Source: a virus
Direction: 5' to 3' (one strand)
Virus record (IMG/VR): IMGVR_UViG_3300035099_000049
Location: 1 to 34,037 of that record
Length of the DNA stretch: 34,037 bases
Below the pieces are notes generated by a model. That model ran no database searches, was not told the origin of the DNA, and saw nothing but the letters and a program-made list of their open reading frames with translations. The translations under genes and the position numbers were made by a program. Each line of letters begins with the position of its first letter. Within the stretch, counting starts at the first letter, position 1. This document shows positions 1-34,037 of this stretch, one piece after another.

Positions 1-33
1 CATTATATTCAATCATATAACATTTTCTTTTCA
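1..33. repeat. Left copy of the terminal repeat (same as 33972-34004)
   Basis: These 33 bases recur exactly at 33972-34004. They let the methyltransferase reading frame pass from base 1 into 33971 without a break, which shows circular or circularly permuted DNA, or an assembler overlap from a circular molecule. Confidence 0.9.
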
Positions 34-1195
34 ATTGCTCGCAAGCCAATAGTGTAGTTCCTGAACCACCGCATAAATCTAAAATCAAATCACCAACATT
101 AGAACATCTTTTTATTGGCTTTTCTAATAGCGTTATCGGCTTTTGAGTAGTATGCTGATAATTATTTGTGTTTTCTCTATCAACTAACCATAAATTCAAA
201 TTATCAATAAAATAATCTTTTATATCATCTGATTTTTGTAAATTTTTATTTAAAATCTCTGTCAAATTTTTAATGTTTTTGTTTAATACCGGTTTTCCTA
301 TGGTCCCATACACACAAGGTTCATAAACTTTATTAAAAGCATTTTGAGGCGTAGGCGAAAAATTATTTTTTATCCACAAGCAAACTCTTTGCAATTTAAT
401 ATTATTTCCCATAAACAATTTTTGAAAAAGCCATATATACTTTTCATCACACCAATAAAATATATGTGCATCTGGATTACATACTGCTAAACTATTTACA
501 ATCAATTTGTTTATAAACTCCTCATAATCTTCTACACTCTTATTATCATTTATCTTTTTATCATAAGAAACCTTTCTCCCGCTTAATGTTTTAGAATAAT
601 CCAAACCAATATTATAAGGCGGGTCGGTGATAACTATATTACATTTTTTATTCTCCATCAATTTTTCAACATCTTTTATTTTAGTGCTATCCCCACATAA
701 CAAATAATGTTCCCCTAATTGATATTTATCCCTTATTTTAGTTTTCGGCTTTTCTATTTTATTAACTTCTTTCTCAAAGTCAAAATTATCATCTTGAGTT
801 TCTAAATCAAATATATCTGTTAGTTCCTCATTTAAAAAACCAACATCCAAAAGGAATTTCTCATCAAAATTCGCTAATAAATCATAATCAAATTCTCCAG
901 TATTTTTGTTTAACCTTATGTTCAATTCTTTTTCCTTCTCAATATCTGGTATATTAACATAAACAACTGGTATCTCTTTATATCCCATATCTTTTGCAAC
1001 CTTTAATCTCAGATGCCCACCTATAACAACATTTTTTCTTTCTTTCGCTGAATTAACAATAAGCGGGTCCACAAGTCCAAATCTCTGGATAGATTTTTTT
1101 ATATCATCAATTTGCTTCTGATCTGCTTTTCTGGGATTATACTCGGCAGGCTTTAATTTGTCTATATTGATATAAACTATTTTCAAATCTTTCAT
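1..1195 (-). CDS. ParB-domain DNA methyltransferase (N-terminal 398 codons; runs off the left edge)
   Basis: A DNA methyltransferase that should move a methyl group from SAM to an adenine N6 or cytosine N4. Residues 1-100 form a ParB/Srx-like domain (KLKPAEYNPR, then VVIGGHLRLKVAKDMG). The catalytic TDPPYNIG motif is at about 190-197 and the SAM-binding motif LDLCGGSGTT at about 372-381. This order (motif IV before motif I) is that of beta-class enzymes. The frame is open through base 1 and continues at 33971-33901, giving a 421-residue protein. The ATG at 1195 has no Shine-Dalgarno; it sits 7 nt after a TATAAT box, so the mRNA is probably leaderless. ParB-methylase fusions are common in phages. 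No restriction partner is visible, so it is likely an orphan protecting phage DNA. The family call is firm; base specificity is unknown. Confidence 0.93.
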   Translation of the reverse strand, partial: MKDLKIVYINIDKLKPAEYNPRKADQKQIDDIKKSIQRFGLVDPLIVNSAKERKNVVIGGHLRLKVAKDMGYKEIPVVYVNIPDIEKEKELNIRLNKNTGEFDYDLLANFDEKFLLDVGFLNEELTDIFDLETQDDNFDFEKEVNKIEKPKTKIRDKYQLGEHYLLCGDSTKIKDVEKLMENKKCNIVITDPPYNIGLDYSKTLSGRKVSYDKKINDNKSVEDYEEFINKLIVNSLAVCNPDAHIFYWCDEKYIWLFQKLFMGNNIKLQRVCLWIKNNFSPTPQNAFNKVYEPCVYGTIGKPVLNKNIKNLTEILNKNLQKSDDIKDYFIDNLNLWLVDRENTNNYQHTTQKPITLLEKPIKRCSNVGDLILDLCGGSGTTLLACEQLKRKCYMIEYN

Positions 1196-1202
1196 AAGCA
1201 AT

Positions 1203-1232
1203 ATTATAGCATAAAAAATTATTCCTTTTCAA
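1203..1232 (-). promoter_or_regulatory. Extended -10 promoter for the ParB-methyltransferase, leaderless start
   Basis: On the minus strand there is TTGAAA (1227-1232), an 18-bp spacer ending in TGC, and TATAAT (1203-1208). The ATG at 1195 begins after only 7 more bases, so transcription would start at or beside the start codon. The spacing matches five other promoters in this window. Confidence 0.75.
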
Positions 1233-1234
1233 GT

Positions 1235-1777
1235 TTAATCATCATAGTCAGATATACCTAAACAACGCTCATATTTATTGATTATCTCATTTTGTTTTTC
1301 ATAATGATAATCACTTTGCTTATTTATTATTTCTTTAAAATGTTTTATCGCTTCATTTAGAACTCCAATTTCATATTCAAATGCTTCTTTCCTCAATCTC
1401 AACATTTCTTCATTATCAATACCCTTGTTTTCTAAATCTTTTATTTCTCTTTCTCTTTCTATGATATATCTATTATATCTTTCTAATTCTTTTAAATCTT
1501 TTCTAAATTCTTTTAGCGTATTTTTATAAATATTTTCAAGAGTTTTTATTCTTGCTTTTAATATATCTGATATTTTGATTTCCTTTAATTCTTTTAAAGC
1601 GTTTTTAATACTTTTTTCATCATTGATTTTATACTTCAGCCTACCATAATATGTAGTTTTTACTCCCTTGACATATGGCGGAATATAAATATTAACAACA
1701 TCATTTATTGTTGTTGTCTCAAACCCAAGTTTTTTGATTATTTCTTCTATTTCGTTTATTTCATTTGTTTTCTGCAT
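1235..1777 (-). CDS. Coiled-coil protein of unknown function (180 aa)
   Basis: I do not recognise this protein. The first 50 residues look globular (IKKLGFETTTINDVVNIYIP). From about residue 60 to 170 it is a long, highly charged helix rich in K, E and I (ARIKTLENIYKNTLKEF and following), typical of a coiled coil. The ATG has a strong AGGAGG site upstream. Its first 22 bases overlap the end of the VRR-NUC gene, so the two are probably translationally coupled. It is the last gene before the methyltransferase promoter. A DNA-metabolism accessory role is only a guess from position. Confidence 0.8.
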   Translation of the reverse strand: MQKTNEINEIEEIIKKLGFETTTINDVVNIYIPPYVKGVKTTYYGRLKYKINDEKSIKNALKELKEIKISDILKARIKTLENIYKNTLKEFRKDLKELERYNRYIIEREREIKDLENKGIDNEEMLRLRKEAFEYEIGVLNEAIKHFKEIINKQSDYHYEKQNEIINKYERCLGISDYDD

Positions 1778-2130
1778 TTTTCCTCCTGCAAATAATTTTC
1801 AATTTGCTCTATTCCTTCTTTAACATCTTTAACAACAATATATTTATATCCCCTTGCTTCTGCCATCTCTTTGAATATTTTCTGCTCTGAACTTAAAGAT
1901 CCTGTTCTACTCTTAAATTCTATCATAAGCCCGTGATAATTTTTATTGTTAGGTTGGAAAATTATTAAGTCAGGAGTTCCTGCCGTGTATCCTAATCGTT
2001 TCTTTCTTATCGCTCGTAATAAATTTATTTTTTCTCCACTAAATCCTCCACTAAATAAAGTTTCAGGGTGAAACTTTCTTAAATAATTGACCACCTGGAT
2101 TTGAATATTATGTTCGGGATAAGTTCTCAT
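1756..2130 (-). CDS. VRR-NUC domain nuclease (124 aa)
   Basis: A small stand-alone VRR-NUC nuclease of the PD-(D/E)xK superfamily. Visible active-site pattern: GTPDLIIF (G51-D54) and LMIEFKSRTG (E71, K73), followed by SSEQKIFKEMAEARGY, the conserved Q-helix. Phage VRR-NUC proteins cut branched or structured DNA, and this one sits in the replication/modification operon, so a role in resolving replication intermediates or DNA before packaging is plausible. I chose the ATG at 2130 because AGAGGTGATT lies just upstream and the previous gene stops at 2133; the frame is open further upstream without a better start. Confidence 0.9.
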   Translation of the reverse strand: MRTYPEHNIQIQVVNYLRKFHPETLFSGGFSGEKINLLRAIRKKRLGYTAGTPDLIIFQPNNKNYHGLMIEFKSRTGSLSSEQKIFKEMAEARGYKYIVVKDVKEGIEQIENYLQEEKCRKQMK

Positions 2131-2132
2131 AA

Positions 2133-2393
2133 TCACCTCTTTATAAATGCTAATATTAAAAATAAAATCAATGAAATAATAACAATAATTGTAATCAGCC
2201 ATTTAATACTAATGACCTTTTCTTCAAAATACGATTGTTCCCATCCACAATATGGACAAGAATATGGATGAGAAATATCAATTATTACTTCCTCACACTT
2301 TGGACATATAGCAATCTCCTTCCACATTTTCGGAAATATTTTTTTAAAACACTTAATAAAATATTTAATTTGTAATTTAAAATGTTCTCTCAT
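2133..2393 (-). CDS. Zinc-ribbon protein with C-terminal membrane helix (86 aa)
   Basis: Two CxxC knuckles (C30/C33 and C46/C49, the second as CPYCGW) make a rubredoxin-like zinc ribbon. Residues 64-83 are a strongly hydrophobic helix (WLITIIVIISLILFLILAF) followed by KR. This predicts a single-pass membrane protein with the zinc ribbon on one face. A GGAGG site precedes the ATG. It lies between a methyltransferase and the VRR-NUC nuclease, with 2 bases between its stop and the next ATG. Membrane zinc ribbons occur as small phage or host unknowns; function not assigned. Confidence 0.82.
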   Translation of the reverse strand: MREHFKLQIKYFIKCFKKIFPKMWKEIAICPKCEEVIIDISHPYSCPYCGWEQSYFEEKVISIKWLITIIVIISLILFLILAFIKR

Positions 2394-2406
2394 TTTTTCG
2401 CCTCCA

Positions 2407-3003
2407 TTACAATATCCATCTTAATATAGTATCTCCTTTATATTCTTTTTCCCACACAATCCACATATAATCAACAGGAGAATGAGAATAAGCATTAAAA
2501 TTCCCATTTAAAGCACAACCTATTCTTCCACTGAAAGCATAAACAACCTTTGGTGGATGTTCAGTAAACAATTTATACCTACTTTTACTTGACAAATATC
2601 TTTGTGGGAAAATCATTGCTACTTTATGTCCTTCCGTAATTACTTCTAATGCTCTATAAACAAATTGAGTAGCCCATCTGTAAGGTGGGTTGGTTATTAT
2701 ATCTCCACCCCAATACCAATTTTTTTTAGGTTTAAGAAAATCAATTTGCTCACAGGGATAATCTCTAATATATAAATCACTTGCTTTGCTCAATATATTA
2801 TGTTTTTTCAATACTTCAGCAAGATGACCATTACCACAGGCGCATTCCCAAACATTACTAAACTTTTCATATTGGAGTAGTTTTTCTAATGCTTCAGGAT
2901 TAGTAGCATAAAAATCTACTTCGTGTCTCTCGTGTTTAGATAGGTTATGAAAACCACTTGTAGAAACAATTGAAGTTTTATTAGATACCCAATCTTTATT
3001 CAT
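2407..3003 (-). CDS. Dam-like phage adenine DNA methyltransferase (198 aa)
   Basis: A SAM-dependent methyltransferase. Motif I is ECACGNGHLAEVL (about 53-65), and the catalytic motif IV is TNPPYRWA (104-111), the NPPY form typical of N6-adenine enzymes. The N-terminus has DFYATNPEALEKLL, the opening shared by phage orphan adenine methyltransferases. It lacks a separate target-recognition domain, which is usual at this length. It overlaps the upstream 55-residue gene by ATGA, so translation is coupled. It is the second of three methyltransferases in the operon. Confidence 0.88.
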   Translation of the reverse strand: MNKDWVSNKTSIVSTSGFHNLSKHERHEVDFYATNPEALEKLLQYEKFSNVWECACGNGHLAEVLKKHNILSKASDLYIRDYPCEQIDFLKPKKNWYWGGDIITNPPYRWATQFVYRALEVITEGHKVAMIFPQRYLSSKSRYKLFTEHPPKVVYAFSGRIGCALNGNFNAYSHSPVDYMWIVWEKEYKGDTILRWIL

Positions 3004-3167
3004 TTTAATCTCCTTTCCCCATATTTACAACTTAACATTATAACATTTTTTAACTCCGAATATGGCACTTTTATTTTGAATTTTCGCTCCAATTTTTTTC
3101 TTGCATTCTCTTTGTTGTATGCCTTAACTACTTTATCCTGATATTTGTATGTTTTTAATGTTGCCAT
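3000..3167 (-). CDS. Small basic protein of unknown function (55 aa)
   Basis: ATG at 3167, TGA at 3002-3000, overlapping the methyltransferase start as ATGA. It begins MATLKTYKYQDKVVKAYNKE and is rich in lysine. An AGAG-type site lies about 10 nt upstream, and the upstream gene stops one base before it (TAGTATG). Tight packing on both sides supports translation. I do not recognise the family; the pattern resembles short phage proteins that touch DNA or RNA, but this is inference. Confidence 0.7.
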   Translation of the reverse strand: MATLKTYKYQDKVVKAYNKENARKKLERKFKIKVPYSELKNVIMLSCKYGERRLK

Positions 3168-3168
3168 A

Positions 3169-3489
3169 CTAAAATCTCTTTAGATTGTATTTCTTATCTA
3201 ATTGATATGATAATTCTAAATCAACCTGGAATTTTATTTCATTTTTAACTTTTCGCATTTTAAATTCTTCACCTTCAAAGTCAATTGCGAAAATAAACTC
3301 AATATCGTTCATATCCATATATTCAAATATCCTATTAACAATCTCATAAACTATTATTTTATAATTGTAAAAATTCAGTTTTAAGCCTATTTCTTTAGCA
3401 TATTCTATTATCAAGTTTTCCCAATCCCGACGAAAGAATTGTAATGCTTTTGTTGTATATTCTATTTTGTATGTAGATAAGTCTATCAT
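3169..3489 (-). CDS. Unknown protein (106 aa)
   Basis: A soluble-looking protein with alternating charged and aromatic residues (FRRDWENLIIEYAKEIG; DIEFIFAIDFEGEEF) that suggests a small alpha/beta fold. No motif recognised. The ATG has a perfect GGAGG 6 nt upstream. It sits in the methyltransferase run, between the 58- and 55-residue proteins, and its stop is one base from the next ATG. Confidence 0.72.
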   Translation of the reverse strand: MIDLSTYKIEYTTKALQFFRRDWENLIIEYAKEIGLKLNFYNYKIIVYEIVNRIFEYMDMNDIEFIFAIDFEGEEFKMRKVKNEIKFQVDLELSYQLDKKYNLKRF

Positions 3490-3537
3490 ATTTCCTCCAC
3501 TTTCTCAACTTTTTTTGTATTCTATTCTTGCTATCCC

Positions 3538-3714
3538 TCAATTTTCAACAAAATCAACATTAGTATATTTTTGCTTTAACTCTTTCAGTTCTTTTGGCGT
3601 CATTATCGTAACCTCGCCATATTTCCCATTATCATATTCCAATTGGACGAAGTAATCCTTACCGCTTTTCCAATAGGTTATTTTTGTTAAAACCTTTTCG
3701 CTTTTGTTTTTCAT
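3538..3714 (-). CDS. Unknown small protein (58 aa)
   Basis: ATG at 3714 after AAAGGAG; TGA at 3540-3538. It begins MKNKSEKVLTKITYWKSGKD and contains YFVQLEYDNG, a likely beta hairpin, then a lysine-rich helix. It resembles small phage proteins with an SH3-like strand pattern, but I cannot assign a family. It lies between methyltransferase 3 and the 106-residue protein. Confidence 0.68.
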   Translation of the reverse strand: MKNKSEKVLTKITYWKSGKDYFVQLEYDNGKYGEVTIMTPKELKELKQKYTNVDFVEN

Positions 3715-3775
3715 TTTATCTCCTTTGCTTTTATTTTCTTAAGCGGTTCGTTATAAACTCTAAAACCATTGCTAC

Positions 3776-4399
3776 CTATTTTTTTAATACAAACCAATAA
3801 CAATGATATTTTCTCGAATGCTTTTGTATAAGATTACTATTCCAAATTCTACCACCTTGAAATAATAATATAAACAAATCCTCTACCTTAAATCCTTTTT
3901 CAATTGCCCAATTATAAACAAAGCAATGTGTAAGCGTTGTCCTACTATCTGTATAGTCTTGACACTTAAAAGCAACAATACCACCCTTAACTAATACCCT
4001 ATAAAATTCCTCTAATGATTTTTTATACATCTTTTCTAAAGCATCCCAAGTATCAAACATACTAAATCTTTTTGCCATAATATTTTCATCAGTTTTCCCG
4101 TGTTTTCCAAACATAAAAGGTGGGTCAAATATAATATTTTTTATACTGCTGTTTTCAAATGGTAATCCATTTAGTATATCATTTTTAACTACATCTGGAA
4201 ATTGTGGAAATTTATCTAATTTGTGTATCGGTTTTTCTAAATCTTCATACATTTTACCAATAGAATAACAAGGGTCTAAATCGAAATGTTCATCACTTAA
4301 ATATAAATTTTTTATTGTCAATAAAATATCTTTATCACTATTTTGAACAGATTTTACAACTTGTTTTTTTACATCAACTATGTTATCCATTTTTTTCAT
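3776..4399 (-). CDS. Phage DNA methyltransferase with DPPF motif (207 aa)
   Basis: A compact DNA methyltransferase. FDLDPCYSIG (39-48) is a conserved opening of phage N4/N6 methylases, IIFDPPFMFG (89-98) carries the catalytic DPPF, and EFYRVLVKGGIVAFKCQD (131-148) is the helix and strand after it. The C-terminal HSRKYHCYWFVLKK tail is also typical. DPPF or SPPY types include both N6-A and N4-C enzymes, so the target base is open. I chose ATG 4399 because GGGGG lies just upstream and it overlaps the DnaC stop as ATGA; an earlier ATG in frame would run well into the helicase-loader gene. Confidence 0.86.
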   Translation of the reverse strand: MKKMDNIVDVKKQVVKSVQNSDKDILLTIKNLYLSDEHFDLDPCYSIGKMYEDLEKPIHKLDKFPQFPDVVKNDILNGLPFENSSIKNIIFDPPFMFGKHGKTDENIMAKRFSMFDTWDALEKMYKKSLEEFYRVLVKGGIVAFKCQDYTDSRTTLTHCFVYNWAIEKGFKVEDLFILLFQGGRIWNSNLIQKHSRKYHCYWFVLKK

Positions 4400-4971
4400 T
4401 TTTCCCCCTTTGCTTTTATTTTCCTTGCTGGTAATTCTACAAGCCGACACATCTCTAAAATCCTACCCGCTAACCTTGCCTCATAAATCTTGCCTAATTC
4501 CTGAATAGAATAATTTGAAGTTATTATTAAACCATTAGGATTTATCATACTTCTAAAATCAATCAATTCATTTAAAAAACTTAATGTGAATTCCGTTAAT
4601 TTTTCTGCTCCTAAATCGTCTAATATCAAAATCTTTGAGTTAATTAAAGAATTTAATAGTTCCTGTTCCTGCCAGGCTTTTTCACAAGAGCGTAGTTCTC
4701 TCAACAAAGTTGAAGTCCTTTTATAAGTAAATCCTGAATATCTCCGCCCAATAGCAATTGCAGCAAATGTTTTCCCTGCTCTTATAGGCCCAAATAAGTA
4801 TAAAGAACAATTAGGGAAACCTTTACATTGCTCTATAATATTCTTATCTACTCTATCAAGAGTGCAATTTAAAAATAGCATTTTCCCTACTTGTGCTATA
4901 ATTGCTTCCTTTTTTGCTTTTTCCTCTGTCTCTTTTATTATTTTTTCCATCTCGTTATCATTATTCTCCAT
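4396..4971 (-). CDS. DnaC-like helicase loader, AAA+ ATPase (191 aa)
   Basis: An AAA+ ATPase of the DnaC/IstB class that loads the host replicative helicase on phage DNA. Walker A is GPIRAGKT (61-68), Walker B ILILDDLGAEK (114-124), sensor 1 LIITSNYS (148-155), and an arginine-finger segment EARLAGRIL (164-172). The N-terminal 30 residues are a charged helix. It follows the replisome organiser gene with a 1-nt gap, the usual order of initiator then loader. No phage helicase or polymerase was found, so replication likely recruits the host replisome. Confidence 0.9.
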   Translation of the reverse strand: MENNDNEMEKIIKETEEKAKKEAIIAQVGKMLFLNCTLDRVDKNIIEQCKGFPNCSLYLFGPIRAGKTFAAIAIGRRYSGFTYKRTSTLLRELRSCEKAWQEQELLNSLINSKILILDDLGAEKLTEFTLSFLNELIDFRSMINPNGLIITSNYSIQELGKIYEARLAGRILEMCRLVELPARKIKAKGEK

Positions 4972-4972
4972 A

Positions 4973-5779
4973 TTACCTCCCTTCTCTTTCTCTCACTGCT
5001 TGTTCTATCAAATCCAGATCTCTATCATATGTCTTTACCCAGCCACTTTTACCATCTTTAAAAAAACCGCCACCACTATGATTTCTGCCCCGTTCCCAAG
5101 TCCGCACCGCCGCCCGCCAATCTTTCATCGGTGACTTACCTACAACCCAGCCTTTGCTTTCATAGAAGTTCCAGAATTGTTCGGCGTCTATCCCATTATT
5201 ACGCTCCTGACAATAAGACCTAATCTCATCAATTGATGGCTTGATAAATCGTTTTATAGGTTTAGAAGTATTATCTTGTTTTTGATTATTAACATCATCC
5301 CCACTTTTAAGGGGGGATATAGGGGGAATTATATTATTTTTTTCTTTCTTATCTTGTACTGTATTATCTTTTATTATATTATAGTTTCCGTTTTTTGGAA
5401 CATCATTTCCGTTTTTGCGGAACTGCTTTGAATTATGCTTATTTTTTAACATCTTTTTATACCTTTCTGTAAACTGGTATTTATCCCAATTAGTTATATG
5501 GTATATTCCAAGTATTGGCTCATCAATTTTACCTACTTGAATACATTTTTGGATAGTAGATTGTAAAAGTTCAACACTAATATTTAGTAATCCTGCTAAT
5601 TGCGGTAATAAATATGGCGTAGTTTCATTTGCTCTAATATATCCCTTGTCTTTTGCTCCAAGTGCCATAAGGTCAACGAATACACCTCTTTCTGCTGGTT
5701 CTAATTCTATTCTTGTGCTTCCAAATATCCATTTATCCACATATAACGGTATCCACATTTGTGTCTCTTTGTTTTTCAT
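4973..5779 (-). CDS. Replisome organiser / replication initiation protein (268 aa)
   Basis: Residues 1-105 match the phage replisome-organiser N-terminal winged helix (MWIPLYVDKWIFGSTRIELEP, then GVFVDLMALGAKDKGYI and LAGLLNISVELLQ). Residues 105-180 are a K/N-rich linker. Residues 180-232 hold a DnaD/DnaT-like module (FWNFYESKGWVVGK, MKDWRAAVRTWERG) that contacts helicase or loader. Start supported by AGGAG 8 nt upstream. The 5' leader carries a pseudoknot-like structure and a terminator-like hairpin, so expression may be tuned by attenuation. Phage origins often lie in or beside such genes; the K/N linker DNA is A/T rich, but I see no clear iterons. Confidence 0.88.
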   Translation of the reverse strand: MKNKETQMWIPLYVDKWIFGSTRIELEPAERGVFVDLMALGAKDKGYIRANETTPYLLPQLAGLLNISVELLQSTIQKCIQVGKIDEPILGIYHITNWDKYQFTERYKKMLKNKHNSKQFRKNGNDVPKNGNYNIIKDNTVQDKKEKNNIIPPISPLKSGDDVNNQKQDNTSKPIKRFIKPSIDEIRSYCQERNNGIDAEQFWNFYESKGWVVGKSPMKDWRAAVRTWERGRNHSGGGFFKDGKSGWVKTYDRDLDLIEQAVREREGR

Positions 5780-5790
5780 AATTTTCTCCT

Positions 5791-5831
5791 AAAATAAAAA
5801 CGGGCTGGAAACCGCAGAGGTAAACCAGCCC
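5791..5831 (-). terminator. Terminator-like hairpin directly before the replication operon
   Basis: The 7-bp stem GGGCTGG (5802-5808 on the plus strand) / CCAGCCC (5825-5831) is followed on the minus strand by G then TTTTTATTTT. This has the form of a Rho-independent terminator acting on minus-strand transcripts, ending only a few bases before the AGGAG of the replisome organiser. It shares bases 5806-5808 with the longer 14-bp stem, so the two compete at that edge. Confidence 0.6.
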
Positions 5832-5870
5832 TTCTAAATTTAACTTTGTAATTTTCTCTGCGGTTTCCAT
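5806..5870 (-). promoter_or_regulatory. Structured 5' leader of the replication operon: 14-bp stem, possible H-type pseudoknot or attenuator
   Basis: TGGAAACCGCAGAG (5806-5819) is a perfect 14-bp inverted repeat of 5856-5869. In the minus-strand RNA, element 1 (5869-5856) lies within about 5 nt of the predicted transcription start. The order is 1, GGGCUGG, 3, CCAGCCC, U-tract, SD. Pairing 1:3 and 2:4 together would be an H-type pseudoknot; pairing either alone gives an antiterminator or a terminator. A 45-codon frame also starts at 5870 (to 5733), with almost no 5' UTR, and overlaps the initiator gene. Whether it is translated cannot be told. Confidence 0.6.
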
Positions 5871-5880
5871 ACTTCTAATT

Positions 5881-5910
5881 ATTATATAATATTTTCGCAG
5901 CATATGTCAA
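5881..5910 (-). promoter_or_regulatory. Consensus sigma70-like promoter for the replication operon
   Basis: Minus strand TTGACA (5905-5910), 18-bp spacer, TATAAT (5881-5886), both perfect hexamers. The predicted start is near 5874. The -35 overlaps the last codons of the upstream 132-residue gene. It feeds the structured leader and then the replisome organiser, loader and methyltransferases. Confidence 0.8.
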
Positions 5911-6305
5911 ATCAGCATAGATAAATTTTTAAATTTATCTGTTATCACTTTTTGATAAAATTTTTGTAGATTTATAAAACATAAAAACAAAAGGTTTTTA
6001 TAATATTCATTTATTTTTCTATTCGAAATAGCATTCATTAACATTATCGTTAGATAAGGGTCAAAGATATAATCACTCAAATATTTGTATAATTCAGTTT
6101 CTTTATATTTATCTGGTTGAATTTCATATAAATATTTAAAATTTTCAAATAGAAAATCAAATAGATATTCTTGATGTTCTATAAATTTTTTTCTGTTATA
6201 TTCTACTTCGCTCATAGTAAATGTTTTTGTTTTTCCATTTTCAAAATAAAAAGTTGTTTTAGGTTCTATTTTATCATCAATTGTTTCCATTTTTACTATT
6301 TTCAT
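5907..6305 (-). CDS. Unknown helical protein (132 aa)
   Basis: Not recognised. Residues 1-33 form strands (KTTFYFENGKTKTFTMSEVE). The rest is helical and rich in F, Y and K (EYLFDFLFENFKYLYE; YYKNLLFLCFINLQKFYQ). No signal peptide; the FINLQ-type stretch is too broken by charges to be a clear membrane helix. Start chosen from AGGAGG 6 nt upstream. It is the first gene after the 6324-6395 structured leader and the last gene before the replication promoter. Single-gene unit of unknown role. Confidence 0.75.
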   Translation of the reverse strand: MKIVKMETIDDKIEPKTTFYFENGKTKTFTMSEVEYNRKKFIEHQEYLFDFLFENFKYLYEIQPDKYKETELYKYLSDYIFDPYLTIMLMNAISNRKINEYYKNLLFLCFINLQKFYQKVITDKFKNLSMLI

Positions 6306-6323
6306 AATTTCCTCCTAAAGCTC

Positions 6324-6395
6324 GGCAGGCGGAGACAGGGGGAATAGACGGAGAGGTTATGAGGGTTGATGAGGTCAACTTTAACTCCGCCTGCC
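6324..6395 (-). promoter_or_regulatory. Structured leader before the 132-residue gene (11-bp closing stem)
   Basis: GGCAGGCGGAG (6324-6334) pairs perfectly with 6385-6395. Inside lies a smaller hairpin, gttga (6365-6369) / tcaac (6375-6379). The stem is GC-rich (9 of 11) in a very AT-rich genome. On the minus-strand RNA the stem opens at the predicted 5' end and closes about 8 nt before the AGGAGG of the next gene. There is no U-tract, so it is not a terminator. It may stabilise the mRNA or be an aptamer. Confidence 0.55.
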
Positions 6396-6402
6396 TAATA
6401 AT

Positions 6403-6431
6403 ATTATACATCTTTTTTATTGCCCCGTCTT
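6403..6431 (-). promoter_or_regulatory. Probable promoter before the structured leader
   Basis: Minus strand TATAAT (6403-6408) with a weak -35 AAGACG (6426-6431), spacing 17. The -10 overlaps the stop codon of the upstream 57-residue gene. The predicted start, near 6396, is where the 11-bp leader stem begins. The -10 and the leader support it; the -35 does not. Confidence 0.4.
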
Positions 6432-6577
6432 ATCACAATAAAATTCGCATCATCTTTAAAAAGTTCTTCATTAAAAATTTTCATCAGTTTTTCTCCACCT
6501 TTTCTATAGCCATCTTTATATCCAAGTAAATAAAAAACAATTACCAATGCTATTATTATTGTTATTGTCAATATCAT
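6404..6577 (-). CDS. Small membrane protein (57 aa)
   Basis: ATG at 6577 with AAGGAAC upstream; TAA at 6406-6404. Residues 1-19 are a hydrophobic helix (MILTITIIIALVIVFYLLGY), followed by a charged 38-residue tail (KDGYRKGGEKLMKIF). This predicts a single-pass inner-membrane protein with a cytoplasmic tail. It overlaps the HTH gene by ATGA. Short membrane proteins of this type are frequent in phage early regions and some inhibit host functions, but no specific function can be given. Confidence 0.75.
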   Translation of the reverse strand: MILTITIIIALVIVFYLLGYKDGYRKGGEKLMKIFNEELFKDDANFIVIRRGNKKDV

Positions 6578-6762
6578 AGTTCCTTTTTATTTTCAAAGAA
6601 CATAACTTTTCTATTCCCTCTCCCTCGTGGAGCAAGCCCTATTTTAAGGGCGTAATGGGTAATTGTAGGAGCGCTCAATTCATATTTCAATCCCATCGCT
6701 TTTAGTGTCATCCCCGATTTATAGTCGTTTACGAATTGTTTATAATTTATTATCCTTCTCAT
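6574..6762 (-). CDS. Small helix-turn-helix protein A (62 aa)
   Basis: MTLKAMGLKYELSAPTITHYALKIG (18-42) reads as a helix-turn-helix of the kind found in resolvase or terminase-type small proteins, ending with a basic tail (APRGRGNRKV). It likely binds DNA. A strong AAGGAGG lies upstream and both ends overlap neighbours by ATGA. A related 63-residue HTH protein (7124-7315) flanks the same 122-residue gene; both end in a KVMF or KVLF block. It lacks the length of a phage repressor. Confidence 0.75.
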   Translation of the reverse strand: MRRIINYKQFVNDYKSGMTLKAMGLKYELSAPTITHYALKIGLAPRGRGNRKVMFFENKKEL

Positions 6763-7127
6763 TTTGCCTCCTTCTGGTTTTTAAAAAATTCCTCATATTC
6801 TTTTTTTATTCTCTCATAATTTTCTTTTAACTTCTTTCCCTTTTCTTTTTTCTTTCGTTCTATAAGTTTTTCTAACATTTTTTTAGCATCTTCTTCTTTT
6901 ATAAAAAATTCTTTTCCCAACTTATCTTCCCTTAATTCTTCTAATCCCTCAACAATAGAATTAGTTCTATAAAAATAATTTTTTTGCACTTCACCAAAAA
7001 TATTTTTATACTTTTCATAAATAATTCCTTGTATTTCTAATTTTTTTATCTCATTGTCAAAGTCAGAAATGGTGTAAACTATATCACCAATTTTTAGCTT
7101 TGGATTATATTCTATGTCTTTTTTCAT
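6759..7127 (-). CDS. Unknown protein with SH3-like N-terminus and charged helix (122 aa)
   Basis: LKIGDIVYTISDFDN (10-24) and EIQGIIYEKY resemble the small beta-barrel found in short phage proteins annotated as hypothetical. FFIKEEDAKKMLEKL leads into a long K/E-rich helix to the C-terminus. AGGAGG upstream; ATGA overlaps at both ends. It sits between two related HTH proteins, which suggests they act together, but no function is known to me. Confidence 0.74.
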   Translation of the reverse strand: MKKDIEYNPKLKIGDIVYTISDFDNEIKKLEIQGIIYEKYKNIFGEVQKNYFYRTNSIVEGLEELREDKLGKEFFIKEEDAKKMLEKLIERKKKEKGKKLKENYERIKKEYEEFFKNQKEAK

Positions 7128-7315
7128 TTTTCCTCCTGATTAGTTTTTATTTCATTATTAAAAAGCACTTTTTTTCTTTTTGAAAGGGGCACTTCCCACC
7201 GTTTCGCATAATAGTAAGCCGTCGAAATCCCATATTTCTGCCTTATTTCACGATTTGTCAGCACTTGTAAGTCCAGAATGAATTCATCTTTATTTATCCT
7301 TTTTATCTCTCTCAT
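7124..7315 (-). CDS. Small helix-turn-helix protein B (63 aa)
   Basis: VLTNREIRQKYGISTAYYYAKRW (18-40) is a clear helix-turn-helix (T-x-x-E-I then Y-G-I-S). The tail is basic (SKRKKVLF). It resembles protein A at 6574-6762 in length, layout and the K-V-hydrophobic-F ending, which suggests an old duplication. AGGAGG precedes the ATG. Probably a DNA-binding accessory or a local regulator. Confidence 0.75.
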   Translation of the reverse strand: MREIKRINKDEFILDLQVLTNREIRQKYGISTAYYYAKRWEVPLSKRKKVLFNNEIKTNQEEK

Positions 7316-7333
7316 TATTTACCTCCTAAAAAT

Positions 7334-7597
7334 TCACCACTCCGTAACGATTTCCACATCATAACCTTTCTTTTTCATTTCTTGCCTTAAATATTCTTTA
7401 AATTTATCGCAATAATCAGGGTCTGCTTCGTCTATATATACAACATATTTCTTTTTCACATCATAACATTTTAAATCACCCCAATTGATTGGGTCGAATT
7501 TAAACTTTTTACCGAACTCTCTTTTTACCTTTCCTTTTTTAGTATAAAAAGATTTTATTATCTTGTTTATCTCATCTTGAATTATTTTTTCTGTCAT
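7334..7597 (-). CDS. Unknown protein (87 aa)
   Basis: Not recognised. The N-terminus is a K-rich helix, followed by FGKKFKFDPINWGDLKCYDV and YVVYIDEADPDYCDKFKEYL, then YDVEIVTEW. It looks like a small alpha/beta protein, with the C-terminal strands typical of short phage proteins. Strong AAAGGAGG site; 4-nt gene overlap (ATGA) with the upstream gene. Confidence 0.72.
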   Translation of the reverse strand: MTEKIIQDEINKIIKSFYTKKGKVKREFGKKFKFDPINWGDLKCYDVKKKYVVYIDEADPDYCDKFKEYLRQEMKKKGYDVEIVTEW

Positions 7598-7833
7598 TTT
7601 TCCTCCTTTAATACTTTTATATTTCCAATTTTATTCCATTCTCTAAGCTTTTTATTATATTGACACCATTCAATTAAATTTTCCCTTTTAAAAAAATTTC
7701 TAATGTCTTTTAAAGTAGTAATTGTTTTGTCTTCTAAAAAAACATATTTATCCCTTACTATACCTTCTTGAATTGTGATATGCCCCACATTATCAACATC
7801 GGTTACGCATTGAATTATTGTCCCGTCTTTCAT
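7594..7833 (-). CDS. Unknown protein (79 aa)
   Basis: Not recognised. Strand-rich start (GTIIQCVTDVDNVGHITIQEGIV) then TLKDIRNFFKRENLIEWCQYN. AGGAGG site before the ATG. It overlaps the downstream gene by ATGA. Part of the polycistronic early block of small genes. Confidence 0.72.
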   Translation of the reverse strand: MKDGTIIQCVTDVDNVGHITIQEGIVRDKYVFLEDKTITTLKDIRNFFKRENLIEWCQYNKKLREWNKIGNIKVLKEEK

Positions 7834-7841
7834 TTTTCCTC

Positions 7842-8108
7842 CTATTTAAAAATCTTTTTCGCAGGTATCATCTTCGCGGGTATCATCATTATCCCTCTAT
7901 CAATTATCACTTTTTTACCGCCACATTTATGTTTATGTTGCCCGATTAATTTCCCGCAGTAATGGCATCTACCTTTAAGGGTGCTAAAATGTGACACATA
8001 GTGATTTCCTTTTTTATCCCTATATATCAGATGCCAAAATTGAGTTCCACTTTCATCTTCGTATTCAACTATCCTCCGCACTATCTGTGCATCTTTTATT
8101 GTTTTCAT
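7842..8108 (-). CDS. Zinc-knuckle small protein (88 aa)
   Basis: Strands WHLIYRDKKGNHYVSHFSTL are followed by a zinc knuckle, CHYCGKLIGQHKHKC (C48, C51, H60, C62), and a basic end that repeats IPAK twice (MIPAKMIPAKK). Start chosen at ATG 8108, with GGAGG 6 nt upstream and ATGA overlap with the winged-helix gene; the frame also has an earlier ATG five codons upstream. Likely a nucleic-acid-binding protein. Confidence 0.75.
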   Translation of the reverse strand: MKTIKDAQIVRRIVEYEDESGTQFWHLIYRDKKGNHYVSHFSTLKGRCHYCGKLIGQHKHKCGGKKVIIDRGIMMIPAKMIPAKKIFK

Positions 8109-8371
8109 TTTTCCTCCAACCACTCTTTCAGAGCGGGCATAAGCGTAATGATGTAAAAATGATTATGCTTTCTTGGGTCTTCATATTCAATTAAGCCCTG
8201 TTGCCTCATCGCTCGTAAGTATCTGGAGACAGATAAGCAACCTAATCCCTCTGGAATTATACATCTTTCCACATCTTTTGTATGGATTGTTACAACGCCA
8301 TTAACCGCACCCATTAAAAGATGATTTATGATTTTTTTTTGTATTTCTGTTTTCCGTTCAAGTGTTATCAT
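8105..8371 (-). CDS. Winged-helix DNA-binding protein (88 aa)
   Basis: The order helix, HTH, wing is readable: QKKIINHLLM, then TIHTKDVERCI, LSVSRYLRAMRQQGLIEYED (recognition helix and start of wing), and KHNHFYIITL. The LxxxGLIE pattern is typical of winged helices. Probably a transcription factor of the early block, and the best candidate here for a phage regulator. AAAAGGAG site 6 nt before the ATG; coupled to the 88-residue zinc protein by ATGA. Confidence 0.8.
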   Translation of the reverse strand: MITLERKTEIQKKIINHLLMGAVNGVVTIHTKDVERCIIPEGLGCLSVSRYLRAMRQQGLIEYEDPRKHNHFYIITLMPALKEWLEEK

Positions 8372-8385
8372 ATTAACTCCTTTTA

Positions 8386-8502
8386 TTAACCAAAATTAAA
8401 ATATTCAAGTATAAATTCTTTACACGTTTTAGTTCTCGTGTTAATTTTTTGCAATTTTTTTAACAAATTATCTAACCTTTTTCTTGTTATTCCATTTTTC
8501 AT
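8386..8502 (-). CDS. Very short basic protein (38 aa)
   Basis: ATG at 8502 preceded by GAGGAGG; TAA at 8388-8386. Sequence starts MKNGITRKRLDNLLKKLQK and is mostly a basic helix. Its ATG overlaps the upstream gene stop as ATGA, and its stop sits next to the next gene's Shine-Dalgarno. Packing and the site strongly suggest translation. Function unknown. Confidence 0.62.
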   Translation of the reverse strand: MKNGITRKRLDNLLKKLQKINTRTKTCKEFILEYFNFG

Positions 8503-8750
8503 TTTACCTCCTCTATATATCCGTCGCCCTCACACAAAGGGCATATATCCTCATAGTTATCATCCTTCCAATCGTCTATTTCTTTATTCATAAATTTTTC
8601 AAGATTAACCACGCTGATGTTTATGTTAGGCAAAGCATATCTTATCGTCTCAACATCCACTATGCCTTTTCCATCGCAAAGAGGACAATTCACTTTTTTA
8701 TAGTGTGGCTCTTTCGCTATGTGGTTTCCGTGATATTCATTCATTTTCAT
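8499..8750 (-). CDS. DnaJ-type zinc-finger protein (83 aa)
   Basis: Two CxxCxGxG motifs: CPLCDGKG (22-29) and CPLCEGDG (70-77), the repeat that makes the zinc-binding centre of DnaJ. No J domain is present. Stand-alone DnaJ-like zinc fingers are common in phages and other mobile elements and probably help fold or hold small complexes. It overlaps neighbours at both ends. Confidence 0.8.
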   Translation of the reverse strand: MKMNEYHGNHIAKEPHYKKVNCPLCDGKGIVDVETIRYALPNINISVVNLEKFMNKEIDDWKDDNYEDICPLCEGDGYIEEVK

Positions 8751-8890
8751 TTACTCCTCCTGAATATTCTGAACCTTAACGGCTCTGGATTTCTAAAAGA
8801 TTTAATAATAAACCTTATCGCTTCCGTTATTGAGTGTAAGGACAGGTCTCCGCCCATCCCACAAGTTCCGCAACATACTGAATATTTCAT
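8747..8890 (-). CDS. Cysteine-rich small protein (47 aa)
   Basis: ATG at 8890, AAAGGAG upstream, TGA at 8749-8747 overlapping the DnaJ-type gene by ATGA. It starts MKYSVCCGTCGMGGDLSLHS, with three cysteines in six residues that may bind metal, then a basic helix to FRIFRRSK. Not recognised. Together with its neighbours it makes three small zinc- or cysteine-bearing proteins next to the recombination genes. Confidence 0.65.
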   Translation of the reverse strand: MKYSVCCGTCGMGGDLSLHSITEAIRFIIKSFRNPEPLRFRIFRRSK

Positions 8891-8905
8891 ATTTTCTCCT
8901 TTAAG

Positions 8906-8934
8906 GGCGGGGACATTCCCACTGTGCCCCCGCC
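8906..8934 (-). other. GC-rich intercistronic hairpin after the RecT gene
   Basis: GGCGGGG (8906-8912) pairs with CCCCGCC (8928-8934), 7 bp with a 15-nt loop, in an AT-rich surrounding. No U-tract follows on the minus strand, so it is not a standard terminator. It lies between the RecT stop and the next Shine-Dalgarno and may protect or process the mRNA. Confidence 0.45.
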
Positions 8935-8945
8935 ACTTTGCACGG

Positions 8946-10121
8946 TTAAAAAGGAAGGCTCTCTTCCACCTTCACCAATTCATAGAACACTTTATCTGAC
9001 TTCTCTTTTTCTGTATAGTAAAAGTCAAGTTTTTTATTACCAGATTTATTTAGTATCTCAAATACCTTCGTGTCAAATAAATAAAGTTTTATTTTCTTTT
9101 TATCGCTCAATTTAACATCAACAACGAAATATTTTTGCCCTTTATGTGTTCCCGTTGTTATTTCCTTCTCTTTAAAAGAATAGTCAAGCGGAAATGATAG
9201 ATCTTTAATTATTTGACAATTTGAAGTATCTTTTTTCTTTTCTTTTTCAAATTGCTTTTGCTTTTCGGCGACCTTTTTTTGAAGTTCGTTTAATGCTTGT
9301 GCCTCATCAGGTTTTGGCTCTGGCTTTGTTTCAGATTTTGTTTCAGCAGGTTTTTCATCTTGCTTCTGTTCTTGTTTTGTTTTAGTAATAGGTTTTTGCT
9401 CTGGATTTTCTGGTTCTGCCTGGACATCAACCGCTATCGGTATATCCTGCTTGACGACATTGTGAGCAGTAGAGGTATTTACTACCTCAACATTGTAGTC
9501 CTCAACCTCTTCTCTCATCATTATTCCACGAAGGATGTCTGCAAAACCATCTCTCAAAGCCCACGCTCTGGCTCTCATTTGGAGCATCCTTTCGGGATAT
9601 TGTTGCCAAGTCCCCGCTTTATTAGCCAGCCCTGCTTTTCTTGCATCATCAATAGAAAACCTTCGGACTATCGGTTGTGTCATATCTTTTCTTTTTACTT
9701 CGCATATAGCATACCCTTGTTTTGCTATCTCTTCCGTTGTGTTCTCTTTAATATAGTCCAATTTTCCCGAGCCAAGCACCAAAGCGAGCATTAAATCGCC
9801 GTATATACACGCCTTTCCATTTATTACAGCGATGTTTTGTATTGCTTGAATAGGATTAATTCCGAGTTCCTTTCCCATTAAGATGGCTACTAACACATCT
9901 TCTGGCTTATTTCTCAAGTTTAATGGGACTAATTGACTTTTGCATAGATGATTGGCAAGTTTCAACGCCTCATCTATGCTTGTTATTTGAAGACCGCCAT
10001 TTGGCTTTATCATCAACTCTTTATTTTCCATTTTTTCCTCCTTTTCTTTTGCTACCTTACCGCCACAATAGGGGCAAGGTAACATCTCTATTTCTTTTCC
10101 ACAATTTAAACAAACTTTCAT
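8946..10121 (-). CDS. recT: RecT-type single-strand annealing protein with zinc ribbon and SSB-like tail (391 aa)
   Basis: Anneals single strands in phage recombination together with the exonuclease upstream. Residues 1-22 are a zinc ribbon (CLNCGKE, CPYCGG). Residues 45-215 are RecT: LANHLCKSQLVPLNL, VLVAILMGKELGINPIQAIQ, FSIDDARKAGLANKAG, and MLQMRARAWALRDGFADIL. Then an E/K/P/Q-rich linker (about 240-300), a strand-rich domain (GQKYFVVDVKLSDKKKIKLYLFD), and a final VEESLPF like the acidic SSB tip DDDIPF. ATG 10121 has AGGAAG and overlaps the exonuclease stop by ATGA. A second in-frame ATG, 10031, has AGGAGG 6 nt upstream and would make a 361-residue form without the zinc ribbon. Confidence 0.9.
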   Translation of the reverse strand: MKVCLNCGKEIEMLPCPYCGGKVAKEKEEKMENKELMIKPNGGLQITSIDEALKLANHLCKSQLVPLNLRNKPEDVLVAILMGKELGINPIQAIQNIAVINGKACIYGDLMLALVLGSGKLDYIKENTTEEIAKQGYAICEVKRKDMTQPIVRRFSIDDARKAGLANKAGTWQQYPERMLQMRARAWALRDGFADILRGIMMREEVEDYNVEVVNTSTAHNVVKQDIPIAVDVQAEPENPEQKPITKTKQEQKQDEKPAETKSETKPEPKPDEAQALNELQKKVAEKQKQFEKEKKKDTSNCQIIKDLSFPLDYSFKEKEITTGTHKGQKYFVVDVKLSDKKKIKLYLFDTKVFEILNKSGNKKLDFYYTEKEKSDKVFYELVKVEESLPF

Positions 10122-11047
10122 TTTTCTTCCTGTTTTATTGTTTTAAATTTGAAAACCCTACTGACAGATTTCTTTTCATACTTTGAAACATCAATTCCAT
10201 CTGCTATGAGTTTTTCTTTGTCAATGCTTGCCCTTTCCTGGACCCGCCACTCTATTAAATATCTTGAAGTTTTAGCGACCTGATATTCGCCAAGTTTAAG
10301 CTTGATTTTGTTCTCAATTTCGCTTATTTGCTCCTCTATTTTCTTTTTGTCTTGTTTATAACTTTCAAGGTTTTCAAGTAAGTTTTGTGCCTCATCATCT
10401 CCTGAAAGGTCAAGTTCCCGTGTCGGCTCTTTTATTTCTGGCAAGAATTGCTGGAAGATTGCTTCGCTATCGTCTGCGCTGACCGGTGATGGTGTCTTGG
10501 TAATAACATATTCCTTCCAAAAATCAACTTCCTTCTCTATTATCTGATTTATTTGTTTTTGATAATCTTTATAAAAGATTTCATACGATTTGAGTTCCCT
10601 ATTTCCGATTAGGACGCAGAGATATGCTTTCTCATAGCCGGTAACATAAAGATAATGGAGACATTGGACCAAGTAAGCCATTGGGACTTTTCCCTCTTCC
10701 CACTCCTTGCTAAACCTCTCGCCCGCCGTTTTCACTTCTAAAAATGCTTTCTCGCCGACAATCATTCTATCCAGATTAGCGCCAATGAAGGGATAGTTTT
10801 TTGAGAAAAGCGTCTTATTGCTTTTTTTTAACTTTTTATTATATTGCTGGGACCACAGGTCCGCGACAACGCTTTCCATCAGCATGCCGACCTTCATAGG
10901 CAAGGTCTCTTCCTTCTCCACTCCCTGCCCGGTCTTTTCCAGCCACACTTCATAAGCGGTCTTCCACTTACTCAGCCCGCATATTGCGGCGGCATCCGAA
11001 CCGCCGATATAGTTTTGACGCTCTTTCCTTTGCTTTTCTGTTATCAT
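10118..11047 (-). CDS. YqaJ/lambda-exo family recombination exonuclease (309 aa)
   Basis: A PD-(D/E)xK exonuclease that makes single strands for RecT. Signature segments: YIGGSDAAAICGLSKWKTAYEVWLEK (opening), FIGANLDRMI (D93), FLEVKTAG (E104, K106), and AYLVQCLHYLYVTG (Q128 helix). Length is normal for the family. The C-terminus has a helix with ESYKQDKKKIEEQISEIENKI, a likely coiled coil for multimer formation. AAGGAG precedes the ATG. It pairs with RecT through ATGA overlap, the classic exo-annealase module. Confidence 0.92.
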   Translation of the reverse strand: MITEKQRKERQNYIGGSDAAAICGLSKWKTAYEVWLEKTGQGVEKEETLPMKVGMLMESVVADLWSQQYNKKLKKSNKTLFSKNYPFIGANLDRMIVGEKAFLEVKTAGERFSKEWEEGKVPMAYLVQCLHYLYVTGYEKAYLCVLIGNRELKSYEIFYKDYQKQINQIIEKEVDFWKEYVITKTPSPVSADDSEAIFQQFLPEIKEPTRELDLSGDDEAQNLLENLESYKQDKKKIEEQISEIENKIKLKLGEYQVAKTSRYLIEWRVQERASIDKEKLIADGIDVSKYEKKSVSRVFKFKTIKQEEK

Positions 11048-11094
11048 TTTTTCTCCTTCCCTGCCTGCCCTTACGGGTCAGGACTTATGGGACC

Positions 11095-11310
11095 TCAAAA
11101 TTTTCTCCAAATGTGATGGACTATCCATCCACCCCATTCTTCCGAAAAGTGGGCATCCTTCCCTTTTTCTCTTGCTTTTGCCTCTTCTTTAAAAACCCAC
11201 AGTTCGTCCACCACCATTTCCCCCTCATCCTCTTCCTCCGCAGACTTCTCTATGAGCGAGAAGCCTTTTTCTTGTAGCTCTCTCGCTACTCTTTCTTTTT
11301 TGCTCTCCAT
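11095..11310 (-). CDS. Small acidic protein (71 aa)
   Basis: MESKKERVARELQEKGFSLI is followed by an acidic stretch (EKSAEEEDEGE) and VVDELWVFKEEAKAREKG, then WGGWIVHHIWRKF. The sequence is not recognised. ATG 11310 lacks a nearby Shine-Dalgarno, but it overlaps by TGATG the stop of a short leaderless frame (11396-11310). The same reading frame stays open upstream past a good AGGAGAGAGG, without an ATG, GTG or TTG placed for it, so the start is uncertain. It precedes the exonuclease gene. Confidence 0.6.
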   Translation of the reverse strand: MESKKERVARELQEKGFSLIEKSAEEEDEGEMVVDELWVFKEEAKAREKGKDAHFSEEWGGWIVHHIWRKF

Positions 11311-11396
11311 CAAATGATGAAGAGCATTTTTTTCTTCCTCTCTCCTTTTCCAGATAGACTGTATCGCCTCACTATCTGTGAAGTTGTTTCTTTCAT
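11310..11396 (-). CDS. Possible leaderless leader peptide (28 aa) coupled to the 71-aa gene
   Basis: ATG at 11396 lies one base past the +7 position after a TATAAT box, with no room for a Shine-Dalgarno, so the mRNA would be leaderless. It starts MKETTSQIVRRYSLSG and ends with a TGATG overlap on the next gene's start. It covers a small hairpin (cagatag, 11351-11357, with ctatctg, 11372-11378). Arginine/lysine-rich, no family. Similar leaderless short frames follow two other promoters here. Confidence 0.35.
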   Translation of the reverse strand: MKETTSQIVRRYSLSGKGERKKKMLFII

Positions 11397-11403
11397 CAAA
11401 AAA

Positions 11404-11432
11404 ATTATATCAACTTTTAATATCTTTGTCAA
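11404..11432 (-). promoter_or_regulatory. Consensus sigma70-like promoter for the recombination operon
   Basis: Minus strand TTGACA (11427-11432), 17-bp spacer ending TGA, TATAAT (11404-11409). Both hexamers are perfect and the TG gives an extended -10. An ATG lies at 11396. The -35 block, CACTTGACAAA, recurs at the 11.8-11.9 kb promoter region. It drives the 71-aa gene, exonuclease and RecT, and likely the small genes below. Confidence 0.8.
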
Positions 11433-11436
11433 GTGC

Positions 11437-11790
11437 TTATAACAAATAATTTGCTCTAATCAATTTCAATATATCTTCTAAATCTTTTATTTTTCTATCA
11501 TATTTTATCTTATCAATTTCTTTATTTTTGCTTAATTCTTTTATTCTCTTTTCAAGTTCTAATATATTTTCAGTTAAGTTAGATAATAAATCATTTACTT
11601 TATCTTCTTCTGTTTTTTCTTTTTCTATATATGCTGTTAATTTTTCTTGTTTAAGAATATATTCTTTGTTATCTATATATATTCTTACATATTCTTGTCC
11701 TATTAACTCTTTTTCCCGAACAGGATAAATTTTTCCGTTCCATAATCCTTTTACTTCTCTATCATTTATCTCTATATTTATTTCTTTCAT
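11437..11790 (-). CDS. Unknown protein with coiled-coil C-terminus (117 aa)
   Basis: The N-terminal half reads as beta strands (INIEINDREVKGLWNGKIYP; YVRIYIDNKEYIL) with VREKELIGQ between them. From about residue 65 a leucine-zipper-like helix follows (LLSNLTENILELEKRIKEL). Strong AGGAGGAG before the ATG. First full gene after the 11.8 kb promoter and operator-like repeats. Its product might regulate or respond to that region, but this is inference. Confidence 0.75.
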   Translation of the reverse strand: MKEINIEINDREVKGLWNGKIYPVREKELIGQEYVRIYIDNKEYILKQEKLTAYIEKEKTEEDKVNDLLSNLTENILELEKRIKELSKNKEIDKIKYDRKIKDLEDILKLIRANYLL

Positions 11791-11813
11791 AACTCCTCCT
11801 GTTTTGACCTCAT
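11787..11813 (-). promoter_or_regulatory. Eight-codon leaderless frame covering the Shine-Dalgarno of the 117-aa gene
   Basis: ATG at 11813 lies 6 nt after TATACT. The frame reads MRSKQEEL then TGA, and its codons CAG GAG GAG include the Shine-Dalgarno of the next gene. Its TGA overlaps the next ATG (ATGA). Translation here would cover or pass the ribosome site, so it could couple initiation. It may also be chance. Confidence 0.35.
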
Positions 11814-11819
11814 AATTAT

Positions 11820-11848
11820 AGTATAGCAGATGTTTATTAGTTTGTCAA
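11820..11848 (-). promoter_or_regulatory. Extended -10 promoter for the 117-aa gene
   Basis: Minus strand TTGACA (11843-11848), 17-bp spacer ending TGC, then TATACT (11820-11825). An ATG at 11813 begins at the predicted transcription start. Further TTGACA-type boxes lie upstream (11873-11924). Confidence 0.75.
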
Positions 11849-11924
11849 GTCCTTAACTAAAAGTTTTTTGACCTATTGACAATTGAGACAAAAGACACTT
11901 TACTTGTCAATAGTTTGTCAAGTG
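11841..11924. promoter_or_regulatory. Operator-like cluster of TTGTCAA/TTGACAA repeats
   Basis: CTATTGACAA (11873-11882) is inverted as TTGTCAATAG (11904-11913), a perfect 10-bp repeat 21 bp apart. A direct repeat, tttgtcaagt, occurs at 11841-11850, 11914-11923 and again at 11426-11435 in the next promoter. Each copy holds a -35 box on the minus strand. The spacing of about two helical turns between inverted copies suggests binding by a dimeric regulator. No binder is known. Confidence 0.5.
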
Positions 11925-11925
11925 T

Positions 11926-12687
11926 TTATTTGCACAGATAAAAAAGAAAGAACCTTTTCCCAAATATTATTTCGGAACTCCAAGTTAAAAAATGTATTTT
12001 TTTATGGCATTTCTCACATAAAGTTATACCATTACTTATATCCCATAACTCTTTGCTCATCATCGCTACATCATACAAATCAAGCAAAGGATATTGCTGT
12101 TTTAACTCCTCTAATATCTGACTAAATGGCTTAATATGATGAGCGTGCAATTTCCCGCCTCTTTGCCCGCATTTTTGGCAAATAAAGTTATCTCGCTCAA
12201 ATACTTTTAAACGCCAATCGGAATATTTCAAATTGTGTCTTATTTTTGAAGTAATAGAAGTTAAACCCCCTTTCCAAGAAGAGACTTTATCTTTTATATA
12301 ATTTTGAGAACGCCATACCCTATAACACTCTCTTGAACAAACCTTACTATTTTTAATTCGGTAAGGTTCAATTAAAAACTCTTTACCACAAATAAGGCAT
12401 ATTTTTTTAATTCTTTGCCAACGAGGATGGTTCTCTCCTTTAATATTCTCTGAACGCCATTTATTTTTACAAGTTTTTGAACAAAATATTCCCTTACCTA
12501 CTTTAATTCTTGATGGAATAGTTTCAAATATCTTACCACATTGAATACATTGTTTTTTAACTCTATTTCTTCTTTGATATTCATAAAAGCATTTTTTACT
12601 ACAAAATTTACCTCTACTATCTTTTATTCTTGACTGAATAACTTTAAATTCTTTACCACACTGCTGGCATTTTACTTTTATCTTCAT
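11926..12687 (-). CDS. HNH endonuclease with three N-terminal zinc fingers (253 aa)
   Basis: Three tandem zinc fingers of about 40-50 residues share CxxCGKxF, then FCSxxC or VCSxxC (C7/C10/C29/C33, C47/C50/C69/C73, C97/C100/C117/C121). The HNH domain is at 159-231: LKVFERDNFICQKCGQRG, LHAHHIKPF, and NGITLCEKCHKKIH. This is the form of free-standing phage homing-type nucleases, although some HNH proteins help packaging. It overlaps the endolysin stop by ATGA and has only a weak ribosome site, so it is probably a late-inserted gene fed by read-through. Ends just upstream of the operator cluster. Confidence 0.88.
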   Translation of the reverse strand: MKIKVKCQQCGKEFKVIQSRIKDSRGKFCSKKCFYEYQRRNRVKKQCIQCGKIFETIPSRIKVGKGIFCSKTCKNKWRSENIKGENHPRWQRIKKICLICGKEFLIEPYRIKNSKVCSRECYRVWRSQNYIKDKVSSWKGGLTSITSKIRHNLKYSDWRLKVFERDNFICQKCGQRGGKLHAHHIKPFSQILEELKQQYPLLDLYDVAMMSKELWDISNGITLCEKCHKKIHFLTWSSEIIFGKRFFLFYLCK

Positions 12688-13124
12688 TTAGGTTCACCTA
12701 TGAGATATATGTTAGGCATTTGGGCAAATGCGAAAGAAAGCGATATGACTCCATTGCAAGCCCCAATATTTGCGACCAAAGGAACGGCACAGCGCCATTT
12801 TGACGAATATGACAATGTTATGACCGGGTAAATAACCGTTATATGCCCGTGCGGATTTCCTTTCTGGCAAGCAACGAATATATTGCCACTAACAATACTT
12901 AATCGACAATAATCCAGGTCAACCTTCTCGTATTTAGAATTGAGAATATCATACATCTCATTAGCCATTAAATATTCGTTTCCTCGCTTGAAATCATTAT
13001 AACCTAACATTTCTAAAATTCTACCAGCACCAATATTACAAAAGGTCTCATTATTTCTTGGCAATAAACTTTCGTCAGATAAAACTTTGTGGCAGGCAAG
13101 TCGTATCTTATCTATATTTTCCAT
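12684..13124 (-). CDS. CHAP-like cysteine peptidase, probable endolysin (146 aa)
   Basis: A candidate peptidoglycan hydrolase for lysis. ETFCNIGAGRILEMLGY (26-42) carries the catalytic-type cysteine (C29), and HGHITVIYP (92-100) the histidine (H94); ANIGACNGVISLSFAFAQMP then matches the C-terminal part of CHAP/NlpC-like amidases. No signal peptide, so it needs the holin-like proteins nearby. ATG 13124 sits 2 nt after the upstream stop; an in-frame TTG lies at 13148. It is in the same operon as XhlA-like and holin-like genes, which supports the call. The family match is from pattern memory and is not certain. Confidence 0.72.
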   Translation of the reverse strand: MENIDKIRLACHKVLSDESLLPRNNETFCNIGAGRILEMLGYNDFKRGNEYLMANEMYDILNSKYEKVDLDYCRLSIVSGNIFVACQKGNPHGHITVIYPVITLSYSSKWRCAVPLVANIGACNGVISLSFAFAQMPNIYLIGEPK

Positions 13125-13126
13125 AC

Positions 13127-13375
13127 TTATTTCATTATCAATTTCCAAATAATTGAAACTAAAACACTCCCAATGAAACTTCCAAGTCCGGCAATTATCG
13201 CTATTTTACTTTCAAGTTTATCTACTTTATCTTTTAATCCGTCTCTACCATTTCCGTATATCTCGAATTTTATATCATCAGCAAATATTTTTAGATATTG
13301 AATATCGTTTTTAATAACGGCGATATTTGTTGCCAAATCTTTTTCAATTTCACTTATTTTTTCCTCAATGTTCAT
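13127..13375 (-). CDS. XhlA-like lysis protein: coiled coil plus membrane helix (82 aa)
   Basis: Residues 1-57 form a coiled coil (EEKISEIEKDLATNIAVI; LKDKVDKLESKIA), and residues 58-79 a single membrane helix (IIAGLGSFIGSVLVSIIWKL). This layout and length match XhlA-type phage membrane proteins that work with holin and endolysin. Directly upstream of the endolysin and overlapping the 55-aa gene by ATGA. The function is inferred from shape and position. Confidence 0.75.
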   Translation of the reverse strand: MNIEEKISEIEKDLATNIAVIKNDIQYLKIFADDIKFEIYGNGRDGLKDKVDKLESKIAIIAGLGSFIGSVLVSIIWKLIMK

Positions 13376-13539
13376 ATTTCTATTCCCATTTGCTTTAAGT
13401 CGTCAGCGTCTATTTCTTTGCCGATTTCTTGTCTCCAATTCCATTTATGGCGTTCTTTAAAACGCTTGCTCTCAATTATTTTAGTGTTCGTATCTATCAT
13501 TATTCTTTTTCTTGCTTTGATATTGGTTTTATAGTTCAT
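13372..13539 (-). CDS. Small basic protein in the lysis operon (55 aa)
   Basis: ATG at 13539 and TGA at 13374-13372, overlapping both neighbours by ATGA. It starts MNYKTNIKARKRIMIDTNTK and includes FKERHKWNWRQEIGKEID. Soluble and positively charged in the first half. No family recognised. Its exact fit between two genes makes it real with good likelihood. Confidence 0.68.
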   Translation of the reverse strand: MNYKTNIKARKRIMIDTNTKIIESKRFKERHKWNWRQEIGKEIDADDLKQMGIEI

Positions 13540-13718
13540 CGCTTGACATACTCCTCAATGTGTTTAATTATATCTTGAAATATCTGGGGTAAGTCCATAA
13601 CGGTGTATCTCCCTTGAATACTATTCATTTTATGGTCCAGAATAGAAACATCAACATAGTATTGAGTATCCCCGTTGGGTAAATTCATTTCGTTAACTTT
13701 CAATTCAATTTTAACCAT
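13536..13718 (-). CDS. Unknown small protein (60 aa)
   Basis: Strand-rich: MVKIELKVNEMNLPNGDTQY, YVDVSILDHKMNSIQGRYTV, then a helix (LPQIFQDIIKHIEEYVKR). Not recognised. I chose ATG 13718; an in-frame TTG at 13739 would give 67 residues and overlap the holin-like gene. No strong ribosome site for either, so coupling with the holin-like gene (stop at 13730) is likely. Confidence 0.66.
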   Translation of the reverse strand: MVKIELKVNEMNLPNGDTQYYVDVSILDHKMNSIQGRYTVMDLPQIFQDIIKHIEEYVKR

Positions 13719-13729
13719 TATTTTTCTAT

Positions 13730-13975
13730 TTACAACCAACTACCGAATACTTTTGGAAACTTGACCTTTAGAAAGTTTCTCAATATCTCAAACAAGCCCA
13801 TCAATATGGCAGTAAGAGTATCAACATTTACAGGTGCACCATTATAGATGAAAGTAATGCCCTTTGCGGCGAAAAAGGATATTATAAGTTGTGCAACTCT
13901 CACTATTGCCTTTTTCACTGCGATTGTGAATAGCCACTCCTTTACTTTATTTTCTATATCATTTATTATTGACAT
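13730..13975 (-). CDS. Holin-like membrane protein (81 aa)
   Basis: An amphipathic N-terminus (MSIINDIENKVKEWLFTIAV) precedes a hydrophobic helix (VAQLIISFFAAKGITFIY), then a second hydrophobic stretch (LTAILMGLFEILRNFLKV). Size, position near XhlA-like and endolysin genes, and this pattern support a small holin. The ATG 13975 has a perfect AGGAGG 5 nt upstream, which sits inside the end of the preceding 36-codon gene. Some phage proteins of this shape are only called hypothetical, so the call is probable. Confidence 0.65.
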   Translation of the reverse strand: MSIINDIENKVKEWLFTIAVKKAIVRVAQLIISFFAAKGITFIYNGAPVNVDTLTAILMGLFEILRNFLKVKFPKVFGSWL

Positions 13976-13976
13976 A

Positions 13977-14087
13977 TTACCTCCTAAAAACAATATATAG
14001 CAGACAAACAATAAAACAAATTGGATATATTACCCAAATGGTGAAATTTATCCAATTCACGCTTCTTATAATTTTTCTAACGCTCAT
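13977..14087 (-). CDS. Leaderless 36-residue membrane peptide
   Basis: ATG at 14087, TAA at 13979-13977. After MSVRKIIRS comes a membrane helix (INFTIWVIYPICFIVCLLYI) and a basic end (VFRR). The ATG starts 6 nt after TATAAT, so its mRNA has no 5' UTR. Its AGG AGG TAA end forms the Shine-Dalgarno of the holin-like gene, so the two are linked. Could be an antiholin, a second small holin, or a coupling peptide. The promoter and the hydrophobic content make it more than a chance frame. Confidence 0.6.
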   Translation of the reverse strand: MSVRKIIRSVNWINFTIWVIYPICFIVCLLYIVFRR

Positions 14088-14093
14088 ACTTAT

Positions 14094-14123
14094 ATTATAG
14101 CACATCGTATAACCTTTTTTCAA
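14094..14123 (-). promoter_or_regulatory. Extended -10 promoter for the lysis operon
   Basis: Minus strand TTGAAA (14118-14123), 18-bp spacer ending TGC, TATAAT (14094-14099). The ATG of the 36-residue membrane peptide begins at the predicted start, 14087. It gives the lysis genes a separate input from the tail operon. Confidence 0.72.
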
Positions 14124-14137
14124 CCTCATTTATTTTT

Positions 14138-14290
14138 TTAAAAAAGTTCTTTATTTTTATCATTAAGACATTTCATATATCCAATACTTTGATTACCCTG
14201 CTCAATAAAATCAAGAGTGCTTTTTCTCATTATTACATAAGAACAACTTGAAAAACTAATTGATAAAAATATTGCCAATATTATTTTCAT
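14138..14290 (-). CDS. Small lipoprotein, possible outer-membrane spanin (50 aa)
   Basis: ATG at 14290 with GTGAGGTC upstream, TAA at 14140-14138. MKIILAIFLSISFSSC is a lipoprotein signal with a lipobox ending in cysteine 16. The mature part is about 34 residues (SYVIMRKSTLDFIEQG). Small lipoproteins beside holin and endolysin genes act as Rz1-like outer-membrane spanins in Gram-negative phages; the mature part is not proline-rich here and no Rz partner is clear, so the role is a hypothesis. Confidence 0.65.
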   Translation of the reverse strand: MKIILAIFLSISFSSCSYVIMRKSTLDFIEQGNQSIGYMKCLNDKNKELF

Positions 14291-14297
14291 ATTGACC

Positions 14298-14459
14298 TCA
14301 CTTTATTTTCAACCTGTAAATTTTTCGCAATAATCTTTTCCAAGTGAGTTTAAATGTTTCACTATCATCGCATTTATAAGTCTCAATGTAGAAATCTCTT
14401 ATATGACGCAACAATTTACCCATTTTTTTACCTATTTTTATTTTCTTATTCTTTTTCAT
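14298..14459 (-). CDS. Small very basic protein (53 aa)
   Basis: ATG at 14459 with GGAG 9 nt upstream, TGA at 14300-14298. Starts MKKNKKIKIGKKMGKLLRHI and contains FYIETYKCDD, then LTWKRLLRKIYRLKIK. Strongly cationic with amphipathic helices. It follows the fibre gene and precedes the lipoprotein. It may contact DNA or membrane; not recognised. Confidence 0.65.
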   Translation of the reverse strand: MKKNKKIKIGKKMGKLLRHIRDFYIETYKCDDSETFKLTWKRLLRKIYRLKIK

Positions 14460-14516
14460 TTTTCTAATCTCCAGGCAAAAGGTTTGAGAAAAAGATGTGT
14501 AATAAAAAAGGTCATA

Positions 14517-16979
14517 TTAGAATTGATAAACAATCAATTTTGTTCCATCAGTCATAGCTACTCTCGTTCCAGATTCTCCTTTTGCAGTAAGTTTAAAAGT
14601 ATAAGTGCCAGCAGGCAATGTTAATGAAGCAGTTACAACACCGCTTTCATCTATTACTCCAGATGCACTTTGCCAAAATATCCAAGTATCAATTAAAGTT
14701 GTATCTTTATACAAATAAAAATAATTTCTATTTCCACTTGCTGGGGCTACATTATGAACTTTTCCTATTATAACAAAAGACCCGCCATTAGTTGTTATTG
14801 TCAATGTTAATAATGTTGTTTCTGTTTGTGCATAATTGATATTATTTGCTAATGAAACACTCCATACTCTATTTAGTATACTTCCATATGTTGATATTGC
14901 TAACACATACCCATCGCTCGCATTATTATTAGTATCAATCGTCAAAGCATACTGCTGGCTTGAATTAGCGTTTATTGTTATACTGCTATTGAATATGCTA
15001 TTGCCTTGATAAGTATTCCTACCCGTCCAAGTTTGAGTTGCTGAAAGAACTGCAAGCCCTGTGCTATCAATAGTGCTTATACAATCTTTCCAAGTATCTT
15101 TTTCATAACATCTAAATTTTTGTAAAGCACTATCATAATATATCATCCCTTCAGCATAATTACTTTCTGAAGTTGGAGTTAATCTTAAAGTCCCATTAAC
15201 TTCAAGTATTGTTAGTGGAGTATTTGTCCCTATACCAAGTCTACTTCCAATAATAACTCTTTCATTATAACTATAATTTGGTGTTAAATAATTTGGATTA
15301 GTATTTAAATACAAAGGTCTCCAAATATTTAATCCTGAATTATGAGCCCCAACGACAGGATAGTTTTCTAATGTTCCTAATACAACAGAACTTTCTTCAT
15401 TTCTAATAGATAAGCGACTACCCCAACCAGAAGAACCTGTTTTATATATATCCACAATACTTAAAGGTGAATTTGTCCCTATCCCAACATATCCATTATT
15501 AAGAACAACCATTGTTGAACCTGCTATTTGCAATAACGGATTTGAACCACTTACGCCTGTCCCTGTTATGTTAATACTACTTGCATTTATTCCATAGTTA
15601 GCAGTTATTGTCATTGTCGCTATGTGATTACCCAAGTTGTCGCCAGGACTTGGTGGAAGATTAGTTAATCCAGAACCATCACCATAAAATCCGCCTTGTG
15701 CCGTAACGGATGAAGTAATTAAAGCCCCTCCATTAACTCTTAATTGATAACCACCTAATGTTAATGGAGAACCTCCAACCAAAAGACCACCTGCTACTCT
15801 TGTATCTAATCCCGCTAAAGTTAAAAATCCAAAATAATCACCATAAATTTCACCCAAAAGTGTATCGTTTTGGTCGTGAAATTCCATTAAAGGTGCTGAA
15901 CCATTAGAATGCTTTATGATAAGTTGTGGACTTGTATAAGAAATATTTAATTTTCCTATAGTTGTATTAGAATTAGGATTGATACTATTTACATTAACAA
16001 TATCAAATCCTGACATATTAAGTGTAGTAGTTGCTATGTGATTACCGAGATTATCCCCAGCACCCCCACCACTAAAAGGCGAACCATTGAGATAATAAGC
16101 CCCATTAACATTGAATATTCCTGTTGTCGTTATATAAACAATATTATTAGTAGCGAAATTTATATCAAAATAACCTGTTGTATCCTGCTTTAAATTCCAC
16201 TGATTTTCATATGTGTAATACACTCGCATTTGAATGCTATCAATGTAAGCAGTTGAAGGCGAGACAGAATATTCAAATTTAAACCTTATACCAATATCTG
16301 ATAAATCTATCCCACCTGTTCCCCAATCATCATTTTCACTACCCCACTCCAAATATTGCTCACTTGTAGGATAACTTACAGGTGTAGCACATTTATTTTG
16401 CCCTTTTAAAATTATAGTTGCTCCTAATCTGTTATATAATTGACATTGCGAAATGCTAACATTACTATCCGTCGCATAACCATCTAAAAAGACCTTTATC
16501 CCTGTTATTTTAATGTTTGTTTGATTTATTCCGTTTATAGTTGTGAAATAATCAAAATCTAAAATAACATTATTTGGACTTGTGCTGGTCCATAAACCAG
16601 CGAATTGACCATCATCTAACCTTGCTTTTGAACCATTTGAAATGCCAGAAGGTGAATAAGCGAAACTATAAGAATAAATATTACCTGTTGAGTATCCGCT
16701 ATCATAATCATAACTTTCTGTTAAATTTGTAAATTGGATTTTCCCAACATTGCTAATCTTATGTTGTGTTAAATCAATTTTATCTCTTATCTTAACGCTC
16801 CCATTTACATCTAATAATGCCTCTGGATATTCATTTGCTATTCCGACCTTGCCAACATCAGTTGAGGACATAATAATCAAGTCAGTATTTGTTGATAAAT
16901 GCAATATATTACTTGAAAATTGCGAAAATAAATTCAATGGAAATAAGAGGATTAAAATTTCGCTAATTTTCCGTATCAT
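14517..16979 (-). CDS. Secreted tail-fibre-like protein with GIG-motif repeats (820 aa)
   Basis: Starts with a Sec-type signal (MIRKISEILILLFPLNLFS, then QFSSN). The body is rich in G, N, S and T and contains repeated blocks typical of trimeric beta fibres: KVGIANEYPEALLDVNGSV, YVGIGTNSPLSIVDI, LGIGTNTPLTILEVNG and DNLGNHIATTTLNMSG / DNLGNHIATMTITANYG. The LRLTPTSESNYAEGMIYYDS block is also typical of this family. The C-terminus (DTTLIDTWIF, AGTYTFKLTAKGESGTRVAM) looks like a jelly-roll or TNF-like beta domain, which may bind the receptor. Overlaps the 1031-residue gene by ATGA. A signal peptide on a phage fibre is odd. Confidence 0.75.
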   Translation of the reverse strand: MIRKISEILILLFPLNLFSQFSSNILHLSTNTDLIIMSSTDVGKVGIANEYPEALLDVNGSVKIRDKIDLTQHKISNVGKIQFTNLTESYDYDSGYSTGNIYSYSFAYSPSGISNGSKARLDDGQFAGLWTSTSPNNVILDFDYFTTINGINQTNIKITGIKVFLDGYATDSNVSISQCQLYNRLGATIILKGQNKCATPVSYPTSEQYLEWGSENDDWGTGGIDLSDIGIRFKFEYSVSPSTAYIDSIQMRVYYTYENQWNLKQDTTGYFDINFATNNIVYITTTGIFNVNGAYYLNGSPFSGGGAGDNLGNHIATTTLNMSGFDIVNVNSINPNSNTTIGKLNISYTSPQLIIKHSNGSAPLMEFHDQNDTLLGEIYGDYFGFLTLAGLDTRVAGGLLVGGSPLTLGGYQLRVNGGALITSSVTAQGGFYGDGSGLTNLPPSPGDNLGNHIATMTITANYGINASSINITGTGVSGSNPLLQIAGSTMVVLNNGYVGIGTNSPLSIVDIYKTGSSGWGSRLSIRNEESSVVLGTLENYPVVGAHNSGLNIWRPLYLNTNPNYLTPNYSYNERVIIGSRLGIGTNTPLTILEVNGTLRLTPTSESNYAEGMIYYDSALQKFRCYEKDTWKDCISTIDSTGLAVLSATQTWTGRNTYQGNSIFNSSITINANSSQQYALTIDTNNNASDGYVLAISTYGSILNRVWSVSLANNINYAQTETTLLTLTITTNGGSFVIIGKVHNVAPASGNRNYFYLYKDTTLIDTWIFWQSASGVIDESGVVTASLTLPAGTYTFKLTAKGESGTRVAMTDGTKLIVYQF

Positions 16980-19900
16980 ACCGCCTCCTCACCTATAATT
17001 TTGCCTTGTATTGATGTTTCAAAAAGTAAATCTTCTGTTATGTAATGCTCAATCCTGTTCGGATATATCCAAATCTTTTTGCCTAAATAGTTGTCAATAA
17101 CTTTAATAAATCCACTATTTAGATTTAGCCCCATATCACCATCAATAACAATATCTTTCATTGTGAAAACTGGACTTTGATTATACCAATCAAAGAAGTT
17201 TTTGATAAAATAAATTTGCGATGCAGTAAATGTTTGCATTGAATTTGCTTCATATTCTATTACTCCATATTGCTTTTGCAATGTATTATAATTGTTTATA
17301 ATTTCAATATCATCAATTGCTATTTCCGAATAATCAATATTTAATTTACCAACTAAACTTAATGGAGTTGTATTTTTCAGATTTTGGATATAATAATAAA
17401 TCTTATAATTATCAGCATAGATTAAATATTTAAAATAATTTTTACTATCATTTATAATATGTTCTTGTCCATCAGCAATTAAATAATAAACTATATTATT
17501 AGTAGTATCTTGAAAAGAAGTGGAAATAAAATTATAATCTATTAAATTCCCTTCTATAGTATCAATAATAATATCATTGGTTATCTGCAATAGAATATCT
17601 TTTGAATAATCTTTAATACTTTTATTTATATCTTTTTGATAGATTTTCAATAAACTAACAATATACTCCCTATCATATTGATTTGTTGTTTTTGAATAAT
17701 TTAAATTTTTACAATACTTTTCTATATAATTTGATGGTGTTGATATATTAAATAGTATCGTTTCATTTATGCTTGCTATTTCCCAAAGTTTTCCACCCGT
17801 CGTATATGGATAAATATTTTTTAAGATGTAAGCAAAATAAACATTTGAAGTGTTCACGGGGTAATCAATTTTATTTAGTGTATATTCTTTTGGAGATAAG
17901 AAATTATAATTTTTACCTGTTTTATAAATAGTTGTCCCTTCGGCGTTATTGTTCAATTGTTGATTAGTTAATTGAAATCCTTGCCAATCTTTTATATCAA
18001 TGTTTAGTGCATTATAAGCGGGAAAAGAACTAACTAAATATTTTCTTGCTATTCCTGATAAATTTAATCCTTGAATTTTAAAACTATTATAATAATTACC
18101 ACCTAATCCTGTCTTCGCCCAAACTTTTATCGTTGCAAATGCTTGAGTATATCCTGTTATGTTAGTGTTAAACATTTGCGAAAATCTTATATTATCTTGC
18201 GTATTGGGGTAATAATTTCTGTAATATTTTTCAATTTCTTGTCCTAAATCATTATAAGCTACTATTGAAACATCAGGATAAACATAAGTGCTATTATATT
18301 GCGAAATAATTTTAACAATGAAATAAGTATTCGTAGTATAATAAAAAACATCAGGATAATATTTTTGATTAATAACAGTGCCACCAAAACTTACTTCAAT
18401 AAATTCTTGCCCAAACTGTAAACTAAAATTTGCTTCTCCTCTTACATCTGAATAAGTAAAATCTATCTTATCAATTCGTGTGAAACTATCAACCGATGTT
18501 GAAAGGCAAGGAATTTGAAAAGTAAAAATTACAGCCATTGCTCCATTCGGATTAGTAGGCAAAGGGATTGACATTGCAGAAGCAGTAATTTCTTGAGCGT
18601 CCATTATTGTAATATCATTATTATGATAATCTTTTGCATTTTTAACAGGAGAATATTCCAATAATGTTAAATCCTTATAAGATGTTAAATTATTTCCTTT
18701 GTCGGCAGGGACTGTTTCATATACAGTTTCAGTCCATTTTTTTACTGTTTTCCAAAGCACGTGATGTATTACTTTTCTGTGTTCTACAAGTTTTGCTTCT
18801 GTTTTTGTTAGATTAACCTTTGTATAATCAACATAAATTCTTTGAGAAAAAAATTCTTTCCAAAAACCTATATCTAAAAAATCTTGTGAAAATGGTATAA
18901 CAGGATTACTGCTTTCACTCATCCCTGACGGTAATTCAATATATTGTGGACTTGTCTTTGTATAAGTTGATTGCGTATCATAACCTCTTGAAGCAAAACC
19001 CCAGTTGTCTTTGTAATCTCTAAATGACACGAAATCCCTATTTGCTTCAAGAAAATTAGTCAAATTAGTTATAATATTTTCATTGTGCTGAGGGATAAAA
19101 ATAACAGGCGATAAACTCCCCGTTCCTGAAATGAAATAACTCGGTTTATTCGCCATTAGCATAAGCAAATCAATAATATCATAAGGATAATAATCTGACC
19201 TTTTAGCGATAATTGGAGTATTATAATCAATTATCCTGTTGTAATTTATCATCGTATATGGAAGTAGCGTCATTGTTAATTCTCTACTTACTGTATCAAT
19301 CTCCGTTAAATCAACAATAAGGTTTCCGTATAGATAATCTGTTCCATCAATATTAACCTTTCCGAATATTTCATTTCTCGTTGCAATATTATTATAAATA
19401 TTGAAATCTAAATCATCAGCAATGCAATCAATTGTAAAATCATTAACTCCATTATCAATAATTGACCTTTCTGTATTATACCTAAATTCTTTCATTGAAA
19501 ATTTCAACAATTCAAATGCTTCTATTTCAGTTATCTTAAAGATTGATATATCAGAACTATCAATAGATATGGAGAATTTTAAATATTTTGGTTGAATTGT
19601 TTGATTTAATTTTAATGCATAAAAACCTGTTTTACTTGCCCATCCTTGAAAAACAAAATTACCATTATAATATAACAATCTTGAACTTGTTATATATCCT
19701 GAAAAATACTTCGATGCTGAACTTGCCTGATTATTATCAATGATATTCCAATTAGTCCCATCACTTGAATAATAAATGTTGAAAGTAGATATTTCATAAT
19801 ATCCTGAACTACCATAAGGAGAAGGAGAACCAAATTTAGTATAATTGCTTTCTGGAACTAAATAGAACCTAATTAAATCAATATTAACCGTATCATTTAG

Positions 19901-20071
19901 AGTAATGACATATTCCGTATTCTTTGAAAATGTTTCAAACAAATCTCCAGCGTCAGGTTGCCAATGAACTCTCAAGCCATCACAAGTTTTTGGATAATTA
20001 GTTGCGAAATCTGAATTAAGTAATTTATTTGAACTTTTAATAATATAGAATTCTGAATTTATATTGCTCAT
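16976..20071 (-). CDS. Large tail-tip/baseplate protein with discoidin-like N-terminus (1031 aa)
   Basis: Residues about 20-185 look like an F5/8-type-C or galactose-binding domain (VHWQPDAGDLF, TFNIYYSSDGTNWNII, RLLYYNGNF, YLKFSISIDSS). Residues about 190-1000 follow as a tail-hub type region with strands and several Y/N-rich blocks, for example YPYDIIDLLMLMANKPS and KKWTETVYETVP. Long tail proteins right after the tape measure are usually distal tail, hub or central fibre parts. The galactose-binding domain suggests host polysaccharide contact. GGGGAAGG ribosome site; ATGA overlap with the tape measure. No protease or lysozyme domain seen. Confidence 0.72.
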   Translation of the reverse strand: MSNINSEFYIIKSSNKLLNSDFATNYPKTCDGLRVHWQPDAGDLFETFSKNTEYVITLNDTVNIDLIRFYLVPESNYTKFGSPSPYGSSGYYEISTFNIYYSSDGTNWNIIDNNQASSASKYFSGYITSSRLLYYNGNFVFQGWASKTGFYALKLNQTIQPKYLKFSISIDSSDISIFKITEIEAFELLKFSMKEFRYNTERSIIDNGVNDFTIDCIADDLDFNIYNNIATRNEIFGKVNIDGTDYLYGNLIVDLTEIDTVSRELTMTLLPYTMINYNRIIDYNTPIIAKRSDYYPYDIIDLLMLMANKPSYFISGTGSLSPVIFIPQHNENIITNLTNFLEANRDFVSFRDYKDNWGFASRGYDTQSTYTKTSPQYIELPSGMSESSNPVIPFSQDFLDIGFWKEFFSQRIYVDYTKVNLTKTEAKLVEHRKVIHHVLWKTVKKWTETVYETVPADKGNNLTSYKDLTLLEYSPVKNAKDYHNNDITIMDAQEITASAMSIPLPTNPNGAMAVIFTFQIPCLSTSVDSFTRIDKIDFTYSDVRGEANFSLQFGQEFIEVSFGGTVINQKYYPDVFYYTTNTYFIVKIISQYNSTYVYPDVSIVAYNDLGQEIEKYYRNYYPNTQDNIRFSQMFNTNITGYTQAFATIKVWAKTGLGGNYYNSFKIQGLNLSGIARKYLVSSFPAYNALNIDIKDWQGFQLTNQQLNNNAEGTTIYKTGKNYNFLSPKEYTLNKIDYPVNTSNVYFAYILKNIYPYTTGGKLWEIASINETILFNISTPSNYIEKYCKNLNYSKTTNQYDREYIVSLLKIYQKDINKSIKDYSKDILLQITNDIIIDTIEGNLIDYNFISTSFQDTTNNIVYYLIADGQEHIINDSKNYFKYLIYADNYKIYYYIQNLKNTTPLSLVGKLNIDYSEIAIDDIEIINNYNTLQKQYGVIEYEANSMQTFTASQIYFIKNFFDWYNQSPVFTMKDIVIDGDMGLNLNSGFIKVIDNYLGKKIWIYPNRIEHYITEDLLFETSIQGKIIGEEAV

Positions 20072-22089
20072 ACCTTCCCCTTTAAATAATCTGCCATTGT
20101 TCTTGCCAGCCGTTCCATATGTATCCTATCAACCTGTCTAACATCAAAGGTATGGAAGTTAAGATTAACAATTGTAGGATTGCTATTATTTATTGTTTCA
20201 CTGCTTCCAGCAGGGATAATCTTCTCACCTTTATGCATAATATATGGTCCCGTTTGTGGTATTGTTCCACCTGTCTGAAATGCGCCAAAAAATCCACCTT
20301 TAAATATTGATAATGCACTTGCTCCTGGGAAAATGCTAAATATAATTGATTTTGCTAAATATTCAGCAACCATTTTCGCTAACATATCAACAAAAGCATT
20401 TAAAATGCTATCAAAAAAACCTTTCATTGCATTTTCCAAATGCTGTCCGCCTTTTACTGCCTCTGTAATAAAATTTTTAAAAGACCCTTCCATAGCCGAA
20501 TATGCTTCTTCTGACATTTTCATCATCATTTGTGCTTGCTTGCCATAATTATCAACAAACCATTTACCTGCTTTTTCTAAATCTTTATCTCTTTTTTCTG
20601 TTCTCTTTTTTAACCACTCATCATATTCGCTTTGTATCATCTTTCCTTCAGCAACCATTTTTAGATGATTTTCTTTATCCTCTTCATAAGCATCTTTAAT
20701 TGTTTGAACTTGTTTTTCTAATTCATTTGTAAGATTTTCTGTGTCTAATTTTCTTAATTCTTGTTTATTTTTTAAATCTTGTTCTGCAAAATTTTTGTCT
20801 ATTTTATTTTTTTCGGCGTTATACCACTTATCTATCAATACCATTAAATCTTTACTATCTTTATATTTTTTTGCCTCATCAATGTATGTTTTTTTTCTAT
20901 TCTCTAAATTCTCCATTTGCTGTTGATAAGTTTGATTTTCAATATGTGCTATTTCATTATTTATCTTTTCAATGAAATGTAACCTTTTATCCTCTTCTGT
21001 TTCTATTTCTTTCTCGCCTTGAGCTATCTTTTTTAAAATAGCCTGCATAAATTTATCAATTTCTTGCTTCGTTAATTCAGTTGTATTCTTTGTCTTGCTA
21101 AATAACCTATCTGCCATTTGTGAAAATTCTGTATCTGTTTTATCCGAAACATCTTTAACGTCTTTCCAAGTATCCTTTAAAGCCTTCCCTGCTCCTTTTA
21201 GATCCCTTTCTATTAGCAATTGAATAGATGCCGCTATTCCACCAAGTCCCTTACCTACTACCTCAAATAATCCTGTAACTCCCAATTTAATGTATTCAAT
21301 TAACCCAATTAAACCTTTCAACGGAGTTGTTAACAAAGTTAACAATGGTAAAAGTGTTTTCCCCGTCTCTATTTCTATTCTTTTTTGTTCCTCTTCCAAA
21401 ACTACCGTTTCTTTAGTTAAATCTGTTATTGCTGTTCTTTGATTTTGGAAACTTTTAAAAAGATTTGTCATCATCTCGTTCAAATCTTTGCCTTGAGTTC
21501 CTAATTTGCCAAATTCCTTTCCTAATATAAGAGTTGCGCTTCTTTGTGTAGATAATGTCGTATTCAATATATTAGCAACTTCATCTAATGATTTGCCTGT
21601 CCCTGTAGCTACATCCATTGAACCAATTAAAAGTTTGAATGCAGCATTTACATCTTTTGTTCGCATTAAAAAAGTATCATAAATTTTTAAAAGTTCCTCT
21701 TTTGTAAATTTAGTCCCTTTAGATAATCTTTCTATTGTCTCATTTATTTTTGGATTTAATTCTTTATAATCAAGTCCTATTGCTTTCAATGTAGTATCTA
21801 ATTGTCTATTTTGAATAATTTGATCTTCTACCGCTTTTATACTATTTTTAATGAAATTATACGCTGTATAAACCGCCGTCCCTATTGAAAGCCATCGTGC
21901 CGCTAATCCTGATAGAACTTCCTGCAATCTTGAAGATGTTTTTGCTTGCTCTTTTGTTATATCATCTAATTTCCTGGTTTGATATCCCATTTGTTGTAAT
22001 GATGATGTTATCTTTGCCAAATCTACTTGTGCATTTTCTTTATCTACTTTTACACTCAATTTCAATTCATAAACTTCTTTATCCGCCAT
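20068..22089 (-). CDS. Tape measure protein (673 aa)
   Basis: N-terminal ELKLSVKVDKENAQVDLAKI and LQQMGYQTRKLDDITKEQ are typical of tape measures. The centre includes a hydrophobic zone (PLKGLIGLIEYIKLGVTGLF), then long charged helices with EKINNEIAHIENQTYQQQMEN. The C-terminus has FKNFITEAVKGG, VDMLAKMVAEYLAKSII and GGTIPQTGPYIMHKGEKIIPAG, the usual end of siphophage tape measures. At 673 residues it is at the short end, so the tail should be short. A terminator-like hairpin lies directly upstream. No separate tail-assembly chaperone pair precedes it. Confidence 0.9.
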   Translation of the reverse strand: MADKEVYELKLSVKVDKENAQVDLAKITSSLQQMGYQTRKLDDITKEQAKTSSRLQEVLSGLAARWLSIGTAVYTAYNFIKNSIKAVEDQIIQNRQLDTTLKAIGLDYKELNPKINETIERLSKGTKFTKEELLKIYDTFLMRTKDVNAAFKLLIGSMDVATGTGKSLDEVANILNTTLSTQRSATLILGKEFGKLGTQGKDLNEMMTNLFKSFQNQRTAITDLTKETVVLEEEQKRIEIETGKTLLPLLTLLTTPLKGLIGLIEYIKLGVTGLFEVVGKGLGGIAASIQLLIERDLKGAGKALKDTWKDVKDVSDKTDTEFSQMADRLFSKTKNTTELTKQEIDKFMQAILKKIAQGEKEIETEEDKRLHFIEKINNEIAHIENQTYQQQMENLENRKKTYIDEAKKYKDSKDLMVLIDKWYNAEKNKIDKNFAEQDLKNKQELRKLDTENLTNELEKQVQTIKDAYEEDKENHLKMVAEGKMIQSEYDEWLKKRTEKRDKDLEKAGKWFVDNYGKQAQMMMKMSEEAYSAMEGSFKNFITEAVKGGQHLENAMKGFFDSILNAFVDMLAKMVAEYLAKSIIFSIFPGASALSIFKGGFFGAFQTGGTIPQTGPYIMHKGEKIIPAGSSETINNSNPTIVNLNFHTFDVRQVDRIHMERLARTMADYLKGKV

Positions 22090-22103
22090 ATATCCTCTAA
22101 ATT

Positions 22104-22151
22104 AAAAAAGCCCGCTTACTAATAGACCTAAATCTAATAGCAAGTCGGGCT
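22104..22151 (-). terminator. Probable Rho-independent terminator upstream of the tape measure gene
   Basis: On the minus strand AGCCCG (22151-22146) pairs with CGGGCT (22114-22109), extended by AAG/CTT across one bulge, followed by TTTTTT (22109-22104). It follows the 185-residue gene and ends about 10 nt before the tape-measure ribosome site. It would lower tape-measure transcription or mark a read-through point. Confidence 0.65.
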
Positions 22152-22173
22152 ATCCGACACTACTTGCTAAAAT

Positions 22174-22731
22174 TTACCAAACAGGTTTCCAAGAGTTGGC
22201 ACTCACTACCGTTTCAGTTGATACATATAAAGTGTTGTCGCTATTCTGATAAGCCATACATCCTTTATTATAACCTGAAGTAGGTAATGTATCAAATGCA
22301 CCTGCTAAACATAAATGAACAGATGAAGTAGTTGCAGTTGAAACATTAACAATACCTGATACTACTTGTAATTTTGCATTTGGACTTGTATTCCCGATGC
22401 CGACGTTGCCGTTTACAACAACAAAAGTGGAAGTGCCAACGGAAAAAGCGTTCCCTGTTATTGTCATCGTCGCATTATTTATCGTTAATTGTCCTGTCAT
22501 TGTGTCCCCTGTTTTTAAAACATAGGGACTTGTCGCAGTGTTAGTATCCAATCTAACATTTAATGCCGAAGCGTTGGGATTATAAACAAGATTTAAAACC
22601 TGCGTTTCATTTAAAGTTCCCTTTATTGCTGTTGATGAAACTAAAACTTTATTCAATATTTGACTTGATGTGTAATATTGAGCGTGAGCGAAACAAGGCA
22701 TTAAAAGAAATAAAAGAATATATTTTAACAT
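22174..22731 (-). CDS. Small secreted protein with GIGN fibre motif (185 aa)
   Basis: A clear Sec signal peptide (MLKYILLFLLMPCFAHAQ, cut after AHA) is followed by repeats typical of fibre proteins: NVRLDTNTATSPYVLKTGD, MTGQLTINNATMTITGNAF, and NVGIGNTSPNAKLQV. The end (MAYQNSDNTLYVSTE and SWKPVW) matches a short cap. The same motif style is in the 820-residue protein. Position between tail tube and tape measure is where tail-assembly chaperones usually lie, but nothing in this sequence looks like one. It may be a short fibre or an exported decoy; function unknown. Confidence 0.7.
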   Translation of the reverse strand: MLKYILLFLLMPCFAHAQYYTSSQILNKVLVSSTAIKGTLNETQVLNLVYNPNASALNVRLDTNTATSPYVLKTGDTMTGQLTINNATMTITGNAFSVGTSTFVVVNGNVGIGNTSPNAKLQVVSGIVNVSTATTSSVHLCLAGAFDTLPTSGYNKGCMAYQNSDNTLYVSTETVVSANSWKPVW

Positions 22732-22741
22732 AATATTCTCC

Positions 22742-23695
22742 TTAATAACCTGTAACCGTATTTATCAATTTTGCTTCTATCGTTTCTGTAGCAGTCAAGT
22801 TATAATAAGCGTTGAAAGAGACATTTGCTCCAAGCATACCATCAACATTTGTAAATGGATAAGCGGTATAATGTATCTCTGGAATTATAAATTCTAAAGT
22901 ATGCTTATATCCTGTCTCAATTTCTGCTCCTTCTGATATTATATCTAAACTTGCAGAAGTATTTGATAAGAACTTGTTTCTCTGGATCTCATCTTCAAAT
23001 AATCCAGTAAAACTACCGGTAACCAATAATTTAGCGTGAGAAACAATATCATAAATATCCTGTGAATTATTCAATAAATGTAGTCCAGCAGACCCATTGT
23101 CAATTGTTAAACTCCAGTTTTTAATTGTCATAACTTGATTTCCATCTATTTTAAAAGTATTTTGATAAAACATAAATGGAGTAGGGTCAACCCAAGTTGG
23201 AGTAGCAGGACTTGCGTAATCTTGTTCCGTCTTATAAAGAACCGTAGCATTTGCCTTAAGTTTATTATCTGCATCCTGCGAGAAAGCAACTGACTTAATT
23301 ACTGACAATGGATATTGCTTCGCATTTATGCCTCTATGAATGCTAATCGTATATGATGGCATTGTTATTCCTGTTGCCCTTTTAAAACTATGCTGATAAG
23401 CAGTAGTCCCTGGATGCGTAGTAGTAACCGAACCTAAAAGCGAATTTAAAAGTTCTCCAAGATTATCACTTGTTACCTCTATTCCTGAAATTGTTCCTGT
23501 CCCTTCTTTTCTACCTGCTTTAGGTGGAAATTTTTCAAATATTCCTCTAACAGTTTCATCTTCAATTAAATTGAGTTTATACTCCAATTCAGCATCAGGA
23601 GCAACAGGTATAAACCTCGTAGGATCAACCGCTGTTCCTCTTGTCGTCTCTTTGCCTATTCCAACCCATTTTTGTTCAATCGCATAAAGTGCCAT
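22742..23695 (-). CDS. Tail tube protein (317 aa)
   Basis: Matches the tail-tube family: VGIGKETTRGTAVDPTRFIPV near the start, KEGTGTISGIEVTSDNLGELL, YTISIHRGINAKQYPLSVIKSVAF, and a closing LEFIIPEIHYTAYPF then NVSFNAYYNL. The strand-rich composition and position between tail terminator and tape measure agree. AGGAGG-type site before the ATG. Probably hexameric rings that form the tail tube. Confidence 0.82.
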   Translation of the reverse strand: MALYAIEQKWVGIGKETTRGTAVDPTRFIPVAPDAELEYKLNLIEDETVRGIFEKFPPKAGRKEGTGTISGIEVTSDNLGELLNSLLGSVTTTHPGTTAYQHSFKRATGITMPSYTISIHRGINAKQYPLSVIKSVAFSQDADNKLKANATVLYKTEQDYASPATPTWVDPTPFMFYQNTFKIDGNQVMTIKNWSLTIDNGSAGLHLLNNSQDIYDIVSHAKLLVTGSFTGLFEDEIQRNKFLSNTSASLDIISEGAEIETGYKHTLEFIIPEIHYTAYPFTNVDGMLGANVSFNAYYNLTATETIEAKLINTVTGY

Positions 23696-23703
23696 AATAC
23701 CTC

Positions 23704-24168
23704 CTATCTATTAGTATCCTGTATTGGCTGTGTTTCTATTCTCATCGTTATATCAGCCAACCTATACGGATAAATTTCAAAAATAAAACTTGTTTCTGGA
23801 AAAGTAAATTTTAAACAACTCCCATTTAAATCTCTATTCGCATTTAAAACATTTTTAACATCCGCTACCATATCCATAATCCCTTTATCTCCTTGAATAT
23901 TCGCTGTTATCTGGTCATCTTTATTGATAACTTCCAATATACACTCAATTAAAACCTCAAAAGTTATCTTTTTAAAATTAGGAATTGTTATATTCTCCTC
24001 AATTTCTTTAATCGGCTCAACTACTATTGTTGGCAGAAACACTTCTGGTAAATCATCCTTAAATCTAAATCCTTGATAAATATTCTTCACATATTCTAAA
24101 GGTTGACCTGTCTGTTTAGCATTATTCAATATTGTTATTATGTTATTCCAAATATTCTCGCTAATCAT
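23704..24168 (-). CDS. Tail terminator/neck-like protein (154 aa)
   Basis: Alpha/beta pattern of tail-terminator proteins: helix at the start (ENIWNNIITILNNAK), then FKDDLPEVFLPTIVVEPIKE, FKKITFEVLIECILEVINKD, IMDMVADVKNVLNAN, and FEIYPYRLADITMRIETQP. The last strand pair is characteristic. It sits between the gpG-like gene and the tube gene. Overlaps the upstream gene by 8 nt. The family is inferred from order and shape. Confidence 0.65.
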   Translation of the reverse strand: MISENIWNNIITILNNAKQTGQPLEYVKNIYQGFRFKDDLPEVFLPTIVVEPIKEIEENITIPNFKKITFEVLIECILEVINKDDQITANIQGDKGIMDMVADVKNVLNANRDLNGSCLKFTFPETSFIFEIYPYRLADITMRIETQPIQDTNR

Positions 24169-24721
24169 AATTCTGTCCTGTCATAAAATCATTAAATAAC
24201 TTTTTAATCTGTTCTTTATAACTTTCTCTTAGGACCATAAAAGGTCTTGCTGGAACATTGCCCCAGGGGATATTTGGCACTGTTCTTGTATGTTCTCTAA
24301 CTCTAATTCTCTTGCCTTTAACTCGTCTTATATGCTCTCTAATTCTTACTTTAACATCTTTAGCAATGCTCCCCCTTGGCGCTCCAAATTGATGAATAGT
24401 CGCATAAGGAGTATTCGTCGCAACAAATGCTTCATCTCCCATATAGCCAGGAAATATACTTTGCCTTAATAAACCTGTATCCTGCAATATTCTCGGAGAA
24501 CCTTTTCCCTTTCCCTTTCGCCTTAAAGCAAGAGTTATGGGTCTCAATTCTTTCCATTTTCCTTTATCTGTCCCCTGTTCTTGAAAATTCTGCATAACCG
24601 ATTTTTGAAGTAATATGCTAATTTTTTTTAACATTGGAGAAGGAACTTTTAACCTTTCTTGAACAGAATTGATTTTAGAGAACAACTCTTTAAATCCATC
24701 AATGTTTATGTTTAATCTCAT
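24161..24721 (-). CDS. gpG/virion-morphogenesis family protein (186 aa)
   Basis: Signature of the phage virion morphogenesis family: GTDKGKWKELRPITLALRRKGK, RILQDTGLLRQSIFP, FVATNTPYATIHQFG, and PARPFMVLRESYKEQIKKL. These small proteins join head completion and tail joining in Mu-like phages. Residues between 120 and 150 are extremely basic (RIREHIRRVKGKRIRVREH), more than usual. ATGA overlap with the connector gene. Confidence 0.82.
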   Translation of the reverse strand: MRLNINIDGFKELFSKINSVQERLKVPSPMLKKISILLQKSVMQNFQEQGTDKGKWKELRPITLALRRKGKGKGSPRILQDTGLLRQSIFPGYMGDEAFVATNTPYATIHQFGAPRGSIAKDVKVRIREHIRRVKGKRIRVREHTRTVPNIPWGNVPARPFMVLRESYKEQIKKLFNDFMTGQNYD

Positions 24722-25212
24722 TGATTACCAATAACATCCTCATCTGAATATGTTATCTCTTTTATTTTCCAACTCTTGCTATCTGTCAAATTAAATATTC
24801 TCTTAACATCGCCAGTATTGATAATCGGGACAATTGTTATTGAAACATTATTTGGCTTTAAGACAACTCCGTTGCTATCAATTAAAAGCATTTGCATTGC
24901 TTTTATTTTTTCAAGTAATTCATAGAACTCATCTTTCCATTTAACGAAGCCCGCTTCATCTGTCTTGCTCGGCTGTGTCCTTGCATATATATCCCTATAT
25001 ATCGCATATCTGGAATAGAGAATATTTAATCTTTTGATAAGAGGGGCGGAACTCAAATCCGTTTGGCTATATCCAATCGGAATTAAATTCGTATCAATTA
25101 TTTCCGCCCCCTCATCAATTCTTGCCTGCACATCAGTGTCAACCCAGCCCGCAGATGTTATGATAACATCTACAGTCTTATCTTTGACATCTAATATAGT
25201 GCAGTAAGACAT
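24718..25212 (-). CDS. Head-tail connector protein, gp36-like (164 aa)
   Basis: Layout fits Mu gp36-like (DUF1320) connector proteins: SYCTILDVKDKTVDVIITSA, EGAEIIDTNLIPIGY, LIKRLNILYSRYAIYRDIYA and a helix with WKDEFYELLEKIKAMQ. Such proteins form the ring under the portal. Ends in GEDV-like loops (TYSDEDVIGNQ). It follows the capsid gene with a 2-nt gap. Confidence rests on pattern and gene order. Confidence 0.7.
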   Translation of the reverse strand: MSYCTILDVKDKTVDVIITSAGWVDTDVQARIDEGAEIIDTNLIPIGYSQTDLSSAPLIKRLNILYSRYAIYRDIYARTQPSKTDEAGFVKWKDEFYELLEKIKAMQMLLIDSNGVVLKPNNVSITIVPIINTGDVKRIFNLTDSKSWKIKEITYSDEDVIGNQ

Positions 25213-25214
25213 AA

Positions 25215-26147
25215 TTACGCTATCACGGAAGTTAAGAGATAACCAGCATAATTGCTTATGATATATGGGTCAAACATATCCTTAACTATAACCTTTATAC
25301 CTTCAGGGTCCATAAAGGTCTCAGTGAGAACCTTTCTATAGTTCTGTTTTCTGAAAGTATATCCCAAAGACATAGAATATAGCGAAGGTGACTTCTCAAC
25401 ATAAGCAACTATAGCAACATTATTCCATACCCAAGAAGTTGACCTTGTTAATCCTTCTTTTTCGGTATCATTAACCGCTTCGGCAACTATGAAGTTCTCT
25501 ACTTCAAATGCTCTCGCCATATCTTCATTGCGAGGAATACCGAACTGCGTATATTTGATAACATCTTTAAGCACAGGATGATTTCTCAAAGTATTAAAAA
25601 CATCTCTGGAAACCAACATCGTGTTCGGTAATCTTCCACAATCTTTCTGAATAACAACTTTTATGTCATCAACTTTCTTTATCGGGTTAGAGTTTGTATA
25701 ATCACTCCACGGTGAACCCTCACTAAGTGCCTCATAATGTCCACTTGCATAAGATGAAGTATCAGTTAGTTTGTTTGCAACTTCTATTTCATAATCAAGC
25801 ATTATTGCATTTGTTAACTTCCTAACTGCGTCTTTCTGCGGGTCAAGTGGAGTATCCGCATTATCAATTATTCTCTGCGGAACAAAAGTATGTAAACCTC
25901 TTTCCGTTAAAGAATAAGGATTTGCCTTATCTATTGTATATTCAAACTCTCTTGTCTCACCCTTTGGCGTCAATATCGTCTGATACTGCTTTAAATCCTG
26001 TCTTCCATAAATGAAATATTTGTCGCTTTCTTTCTTGACTGAAACAACAGGCATAATCTGTTCGGCGACAAAAGACGGATTGGTATATTCAACTGAAAGC
26101 ATTGTTAATGCTTGGTCAATGTGAACATCTTGAACTGTTGGTCTCAT
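25215..26147 (-). CDS. Major capsid protein (310 aa)
   Basis: HK97-fold capsid type: MRPTVQDVHIDQALTMLSVE, FVAEQIMPVVSVKKESDKYF, FVPQRIIDNADTPLDPQKDA, LMLDYEIEVANKL-like helix (IMLDYEIEVANKL), MLVSRDVFNTLRNHP, MARAFEVENFIVAEA, and VWNNVAIVAYVEKSPS. The order and E-loop/P-domain segments match capsids that have a separate decoration protein and scaffold-protease, both next door. AGGAGG site. Expect it to be the most abundant virion protein. Confidence 0.9.
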   Translation of the reverse strand: MRPTVQDVHIDQALTMLSVEYTNPSFVAEQIMPVVSVKKESDKYFIYGRQDLKQYQTILTPKGETREFEYTIDKANPYSLTERGLHTFVPQRIIDNADTPLDPQKDAVRKLTNAIMLDYEIEVANKLTDTSSYASGHYEALSEGSPWSDYTNSNPIKKVDDIKVVIQKDCGRLPNTMLVSRDVFNTLRNHPVLKDVIKYTQFGIPRNEDMARAFEVENFIVAEAVNDTEKEGLTRSTSWVWNNVAIVAYVEKSPSLYSMSLGYTFRKQNYRKVLTETFMDPEGIKVIVKDMFDPYIISNYAGYLLTSVIA

Positions 26148-26164
26148 AATTCACCTCCTAAAAA

Positions 26165-26536
26165 TTAAAGTATTCTAATAAGCATTTCAATATATGAACC
26201 AGTAGAACCACCCTCAAGAGCAATACCAACCTTTTGAGGGTTATCTTTTGCATCATATTTAACAACTGTTCCATCCTTATCAATAGCAAGAACATCTCCC
26301 GCATTTACCGTTAGTTCTGTTCCGCCAACAAGAACTTTTACCGTTCCTGAAAGTGCAACTCCAACTGCTTTACCTGCTCCTGCTGGCTCTACAAGAACAC
26401 CAACTGGGACATCACTAATTGCAGAAACGACATCTACTGTCTGGTCCGCAGTTAGTTTTACAACTTTATATATGCTATTACTCAGGTCTGAACCTGCTTT
26501 GAAACTCAAAGTTTGAACAATCGCTTGCTGAGACAT
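26165..26536 (-). CDS. Capsid decoration protein, DUF2190-like (123 aa)
   Basis: A glycine- and valine-rich strand protein: VVKLTADQTVDVVSAISDVP, VGVLVEPAGAGKAVGVALSG, VKVLVGGTELTVNAGDVLAI, GTVVKYDAKDNPQKVGIALE. This is the form of DUF2190-type head decoration proteins that bind capsid three-fold points. AGGAGG site; between scaffold-protease and capsid genes. Confidence 0.85.
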   Translation of the reverse strand: MSQQAIVQTLSFKAGSDLSNSIYKVVKLTADQTVDVVSAISDVPVGVLVEPAGAGKAVGVALSGTVKVLVGGTELTVNAGDVLAIDKDGTVVKYDAKDNPQKVGIALEGGSTGSYIEMLIRIL

Positions 26537-26546
26537 AATTTACCTC

Positions 26547-27650
26547 CTATTTATTCATCATTTTCTTTTCTGCTTTCTTTAATGCCTCATCAAAACTTAT
26601 TTTCTCGGTTTCCTTTATGTGCTCGGCTAATATAGCCAATTCAACATTAGAGGCTTTATATCCCTGCGCTTCTATTGAAGCGATAACTTTGGATTTTTCC
26701 TCCTCTAATTTACTATCATTTTCTTTTGCAAGTTCCTTGAAAATAACAGGTTTTGATTTAGCAAATTCATCTATGAACTTAAAAAACATTTCTAATACTG
26801 AATATTCTTTCTCGCCAAATTTAATGAGCTCGTCCTTTTCGGAGAACTTCTCAACAAATTTGTCAATATATTCATCAAACTTTGGTAGCAATATCCCTCT
26901 GTTTTTCTCTTTAAGTTCATTGACCATATTTTTAATCTTTTCTTTTTCCATCTGCTTTACTTTATCCTCTAATTCTCTTAATTTTATTGCTTCTGGATTT
27001 TCGCTCATTTTATTACCTTCACTCTGCCTTGTCGCTTCCGCTTTCTGCTTTGCTTCGGGCGACATATGATGAGCATATATCCAACCGCATAACTGCTCTG
27101 GTGTATCTGTTACATCACTAACCGCGGAAACACACTCATCCCACCAACCTTTTGGCGGTCTCTGGTCATTTTCAAGTTTAAAATCTTTTATCGCCTGTTC
27201 ATTATCTTTTGCTATCTTTTTAATTTTCTCTTTGTCTTTAAAATCTAAATCTGGAACATTTTCGTCTGGCTTTTTCTCATCTTTTTGCTCATCATCTTTT
27301 GCTTTTTTCTCTTTCTCTTCTGTTATTTCTATCGGGATGCATTTATTCTGATCTTCATCCCATTTATAACCTTTCGGGCATATATGCCCTTGTATCTGGA
27401 CTCCTGCTTTTTCAGAAAGGCATTCTCCTTTTGCTTCATCCCATTTATAACCTTCAGGACATTCAATTGTCATTTCTTTTTTTTCATCTTTATCGCCTTC
27501 CTGCAATTTCATTATCCTTATCTTTGTTAAATATTCCGCAAGTTTGGAAGTATCCAACTCTTTGATTTTATCCTCTTCCATAAACTTCTTTATTGTTTCA
27601 ACACAACAAGGAACCATCTTTTTTACATCATCTAATGTCCATTTTTGCAT
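26547..27650 (-). CDS. Internal in-frame start: scaffold form (367 aa)
   Basis: Same stop and frame as the protease gene. The internal ATG 27650 (MQKWTLDDVKKMVPCC) has AGGAGGAG 3-4 nt upstream, a better ribosome site than the gene's own start. It keeps the CPxGYKWDE repeats and coiled coil but drops the protease. Nested scaffold genes inside protease genes (lambda C/Nu3) are known. Confidence 0.6.
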   Translation of the reverse strand: MQKWTLDDVKKMVPCCVETIKKFMEEDKIKELDTSKLAEYLTKIRIMKLQEGDKDEKKEMTIECPEGYKWDEAKGECLSEKAGVQIQGHICPKGYKWDEDQNKCIPIEITEEKEKKAKDDEQKDEKKPDENVPDLDFKDKEKIKKIAKDNEQAIKDFKLENDQRPPKGWWDECVSAVSDVTDTPEQLCGWIYAHHMSPEAKQKAEATRQSEGNKMSENPEAIKLRELEDKVKQMEKEKIKNMVNELKEKNRGILLPKFDEYIDKFVEKFSEKDELIKFGEKEYSVLEMFFKFIDEFAKSKPVIFKELAKENDSKLEEEKSKVIASIEAQGYKASNVELAILAEHIKETEKISFDEALKKAEKKMMNK

Positions 27651-28346
27651 AACTCCTCCTAATTCTTTTTCACTAAAATTAAGGACTTGATATTCGCCTT
27701 CTCTATTGTAGATTTTCTCAATATCACCAAGTCCTTTTATCGCCGGCAAATCTGCACCAAGCAGTGCAACTGCTCTTAATGTTTTTCCTACATCTTCATT
27801 TGTTTCAGGATGTTTGAAATTAGTATAGACCTCTGCACTTATTTTTGAATACGCTCTATTTTTTATGAGATTATAAATTTTTTCAGGAATATTAACAAAA
27901 TCTGCGAATAAAGTATCTCCTAATCTATATGCCTTTGAAATATATCCAATCGCTGGATAGCCATCTTCTTGTGCTAACTTTTGATCTTCACTATGTCCAA
28001 GTTTCAAAGGTGGCTCAACTAAATCTGTCTTTAATAAAGCATTTGTATTTTTCGCAATCTCATCTAAATCATCAAGAGTAAATTCAACATTATTACCATA
28101 CATATCAGTCCATTTGCCAACTTTTAAAATCGGGACCGCGTCTATTGAAAATAAATTTTCTTTTTTTCCTTTCTTCACTTTTACCTGCCCTGGAATATGG
28201 ACTTCATCAACTGTTGGATGTTGACCGCCCCATATTCCACCTGCGATATATCTCTGGCAATGCTCATAAGTCCAACCTTTCTTATCCATACAATCTTTAA
28301 TTAACTTTTCTAACTCTTTCTTTTCTGGCATATTTTTCGCCTTCAC
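26547..28346 (-). CDS. Mu-I-like prohead protease with nested scaffold (599 aa)
   Basis: N-terminal protease domain, Mu protein I-like: VPILKVGKWTDMYGNN, PPLKLGHSED (H118), and YSKISAEVY (S170), with ALLGADLPAIKGLGD. Residues 290-340 have two copies of CPxGYKWDExxxxC. From about 470 a charged coiled coil follows (LRELEDKVKQMEKEK), the scaffold part. GTG 28346 lies 5 nt after TAAAAT, with no Shine-Dalgarno, so it is leaderless. Two internal ATGs have good sites: 27650 (AGGAGGAG, 367 residues) and 27008 (GAAGGTAAT, 153 residues), so scaffold forms can be made separately. Confidence 0.85.
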   Translation of the reverse strand: MKAKNMPEKKELEKLIKDCMDKKGWTYEHCQRYIAGGIWGGQHPTVDEVHIPGQVKVKKGKKENLFSIDAVPILKVGKWTDMYGNNVEFTLDDLDEIAKNTNALLKTDLVEPPLKLGHSEDQKLAQEDGYPAIGYISKAYRLGDTLFADFVNIPEKIYNLIKNRAYSKISAEVYTNFKHPETNEDVGKTLRAVALLGADLPAIKGLGDIEKIYNREGEYQVLNFSEKELGGVMQKWTLDDVKKMVPCCVETIKKFMEEDKIKELDTSKLAEYLTKIRIMKLQEGDKDEKKEMTIECPEGYKWDEAKGECLSEKAGVQIQGHICPKGYKWDEDQNKCIPIEITEEKEKKAKDDEQKDEKKPDENVPDLDFKDKEKIKKIAKDNEQAIKDFKLENDQRPPKGWWDECVSAVSDVTDTPEQLCGWIYAHHMSPEAKQKAEATRQSEGNKMSENPEAIKLRELEDKVKQMEKEKIKNMVNELKEKNRGILLPKFDEYIDKFVEKFSEKDELIKFGEKEYSVLEMFFKFIDEFAKSKPVIFKELAKENDSKLEEEKSKVIASIEAQGYKASNVELAILAEHIKETEKISFDEALKKAEKKMMNK

Positions 28347-28806
28347 TTTTTATTTTAGCACGATTTGCCGACCCCTTGTCAATACCCTTTAACAAGTTAT
28401 CACTACCTAAATTATCCCAGCCGATATAAAGTGAAATAACATTTTTTACGAAGACAAATTCAAATGGTTCTAAATCAAATGTTATAAATTTAACCTTCTC
28501 ATTTAATTCTGAAATATTTTCAATATGCCAAAAAGTTTGATGCTCACATAAAATTTTAACATCATTATTTGGTTTTACTATTTTATATTTTTCATCTAAA
28601 AAATTATTCTTATTGCAAAAAATAAAATTATAATTAGTATTTTCAAAAATTTTCTTTTCTGTGATAATGCTTTTAAGATTTTTAATTTCACCAAAATCAG
28701 ATATTCGCCTTCTCAAATCATAAATCATAACTTTATCTGATTTGGTTAAATTTCCAACTCTCTGCCAACCGTTGAAAGTCCATATCTCATAATCTTGATA
28801 TATCAT
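28297..28806 (-). CDS. Hint-like small protein (169 aa)
   Basis: The start, EIWTFNGWQRVGNLTKSDKVMIYD (split here as EIWTFNGWQRVGNL, then KSDKVMIYD), is the first motif block of Hint/intein domains, but the catalytic first Cys/Ser is absent (it reads MIYQDYE). A middle HQTFWHIENI resembles the histidine block. The last 50 nt overlap the protease start and contain its promoter; the C-terminal tail (DKGSANRAKIKSEGEKYARK) may be a by-product of that overlap. AGGAGG-type site at the ATG. Degenerate Hint proteins are seen near phage head genes; no partner is known. Confidence 0.6.
   Translation of the reverse strand: MIYQDYEIWTFNGWQRVGNLTKSDKVMIYDLRRRISDFGEIKNLKSIITEKKIFENTNYNFIFCNKNNFLDEKYKIVKPNNDVKILCEHQTFWHIENISELNEKVKFITFDLEPFEFVFVKNVISLYIGWDNLGSDNLLKGIDKGSANRAKIKSEGEKYARKERVRKVN
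28352..28382 (-). promoter_or_regulatory. Promoter for the protease/scaffold and capsid operon, leaderless
   Basis: Minus strand TTGACA (28377-28382), 19-bp spacer ending TGC, TAAAAT (28352-28357), then 5 bases and the GTG at 28346. It lies inside the end of the Hint-like gene. The block tattgacaaggggt is shared exactly with the ATP-grasp promoter. Confidence 0.7.
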
Positions 28807-28817
28807 TTTTTACCTCC

Positions 28818-31013
28818 TCATTTTTCAAAACCTGGATCGGGCGACCAATTCGCTGGCAACTCATCTTCTTTCCATTGCTCGCCTTGAACAACAGGAATAA
28901 GCGTGCATCGGCAATTATATCCATTCGGCGGAGTTATTTTATCAACCACGGGATTACTCGCAGAAAAAACTCGCCCATCCAATATAGCGTGATTTGGTCT
29001 AACTCTATCATCCATAATTGCTGAATATTGATATGCTTCAACAAAGCCGTCTAATTCAGGGTCTTCATAATACATCCTTAAACCATAATTAAATGCTTCA
29101 TTAACATTTGTTCTAACTATTGTCTCTAACCTTGATGATGAATATCGCTCCTCATCATCTATCTCACCCTGCTTAATGTAATAATCAAATTTATCATTTG
29201 CTTGCTTTATAAAATCTTTTATTGTCCCACCTGATTTGATTACATTAAACAAAATCGGCTTTATTATCTTAAAAATATTATCCCTTTCAACCTGCGTCAT
29301 AAAATATGATTTCTGCTTGAAAAAATCCATAACTTCTTTTGGCGTCATTTTCCTAAAATCAATACTCTGAAACTTTAAAGATTTCTTTTTCTGACTTAAT
29401 ATCTGTTTTCCAACTCTATGAGATTGCTCATAAACCCTAACCAACATATCATAAAACTTTGTTTTCATATCACCTAAATATTTCAAATTCAAATCATCAA
29501 TCGCCTTCATATTCTTTTCATCAATAATCTTTTTCTTTTCTATTTGCTTATAAAGGTCTTGCAAGCTCTCTTCAATAACTTTCGCTAAATCTATTGTTAA
29601 TATCCCTGTTTGGTTTTCTATTATATCTCGCATATCAATAAAATTAACCTTCTCTTCATACTTTGTGAATGTTCGTCTTTTAACCCCTGTAAATATTTTA
29701 TTCTTTTCAGCAAAGCCAATTAAATTAACATCTGCTCCATCTTGTTCTATTGTATTTCCTTGATTTTGATTTTCGTTAATTTCCCTTTCTGGCAATTTTA
29801 GCCAAGCCCTGATTTTATTTTCGTCCTCTGGTATCGGCTTTAATACCCCGTTCTGAACTCCAGCATAATATTTGTCTATAATCTGAACAATATCATCTTG
29901 GACTAATGGCTTGAATGCGAATTTTGGATAATAATCAACATTAGCAAAATTGTAATCAATCAATCTTTTAATTAACTGATTATTTATAACTTTTTCAGCG
30001 ACATCTTTCCCTAATTGCTCAACATAGAATAAAAGAATATCAAAATGGACTTTACCAAGTGCATAACTTGAACTCCCGCTCCCAGCATTACCTGTTAATG
30101 TCTGCCCTAATATCGTCCTTCTTATTTGCTCATTTATTGCTTCTATCGCTTTATCAAAAGGACTTCCGCCGGTATTATCATTTTTCATTATTTCTAATTC
30201 AACATTATCAGGAATAATTATGTTTGTTTCCATTCTAAACTGATTTAAAACATTTTTAATTCGGTTCATCGCCTCATTATTCTGAAAATAATTGAACGGA
30301 ACTTTCGCTTTTGTTAATGGCATCCCGTATTTTTCGAGATAAACGCCCCAGGCTTTAATTAACGTCTGTTTAATCATCCACAATTCATATAAACTTCTTA
30401 AAACTGATTTGCCCCATACATTTTCAAATTCTTTATTAAATGAATAAATCAAAAACTTTTCCACAGGATATTTTTTGCCATAATCATAAGGACTAATGTT
30501 TATTATTCCATCTGGTCTAATATTTCCAAAATCATCTGCTTGAACATTGAATTTATCTGGATTTTTCTGCTTTATATTACCAATAATGATTTTCCCTTTG
30601 TATCTTCCTTTATCCTCAACTCGCCAAACTAATTCGTTTATGCTAACTCCATATTCTAATGCTCCCATTATTTCCCTTAAATCGTCATCAAAAGAACATT
30701 CAAGATTTGAAAGGTTATAATCAACAAAATCTCTTAATTCAATATCTTTTGGGTTATCACTTGCTGGCTGTATCTCCCATCCTGTGGATAATCTAATTGT
30801 TTTTAATGTATTTATGCAAGAATAAATCTCCGCATCCGTCATCATTTTGCGATATAGTTTTAATTGCTTTGCCTGAATAAGTTCATCTTCAAACCAAGGG
30901 GTTAAACCATATCGTCTATATATCGCCTCATCATCTGTAGCAACTTCTATATCAACATACGGCTTTGTCGGTTTTTGCTTATTGAAAAATGCTATTATCT
31001 TATCAAAAATCAT
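28818..31013 (-). CDS. Portal protein fused to MuF head-morphogenesis domain (731 aa)
   Basis: Portal part (about 1-430, gp29/DUF935 type): LTPWFEDELIQAKQLKLYRK, MTDAEIYSCINTLKTIRLST, LWMIKQTLIKAWGVYLEKYG, MPLTKAKVP, and QTLTGNAGSGSSSYALGKVH. MuF part (about 590-725): RLETIVRTNVNEAFNYGLRM, AYQYSAIMDDRVRPNHAILDG, and TPPNGYNCRCTLIPV with the paired cysteines. In Mu these are two genes. The fusion puts head-filling and morphogenesis functions on one chain. Charged helix region between (430-590). GGAG site before the ATG; overlaps the ATP-grasp stop by ATGA. Confidence 0.92.
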   Translation of the reverse strand: MIFDKIIAFFNKQKPTKPYVDIEVATDDEAIYRRYGLTPWFEDELIQAKQLKLYRKMMTDAEIYSCINTLKTIRLSTGWEIQPASDNPKDIELRDFVDYNLSNLECSFDDDLREIMGALEYGVSINELVWRVEDKGRYKGKIIIGNIKQKNPDKFNVQADDFGNIRPDGIINISPYDYGKKYPVEKFLIYSFNKEFENVWGKSVLRSLYELWMIKQTLIKAWGVYLEKYGMPLTKAKVPFNYFQNNEAMNRIKNVLNQFRMETNIIIPDNVELEIMKNDNTGGSPFDKAIEAINEQIRRTILGQTLTGNAGSGSSSYALGKVHFDILLFYVEQLGKDVAEKVINNQLIKRLIDYNFANVDYYPKFAFKPLVQDDIVQIIDKYYAGVQNGVLKPIPEDENKIRAWLKLPEREINENQNQGNTIEQDGADVNLIGFAEKNKIFTGVKRRTFTKYEEKVNFIDMRDIIENQTGILTIDLAKVIEESLQDLYKQIEKKKIIDEKNMKAIDDLNLKYLGDMKTKFYDMLVRVYEQSHRVGKQILSQKKKSLKFQSIDFRKMTPKEVMDFFKQKSYFMTQVERDNIFKIIKPILFNVIKSGGTIKDFIKQANDKFDYYIKQGEIDDEERYSSSRLETIVRTNVNEAFNYGLRMYYEDPELDGFVEAYQYSAIMDDRVRPNHAILDGRVFSASNPVVDKITPPNGYNCRCTLIPVVQGEQWKEDELPANWSPDPGFEK

Positions 31014-32293
31014 AGTGAACTCCTGAAAGGCAAGTTATATTCTTTTTCCCCTTGCTCAATATCTTCCTTTATTGACATTAAACCTGTCATATTCTTTTGA
31101 AGTTCAAATCCACTAACATAATCTAACCGCTCATTGACTTGGCTTATAACCTCATCAATGCTATCACCAAATCCAACAATAGAACAAACACTTAAAAAAC
31201 CGGGAATTGCGAAAAATCTATCATCTTTTTTCATAACTCTTCTAAATTTGACATATGGAAGTATATCTTTATCTTTGATTATTATCTCCATCCAATTATC
31301 ATTAGCCCAATCGCTATCAAGTGCCACACCACCACCATATTTATATTTTGGTTCTAAATCTATTAGCTTGCCATTAACACCCGCCTCATAGATAAACTCT
31401 TGTAAATTATCATAAATTTCCAACTGAACTGCTGTCGGAACAGGCATAGGACTGCGCACAGTTGGGTCTATTAAATATCCCTCACCTTCTTTCGTTACTA
31501 TAACCTCTGTTGAGAAAAAAGACCTTATTTTGTTTTCTTTGAAGAAATTTGAAAGTTTATCATTAACATTTCTTACTGCCTCTGGGATATCTTCATATCT
31601 CTGAACACTCGCTATATATCCGCTTCCCTTTTTCTCATAAGCAAATAAACCATAATTCGGATATTGCCCATCAACAACAAAACCGTCATAACCCGGTTCA
31701 AGCCCATCAATCTTTTTTTCAACAAGGAAATCAATTCTATCTTTTGCCTGCCCTAATTTTTCTGACATATAATCAAGAAAAACTTCCGATGTCTCATAAT
31801 CTTTTGAATAAAATGTTTCAATAAGTCCTCTAAAAGAATTTAATTTAACATAAACATCTGGATTATTTTTTAGATATTCTTTTAGATTATCAACCCCTGT
31901 TATTTTTATTGATTGTTGAACAGGAAGTCCGACTTGTGCTTGTAATTGCCTTCCAAACACTCTGTCATTTTCTAACCATTCACCAAACCCTGGAGCAAAG
32001 ACATTATATCCTTTTGATTTCAAATATTCAAATATGTCTTGTGAATATGTGTCAAATGTAGCGATGATATCCACATCATCAACATAATCCCAAAAAGAAT
32101 TAACTTGGAAAACTCCTTCATCTTCAAAACCCATTCCGATTAAAGATTTATTTAATGTCGGGAATGCGTCCTGCCAGGGGACATAATATAAAACTTTCTT
32201 AAATTTCTCCACTAATTTCCTTGCAACTTCTAAACATAAGCCGTAATCATAAATAAGAATAGTTCTATCGTTTAGATATGACTTCGTTTTCAC
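31010..32293 (-). CDS. ATP-grasp ligase-like protein in the head module (427 aa)
   Basis: Residues 10-100 are a Rossmann-like pre-ATP-grasp domain (TILIYDYGLCLEVARKLVEK). Residues 105-300 are ATP-grasp: WLENDRVFGRQLQAQVGLPV, VYVKLNSFRG (K150), DFLVEKKIDGLEPGYDGFVV (E192), and STEVIVTKEGEGYLIDPTVR (E263, D276). The C-terminus (VGFGDSIDEVISQVNERLDY) matches the purine-enzyme type (PurD-like). The family makes a carboxylate-amine bond using ATP. No purine operon surrounds it; its neighbours are terminase and portal, so it may modify a virion protein or metabolite. Start is GTG 32293, part of ATGTGA, at a leaderless promoter. Confidence 0.85.
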   Translation of the reverse strand: MKTKSYLNDRTILIYDYGLCLEVARKLVEKFKKVLYYVPWQDAFPTLNKSLIGMGFEDEGVFQVNSFWDYVDDVDIIATFDTYSQDIFEYLKSKGYNVFAPGFGEWLENDRVFGRQLQAQVGLPVQQSIKITGVDNLKEYLKNNPDVYVKLNSFRGLIETFYSKDYETSEVFLDYMSEKLGQAKDRIDFLVEKKIDGLEPGYDGFVVDGQYPNYGLFAYEKKGSGYIASVQRYEDIPEAVRNVNDKLSNFFKENKIRSFFSTEVIVTKEGEGYLIDPTVRSPMPVPTAVQLEIYDNLQEFIYEAGVNGKLIDLEPKYKYGGGVALDSDWANDNWMEIIIKDKDILPYVKFRRVMKKDDRFFAIPGFLSVCSIVGFGDSIDEVISQVNERLDYVSGFELQKNMTGLMSIKEDIEQGEKEYNLPFRSSL

Positions 32294-32300
32294 ATAAAAA

Positions 32301-32331
32301 ATTTTAGCATAAAGAATATACCCCTTGTCAA
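32301..32331 (-). promoter_or_regulatory. Promoter for the ATP-grasp and portal operon, leaderless
   Basis: Minus strand TTGACA (32326-32331), 19-bp spacer ending TGC, TAAAAT (32301-32306), then 5 bases and ATGTGA. The ATG (32295) stops at once, and the GTG at 32293 overlaps it. The -35 overlaps the terminase stop codon. Confidence 0.7.
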
Positions 32332-32861
32332 TAGTTCTGATAAAATTCTAAAAATGCTTCAAGTCCCTTTTTGTCTGTTTTCCCTTCTTGATGATAATGA
32401 GTATATAAAGCATATCGCTCTGCGTCCATTAAATGGTCGTTAAATTTCACTGGTTTGTCAAGAACATTGCCTTTCTTATCAATTTGCCATTTGTAAAATT
32501 TTCGCTCTTTATTAAGATTAACATTTTCATTACAAGAAAAGATTTCCAAGCGTTTAACAAAATCAATTCCATCCTTAACTGACTTATTCGCTGGTTTAAT
32601 GTTAAACCCGGCTCTATATATCTCCTCTATTCTATTTGTGTCTTCTGCATCCGCATAAATAGGAAATTGCCTATAACTTATAGGTATTTTCTGCTTCATT
32701 AATTCAATTAAATCTGCATTAGTTAAATGCGTCTGATATATTATTTCTCTTTCATAGAATACTTTATCTTTAATTCTTATCTCTGTTAATGCGGAAGGGC
32801 TATTATATCCAAAATCCAAATATGACCTCATCGCATTGATTATAATCGGGATAACTTTCAA
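32328..32861 (-). CDS. Terminase large subunit, C-terminal nuclease part (frame +1 of the N-terminal part)
   Basis: The sequence SYLDFGYNSPSALTEIRI matches the start of the terminase RNase-H-like nuclease (LDFGYNSPSALTE). It then carries YQTHLTNADLIELM, FPIYADAEDTNRIEEIYRAG with the second acid, SVKDGIDFVKRLEIF, and FNDHLMDAERYALY with the last aspartate. These are the normal terminase nuclease acids. It overlaps the ATPase frame by 59 nt. The first ATG in frame near the junction is 32831. The frame needs a +1 shift from the ATPase part, or a lost 5-base repeat. See the ATPase entry. Confidence 0.85.
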   Translation of the reverse strand: MKVIPIIINAMRSYLDFGYNSPSALTEIRIKDKVFYEREIIYQTHLTNADLIELMKQKIPISYRQFPIYADAEDTNRIEEIYRAGFNIKPANKSVKDGIDFVKRLEIFSCNENVNLNKERKFYKWQIDKKGNVLDKPVKFNDHLMDAERYALYTHYHQEGKTDKKGLEAFLEFYQNY

Positions 32862-33543
32862 ATGGTATTATTTCATATATCTGATAAATTAGATTAGTTA
32901 TTTCTGCAAACTCTCCAAGTCCGTATATCTTCCAATATACAGGGTCTAAATCTTGCAATTGCTCTATCATATTGATGTATTCTTGCGAAAGAAAAGGATT
33001 GTCCTTGTAAGTGCTCTTGATAACTTCAATTTCATTGTTACCGAGAAGTTTTTCATTTGCCCAGCAAATAATCGGGTTCATCGCCATAATCAACTTATTC
33101 GGCTGTTTATCTTGTGATGGAGCGGATAACCTTAATCTTAATGTGATATAATCCTCGTAATCAAACTCATTTAGTTCTTCCATAAAGATGTAGTTAAATT
33201 CTGTTGATTTGATTTTATGAGGGTCATCTATTGAAGTGAAATAAATGAAACTTTGTGAGGGTAAAAATTTAATTATCCTGTCTTGCTTATTTATGTCGCA
33301 TAAAGAAAAAATATTGTATTGTTCCAGCATTTCAATAAATGGCTGGTAAGTGCTAATCTTTAATGCTGGAAGTGTTTTTCGGCATATCAAAATCTTTTTA
33401 TTTTTTTCATTAGTCAATTTTGAAATTAGATATTGTAAGATAGAATATGACTTTGAAGACCTTGCACCGCCGATATTAAATATTTGATTTTTCTTTGATA
33501 ATGCTATTTGCTTGAAAACTCTCGTTACGGCAATGTCTTTCAT
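32803..33543 (-). CDS. Terminase large subunit, N-terminal ATPase part
   Basis: The motor ATPase that packs DNA into the head. Walker A is FNIGGARSSKSYS (G-x-x-x-S-K-S), Walker B FNYIFMEELNEF, and the coupling motif KLIMAMNPI. It stops at FGFWI*, 2 residues after the point where DNA-packaging terminases read I-F-G-L-D-F-G-Y. The C-terminal nuclease follows in the +1 frame. The DNA here has GGATT once; two copies (GGATTGGATT) would restore the frame and the missing LDFGY link. So either an assembly or true 5-base contraction, or a programmed shift. Overlaps the small subunit by ATGA. Confidence 0.88.
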   Translation of the reverse strand: MKDIAVTRVFKQIALSKKNQIFNIGGARSSKSYSILQYLISKLTNEKNKKILICRKTLPALKISTYQPFIEMLEQYNIFSLCDINKQDRIIKFLPSQSFIYFTSIDDPHKIKSTEFNYIFMEELNEFDYEDYITLRLRLSAPSQDKQPNKLIMAMNPIICWANEKLLGNNEIEVIKSTYKDNPFLSQEYINMIEQLQDLDPVYWKIYGLGEFAEITNLIYQIYEIIPFESYPDYNQCDEVIFGFWI

Positions 33544-33899
33544 TTATTTTCATTTTTTTCTTTAAGAACAAATCTGATTGGTTCAAACTTAACCTCACCT
33601 AAATGCTCCATCTTGTTTATATTCTGCCAAGTATCGCCATAGCGATTTACCAAAAAGAAAATGCAAGCGGTTATATTTCCGTTAAGCGCCGCATTGTAAA
33701 GTGCTTTGGTTATTGATGTCTTTGCTAATAATTGCCCTTCTTTTATTGCATTAGCAAGTTTATCATCTTTGGATTTCCTCTTTGATAATGTGACCTTATT
33801 TATCCCAAGAAGAATAGCTATCTCTTCCTCTTTGAGACCTAACATCGCATATTTTTTAACCATCTCATAATCTATTTGTGTTTTCTTTCCTTGTGCCAT
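33540..33899 (-). CDS. Terminase small subunit (119 aa)
   Basis: DNA-recognition part of the terminase. N-terminal HTH: YEMVKKYAMLGLKEEEIAIL, LGINKVTLSKRKSKDD. Then AIKEGQLLAKTSITKALYNA, and ITACIFFLVNRYGDTWQNI, the usual end block of small terminases (A-x-x-F-x-L-x-N-R). The ATG at 33899 begins one base after the methyltransferase stop, with AAAGG upstream, so it is likely coupled to that gene. Overlaps the large subunit by ATGA. Confidence 0.88.
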   Translation of the reverse strand: MAQGKKTQIDYEMVKKYAMLGLKEEEIAILLGINKVTLSKRKSKDDKLANAIKEGQLLAKTSITKALYNAALNGNITACIFFLVNRYGDTWQNINKMEHLGEVKFEPIRFVLKEKNENK

Positions 33900-33900
33900 A

Positions 33901-33971
33901 TTAGTTAACCTTTATTGCTTTCTTCCCTGTTAATTGCTCCCATCTTTTAATAATAACATCGCAATAAGTTT
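33901..33971 (-). CDS. C-terminal end of the ParB-methyltransferase (wraps from base 1)
   Basis: Reads ETYCDVIIKRWEQLTGKKAI and KVN, then TAA at 33903-33901. This is the usual end of beta-class DNA methyltransferases (Y-C-D-x-x-I-x-R-W-E-x-x-T-G-x-x-A), and it joins the frame open at base 1 (CYMIEYN). It is separated from the terminase small subunit by one base. Confidence 0.9.
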
Positions 33972-34037
33972 CATTATATTCAATCATATAACATTTTCTT
34001 TTCATTTGAGGCGTAGGCGAAAAATTATTTTTTATCC
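33972..34037. repeat. Right-end repeat: copy of 1-33 joined to a copy of 343-375
   Basis: Bases 33972-34004 match 1-33 and 34005-34037 match 343-375, each 33 bases. The join skips 34-342, which is 309 bases, exactly 103 codons. On the minus strand it keeps the methyltransferase frame (CCT CAA ATG AAA). It could be a deletion variant in the population or an assembly chimera. Confidence 0.85.

Follow-up and report, generated by a model that had tools for sequence, protein, structure and literature searches.

ATP-grasp ligases in phages

Ligases of the ATP-grasp type convert a carboxylate to an acyl phosphate, which then reacts with a nucleophile, in most cases an amine. Several described groups can be compared with the protein analyzed here: PurD (TIGR00877; Pfam GARS_A/GARS_C), PurT and PurK, and two sets of ligases known from phages. 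One of the latter is the R2K clade of ATP-grasp proteins (CDC123, DUF4343), which also occurs in phages and whose members are predicted peptide ligases (PMC4431377); the other comprises the amidoligase, GATase and ATP-grasp genes of LUZ24-like and phiEco32 phages (PMC3890496, PMC10580990). The literature we searched contained no description of an ATP-grasp enzyme between terminase and portal.

R2K proteins have a second conserved Lys/Arg following the lysine of strand 2 and have lost the linker Lys. The ligase shares with this clade its occurrence in phages and, with R155 following K150, a basic residue in the corresponding loop, but differs in keeping the basic R111 at the linker position before the ATP-grasp core and in its full-length PurD fold; we saw no match to an R2K model. 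With the LUZ24-like and phiEco32 ligases it has in common that it is a phage-encoded ligase, yet these are other proteins, the reported case being shorter (291 aa). In UFV-P2 the ATP-grasp gene belongs to an early module, whereas here it is part of the head operon.

The ligase gene and its surroundings

The window, by which we mean the whole stretch of DNA analyzed, is a 34,037-base virus record obtained from environmental DNA. The features relevant here are:

33540..33899, minus strand: terminase small subunit (phrog_309)
32803..33543, minus strand: terminase large subunit, ATPase part (Terminase_3)
32328..32861, minus strand: nuclease part of the terminase large subunit (Terminase_3C), in another frame than the ATPase part
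32301..32331, minus strand: promoter-like motif (TTGACA at 32331-32326, extended -10 TGCTAAAAT at 32309-32301, spacing 19)
31010..32293, minus strand: gene of the PurD-fold ATP-grasp ligase (427 aa, GTG start)
31010..31013, minus strand: ATGA in which the stop codon of the ligase overlaps the start codon of the portal gene (ATG at 31013-31011)
28818..31013, minus strand: portal-MuF fusion, 731 aa (Portal_Mu E 3e-67, Phage_Mu_F E 3e-19)
26547..28346, minus strand: head maturation protease (phrog_976)
25215..26147, minus strand: major head protein (phrog_1005)

Read downstream along the minus strand, the genes of the small and the large terminase subunit come first, then those of the ligase and portal-MuF; after a gene of 169 aa follow the head maturation protease, another small protein and the major head protein. 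The ligase ORF extends from the GTG at 32293-32291 to the stop at 31012-31010. It is complete and lies within the head operon between terminase (Terminase_3/Terminase_3C upstream) and portal-MuF (Portal_Mu and Phage_Mu_F downstream), as had been read from the DNA alone in the original prediction. This had also proposed an overlap of the ligase stop with the portal-MuF start, which we recover as the ATGA, with an AGGAG inside the ligase gene just 5' of the portal start, and the lack of any other purine gene, of which the scanned ORFs of the window indeed contain none.

Three further features of the window were observed along the way. Compared with the related loci L002 and L005, the terminase large subunit (32328-33543) has a 5-nt deletion at the nuclease motif FGLDFGYN, which divides it into two ORFs; this is an error of the assembly, or else the terminase of this genome is defective. 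The 169-aa gene (28297-28806), in the interval between portal-MuF and protease, gave no family match and, among the relatives compared, is restricted to the window, L002 and L003. Positions 2-1201, at the end of the window, encode a fusion of a ParB_N domain with an N6/N4 DNA methylase, whose homologue in L002 is located just upstream of terminase.

The promoter-like motif overlaps the terminase stop, with the ligase GTG ~8 nt downstream. Its TTGACA and TGCTAAAAT elements are identical in L002 and L005, the spacer bases differing between the window and L005; a promoter scan made no call at this motif, and we found no terminator at the 3' end of the ligase gene. Since the motif is retained in L005, which has no ligase gene, it probably serves the head operon. 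Of the leaderless promoter of its own that had been ascribed to the ligase, the motif at a short distance before the GTG is thus present, but it is probably not specific to this gene.

Fold and family assignment

Searches with the single sequence against Pfam, PHROGs, NCBIfam and PDB gave nothing decisive: Pfam-A had no match above its cut-off, and the purD model of NCBIfam (TIGR00877) matched with an E-value of 5.8e-5 and 22.1 bits, against a cut-off of 288. The family profile was decisive, matching PurD (2yw2) in PDB with an E-value of 7e-15. A structure model built with 22 aligned family members (alignment A3) was predicted with a pLDDT of 92.9 and a pTM of 0.92. In Foldseek searches with this model, fifteen PurD chains came out on top (2yw2: E 1.3e-21, TM 0.74), and VIA-align gave a Z-score of 31.8 over 377 residues for PurD, compared to ~25 for PurT and PurK. 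The PurD-like ATP-grasp fold suggested by the original prediction is therefore the one that structure prediction and profile comparison agree on. K150, E199, E263 and D276 are present in every member aligned, and once the family profile and the model are used, we regard the ATP-grasp identity as certain.

The ligase resembles PurD over its full length, including the N- and C-terminal domains and their order, at ~14-17% identity over ~380 residues, and shares with it the lysine and glutamate of the ATP site as well as the E/D and R of the metal-binding strand. It differs in lacking the GGREHA loop and the ExNxRxGDPE motif (alignment A9), in scoring far under the curated PurD cut-off, in having an additional metal glutamate, E263, where E. 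coli PurD has Gly273, and in a FRGxxET loop after K150, which replaces the usual glycine-rich loop of ATP-grasp proteins and makes a changed chemistry possible. Judged by its sequence, the ligase belongs to a viral family of its own and is most likely no GAR synthetase (PurD).

ATP site and substrate site

We computed equivalent positions from an alignment with E. coli PurD, PurT and PurK. The PurT residues R114, K155, E195, E203, E267 and E279, which we take to be its ATP and Mg ligands, align to R111, K150, E192, E199, E263 and D276 of the ligase; in PurK, the counterparts of R111, K150, E199, E263 and D276 are R80, K120, E161, E226 and E238. K150, E199, E263, D276 and R280 are identical in 22 of the 22 members aligned and R111 nearly so, and the catalytic-type residues are invariant across the family down to 29% identity. 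A loss of the ATP- and metal-binding residues in relatives, which had been named as the observation that would speak against a ligase, was looked for, and the residues are kept.

In contrast, the PurT residues which presumably bind the ribonucleotide GAR (E22, E82, D286, K355, R362, R363) are for the most part absent from the ligase: five of the six (E22, D286, K355, R362, R363) are not kept and the column of E82 is variable. The alignments thus indicate an ATP site that is retained and a substrate site that is new. The dN/dS of the ligase is ~0.06-0.08 (three pairs), similar to that of the portal, which shows strong purifying selection on the gene.

Extent of the family

A degenerate DNA scan of IMG/VR for GYLIDPTxR returned 17 contigs, 15 of them with a relative. 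In a second motif scan, for Kx(N/S)xFRGxxET, all newly fetched loci (66 of 66) were family members, and a profile-based scan also widened the membership. Together, the three scans yielded about 95 distinct IMG/VR contigs, a lower bound because the scans need exact motifs.

Outside this resource, tblastn searches with four probes (the window protein and three members) found no relative in 50,697 deposited phage records, the viral structures of BFVD had no full-length match (best TM 0.46), and there is no PHROG for the family. A plasmid collection gave one weak match to a cellular PurD-like protein, from Roseomonas (E 0.03) and not in a phage, and a genome-contig collection scanned with two motifs gave no relative; cellular members beyond the reach of those two motifs may exist. 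In the sources we searched, we found no description of this viral family, of the remodelling of its site or of its repeated placement in the head module; the fold and the chemistry are already known. A family of about 95 contigs for which four probes have no match among deposited phages, and which has no PHROG and no full-length BFVD match, represents a sizeable gap in phage annotation, and genes of this family could be miscalled as purine auxiliary genes.

Genomic neighbourhoods

Within the portal-MuF clade, the order terminase large subunit (TerL), ligase, portal is found in the window, L002, L009, L024, L025, L026/27/28, L030, L123 and L125. L003 has ligase followed by portal on a contig truncated on the 5' side of the ligase, and in L029 the ligase comes after the portal. 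Other lineages have unrelated portal types: L032/33/34 have the ligase flanked by TerL and a T7-type portal (phrog_332), L059/70/93 have portal and MuF before the ligase and the protease after it, and in L094 and L079 a third portal type (phrog_156) is two to four genes off. A head protease directly follows the ligase in L080 and L112. The association with portals, which the original prediction had left to a neighbourhood search, thus recurs in several lineages, and this recurrence argues that the ligase is not a randomly placed purine gene.

In a large group of loci, the ligase is near TerL and a large protein we call c2. The latter looks portal-like by eye, but PHROG, PDB, phage-record and profile-profile tests gave no confirmation; c2 is therefore counted as a candidate portal only.

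Other members are located elsewhere, for instance beside a ParB-like gene (L035) or a tail-fibre gene (L044). In a first count after clustering at 50%, 17 of the 25 clusters had no recognised portal, terminase or candidate portal nearby, in part because their proteins match no known family; head genes came to light for a few in subsequent scans. A rough Poisson test, assuming ~60 genes per genome and random placement, gave a P of 0.09 for confirmed portals only and of 0.002 with candidate portals, so that the enrichment of the ligase beside portals is suggestive. Across ten phages, the identities of ligase and portal co-vary (Mantel r 0.89, p 0.0002), with the ligase usually the more conserved, which is consistent with long co-inheritance.

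Among the relatives compared, we found no gene that strictly co-occurs with the ligase, and none of the neighbouring genes points to its target. A small protein whose sequence contains HEL(I/F/V)E is found repeatedly in distant ligase loci (L035, L036, L037, L038, L039-L046, L049, L112), in several of them directly adjoining the ligase; one member was searched against PHROG and had no match.

Natural deletions

In L005, terminase and portal are retained at 89-90% identity, with only 63 bp in between and no ligase. This remnant contains the promoter-like motif and the peptide M-K-T-K-S-F-R-S-S-L-stop, in which the first five residues of the ligase ORF are followed immediately by its last five. 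A second pair of close relatives consists of L123, with the ligase, and L121, without it; their TerL is 92% and their portal 93% identical, and at the junction in L121 the start codon abuts the last ~45 bases of the ligase gene. Read from the sequences, both junctions are at repeats of 3-4 bases (TCAT, GAA). Among the relatives compared, no other genes were lost alongside the ligase, and further portal-MuF relatives without a ligase between TerL and portal are L122, L126, L128, L133, L135, L136 and L137/138. With each of the two deletions represented by one assembled contig, these comparisons indicate that the gene is dispensable and has been cleanly deleted at least twice. Its deletion in two near relatives shows that the ligase is not an obligatory head component.

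The ligase thereby resembles morons, accessory genes inserted among the late genes of phages, in being present or absent between close relatives that are otherwise syntenic, with the flanking genes kept (L005 against the window and L002, L121 against L123). It differs from them in that its promoter is probably common to the operon, a terminator of its own was not found, and it has co-diverged with the portal over a long time.

Possible function

We think it reasonably probable that the protein is a catalytically competent, accessory, late-expressed ATP-grasp carboxylate-amine ligase from a phage-specific family, with a PurD fold and a non-purine substrate, a protein or peptide being favoured over a free metabolite. 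By analogy with known ATP-grasp enzymes, a chemistry that the conserved site makes likely here, ATP held by the two lobes would transfer phosphate to a carboxylate; attack of an amine on the resulting acyl phosphate would then form an amide or peptide-like bond. The ribose-phosphate pocket of PurD and PurT is remodelled in the ligase, arguing against a purine intermediate as the substrate. We prefer a protein or peptide as acceptor because the gene is expressed with virion genes, has no biosynthetic partners, and is dispensable to the phage; an amino acid or peptide might thus be ligated to a virion or host protein. The ligase would be accessory cargo, expressed late with the head genes from the terminase-portal junction, and a usefulness under some conditions only could explain both its maintenance by selection in many phages and its clean deletion in others. 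In this scheme, we infer the ligase activity, the type of bond, the protein target and the conditional benefit.

A more specialized role, in which the ligase is a dedicated head enzyme acting covalently on a virion protein such as the portal or MuF, perhaps attaching amino acids to a tail, and thereby adjusts packaging, ejection or the stability of the virion, is possible, but we hold it only tentatively. Such an enzyme would be expected where the ligase is found, near portal and head genes despite different portal families and gene orders, diverging in step with the portal, and coupled to it in a late operon through the ATGA. However, L121 evidently has a whole head module without a ligase, many members have no recognised portal nearby, and the enrichment beside portals is only suggestive. 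The broader proposition that widespread, undescribed PurD-derived ligases modify virions post-translationally, attaching amino acids or a small group covalently to the portal or a different head protein as the head is assembled, and are gained and lost by need, appears doubtful to us.

The ligase could instead make a small metabolite or act on the host by changing its envelope or one of its proteins, for instance to keep out competing phages, which we consider unlikely. The moron-like presence and absence of the gene would fit this, and there is a precedent in the amidoligases of phages such as phiEco32, for which work cited in PMC10580990 proposed a change to the cell wall and a block to superinfection. 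Yet the window contains no partner biosynthetic genes, and in most annotated cases the ligase belongs to the late head module and not to an early region.

It is very improbable that the gene is an auxiliary purine gene, i.e. a divergent phage GAR synthetase feeding nucleotide synthesis. PurD is its closest fold and viral genes annotated as phosphoribosylamine-glycine ligase are reported to be virus-enriched in oceans (PMC11360552), but the GGREHA loop, the ExNxRxGDPE motif and the GAR-binding residues of PurT are all absent, the metal pair E263/D276 is of the PurT/PurK type, the purD score is a small fraction of its cut-off, and the scanned ORFs contain no further purine gene. The routine, randomly placed purine gene that had been raised as an objection is therefore not what this locus carries. 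A non-catalytic structural protein reusing the ATP-grasp fold, as had also been entertained, would fit a place among head genes but is likewise very improbable, considering the invariant catalytic residues, a dN/dS of about 0.07 and the tolerance of clean deletions.

For the accessory ligase that we favour, the natural deletion pairs (window and L002 against L005, L123 against L121), together with the clear catalytic residues, make the ligation target directly testable.

Inteins and a CRISPR array

Two different inteins interrupt ligase genes (L125:2661-4988 and L055:3-1871), one directly after DxTxR and one ending before PWQDAFP near codon 39. The portal-MuF ORF of L003 (1600-4791) has an intein-like insertion of ~330 residues in its MuF part, and portal ORFs of comparable length are present in L024 (1095 aa) and L128 (1083 aa). 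At the start of L003 (1-437), seven copies of a CRISPR repeat (CTTGCAATCCTACCTATGAGGAATTGAAAC), which was not found in the genome-contig collection, follow each other at ~66-nt spacing, and codon 40 of the ligase gene comes directly after them, as though the assembly had jumped from a CRISPR array to the phage via a spacer targeting the ligase gene.
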